Shown piece after piece: positions 1 to 17,262 of a stretch of 17,262 nucleotides of DNA. The stretch lies in the NCBI GenBank assembly GCA_025349905.2, contig MU624921.1:1-17262 (forward strand), given 5' to 3'. Source of the DNA: Blastocladiella britannica (lineage: Eukaryota; Blastocladiomycota; Blastocladiomycetes; Blastocladiales; Blastocladiaceae). Every line of letters begins with the position of its first letter. Positions within the stretch are counted from its first letter, which is position 1. The notes under the pieces are model-generated. The model was given only the letters and a program-made list of their open reading frames with translations. It was not told the origin of the DNA and searched no databases. A program made the translations under genes and the position numbers.

Positions 1-95
1 GAGGCGGCCAAGGTGGCGGAAACGCCGACGGTGATGTTGCGCCGACTTGGTGCGGAGGCGATAGCAGTCGAGGCCAAGATCAGGGCCAATGCCAT
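1..95 (-). CDS. 5' end of a probable secreted protein (partial, runs off the window)
   Basis: Read on the minus strand from an ATG at 95, the frame stays open to the window edge and gives about 31 residues. It begins MALALILASTAIASAP, a short hydrophobic stretch ending in an Ala-X-Ala site, as in a secretory signal peptide. Third codon positions are mostly G or C, like the neighbouring genes. The rest of the protein lies outside the window, so its function cannot be named. It would be divergently arranged with the RING ligase gene at 439. The main alternative is the other strand: an open frame from 1 to a TAG at 139-141 could be the alanine-rich C-terminus of a plus-strand gene. Such alanine-rich text is what the antisense of a signal peptide usually looks like, so I prefer the minus reading, with limited confidence. 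Confidence 0.45.
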   Translation of the reverse strand, partial: MALALILASTAIASAPSRRNITVGVSATLAA

Positions 96-141
96 CGCGG
101 CTGTGGTGGCCCCGACCGTAGCGGCCGTGGTGACGCCGTAG

Positions 142-438
142 GGTTTTCTTTTTCTTTTACTTTTACACCTAGGCAGTTTCGTCTTCCCCCCCCCCCTCTT
201 GTATCTGGGTTCACTCCCACCCTTTCTCGATTAGGCCTTTCCTTTTGGCGTGTCTGTTTAAGTGCAGGGTCGAGATCACGGGTTTCCGCTTTTCCGATGG
301 ATTTTTGGTTTGGTTGAATCAGATGTGCAGCATTCGATCGGATTCCACGGCCCCCCTCCTCGCGCCTATAAACACTTCCAAGAGTGACAGGGCTCCTCTT
401 CCATTAGCGACCAGTCATAGTCAATTATTGGCATAAGA
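142..438. other. Intergenic region upstream of the RING ligase gene
   Basis: No gene is supported here. The stretch has pyrimidine-rich runs (a T-rich run near 143-170 and a C run of about a dozen near 187-198) and a TATA-like box at 367-372. If the left-edge gene is on the minus strand, this is a shared divergent promoter. The small open frame at 245-436 begins at TTG and resembles no protein family. Confidence 0.6.
366..372 (+). promoter_or_regulatory. TATA-like box (CTATAAA) of the RING ligase gene
   Basis: CTATAAA lies 67 nt before the ATG at 439, which leaves room for a short 5' leader. The same heptamer occurs upstream of the G-alpha gene at 9821-9827. That TATA drives these genes is an inference from position only. 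Confidence 0.45.
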
Positions 439-1995
439 ATGCCTGCTCGACAAAAACAACGCGCCGCACCTTCCCCTTACCCACCGGCCCTACCCCCACC
501 ACCGCCACTCACGGACCTGACGAGGGCCGAGAACTGCGCCCAGTGCGCCCATGCATTCTCTCCCGCGCGGTGGTGGACGGGCGGGTCCACCAAGCACGCG
601 TGCGCTCACTGCGGCGCCGTGGTCTGTCGGAAATGCTCCACCGATCTTCTGGTGCCCAAGTACGCGGCCTTAGGACGGGGCGTGCCCGTGTGCACCTACT
701 GCGCGCCCGCCGTGTCCCTGGAATCGTCGGTGCTGTTACCCCCCGACCCAACGGCCCAGTCGGGCGATGCCGTCAGCGCTGATACCGCCGCGCTCCGGTT
801 GCCGGTGCACGCGCTGAAAGCGTACGCGCGCGCGTACCAAATGACGCCGCCTGGTGGTGGGGACTGGATCGAGAAACGGGACTTGGTGGCGGCAGTAGTG
901 GCGGCGGCGAGGGGACCGGACGCGGCGCGGGAGGCGGCGTTCCGGGCTCGACGGGCGCGGTTGCCTCCTGGTGCGGTCCTGGGCGATGTCGGGCCGCCGG
1001 TTCGGTCTACGCCGTACTCGTACATTCCCCAACCACCTGCTGCTGCTGCTCCTCCAGGTCCTTCATCGTCGTCTGGCTCTACTGCTGCTCCGACGCCTGC
1101 ACCGACTCCAACAGCTCCAGTACCGACGTCTGCTCCGACGCCAGCACCGACACCAGCAATGTCATCGACTGAACCTGAGCAATCCGAGCCAGAGCAGCGA
1201 CACGCATCGTCTCGGCCACGGACCGCGTCGTCGCCCGCTGGTCCTCCTCCTCCCCCTGTCCTTGTGACACCACCACCACCCGTCCCGCCCACTCCTCCCC
1301 ACTCATCTTCTTCCTCTTCCTCCACCTCTGGCTCAACCGCCACAGGCCAACGGCCGCCATCATCAAGTGGATCGAGTAGCCGATCCCGCTCCCAGCCTCC
1401 GCCCACCGACCGGCGCCCCATGCCCGCAACCGGTCTTCCCGAGGACCTCGATTCGGTGCTGGCCGAGTTTGCCATGTTCATGTCGGAACGTCGCGCCGCC
1501 GCCAATGCGCGACCGCCGCCGGCCCACGCCGCAACCGCAAAGGCCGACTTGCCCACGGTGAAGATGCTGGTCGAGCACCACGCCGACCCGTCCAAAATGC
1601 CCGTGCGCGACCTCAAGGGAATCTTGGCCGCCAACCACGTGTCCCTGCCGCTCGGGGTGGTGGAGAAATCGGACTTGGCTGCGCGCGTGCAGAGGCTCAT
1701 GGACGATTGGGTGCGCACGCACTTGGCGCCGGCGGCAGCGGACGTTATTTCGTCGTCTACGGATCCGTCGGCAGCCGGAGCAGCAGCAGCAGCAGCAGCA
1801 ACGTCACCCACGACGCCACGGCCCGCTGCCGGCGTCATGGGCGAAGAGTGTAAAGTGTGCTTTGACAATCTCGTCGACTGCGTGCTGCTCGAGTGCGGGC
1901 ATGTCGGCGTCTGTGGCGAGTGCGCTGACAAGATGCACGAGTGCCCGTTCTGCCGCGAGCCGATTTCGCGCGTGGTCCGCATGTTCCGGGCGTGA
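439..1995 (+). CDS. RING E3 ubiquitin ligase with FYVE-like zinc finger (RNF34/RFFL, CARP-like)
   Basis: This is an intronless gene of 518 aa. Residues 33-88 carry eight cysteines with the FYVE-type spacing CX2C, CX2C, X4, CX2C, CX2C (C33, C36, C55, C58, C63, C66, C85, C88). The WxxD and RR/KHHCR motifs that let classical FYVE domains bind PI3P are absent, as in CARP proteins. A helical SAP-like segment follows at about 121-158 and a second at about 386-417 (MPVRDLKGILAANHV). Between them is a long Pro/Ser/Thr/Ala-rich linker with Ser runs and a seven-Ala run from a GCA repeat at 1780-1800. The C-terminus is a C3HC4 RING (C471, C474, C486, H488, C492, C495, C502, C505) ending ECPFCREPISRVVRMFRA, very close in layout to animal RNF34/RFFL. 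The expected role is substrate ubiquitination with an E2, probably at endosomal or plasma membranes; the substrate is unknown. The ATG follows an in-frame TAA. I am sure of the RING, and fairly sure of the CARP assignment. Confidence 0.85.
   Translation: MPARQKQRAAPSPYPPALPPPPPLTDLTRAENCAQCAHAFSPARWWTGGSTKHACAHCGAVVCRKCSTDLLVPKYAALGRGVPVCTYCAPAVSLESSVLLPPDPTAQSGDAVSADTAALRLPVHALKAYARAYQMTPPGGGDWIEKRDLVAAVVAAARGPDAAREAAFRARRARLPPGAVLGDVGPPVRSTPYSYIPQPPAAAAPPGPSSSSGSTAAPTPAPTPTAPVPTSAPTPAPTPAMSSTEPEQSEPEQRHASSRPRTASSPAGPPPPPVLVTPPPPVPPTPPHSSSSSSSTSGSTATGQRPPSSSGSSSRSRSQPPPTDRRPMPATGLPEDLDSVLAEFAMFMSERRAAANARPPPAHAATAKADLPTVKMLVEHHADPSKMPVRDLKGILAANHVSLPLGVVEKSDLAARVQRLMDDWVRTHLAPAAADVISSSTDPSAAGAAAAAAATSPTTPRPAAGVMGEECKVCFDNLVDCVLLECGHVGVCGECADKMHECPFCREPISRVVRMFRA
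1780..1800 (+). repeat. GCA trinucleotide repeat (poly-alanine) in the RING ligase
   Basis: Seven consecutive GCA codons encode alanine in the linker just before the RING finger. The uniform codon, rather than mixed Ala codons, points to replication slippage and likely length variation between strains. Confidence 0.75.
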
Positions 1996-2258
1996 GGGCC
2001 CAATAGACACAGAGGTTAGGATTCATCAGGATGTCATTTCTGTTTCTTCCCAACGTTTTGGTTTCCCATTTTGTGGGAACGGACGGCGTTAGGCTGATCC
2101 TGTTTCCCATTCCGGAATATTTTACTATTCACCTCACGCCGACATCTCTCTCTGGTCTTTGGTTGGAAACAATAGAATCACTTGCCATCTCCTACATCCG
2201 CTAGCCCCGCAAGGCATTGATGGAACCGCTGGCCCAAAAAAAAAACACTGATCCTGAT

Positions 2259-2300
2259 TGGGAATGAAAAATGGCAATAGTTATAGCTGGCTCATTCCCA
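2259..2300. repeat. Inverted repeat, 9-bp arms, 24-nt spacer
   Basis: The left arm TGGGAATGA (2259-2267) is the exact reverse complement of TCATTCCCA (2292-2300). It lies about 350 bp before the Tmc start and 18 bp before the palindrome at 2319-2338. It could be a paired binding site or a hairpin; no function is shown. Confidence 0.6.
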
Positions 2301-2318
2301 CCTCCACGCGATCCGCAC

Positions 2319-2338
2319 TGGGCAATGCGCATTGCCCA
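2319..2338. repeat. Perfect 20-bp palindrome
   Basis: TGGGCAATGC is followed directly by its reverse complement GCATTGCCCA, with no spacer. It is in non-coding DNA about 310 bp before the Tmc start codon. A dimeric transcription-factor site is the simplest idea. Confidence 0.75.
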
Positions 2339-2646
2339 ATCCCAGTCTTTCCGCATTGGTACCCCCAGCACTTCCGCCCGCGCGATATCACAAGAATAAT
2401 TTGCAGGTTTTTTCCCTTCACACCACCTGCGCACGACCAGACACCCACCCAAAATCCGAATTCAAGAACACGATATACTGTGCGTTGCCGCCACTGTGCT
2501 CCAGTATCCGTCCTTCCTTTCATTCTTACTTCGGTCCTCCCTCTTTTGAACCCGCCTTTCGTCTGCTGCTGCTACTCCGGCTTTGGATCGTTTTTTTTTA
2601 AATATTTTTTCGCACTACCAAAAAACAAATCTCCGATCCACCATAT

Positions 2647-5600
2647 ATGCGCACCCCTTCCACGCCTCCCCGTATTAGGATTGCGCCTCCCAACCAGACA
2701 CCCGACGACATGACCTCGCTGCGCGCCATGATCGCGGTCTCGGATCATACCGTGGTCGGATCGGACGGAGCCATCAGCGCCTCGTCAAAGTTACTTCAAC
2801 AACAGCAGCAGCAGCAACAACAACAGCAGCAGCAGCAACAACAACAGCAGCAGCAGCAACGATCGAGTGCGGCGGCGGCGGCCGCGGTGCTGCGCGTTTC
2901 GCGGCTCGAGAAGTCCCTGTTCAACGTCACGTACTTGGCGTGCCGCGACAACGACGTTTCGCCGCGGGTGGCGTGGATCCTGACGGTACGTTGCTTATAC
3001 ACGATGTAAATTTTATTTATTTGATCATTTTTGGACATAGGCAATCGAAGATCTGCTATGGTTGTCGTTTGCATTCAACAGCCGCCTGATCTCGGACCTG
3101 CCGCTGCCGCTGGCATTTGTCACCGAGCCGGTCCGCGCGTTCATGAGCTACCAGGGATTCGTGGCCATCAATGTGATCGGTGCGTATAGGTGCGATCTTT
3201 TGTTTTTTGCTAGTTGGGAAAAATCAACAACAAACCAAAATATTATGAACAAAAGCACTCCTTCTCGTATTTTCGGCGGTCTTCATGATCGCCACCGCCG
3301 GGTTCATGCTGCACATGCAAGCCAAGGTGCCGATCAGCATGCTGCGGGTCATGCGCTGGACCATCACGTTGCTGCTCACCAGTTTGTCGATCCCAGTCGC
3401 GTCGGTGATGGTCGAGGGACTCAACTGCAATGCTCAAGGGAACCTGGTCGATTTCGCCGTGTCGTGCACGTCCGCGCAGCACTTGCCGCTGCTGATCCTT
3501 AATGTTGTCGGGATGGTCATTTATGTGCCGTTCCTGTTGATTGGGGCTCTTGTGGTATGCCATTTCATTGTCTCATTCCTCCAATCCAATTCACCAATGA
3601 AAAGTGAAAAAAAAATATAGTTTATCGAGACATGCCCGACCTCCACCAGCCCCGTTGCACGCGCACACGGCCGGATCGACATGCTTGCCGTCTCCCTCCG
3701 TCTCCTGTTTGTCGTATTCGAGGCCTTCTCGCGCAACATGATGGACCCAACCGTATGGTGGCTGTACATGGCGACGGTGGCCCTAGGTTTGGCATACCAG
3801 ACCTACAAGTACGTGACGATGTTGCCGTACTACAACACAGTGACCAACCAGCTGCGCGCGGGGTTCACCGCCGCCGCCACCGCCGCCATGGCCGCGTGCC
3901 TGGTGATCTCGGTGATTTTCAACGGCCCACAGGTGTTGGTAGATACCAATGGGTCCCGTGGAGTGTGGGTGGCGCTACTTCCGGCCTCCGCGGTTGGGTT
4001 CGCGGTCGGCGTGGCGCTGGTGCGGTGGTCTACCGCTAGTATCGTCGAGCACGTGGTAACCATGTGGCACCGCGCGGCGAAAACCGAGTCGTCAATCACC
4101 GACGTGTCGGTTGGGGCGACGCCGTCGATGGGGTTCAGCGCCGCCATCTCCTGTGCCGAAAATAGTGTGGGTGGTGGCGAGACGACAATGCAAGGGTCCG
4201 CCCACGAGTCGATGAGGTCGGCGTCGCTGCCGATTGCCGCGATCCGGATCGGCGGCACGCTCCCGTCCTTGGCAGGTGCTGGGGAGGTCTCGCGCATGGC
4301 TGCGGCGCTTCCGCCGACCGCCGTCACCGTTAACGGGCTGATGGACGCGCCGGCATCGCCGTTCTCGAACCGCCGCCACTCGGGATCGGCCAGCTCGGTC
4401 CGCCGGGTTTCCACCAATTCCGTCTCCAACAGCCCCGGAGGGTCGTCGCCCACTCGTCCGCTCCTGTACGACCGACCTGGCAGTATTTCTCCGGCAGGAT
4501 CGAACACCGGTATCGCCGAAGGTGCGGCGGCATCGTCGTTGCACCACATCATCACTTTACGCCGTGGACCCAGCGCCGACGTCCTGGCGACCGTCCGGGA
4601 AAAGCCCAAACCCAAAGTGACCCAAGTGTTTGCGTCATCGGCGCAGGTCGAGATTTCGGTGCGGTTCATTCGCGACAACCCGGGCCCGAAACAAACCGCT
4701 CTGGGCCTCGACTTGCTTGAGCGCGGTCTGGCCGATTTCCCAACCGACCCGCTGGTTCTACTGCTGGCCGTAACTTACCTGTCGGCGTACTATGGTGCCG
4801 ACGGCGTTCGTGCCGCCGACACGTTGATGGCGCGTCTCGGGTCGCTGGCGCGGTCGGCGTTGCCGCTGGATATCAAGTTTCTAGCATTTGCTCGTGAACG
4901 CGCCGCCCGCGACATGGGCGCGCACGTTTTGGACCGCGCGGCCCTCGATGCACTGGAACGCGATATGCGCACGCACCACTTGCGCGCGCTGTACTTGGTG
5001 CGCGACGTCTGGGAGCTCGTGCGCACGTCCGCAATGCCCGAGCAGGTGGCGGCGGCGGTCGGCCGGCTCGCGGTGCATGCGAGTGGGGCCGGCGCGACGT
5101 ATGCCAAGTTGCTGGAACGCAATCCGCGCGACAAGAACTTGTTGCGGTCGTACGCGCAGTTCTTGGCGTTCATTGACGCCGACGCGTACAAGGCCGCGCA
5201 GGTGCTTGAAGAAGCCGAGAACGGTACACCATATTACTTAACTGACCGTGGCGAAGCTCCCGCATTCTCAGCAATTTTCAGTGAATCATAGTGGAGTACT
5301 CGGAGTCTCGCGCAACCCACCAGGGCGCGAGGCCGCCGTCGATCATGGAGTCGCGTGCCGACTCGGAGGACGACATGATTGTCCACCGCGCTGCCCCCGA
5401 ACTTGTTTCGTCCATCTCCAACCACGACAAGGAAAAGGAGAACATGTCGCCCTCAGAGGATGGTATGCGGGTCGCGAATTACATACTTCTTTGTCTATTT
5501 TCTCACTCCAAAAACAAATCATATTTGATAGACCTCGAGGCGGCTGCCGGAAGCAAGGCCCTCGCAACCGCGGCGGCGGGGAACAGCAAGATTGCATTTT

Positions 5601-7935
5601 CAGCGCAGGCGCTGGAATTCACCAGCGACACGGTGGGCAATATTGGCAAGATCGGGAAACTGGGGTCCGACACATCGGGAACGTCGGCGTCCAAAGTCCA
5701 GCGTCAGAAGCACATGCTACGGCTGACGGTAACCGAACGTGTCTTGCAACCGCTGTACGCGACGCAGCCGCTGTACTTGGTGGTACTGCTCACGTTCCTG
5801 GCGTGCATTGCCGGATTCATTGTGTGTGGGCAGCTGTTCAACGCCACCACATTTACGCTGTCGGTGGACTTTGACAATGCGAGACTGGTGCGGTTCCAGG
5901 CATCCAAGATCCTCGACGACGTGCGTGGGATCGTGTACGCCAACTTACTGGGGGACCGGGTTCAGTTCAATGCGTTTTACACTGATCTGGCGGCGGTGGT
6001 CCAGGATATGGTCACCAGCAAGCTTCCAAGCGTGGTGGCGAGTCAGGCGGCATTGACGGTGCCGCCGGCCAAGTTCCGATTGTACTTGGCCCACTTGCTG
6101 ACGGGGATCACCGACTACGCTTCGCTGACGATGAATGGGCTGCAGGTCGCGCAGCAAGTGGTGTTGGCGGGTAAGCTGGCGCTCGGGTACTCGTTTGGCG
6201 CTCTGACGCCGCCGGCGTGCATTGCAGTGCCTGAGATTCGGGTACGTTTTTGCCTTTGGTTTTTCTTTCCATTCTCTGGTCTGATCGAGGCATGGCTCTA
6301 TTTCGCTGACACGAACCAACCATCTTTCCCTTTTGGCAGTTTATCACCGACAACAGTATGTCGCTATACATTTTCCTTGTCTCTTGTGACTGATGACGAA
6401 CTAACGTCAATTCATGCGTCAATCGAAAGTGGCGCCCATCTTCCAAGCCCTGTTCACGCTCCCGGACGCGGGAATTGCCGCCTACGCCCAGCTGTTGAGT
6501 GGATCGCAAGGGCTCTTGTATGCGACGTTGGGATGCACCTTGGCGGCCCTGATCACGGCCTTTACCTATGCCGATCGGATGGTATGGTTTATTATCAAGG
6601 TCGTCTAACCTGGATCTGGCTCACAAACACTACCACGCATTGTATCAGATCATTGGCAAGTACTTTGAAATGGAGTCTCAGATCACGCGCCTGCTGCTCT
6701 CGGTCCCGCGGTCCACGGCATCGCACCTCCTGACCAACCTGGAAGAGGAGCTGGAGGCGTTCCGTGAAGTCACGGACGTGGACAGCGAGACGCAGGAGCA
6801 GCACCGGCTGGCGGCCATGGGCGGGCGGAACGAGCTGGACTCGCGCAAGGGCATGCGCCGTCGTTTGTACCGGCTGGCGATGGGCGCCGCGTTTATGTTG
6901 ATTGTCGGGGTCACCATTGGCATGTATGCGGTCACGCTGTCGTATGTAGTTCCTTTATATTATGGTGGAAAGGTGGAGCAGGAATTGACTGGTCCTTTCC
7001 AACTAATAGGCTGGTCAACTTGCAAGGCAACATGAGGGTCATGGTGTCGTCGGCCAATCGCCGGTACTTTGCATCTACGCTGCTGATCTTTGGCCGCGAG
7101 TACGTGAGCGCTGACACGACGATTTCGGCGAGTATGTTGTTCTTCCTTTCCTTCACCGGAGTCAAAAAAAATAAATAAATAAATAAAAATAAGAAACTCA
7201 CACGATGTAACAATTGAATAGCGAGCTCCATCAAGAACGGACGCGGCGCTCTGTGGGACCTGATTGACGTGCACACGGAACTCATGGAAGACCTGGACGG
7301 GCTGTCGACGATCTTGCCGGCGCTGACCACGTACCCGCGCGACTGCACGGCAATCGGGAGCTGCAACAACATGACCGAGAATGTGGCGATTGGGTTTACG
7401 CGTCAGGTACTTACGTCGCCAGTGACTATCCTCCATTGATCCAACCTCACTTCGTTTATAACAGGTCGCCGGCGAATCCACCAACGCCGAAATCAATCGG
7501 TTCATTGACGTGTCGACGATGTTCGTCAACGCCATGACCCTCAACACCACCAACATCACCAACTACGCCGGCGCCGACTATGCGCGGTGGAAACTGATGC
7601 TTGCGCTGGGCAACGACGTGGTGAGCCGCGTGAACGACGTCAACACGGCCCTGATGTCCTTGATCCTGGCCCAGGTGTCCACGTCGGAAGCGTGGATGCA
7701 GGCAATCTTTGTTGCCCAGGTGGTACTGGTGCTGGGCGCGGTGGGCGCGTTTGTGGTATTTGGATTGCGCCGGGTCCGGCTCGAGGGAAAAACGCTCACG
7801 GCCATGCTGTACTTGATCCCGGAACCGCTGCTCAAGGACGCGCCGCGGATCGCCAAGTTTGTCGAGTCGGGTGGACTGATTGTGGACTTGAGTGGGTTGG
7901 GCAGTGGCGGCGGCGACTCGAGGCGCCGTGAATGA
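2647..7935 (+). CDS. TmcB/TmcC-like multipass membrane protein, 12 exons, 1499 aa
   Basis: Predicted exons: 2647-2985, 3041-3179, 3256-3554, 3621-5223, 5292-5462, 5532-6241, 6340-6355, 6430-6581, 6649-6941, 7010-7131, 7222-7406 and 7465-7935. All joins are GT-AG and the total is 4500 nt. About eight hydrophobic segments fill residues 100-370. A Ser/Gly-rich cytoplasmic linker follows, then a TPR-like helical region at about 602-793 with Ala/Leu-rich paired helices such as ALGLDLLERGLADFPTD. Four more membrane segments lie near 930-952, 1119-1143, 1219-1241 and 1422-1445, with an N-glycosylation-rich domain between the last two (NMTEN, NTTNITN). This layout matches the Dictyostelium tiny-macrocyst TmcB/TmcC group, which is expanded in zoosporic fungi. 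Those proteins are large membrane proteins of poorly known, probably sensory, function. The start is uncertain: 2710 is an in-frame ATG with a better context (G at -3) and would remove 21 residues. Confidence 0.82.
2797..2859 (+). repeat. Polyglutamine tract of 21 Q with a 21-bp higher-order period
   Basis: Sixty-three bases encode 21 consecutive glutamines near residue 51 of the Tmc-like protein. The codons are not random: blocks of four CAG alternate with blocks of three CAA, so a 7-codon (21-bp) unit is repeated three times exactly. A short alanine run (GCG/GCC codons) follows at about 2868-2886. Confidence 0.9.
6340..6355 (+). other. 16-nt micro-exon of the Tmc-like gene
   Basis: The segment encodes FITDN plus the first base of the next codon. 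It is bounded by a TTTTGGCAG acceptor and a GTATGT donor. Without it, the flanking exons (phase 0 before, phase 1 after) would not join in frame, so the reading frame itself requires it. Confidence 0.75.
7165..7190 (+). repeat. AAAT tetranucleotide repeat inside Tmc intron 10
   Basis: The 90-nt intron 7132-7221 contains several tandem AAAT units within an A-rich stretch. This simple repeat makes it one of the longest introns in the window. Confidence 0.7.
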
Positions 7936-7975
7936 TTTTGGTGGGATTTGACTTTGCATTAGAACCCTCCACGCG

Positions 7976-7985
7976 AATAAATAAA
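7976..7985 (+). terminator. Polyadenylation signal of the Tmc-like gene
   Basis: Two overlapping AATAAA hexamers (7976-7981 and 7980-7985) begin 41 nt after the TGA at 7933-7935. They lie inside the 82-bp gap to the convergent carrier gene, so the two 3' untranslated regions probably meet or overlap. Confidence 0.65.
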
Positions 7986-8017
7986 TACACGCGCATTTCT
8001 TATTATTATGATACGAC

Positions 8018-9179
8018 CTAAATCCCGACCGCCGACTTGACGGCCTCGTACGTCCAGAAGCTGACCATAGACATGGGCACCACCTTCAAGTACCCGATCC
8101 CGAGCCCAACAAAGAACCCGCGCCACCCGTTCCGCTGGTAAATGTAACTCGCCGTCTCCATGGTAGACTTGTACGCGCGGGCCTCGAAACTGTCCACCTG
8201 GTAGTGGCCCGACACTTGCATTCGCCGCCGCACCACTTCAAACGGGTAACTGACGGTCTGCGAAATCATGCCCGCCAACCCGCCCGCAATCAAGTGCGCG
8301 GCCCATGGCTTCAGTGGCTGGTCCGGGTTCAGCGGCGACCGTGTTTTGCGCAACCGTTCCTTGATCGTGTCGTAGGTCATGAACGACACACCCGCATACG
8401 GGATCATGCCGTAGACGGTCGGCATGAATCCGCGGAAGTAGTTGGTCATTTTGCCCGCTTTGCCGGGCACACGGGACATGTGCGCGGGCTCGGCGTACAT
8501 GTCGCGTAGCAGTTGCGGGAATGTGGTCCGGTGTGGCGAGAACGCCAAGCGGACGCGAATTACTTCAAGCGGGTACGTGAAGAACACGGACGTGACGCCT
8601 GCGAGCGATCCAGCTAGCAGCGAGTGGAGTGGCGTGGGTGGGGTAGCGGTCGGGAAGATGAGCTGAGCCATTTAGCGGTCAGGTCACTTGCTCCTTTCAA
8701 AAGAGAATATAAAGGATGCGTACATGCTTGTACTGCTCGTTGGCCATGAATTTGATGGCCGCGTAGGGAAAGATGCGCAGCAGCGTGGCCGAGTGGCCCT
8801 GAAACAGACCTGGGATCCCGTGAGCCCCGCGAATCTCGTGAATGGCGCGAAAGACGCCCTGCCACGATCCTATTTATTATTTATTTTAATATTTTTTTTT
8901 TCGGTATGACACGCCGTCGTATTCATAAGTCAAGTTACCACGGTGGTGCGAGTAGTGAGGCGCGTTGGTCTGGAACAGAATCTTGACGCGGTCCAAAGGG
9001 GCAACCACCGACTTGGCGGCACACCCAGCAATGCCGCCGGCAAAGAACGACTTGCACGCGTACTCGAACGTCATTGGGCTACGCGTCGGTGGCGCGGCCG
9101 CTGCTGGTGGTGGTGTCAACGGTGGTGGTGGTGGTGGACGCGTCATGGTCGCCGCGGTTGCCGTCGTTTGTTTTTCCAT
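8018..9179 (-). CDS. Mitochondrial carrier, Leu5/SLC25A16/SLC25A42 (coenzyme A) group
   Basis: Three exons (9179-8939, 8869-8724, 8662-8018; introns 69 and 61 nt) give 343 aa, close to yeast Leu5. The three carrier repeats each have the PX[DE]XX[KR] signature: PLDRVK (61-66), PLEVIR (160-165) and PFEVVR (269-274). The segments GLFQGHSATLLRIFPYAAIK and LAGSLAGVTSVFFTYPLEVI are typical of the Leu5-type carriers that bring coenzyme A (or a precursor) into the mitochondrial matrix. The N-terminus is Pro/Ala-rich and variable. The ATG at 8669-8671 looks like a start but lies in intron 2; the true exon continues YKH directly into LIFPTAT. The first intron uses the donor at 8938 (GTAACT), which restores the family sequence HHRGSWQG. 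Family assignment is firm; the exact substrate is inferred from family resemblance. Confidence 0.9.
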
Positions 9180-9373
9180 TCAAAATATAATAATAAGGCC
9201 AGTCCAGTCGTTCTTTTGGTGGGCAAGATTGTTGGCGGCCAAATGAAGTGTGGAAGAAAGGAGTGATGAGCAAACACCTCAAGTCAGCACCACTGCTACC
9301 GGCCGTTGAAAAAAAAAAAAAAAGGAGATCAATCAACAACAGGAGCTACCGTCACCGCCAAATGGATCCACCC

Positions 9374-9393
9374 TCCTTTATATAATTTATATA
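9374..9393 (-). promoter_or_regulatory. TATA-rich element, probable carrier promoter
   Basis: Read on the minus strand, the block contains two TATATAAA/TATATAAAG-type sequences about 200 nt before the carrier ATG. The motif is nearly symmetric, so direction is not certain. Confidence 0.35.
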
Positions 9394-9820
9394 TCTGGAG
9401 TGAGTATTTAGCAGGTACGCTTTGTGTGCCTCGGTCATGTGTGACGCAGCAATGGGCAGGTACTTTTCGCTTAATTATTTGTTATTTCAAAAAATAATAT
9501 TGACTTTGATATTACGGCTCTAAAATAAACATAAACTTGAATTCCTCCATATAACGGCAACCTGTGCCGCTCCGGGACCTCAGCGGTTGCATTTCTCTCC
9601 CGCTTGAATCGCAATCGCAGCAACCGTTAAATCTCTGCTCTGGAAAAGTTACGAGCAGTGCTCCACGGCAACTCCAAAAACGACATCGAAAACGAAGACC
9701 ACCACCGCCGCAATCTAGTCACGGCATTAAAATCGTCATACCTCGCCGGCCGAATCGTGGAATTTTGCGTGCAAAAGAAATCGCATTACATCTAAAAGTA
9801 CTGGAACCGCCATCGCACCG

Positions 9821-9828
9821 CTATAAAT
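9821..9828 (+). promoter_or_regulatory. TATA-like box (CTATAAAT) of the G-alpha gene
   Basis: It lies about 195 nt upstream of the G-alpha ATG and matches the box before the RING gene. It implies a leader of roughly 160 nt. Confidence 0.45.
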
Positions 9829-10021
9829 TCTGGGCTGTCACTGTAGCAGCAGCAGCATAATTGCACACCCCCTCTGCAAAAAAGTAAAGAATCCTTTAGT
9901 GCATGATTGGTTGATTGGATTGGCCCGCCAAAGAATCCTACCCCACACTATACTCGCACACCCTCAGTCCCAGTTCCCCAGTGCTGCTACGTTCGTTGAA
10001 CAATTTCACGCACCACCCACC

Positions 10022-11474
10022 ATGGGCATTTGCCTATCACAAGACGACCAGGCTGCCGTCCATCGCAACTCGGAGATTGACCGGCAGCTTGCCACCGACG
10101 CCGAGCGGCTAAAGCGCGAATGCAAGATCTTGCTTCTGGGCTCGGGCGAGAGTGGGAAGAGCACCATTGTCAAGGTATTTTAGTTTATTCTATTGTACCT
10201 GAAGAAATGGAGTAATGGACTTAACAACAACCTGTGCAACAAACAGCAAATGAAAATCATCCACCAAAACGGGTACACGCGCGACGAGCTCGTGAGTTTC
10301 CGCGCCACCATATTTTCCAACACCGTGGACTCGATGCGGGGTCTGATTGAGGCATTAAGGACATTGAGTATCGTGTACGGAGTGGACGTGAATTCGGTAC
10401 GTCCATATTATCTTTTTCTCTTTTTAGATGTCATACTAACGGAAAATTATACAGCAACTCGCCGATCGTTTCGTCTGGCTCTGCGATACACGCAAAATCA
10501 ATCCCGACGACCCGACCCTGTTGCCTGAGGCCGCCACCATCATCGAGTCCATCTGGAAAGACCCAGTGATACCACGAGTGCTGTCACGATCGTCCGAGTT
10601 TTACTTGCTTGATTCTGCTCCCTAGTATGCTTTTTTTCTTCATCCTATTGCATGCGGGTGGTGGTATATTCATTAGTATTTGACCCCGCAGTTTCTTTTC
10701 CGATATCCGACGATTGGCAGCCTCCGACTACGTACCAAACGAGCAAGATGTATTACGAGCGCGTATCAAGACCACTGGTATCATCGAGACTCGGTATGTA
10801 TTATTATTTACTGCTATTGTGAACTTGATCATTGCTGACTCCCAATTAATGGAACAGATTCGCCATGGGCCAATTGCAAATTCACATGTTTGACGTTGGC
10901 GGGCAACGATCGGAACGCAAGAAATGGATCCACTGCTTTGAGGGCGTGACGTCCATCATCTTTTGCGTGGCCTTGTCCGAGTACGACCAAACGCTGCTCG
11001 AAGACTCGACCCAGAACCGGATGGTCGAGTCGCTGGCGTTGTTTGAGAACATTATCAACGCGCGATGGTTCCAGCGAACATCCATCATCTTGTTCTTGAA
11101 CAAGGTACACCTTGTCACTTTTTTTCAAGTGATTATGGAAGAAGCTGACAATGGATATGGAATAGGTCGATCTGTTCAAGGACAAACTCCTCAAAGTCCC
11201 GCTGTCTAAATACTTTGAGGATTTTGTTGGCGCCGCGGACCTCAACAAGGCCGCCAAGTATATTCTGTACAAGTTTACGCTGTTGAACCGAGCCAAGCTC
11301 AAAATCTACCCGCACCTGACATGTGCCACGGACACGAGTAATATTCGATTGGGTATTTTTTTTTTTTTTCTTCCCATTCGCTTGAGTGGTATACTTAACC
11401 ATGATGTGATAGTATTTGCGGCGGTCAAGGACACAATATTGCAAAACGCGCTCAAGGACAGCGGGATCTTGTGA
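10022..11474 (+). CDS. Heterotrimeric G-protein alpha subunit, seven exons, 356 aa
   Basis: Exons 10022-10174, 10247-10396, 10455-10624, 10692-10793, 10858-11104, 11166-11352 and 11413-11474 total 1071 nt. The ATG sits in CACCATGG. The N-terminus MGIC has Gly2 for myristoylation and Cys4 for palmitoylation. All G boxes are intact: P-loop GSGESGKST (40-48), switch [10 protein letters not shown] (180-188), switch [14 protein letters not shown] starting at 204 with catalytic Q208, NKVD (273-276) and TCAT (326-329). The helical domain lies between the P-loop and switch I, and the length is typical. It transduces signals from seven-transmembrane receptors at the plasma membrane by GDP/GTP exchange. 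The last residues are DSGIL: the cysteine four from the end that pertussis toxin modifies in G-alpha-i/o proteins is serine here. Intron 2 has a perfect TACTAAC branch site. It resembles fungal group I / animal Gi-like subunits. Confidence 0.97.
10434..10440 (+). promoter_or_regulatory. Branch-point consensus TACTAAC in G-alpha intron 2
   Basis: The canonical fungal branch sequence is 14 nt before the acceptor at 10453-10454. It explains why the earlier TTTTTAG at about 10421-10427 is skipped. Confidence 0.7.
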
Positions 11475-11821
11475 TTACACTCAAGTTGGACCCAATTGTA
11501 CCTTTTCTTCGTCCGCTGCCCACCCCCCTCCCGCTTTCAAAAAGAACCGTCTATTTTTGTTTCCCTCTGTTCTCTTTTTATACGTAATACAATACAACGA
11601 AGACTTGGCTGGTCCAAGGCTCCACTATTTTTCAGGCCTTCCGTGGCGTATACGTCAATTAAAAACAAAGTGTCACGTGTGTGGGGCATTTTCACATTGA
11701 TGCGCGCGTTCGGCGCCCGATCTTGTTGGCTCCTTTTGGCCAACCCAAAACCCGGGCCGGGATCGCGTTTTGTCATCCCTCTCTTCCGCAGCACCCAAAT
11801 CAATTTCCAACGCACCCAACA
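11475..11821. other. Intergenic region between G-alpha and the hydrolase
   Basis: This 347-bp stretch should hold the 3' end of the G-alpha transcript and the promoter and leader of the hydrolase, which lies in the same orientation. A TTTTTATACGTAATACAATA block at about 11575-11594 is the best AT-rich candidate for a promoter or 3'-end element. No gene or RNA is recognised. Confidence 0.5.
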
Positions 11822-13624
11822 ATGCCCCTGAGCCCGACAGGAACGCCTACAGCGACCAACAAGCGCACGGCCACCTCGGACAGCGCCGTGGAGCGAGACG
11901 CTTCTCCCACCCTGGCCACTGCACCTGGCACTGGCGCCACGGACACCACCATCAAGCCTCGCACCTCTGTCTTTGGTTTCTTCTTTGTATGGGCACTCTT
12001 GACGCGCGCGATCCTCCCCACGCTGGTCTCGCACGCGCGCACGGGCGTGCTTCGGCCCAACCGGTCGCGCGGTCTGGACCTGTTCTTGCGCTTCTTCCGC
12101 GCCGCCTCGCAGTTACCGGGCATGGACGTACACCGGTCGCGCGCGGTGCTGGCCCTAATTGCCAACCTGGACGCACCGTTGCGCGAAAAGCTGCGGGCTG
12201 GGTGCACGTTTGACCCCGTGGTGGTGGCGGTGGACCCCCGAATTATTGCCGATTTGCCGGCGGGCGCGGTGGTTGCGGATACGGTGGCGGCCGAGTGGGT
12301 TGGGTTTGAGGACCAAGAGAAGGCGGTCAAGGAGGAGAACCGCGATAAGGTGGTGCTGTACATGCACGGCGGCGCGTACGTGTTTAGCTCGGCCGAGTCG
12401 TACCGGCACATGGTGGCTCCCGTTGCGCGGGCGTTTGGACGCCGGATCTTTAACCTGTACGTTTATTCCATTTTTTTTTTTTTACGCGGATCCGGGCTGA
12501 TTTTGGCGATACATTAGGGACTACACGCTCTCGCCCGAGGCAGTGTACCCGACGGCCGTGCGCCAAGCCGCCGCCGCAGTCCTGTACTTGACATCCCCGA
12601 CCGAGGTGGGAGGCGCCGGGTACGCGCCCTCGTCGGTGCTGCTGATGGGCGACAGTGCGGGAGGGAACCTGTGCATGGCGACGCTGCTGTACTTGCGCGA
12701 CCAGCTTCAAGTCGGGACCGACCGGATGCCCAGCGGGGCTGTGCTGCTGTCTCCCTGGAGCGATCTGCGGCACAACTTACCCAGTTACGAGCAGAACAAG
12801 GAGCTTGATTACATCAATCCGTTTGGTACGTCCAGTATTTTAGTATGGTTGAGTTCCAAGGTTTCTAAGTGGGTTCGGTTGAACAGACAAGTCCGACCTG
12901 AACCCCGTGGCCCTCCTGTGCGGCACATCCGACTACCTGGGCATGGTCGAGACCGACGAGGTGCTGTCACCCGTGCTCGACAAGGGCATCGAGGGCGACG
13001 TGTCGCGTCGTCTGCCGCCCATTTACATTTCGACCGGGTACGATCAATATTTTAGCAATAGTAAACGAGTTCGCCTAACTGACACATAAAAAAAAAAGAA
13101 TGGACGAGATCCTGGTCGACGAAAACATCCTTCTCGCCGCCAACCTCTCGCGTCGGTCCGGGTCCGGGTCCCTGGTAGTCCACGATCTGACTGAGCACCA
13201 AGTGCACGTGTTCCCGTTCTTGGCCCCACGGTCGCACGATGCGCGCGCATTCTGGGCCCGCGCCTCCGCGTTCGTGGAAGAGTGCGATACGCGCGCCGCC
13301 CTTTCAGTGCCCCGCGTCGACGCATGGGGAAAGACCGTGGAAGCGCGGATCTGGCGCGACGGCGCGCCCGTGAGCCAGGGCCCCAGCGCGACGTGGGCGA
13401 CACGGTGGCCCGCGATTGCGGCCGCGAAATCGAAGCTGGTCGGCGCGTGGCCGGTCGAGCGGTTTGGAATCGGAATGAGCGACGAGGCCGATAAGGATAT
13501 CGTTGGGTCCGCGATTGGCGCCGCGCATGATGTGCGCGTTGACATTGGGGCCGACCGCGATTCGGCGGAGCTGGATGACGGCGCGGCCGCGGCGGAAGGC
13601 GTGGTCCGTGGGGCCAAGTTGTAA
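11822..13624 (+). CDS. Alpha/beta hydrolase, hormone-sensitive-lipase (HGG/GDSAG) family
   Basis: Four exons (11822-12456, 12518-12825, 12887-13037, 13099-13624), with all three introns exactly 61 nt, give 539 aa. The family motifs are in order: oxyanion-hole HGGA (182-185), DYTLSPEAVYP following the first intron, and the nucleophile elbow GDSAG with Ser258. The acid is probably Asp367 in MDEILVDE, and His401 in VHVF completes the triad. A hydrophobic segment at about 49-70 (VFGFFFVWALLTRAILPTLV) may anchor it to a membrane, as in fungal steryl-ester or sterol-acetyl hydrolases. The expected reaction is hydrolysis of carboxyl esters of lipid-like substrates; the substrate is not determined. 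The acceptor AAAAG at 13094-13098 follows an A run. It is supported by the conserved GMDEILVDE join, because retaining the intron would end the protein at a TAA in 13087-13089, before the acid and His. Confidence 0.88.
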
Positions 13625-13650
13625 ACAAAAACAAAACAAAAAATTGCTCT

Positions 13651-15498
13651 TCATTTTCCAATACAGAAGTCGCCTGTCCATGTGGGAGGGCACGAGGTTG
13701 GTCAGTAGTCAAATCAGCGCAAAGCGAAAGGTGTGAAACGAACCAAAGACAACGTCCAACACGTCCTCGACGTCCACGCGGCCCGTGATCCGGCCCATAC
13801 TCTGCGCGGCGCGCCGCAGCTCCTCGGCAGCAATCACCAGATCATGCTCCGCCGCCGCCACGCATGCGTCCAACGCCGCCACGCACTCGGCCAAGTGCGC
13901 GCGGTGCCGCGCATTGGTCACCACCATTCCGGTTGCGCTTTCCGAGTTGGCCAGCCCGGCGCCGTACGTGTCGCGCAACACAGTGGCCAGCGTCGCGTCC
14001 AGGTCCGCCAGTCCCGTCCCAGTGGCCATCGATACCATGACCATGGGCACACCTTTGGCGGCGTCCGTGATCTCGGCTTTAGCGCACTCAATGAAATGAG
14101 AGTCGACGCAATCGGTCTTGTTGAGCACTACCAGTCCCGTCGACGCTGGAAACGGTGCCGCCAACGCAATTTGGTCCGCCAACGGGCTCGCTGCCAAGTC
14201 CACGACCCAGATCCTCAAATCGGACTCGTTGGCAAGTCGGTTCCTCGCCAAAGCGACGCCCGCTCGTTCGACCGCATCGTCCGTATCAGTGCGGAGCCCT
14301 GCCGTATCCCCGAGCAGCACCGGGTACCCAGCGACATCCACACGCGCCTCCACCACATCGCGGGTGGTTCCAGGGGTCGCAGCCACCAGTGCCACGTGCC
14401 GGCGGGCCAAGTGGTTGATGAGCGACGACTTGCCCGCATTGGCCACGCCAAACAATGTAGTGCGAATGCCCGACCGCACGATTTCGCCGCGCTGGGCGGT
14501 GGCCAGGTGAGCAGCGATGGACGAGGAGAGGGAGGAAATTCGGGCGCTGGTGCGTTGCCACTGACCCGAGTCGAACTGCTCGTCTTCGCCAAAATCGAGC
14601 TGGGCTTCGGCGTGGCCCATGCAGGTCACGATTTCGCGGCGCCAGGACTCGATTTGGGTGCTAAAGTGGCCCTATATATATTTGGTGAATGAGACTGGAT
14701 GCACACCACCTTAGATCAAGGAGCGTAACATACAGATGCCTGCTGCGACGCCAGCTGCCGCTGGACCTCGGTCTCGGCGTTGATCAGGTCCTTGAGCCCT
14801 TCCACTTCGGCCAGATCGAGTTTCCCATTGGCCAGGGCACTATCAACCGGAGTGAGTCTGGACGAGTACAAAGGACATATATACCGGCATACCACCATAC
14901 CGCATGGCAAACTCGCCCCGCTCGGCCATTCGGAACAACGCAGACCCCCCTTTCTCCTCCGATCGACTGTGATTATTACATGCGGCCACTCCCTGTAGCA
15001 CCGCCGCCACTACCGCAGTCCCGCCATGTACGTGCAATTCGACCGTGTCCTCGCCCGTAAATGACTTGGGTCCTGGGAACCATGCGGCAAGCGCACGGTC
15101 GTCGAGCGAAATACGCGTCACTGGGTGCTCCAAGGCCACTAGCGCCAGGGTTCGGGGCCGGGGTAAACGTTTGCGGGTGCGGTCGAGGGTCATGAGCGCC
15201 TAGGAAAATTTTAACGCGTTACGAAGGCGGGATCAGTGTATGAGCGTGAATTTACCTTGGCGGCATTGGGACCTGAAATGCGAATCACGGCCACGCCAGC
15301 ACGACCTGGAGCGGTTGCAGGCGCATAAATTGTGTCGGTGGACGCGCGTGCGGTGCCGTGGTACGGCGCAATGCATGTTCGTTGATGTGACGACCATGTT
15401 ATTGCCGAGGGCAGCAGCGCGGGACGTGCGCTCATGCCATGACCAGACCAGACCAGGGTATTCCGGGAGAAGTGCAGGCCAAGAACAAGACGCGACAT
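13651..15498 (-). CDS. MSS1: Mitochondrial tRNA modification GTPase MnmE/MSS1/GTPBP3
   Basis: Five exons (15498-15256, 15199-14901, 14839-14734, 14671-13744, 13673-13651) give 532 aa, about the size of yeast Mss1. The N-terminal folate-binding domain shows [40 protein letters not shown] and [20 protein letters not shown]. The inserted GTPase domain has GVANAGKS (291-298), PGTTRD (316-321), DTAG (338-341) and NKTD (400-403). The final CXGK motif, FCIGK, is encoded by a separate 23-nt exon reached through a GTTCGT donor. With its MnmG/Mto1 partner this enzyme modifies wobble U34 of mitochondrial tRNAs, and Cys529 of the CXGK motif is essential in homologues. The N-terminus is Ser/Arg/Ala-rich and suits a mitochondrial targeting peptide. 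The ATG at 15435 is a shorter in-frame alternative and may be preferred, since only 34 bp (mostly a homopolymer) separate 15498 from the upstream stop. Confidence 0.93.
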
Positions 15499-15503
15499 TT
15501 AAA

Positions 15504-15522
15504 TTTTTTTTTTTTTTTTTTT
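15504..15522. repeat. Homopolymer run of 19 T (A on the coding strand)
   Basis: It fills most of the 34-bp gap between the LYC1-like stop and the outer MnmE start. In fungi, poly(dA:dT) tracts can keep promoters free of nucleosomes; that role here is inferred. Confidence 0.7.
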
Positions 15523-15532
15523 GCAAAGAGAC

Positions 15533-16746
15533 TCAAACCCACGCGTACCGCTCGTCCCCGACCCACACGACGCTCTCCGCGACCTGCGCCGCGTCCATGT
15601 CCGGCCCACTGTCGTCCTTCCCCCACACCATCAGCGAGCTCAAGCTCGAGTCGCGCGGGGCCACCGTCCACCCGGCAGACAACACTTCCATCACCTGATT
15701 GTGCTCGGCCGACAAGTACGCGGTCACTTTTGCGAGCTTGTGGTTGCGCGCCTCGGCTGCCGCCGCGCTCAGCAACGCGTCCCGAACCGCCGATTGGTCG
15801 ATGGGCGACAGAGACGGGTCAATGCGCAGCGCCAGAATGTACAGCGTCGAAGGTTCAGGGAGCACCGACCACAGGATCGCGCCGCCGGGGACCGTGGCGC
15901 CGACTTTCGTGGAAGTCGAAGGGCGGTGGGCCGCGTACTGCGGCAGGGTGAGGTAGTGGTCGGACCGCGCGCGGAACCACGCCACAGTTCCCGAGTCAAG
16001 AGCCAGGACTACCGCCTTTTTCTTGGTCGACGTCGCGGCTTGAAGCGCGTGGTAGGTCAGCGACGCGTATAGCGACTCGGGAACGGCCGACTGGAGCAGC
16101 GTCACTTGCAGGTTCATCTGCTGGTGGTGACCGGCCACCGCCATGTCGGCCACGGTGCCGGTCAGCGACAGCGAGGGAAGGACGTGCCAGCCGAGGCGGG
16201 CATCTATTCGTAAACCCTGGTAAGTACCGGAAAAACCACCGGGCCGAAGGACGACGCACAGAACTTGGGCCCGATATCGCTGTACAGGTTGCTGTACCCG
16301 CCGGCCGGGTACTCGCGGACCATCCACTCGCGGACGCGCACCATCAGTTCCTTGGCGTACCCTCTCCCGCGGTGCCGCTCGCCCACAAACACGCTGCCCA
16401 AGCTGACCATGACCGAGTCCTTTTCAGTGCCGTTGGATGACTCGACCGCCCGCCGGGAAAACGTTTCGCACGCAGCCAAGATCGGCGCGTCAACCGCGGC
16501 GCCGGGAAGATCAGTGCCCTCGGCCACATTCCATTTCGCGACGTCGTCGGGGTGCATCAGCGCCCACGACCGGTGAATGGCAGGCGAGGACATGGGCGTC
16601 GACAGCAGCGCCTTTTCGCGGCCCAAGTAGTCGGGCAACGGCAGACGCTTGCCCCACTCGGCGTGGTTGATGGTGGTGGCGGCAATGTGCAGCGGCTTGT
16701 TGCAGCGCACCAGCACCAGGGCCGACAGGTTGGTGATAGTGGCCAT
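15533..16746 (-). CDS. GNAT acetyltransferase, LYC1 (lysine N6-acetyltransferase)-like
   Basis: Two exons (16746-16260, 16203-15533; 56-nt intron) give 385 aa, matching the usual length of LYC1 proteins. The N-terminal part has WGKRLPLPDYLGREKALL. The acetyl-CoA binding motif A is RHRGRGYA (124-131), preceded by the strand VSLGSVFV. The family hallmark SNLYSDIGPKFYARLGWHV spans the intron: exon 1 ends in KF plus T, and exon 2 supplies AT to make Tyr163. The C-terminal half is the LYC1-specific extension. In Yarrowia, LYC1 acetylates free lysine on its side chain as the first step of lysine breakdown; that role is inferred here. TATAAAA-like sequence on the coding strand lies only 11-17 nt before the ATG, so transcription may start very close to or inside the ORF. 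The neighbouring minus-strand genes are separated by 34 bp (MnmE, downstream) and 173 bp (cysteine-rich peptide, upstream). Confidence 0.85.
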
Positions 16747-16756
16747 TTTATAGTAT

Positions 16757-16763
16757 TTTATAT
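16757..16763 (-). promoter_or_regulatory. TATAAAA sequence just upstream of the LYC1-like ATG
   Basis: On the minus strand TATAAAA ends 11 nt before the start codon. The inverted repeat at 16772-16787 is just upstream. A normal TATA-to-start distance would put the mRNA start inside the first codons, so it may not be a working TATA box. Confidence 0.3.
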
Positions 16764-16771
16764 CGGAGTGT

Positions 16772-16787
16772 TTGATCCTCGGATCAA
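16772..16787. repeat. Inverted repeat TTGATCC-TC-GGATCAA
   Basis: The 7-bp arms (16772-16778 and 16781-16787) are exact reverse complements around a 2-nt centre. The repeat lies 26 bp upstream of the LYC1-like ATG, in the gap after the cysteine-rich peptide gene. It looks like a dimeric operator site, but no regulator is known. Confidence 0.5.
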
Positions 16788-16919
16788 TCCATCAAAGGAA
16801 GAGTCGCTGGGGCCCATGTCTCTTCAGTCAAGAGCAGATCAGTTATGCATATTTGCTCCCAATTCGTGCCGAAAAAGAGAATGCATTTTTCACAAGTTGG
16901 AAGGACTAGGAGATCATAT

Positions 16920-17161
16920 TTAGCACAACGCGCACTCGTTGCCGCAGAAGCTCGCGCAGTCGTTTCCACCGCTGCGGCGGCAGTCGCGCATGCATGCGCT
17001 GGTGCACGCCTGGGTGTTGCAGTCTGGTTTTCATGTGTTTCAGTCCAGCTCACATTATTGACGTTTAGCAGGAGTGAAGCAGACGTACCACCATCTCCCA
17101 TATCGGGCGAGGCGACGGCAATGGCAACGAGGGCAAACAGAGCGAGGATCGAGGTGCGCAT
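16920..17161 (-). CDS. Small secreted cysteine-rich peptide, two exons, 58 aa, eight Cys
   Basis: Exon 1 (17161-17089) encodes a signal peptide, MRTSILALFALVAIAVAS, then an acidic PDMGDG. A 65-nt intron (17088-17024; donor GTACGT, acceptor AACCAG) joins in frame to exon 2 (17023-16920), which ends in TAA. The mature part, about 40 residues, has eight cysteines at 26, 31, 35, 39, 47, 51, 55 and 58, with spacing CX4CX3CX3CX7CX3CX3CX2C and Cys as the last residue. The two CX3CX3C blocks are separated by a loop containing RRSGGND, which suggests two short helices held by disulfides. Reading through the intron gives a different 125-aa frame with far fewer cysteines, so the pattern is visible only after splicing. 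I do not recognise the family. Small secreted disulfide-rich peptides may be antimicrobial, effector, adhesive or signalling molecules; nothing here chooses between them. Confidence 0.7.
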
Positions 17162-17242
17162 GTTGGTTGGTTGGGGAAATGTGAGAGTGAGTACACCTGC
17201 AATGATGAGGGTGGATCAAGGGAAAACGTGCCCAATTTGAAG

Positions 17243-17262
17243 TTTTTTTTTTTTTTTTTTTT
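17243..17262. repeat. Run of 20 T at the window edge
   Basis: The window ends in a homopolymer of at least 20 T about 80 bp upstream of the cysteine-rich peptide start. It may be a promoter poly(dA:dT) tract or mark a point where an assembly or window was cut. Confidence 0.6.

Follow-up and report, generated by a model that had tools for sequence, protein, structure and literature searches.

The window (the whole stretch of DNA analyzed, 17,262 nt) is the entire contig C379 (17,262 bases) of the Blastocladiella britannica assembly, which comprises 15.26 Mb in 624 contigs. Close to its end, the minus strand carries a small two-exon gene with the following features.

17162..17262, minus strand: upstream stretch to the contig end (101 bp), ending in a poly(A) run, with no TATAAAG
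17161-17089, minus strand: exon 1 (73 nt), with the start codon, the signal peptide, the first residues of the secreted part and the first base of a split codon
17111..17161, minus strand: signal peptide MRTSILALFALVAIAVA, residues 1-17 or 18, peak hydropathy 3.19 in 9-residue windows
17088-17024, minus strand: phase-1 GT-AG intron (65 nt, GTACGT...AACCAG), giving the same product as the public annotation
17023-16920, minus strand: exon 2 (104 nt including the TAA stop at 16920), with the eight-cysteine module
16923..17021, minus strand: cysteine framework C-4-C-3-C-3-C-7-C-3-C-3-C-2-C, residues 26-58, predicted helices 28-42 and 47-56

The spliced gene of 177 nt, starting with the ATG at 17161, encodes 58 amino acids, which begin with a hydrophobic stretch, continue with a short acidic spacer and then carry the eight cysteines, the last of which is the C-terminal residue. 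Signal-peptide cleavage presumably occurs after A17, according to the AXA rule. Read without splicing, the same start codon opens a 125-aa frame (16784-17161). All these elements (the in-frame splice over a 65-nt intron, the signal-peptide-like start, the spacing of the cysteines and the 125-aa frame that an intron-blind search would report) had been proposed by the sequence-only reading; they were reproduced here by recomputing the exons. Its description of the sequence is exact and its observation is confirmed, while its interpretation is partly supported. In particular, the peptide had been called unrecognised, but the nr database already holds BC828DRAFT_406804 (hypothetical protein of Blastocladiella britannica, a zoospore-forming blastoclad fungus of the Blastocladiomycota), identical to the product in 58 of 58 positions, and hence the gene has already been predicted publicly, without a name or a function.

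A relaxed version of the eight-cysteine framework is found a single time when the window is read in all six frames, whereas 300 dinucleotide-preserving shuffles yielded no instance; this control covers the cysteine exon (exon 2) alone, with splicing and the signal peptide outside it. The case against chance is firmer because 18 paralog models replicate the protein plan and the public annotation has the identical product. For the same reasons we give almost no credence to the spliced peptide being an artefact, with the locus encoding the unspliced 125-aa frame or nothing. The donor hexamer GTACGT is overrepresented in the window (17 occurrences on both strands against 6.08 expected), and a count of 17 was reached in none of 200 shuffles.

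One neighbor is ordinary: positions 13709-14629 (minus strand) encode an MnmE-type tRNA-modification GTPase with MnmE_helical and MMR_HSR1 domains. A frame at 2647-3009 (plus strand) carries a run of about 20 glutamines. The first 98 bases of contig C536 are 99% identical to window positions 16976-16879, which cover the last part of exon 2 and the sequence 3' of it, and the similarity stops there; either the gene is present twice or the assembly was interrupted at a repeat.

Protein searches of the same genome yielded 18 further single-module gene models and one two-module relative. The family size of at least 19 single-module genes is a lower bound. They form two subfamilies.

Subfamily A, 11 genes: C379 (window), C188a, C188b, C4a, C4b, C4c, C118a, C118b, C42, C622, C151
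Subfamily B, 8 genes: C242, C96, C319, C1a, C1b, C276a, C276b, C276c

The gene models show a multigene family with a common predicted plan, in which a signal-peptide exon is followed by a phase-1 intron and an eight-cysteine exon. The sequence-only reading had named loss of the exon 2 cysteines in relatives as evidence against itself; among the paralogs, all eight are kept in 19 of 19 models and, apart from M1, R2 and two signal-peptide alanines, nothing else in the alignment is invariant. The spacing is C-(4-6)-C-3-C-3-C-(7-8)-C-3-C-3-C-2-C in subfamily A and C-5-C-3-C-3-C-(5, once 7)-C-3-C-3-C-1-C in subfamily B. A single phase-1 intron, 55-75 nt in length (median 62), is present in each of the 19 chosen models, but since each model was picked from the listed splices for having the framework together with a complete signal peptide, the uniformity of phase and length is partly a product of selection. 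The predicted peptides are 58-72 residues long. Close groups of two or three account for 11 of the 19 genes (two C188 genes, two of the three C4 genes, two C118, two C1 and three C276 genes).

Of the six public models that the protein searches returned, five agree with ours: P0001, P0002, P0005 and P0006 are identical, and P0004 (C319) differs only in a 7-residue N-terminal extension. Our models of the four agreeing paralogs had been fixed before the comparison. The sixth public model, P0003 (BC828DRAFT_189603, C42:38801), starts with the family signal peptide and reads exon 2 in another frame, losing the module; judging from the sequence, it is probably a mis-spliced annotation with an alternative acceptor. 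The public record of P0002 gives 27,720 bases for its contig, against 16,864 for C188, on which this gene lies here; the analyzed assembly may have been split or trimmed differently.

Several members deviate from the common plan. C188a is a doubtful member, as its cysteine exon is reached only via the donor GTTCTG, used by no other model, and its spacer has three extra cysteines, two of them adjacent (left out of the spacing count); it may be a damaged copy or be spliced differently. The two-module relative, C505:594 to about 180 (minus strand), has, as we read it, the signal peptide and the first module in exon 1, without the intron that separates them in the 19 models, and the second module after what reads as a phase-1 intron of 66 nt, followed by a Thr-rich tail. 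This gene suggests that the eight-cysteine module is a unit open to duplication. In C118a and C118b, Lys-Arg stands two positions ahead of the first cysteine, where no other member has it, and we take it as a possible Kex2-type processing site.

The export tag and the mature part of the family diverge in very different ways. In subfamily A (10 genes, 45 pairs, C188a left out), pairwise identity averages 81% for the signal peptide, 24% for the spacer and 14% for the non-cysteine mature residues, with pN/pS of 0.21, 0.89 and 1.21, respectively. In subfamily B (8 genes, 28 pairs), the corresponding identities are 54%, 22% and 29%, and pN/pS are 0.45, 0.85 and 1.17. The mature pN/pS of about 1.2 is no proof of positive selection, since these comparisons are saturated (pS about 0.5). 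Among six single pairs compared in the non-cysteine mature part, pN exceeds pS in two (C276a/C276b and C4b/C4c), equals it in C188b/C622 and is lower in three (C118a/C118b, C276a/C276c and C276a/C1a), the closest pair being C276a/C276c with pN 0.10 and pS 0.18. The contrast between a fixed export tag and a free mature part is clear, and it is one known from defence and venom peptides. The net charge of the mature part ranges from -1 to +2.

The heptamer TATAAAG is present in 10 of the 19 upstream stretches (18 of 200 bp and the 101 bp of the window gene), while, when the letters of these stretches were shuffled 200 times, no 7-mer reached more than 7. Elsewhere its frequency is 0.04-0.09 per kb and strand, from three copies in the window and two in eight dropped loci totalling 23.9 kb (both strands counted). 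In the family it often reads GTATAAAGAG and lies about 65-95 bp before the start codon. This suggests that the expression of the family is shared and TATA-driven.

The AlphaFold2 model of the window gene, based on an alignment of five B. britannica proteins, has helices at residues 28-42 and 47-56, with overall pLDDT 69.2, pTM 0.46, and block means of 87, 85 and 81 over residues 31-58. The model of a subfamily B member is weaker (helices 38-48 and 57-62, overall pLDDT 62.2, pTM 0.36), and structure searches with the window-gene model gave weak matches. From these models, we infer a two-helix hairpin (helix-loop-helix). A profile of the mature part (21 modules) matches 10 PDB sequence entries at E 0.05-7.4, all non-significant; by our own count, we take at least 7 of the 10 to be cysteine-stapled helical hairpins (kappa-KTx 2.9 and 1.2, the Ara h 1 leader, L-2, EcAMP1, Tk-hefu-11 and Ole e 6). 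The full-length profile matches 14 entries (best E 0.11), among them several vicilin leader peptides and some matches to the signal peptide only. As CX3C spacing drives such matches, they point to a common scaffold and not to common descent.

Outside B. britannica, the protein searches brought up nothing related to the mature part, and no plant hairpinin was among the proteins returned by homology searches. None of seven proteins (the window gene and six others) reached the curated cut-offs of Pfam-A, and a scan of all 19 matched six families with one member each (best E 0.038). Two of the 19 members match NCBIfam TIGR04117 (Cys-Xaa-Xaa-Xaa repeat radical SAM target, best E 0.0017), which we judge to be a coincidence of the CX3 spacing with a bacterial family.

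The closest published motif is found in plants. PMC11591084 recently added a six-cysteine class, CX3CX3C-X4-20-CX3CX3C, to the alpha-hairpinins and reports 1069 peptides predicted from plant transcriptomes, a 7-residue loop in 13 of 1057 six-cysteine peptides and two further peptides with eight cysteines in another order. The inner six cysteines of the window gene (3,3,7,3,3) fit this core, as do those of all 19 models (loop of 5-8 residues). Thus the spacing, for which the sequence-only reading knew no family, is not wholly new, and the gene is one of at least 19 paralogs. The window gene stays within the limit of two cysteines outside the core given in that paper, having one 4 residues before the core, one 2 residues after it and no others; it also conforms to the rules stated there in having no CC beside the core and no X1CX3C directly after it. 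The family resembles the six-cysteine class in this fit, in size and in the predicted helix-loop-helix, while in the eight-cysteine alpha-hairpinins of the same paper both extra cysteines precede the core, unlike the family, where one stands on each side.

Other features set the family apart from plant alpha-hairpinins: it is fungal, its genes are single-module with an intron after the signal exon, and there is no significant sequence similarity. Both gene types described in PMC7191063 (five known genes) encode multi-module precursors, whereas the 19 models have one module each and only C505 has two. Because of this single-module plan and the lack of a significant sequence relation, the family is not filed as a member of the alpha-hairpinins, only as a probable user of the same scaffold, perhaps by convergence. 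The four-cysteine alpha-hairpinins and vicilin leader peptides, as presented in PMC7191063, share with it the CX3C-Xn-CX3C helical hairpin and precursors with a signal peptide, and differ in having four cysteines and multi-module plant precursors. Scorpion kappa-KTx (hefutoxin-like) peptides, described in the same text as cysteine-stapled helical hairpins, are the best sub-threshold PDB match of the mature profile (E 0.05). They have four cysteines and two disulfides against eight cysteines here, the listed chains being 25 and 28 residues long; they block potassium channels, and the profile E-values demonstrate no homology to the family. Ole e 6 (PDB 1SS3), a pollen allergen and thus a plant protein, unlike the fungal family, matches over the CX3C part without significance (E 1.1 and 7.4). 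According to PMC8638133, the Snakin/GASA domain starts with CX3CX3C-X8(9)-CX3C and follows a signal peptide, but it has 12 cysteines with a CC pair, against eight here. The string CX3CX3C also appears in PMC4863159, on minicollagen cysteine-rich domains. The cysteine arrays given for remipede venom (PMC5577568) and for aphids (PMC9604261) differ from that of the family.

The family is most likely a lineage-specific, fast-diverging set of secreted, disulfide-stapled helical hairpins that would act extracellularly. The peptide would enter the secretory pathway and lose its signal peptide after about residue 17; the two CX3CX3C copies would then lie on antiparallel helices, zipped by disulfides (probably C2-C7, C3-C6, C4-C5 and C1-C8), and the resulting helical hairpin, roughly 41 residues long, would be very stable. 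Because the family conserves its export tag and its cysteines but replaces the remaining residues, extracellular action on varied or changing targets is most likely. The first-choice role, by analogy with plant alpha-hairpinins, would be competition with, or defence against, other microbes of the habitat; the target itself is a guess and the least certain step. Taken as a whole, with the role in microbial competition or defence included, this explanation is the one we prefer, at a little short of an even chance. A point against it is that the mature peptides carry almost no net charge, in contrast to many antimicrobial peptides that act on membranes. More tentatively still, the hairpins could be an arsenal confined to one blastoclad fungus and used by it in microbe-microbe conflict or kin recognition, diversifying in the manner of cone-snail toxins or nodule peptides, whose pattern of a fixed export exon and a free-wheeling cysteine exon with a phase-1 intron between them would be similar.

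Among the other roles we rank signalling second, and structural or inhibitory ones behind it. As signals, the peptides would carry self/non-self or mating-type-like information among zoospores or thalli, with an own receptor for each paralog or allele. The conserved export part, the highly variable and near-neutral mature part and the large number of paralogs are consistent with this role, but we know of no peptide pheromone in Blastocladiomycota and consider it rather unlikely. Minicollagen cysteine-rich domains, which are parts of the short collagens of nematocyst capsules, cross-link through disulfides, and the peptides could likewise cross-link a wall or matrix, for instance in the resistant sporangium. 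The CX3C repeats, the two-module C505 with its Thr-rich tail and the TATA-bearing upstream regions agree with such a function; yet it predicts conserved non-cysteine surfaces, while identity there is 14% in subfamily A, and the 19 single-module models contain no collagen-like or repeat part, which makes it unlikely.

Slightly less probable again is a secreted inhibitor of proteases or other enzymes that uses the helical hairpin as its scaffold. Beside the hairpin peptides in the sub-threshold PDB list there is a chymotrypsin inhibitor (E 0.18), but cysteine is the only residue invariant in the mature part across the 19 members. Finally, eight cysteines within 33 residues in CX3C steps could bind metal through thiolates without disulfides, e.g. 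in extracellular handling of copper or zinc. This we regard as very improbable: the secretory route favors disulfides, the even number and symmetric spacing of the cysteines fit a stapled hairpin, and none of the six weak matches that the Pfam scan of all 19 members listed is a metallothionein.

Returning to the preferred explanation of secreted stapled hairpins, the family would be a compact natural series with freely varying non-cysteine residues, suited to probing how much the scaffold tolerates. There are at least 19 spliced genes, yet among the public proteins returned at least five contain the eight-cysteine module and one more is read in a different frame; this gap indicates how easily such peptides are missed or mis-spliced in annotation. 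The literature searched says little about the peptides that early-diverging zoosporic fungi secrete. An unnamed JGI protein of 90 aa (P0007) has a family-like signal peptide and a different cysteine-containing mature part; it may be a further secreted peptide, from a related fungus.
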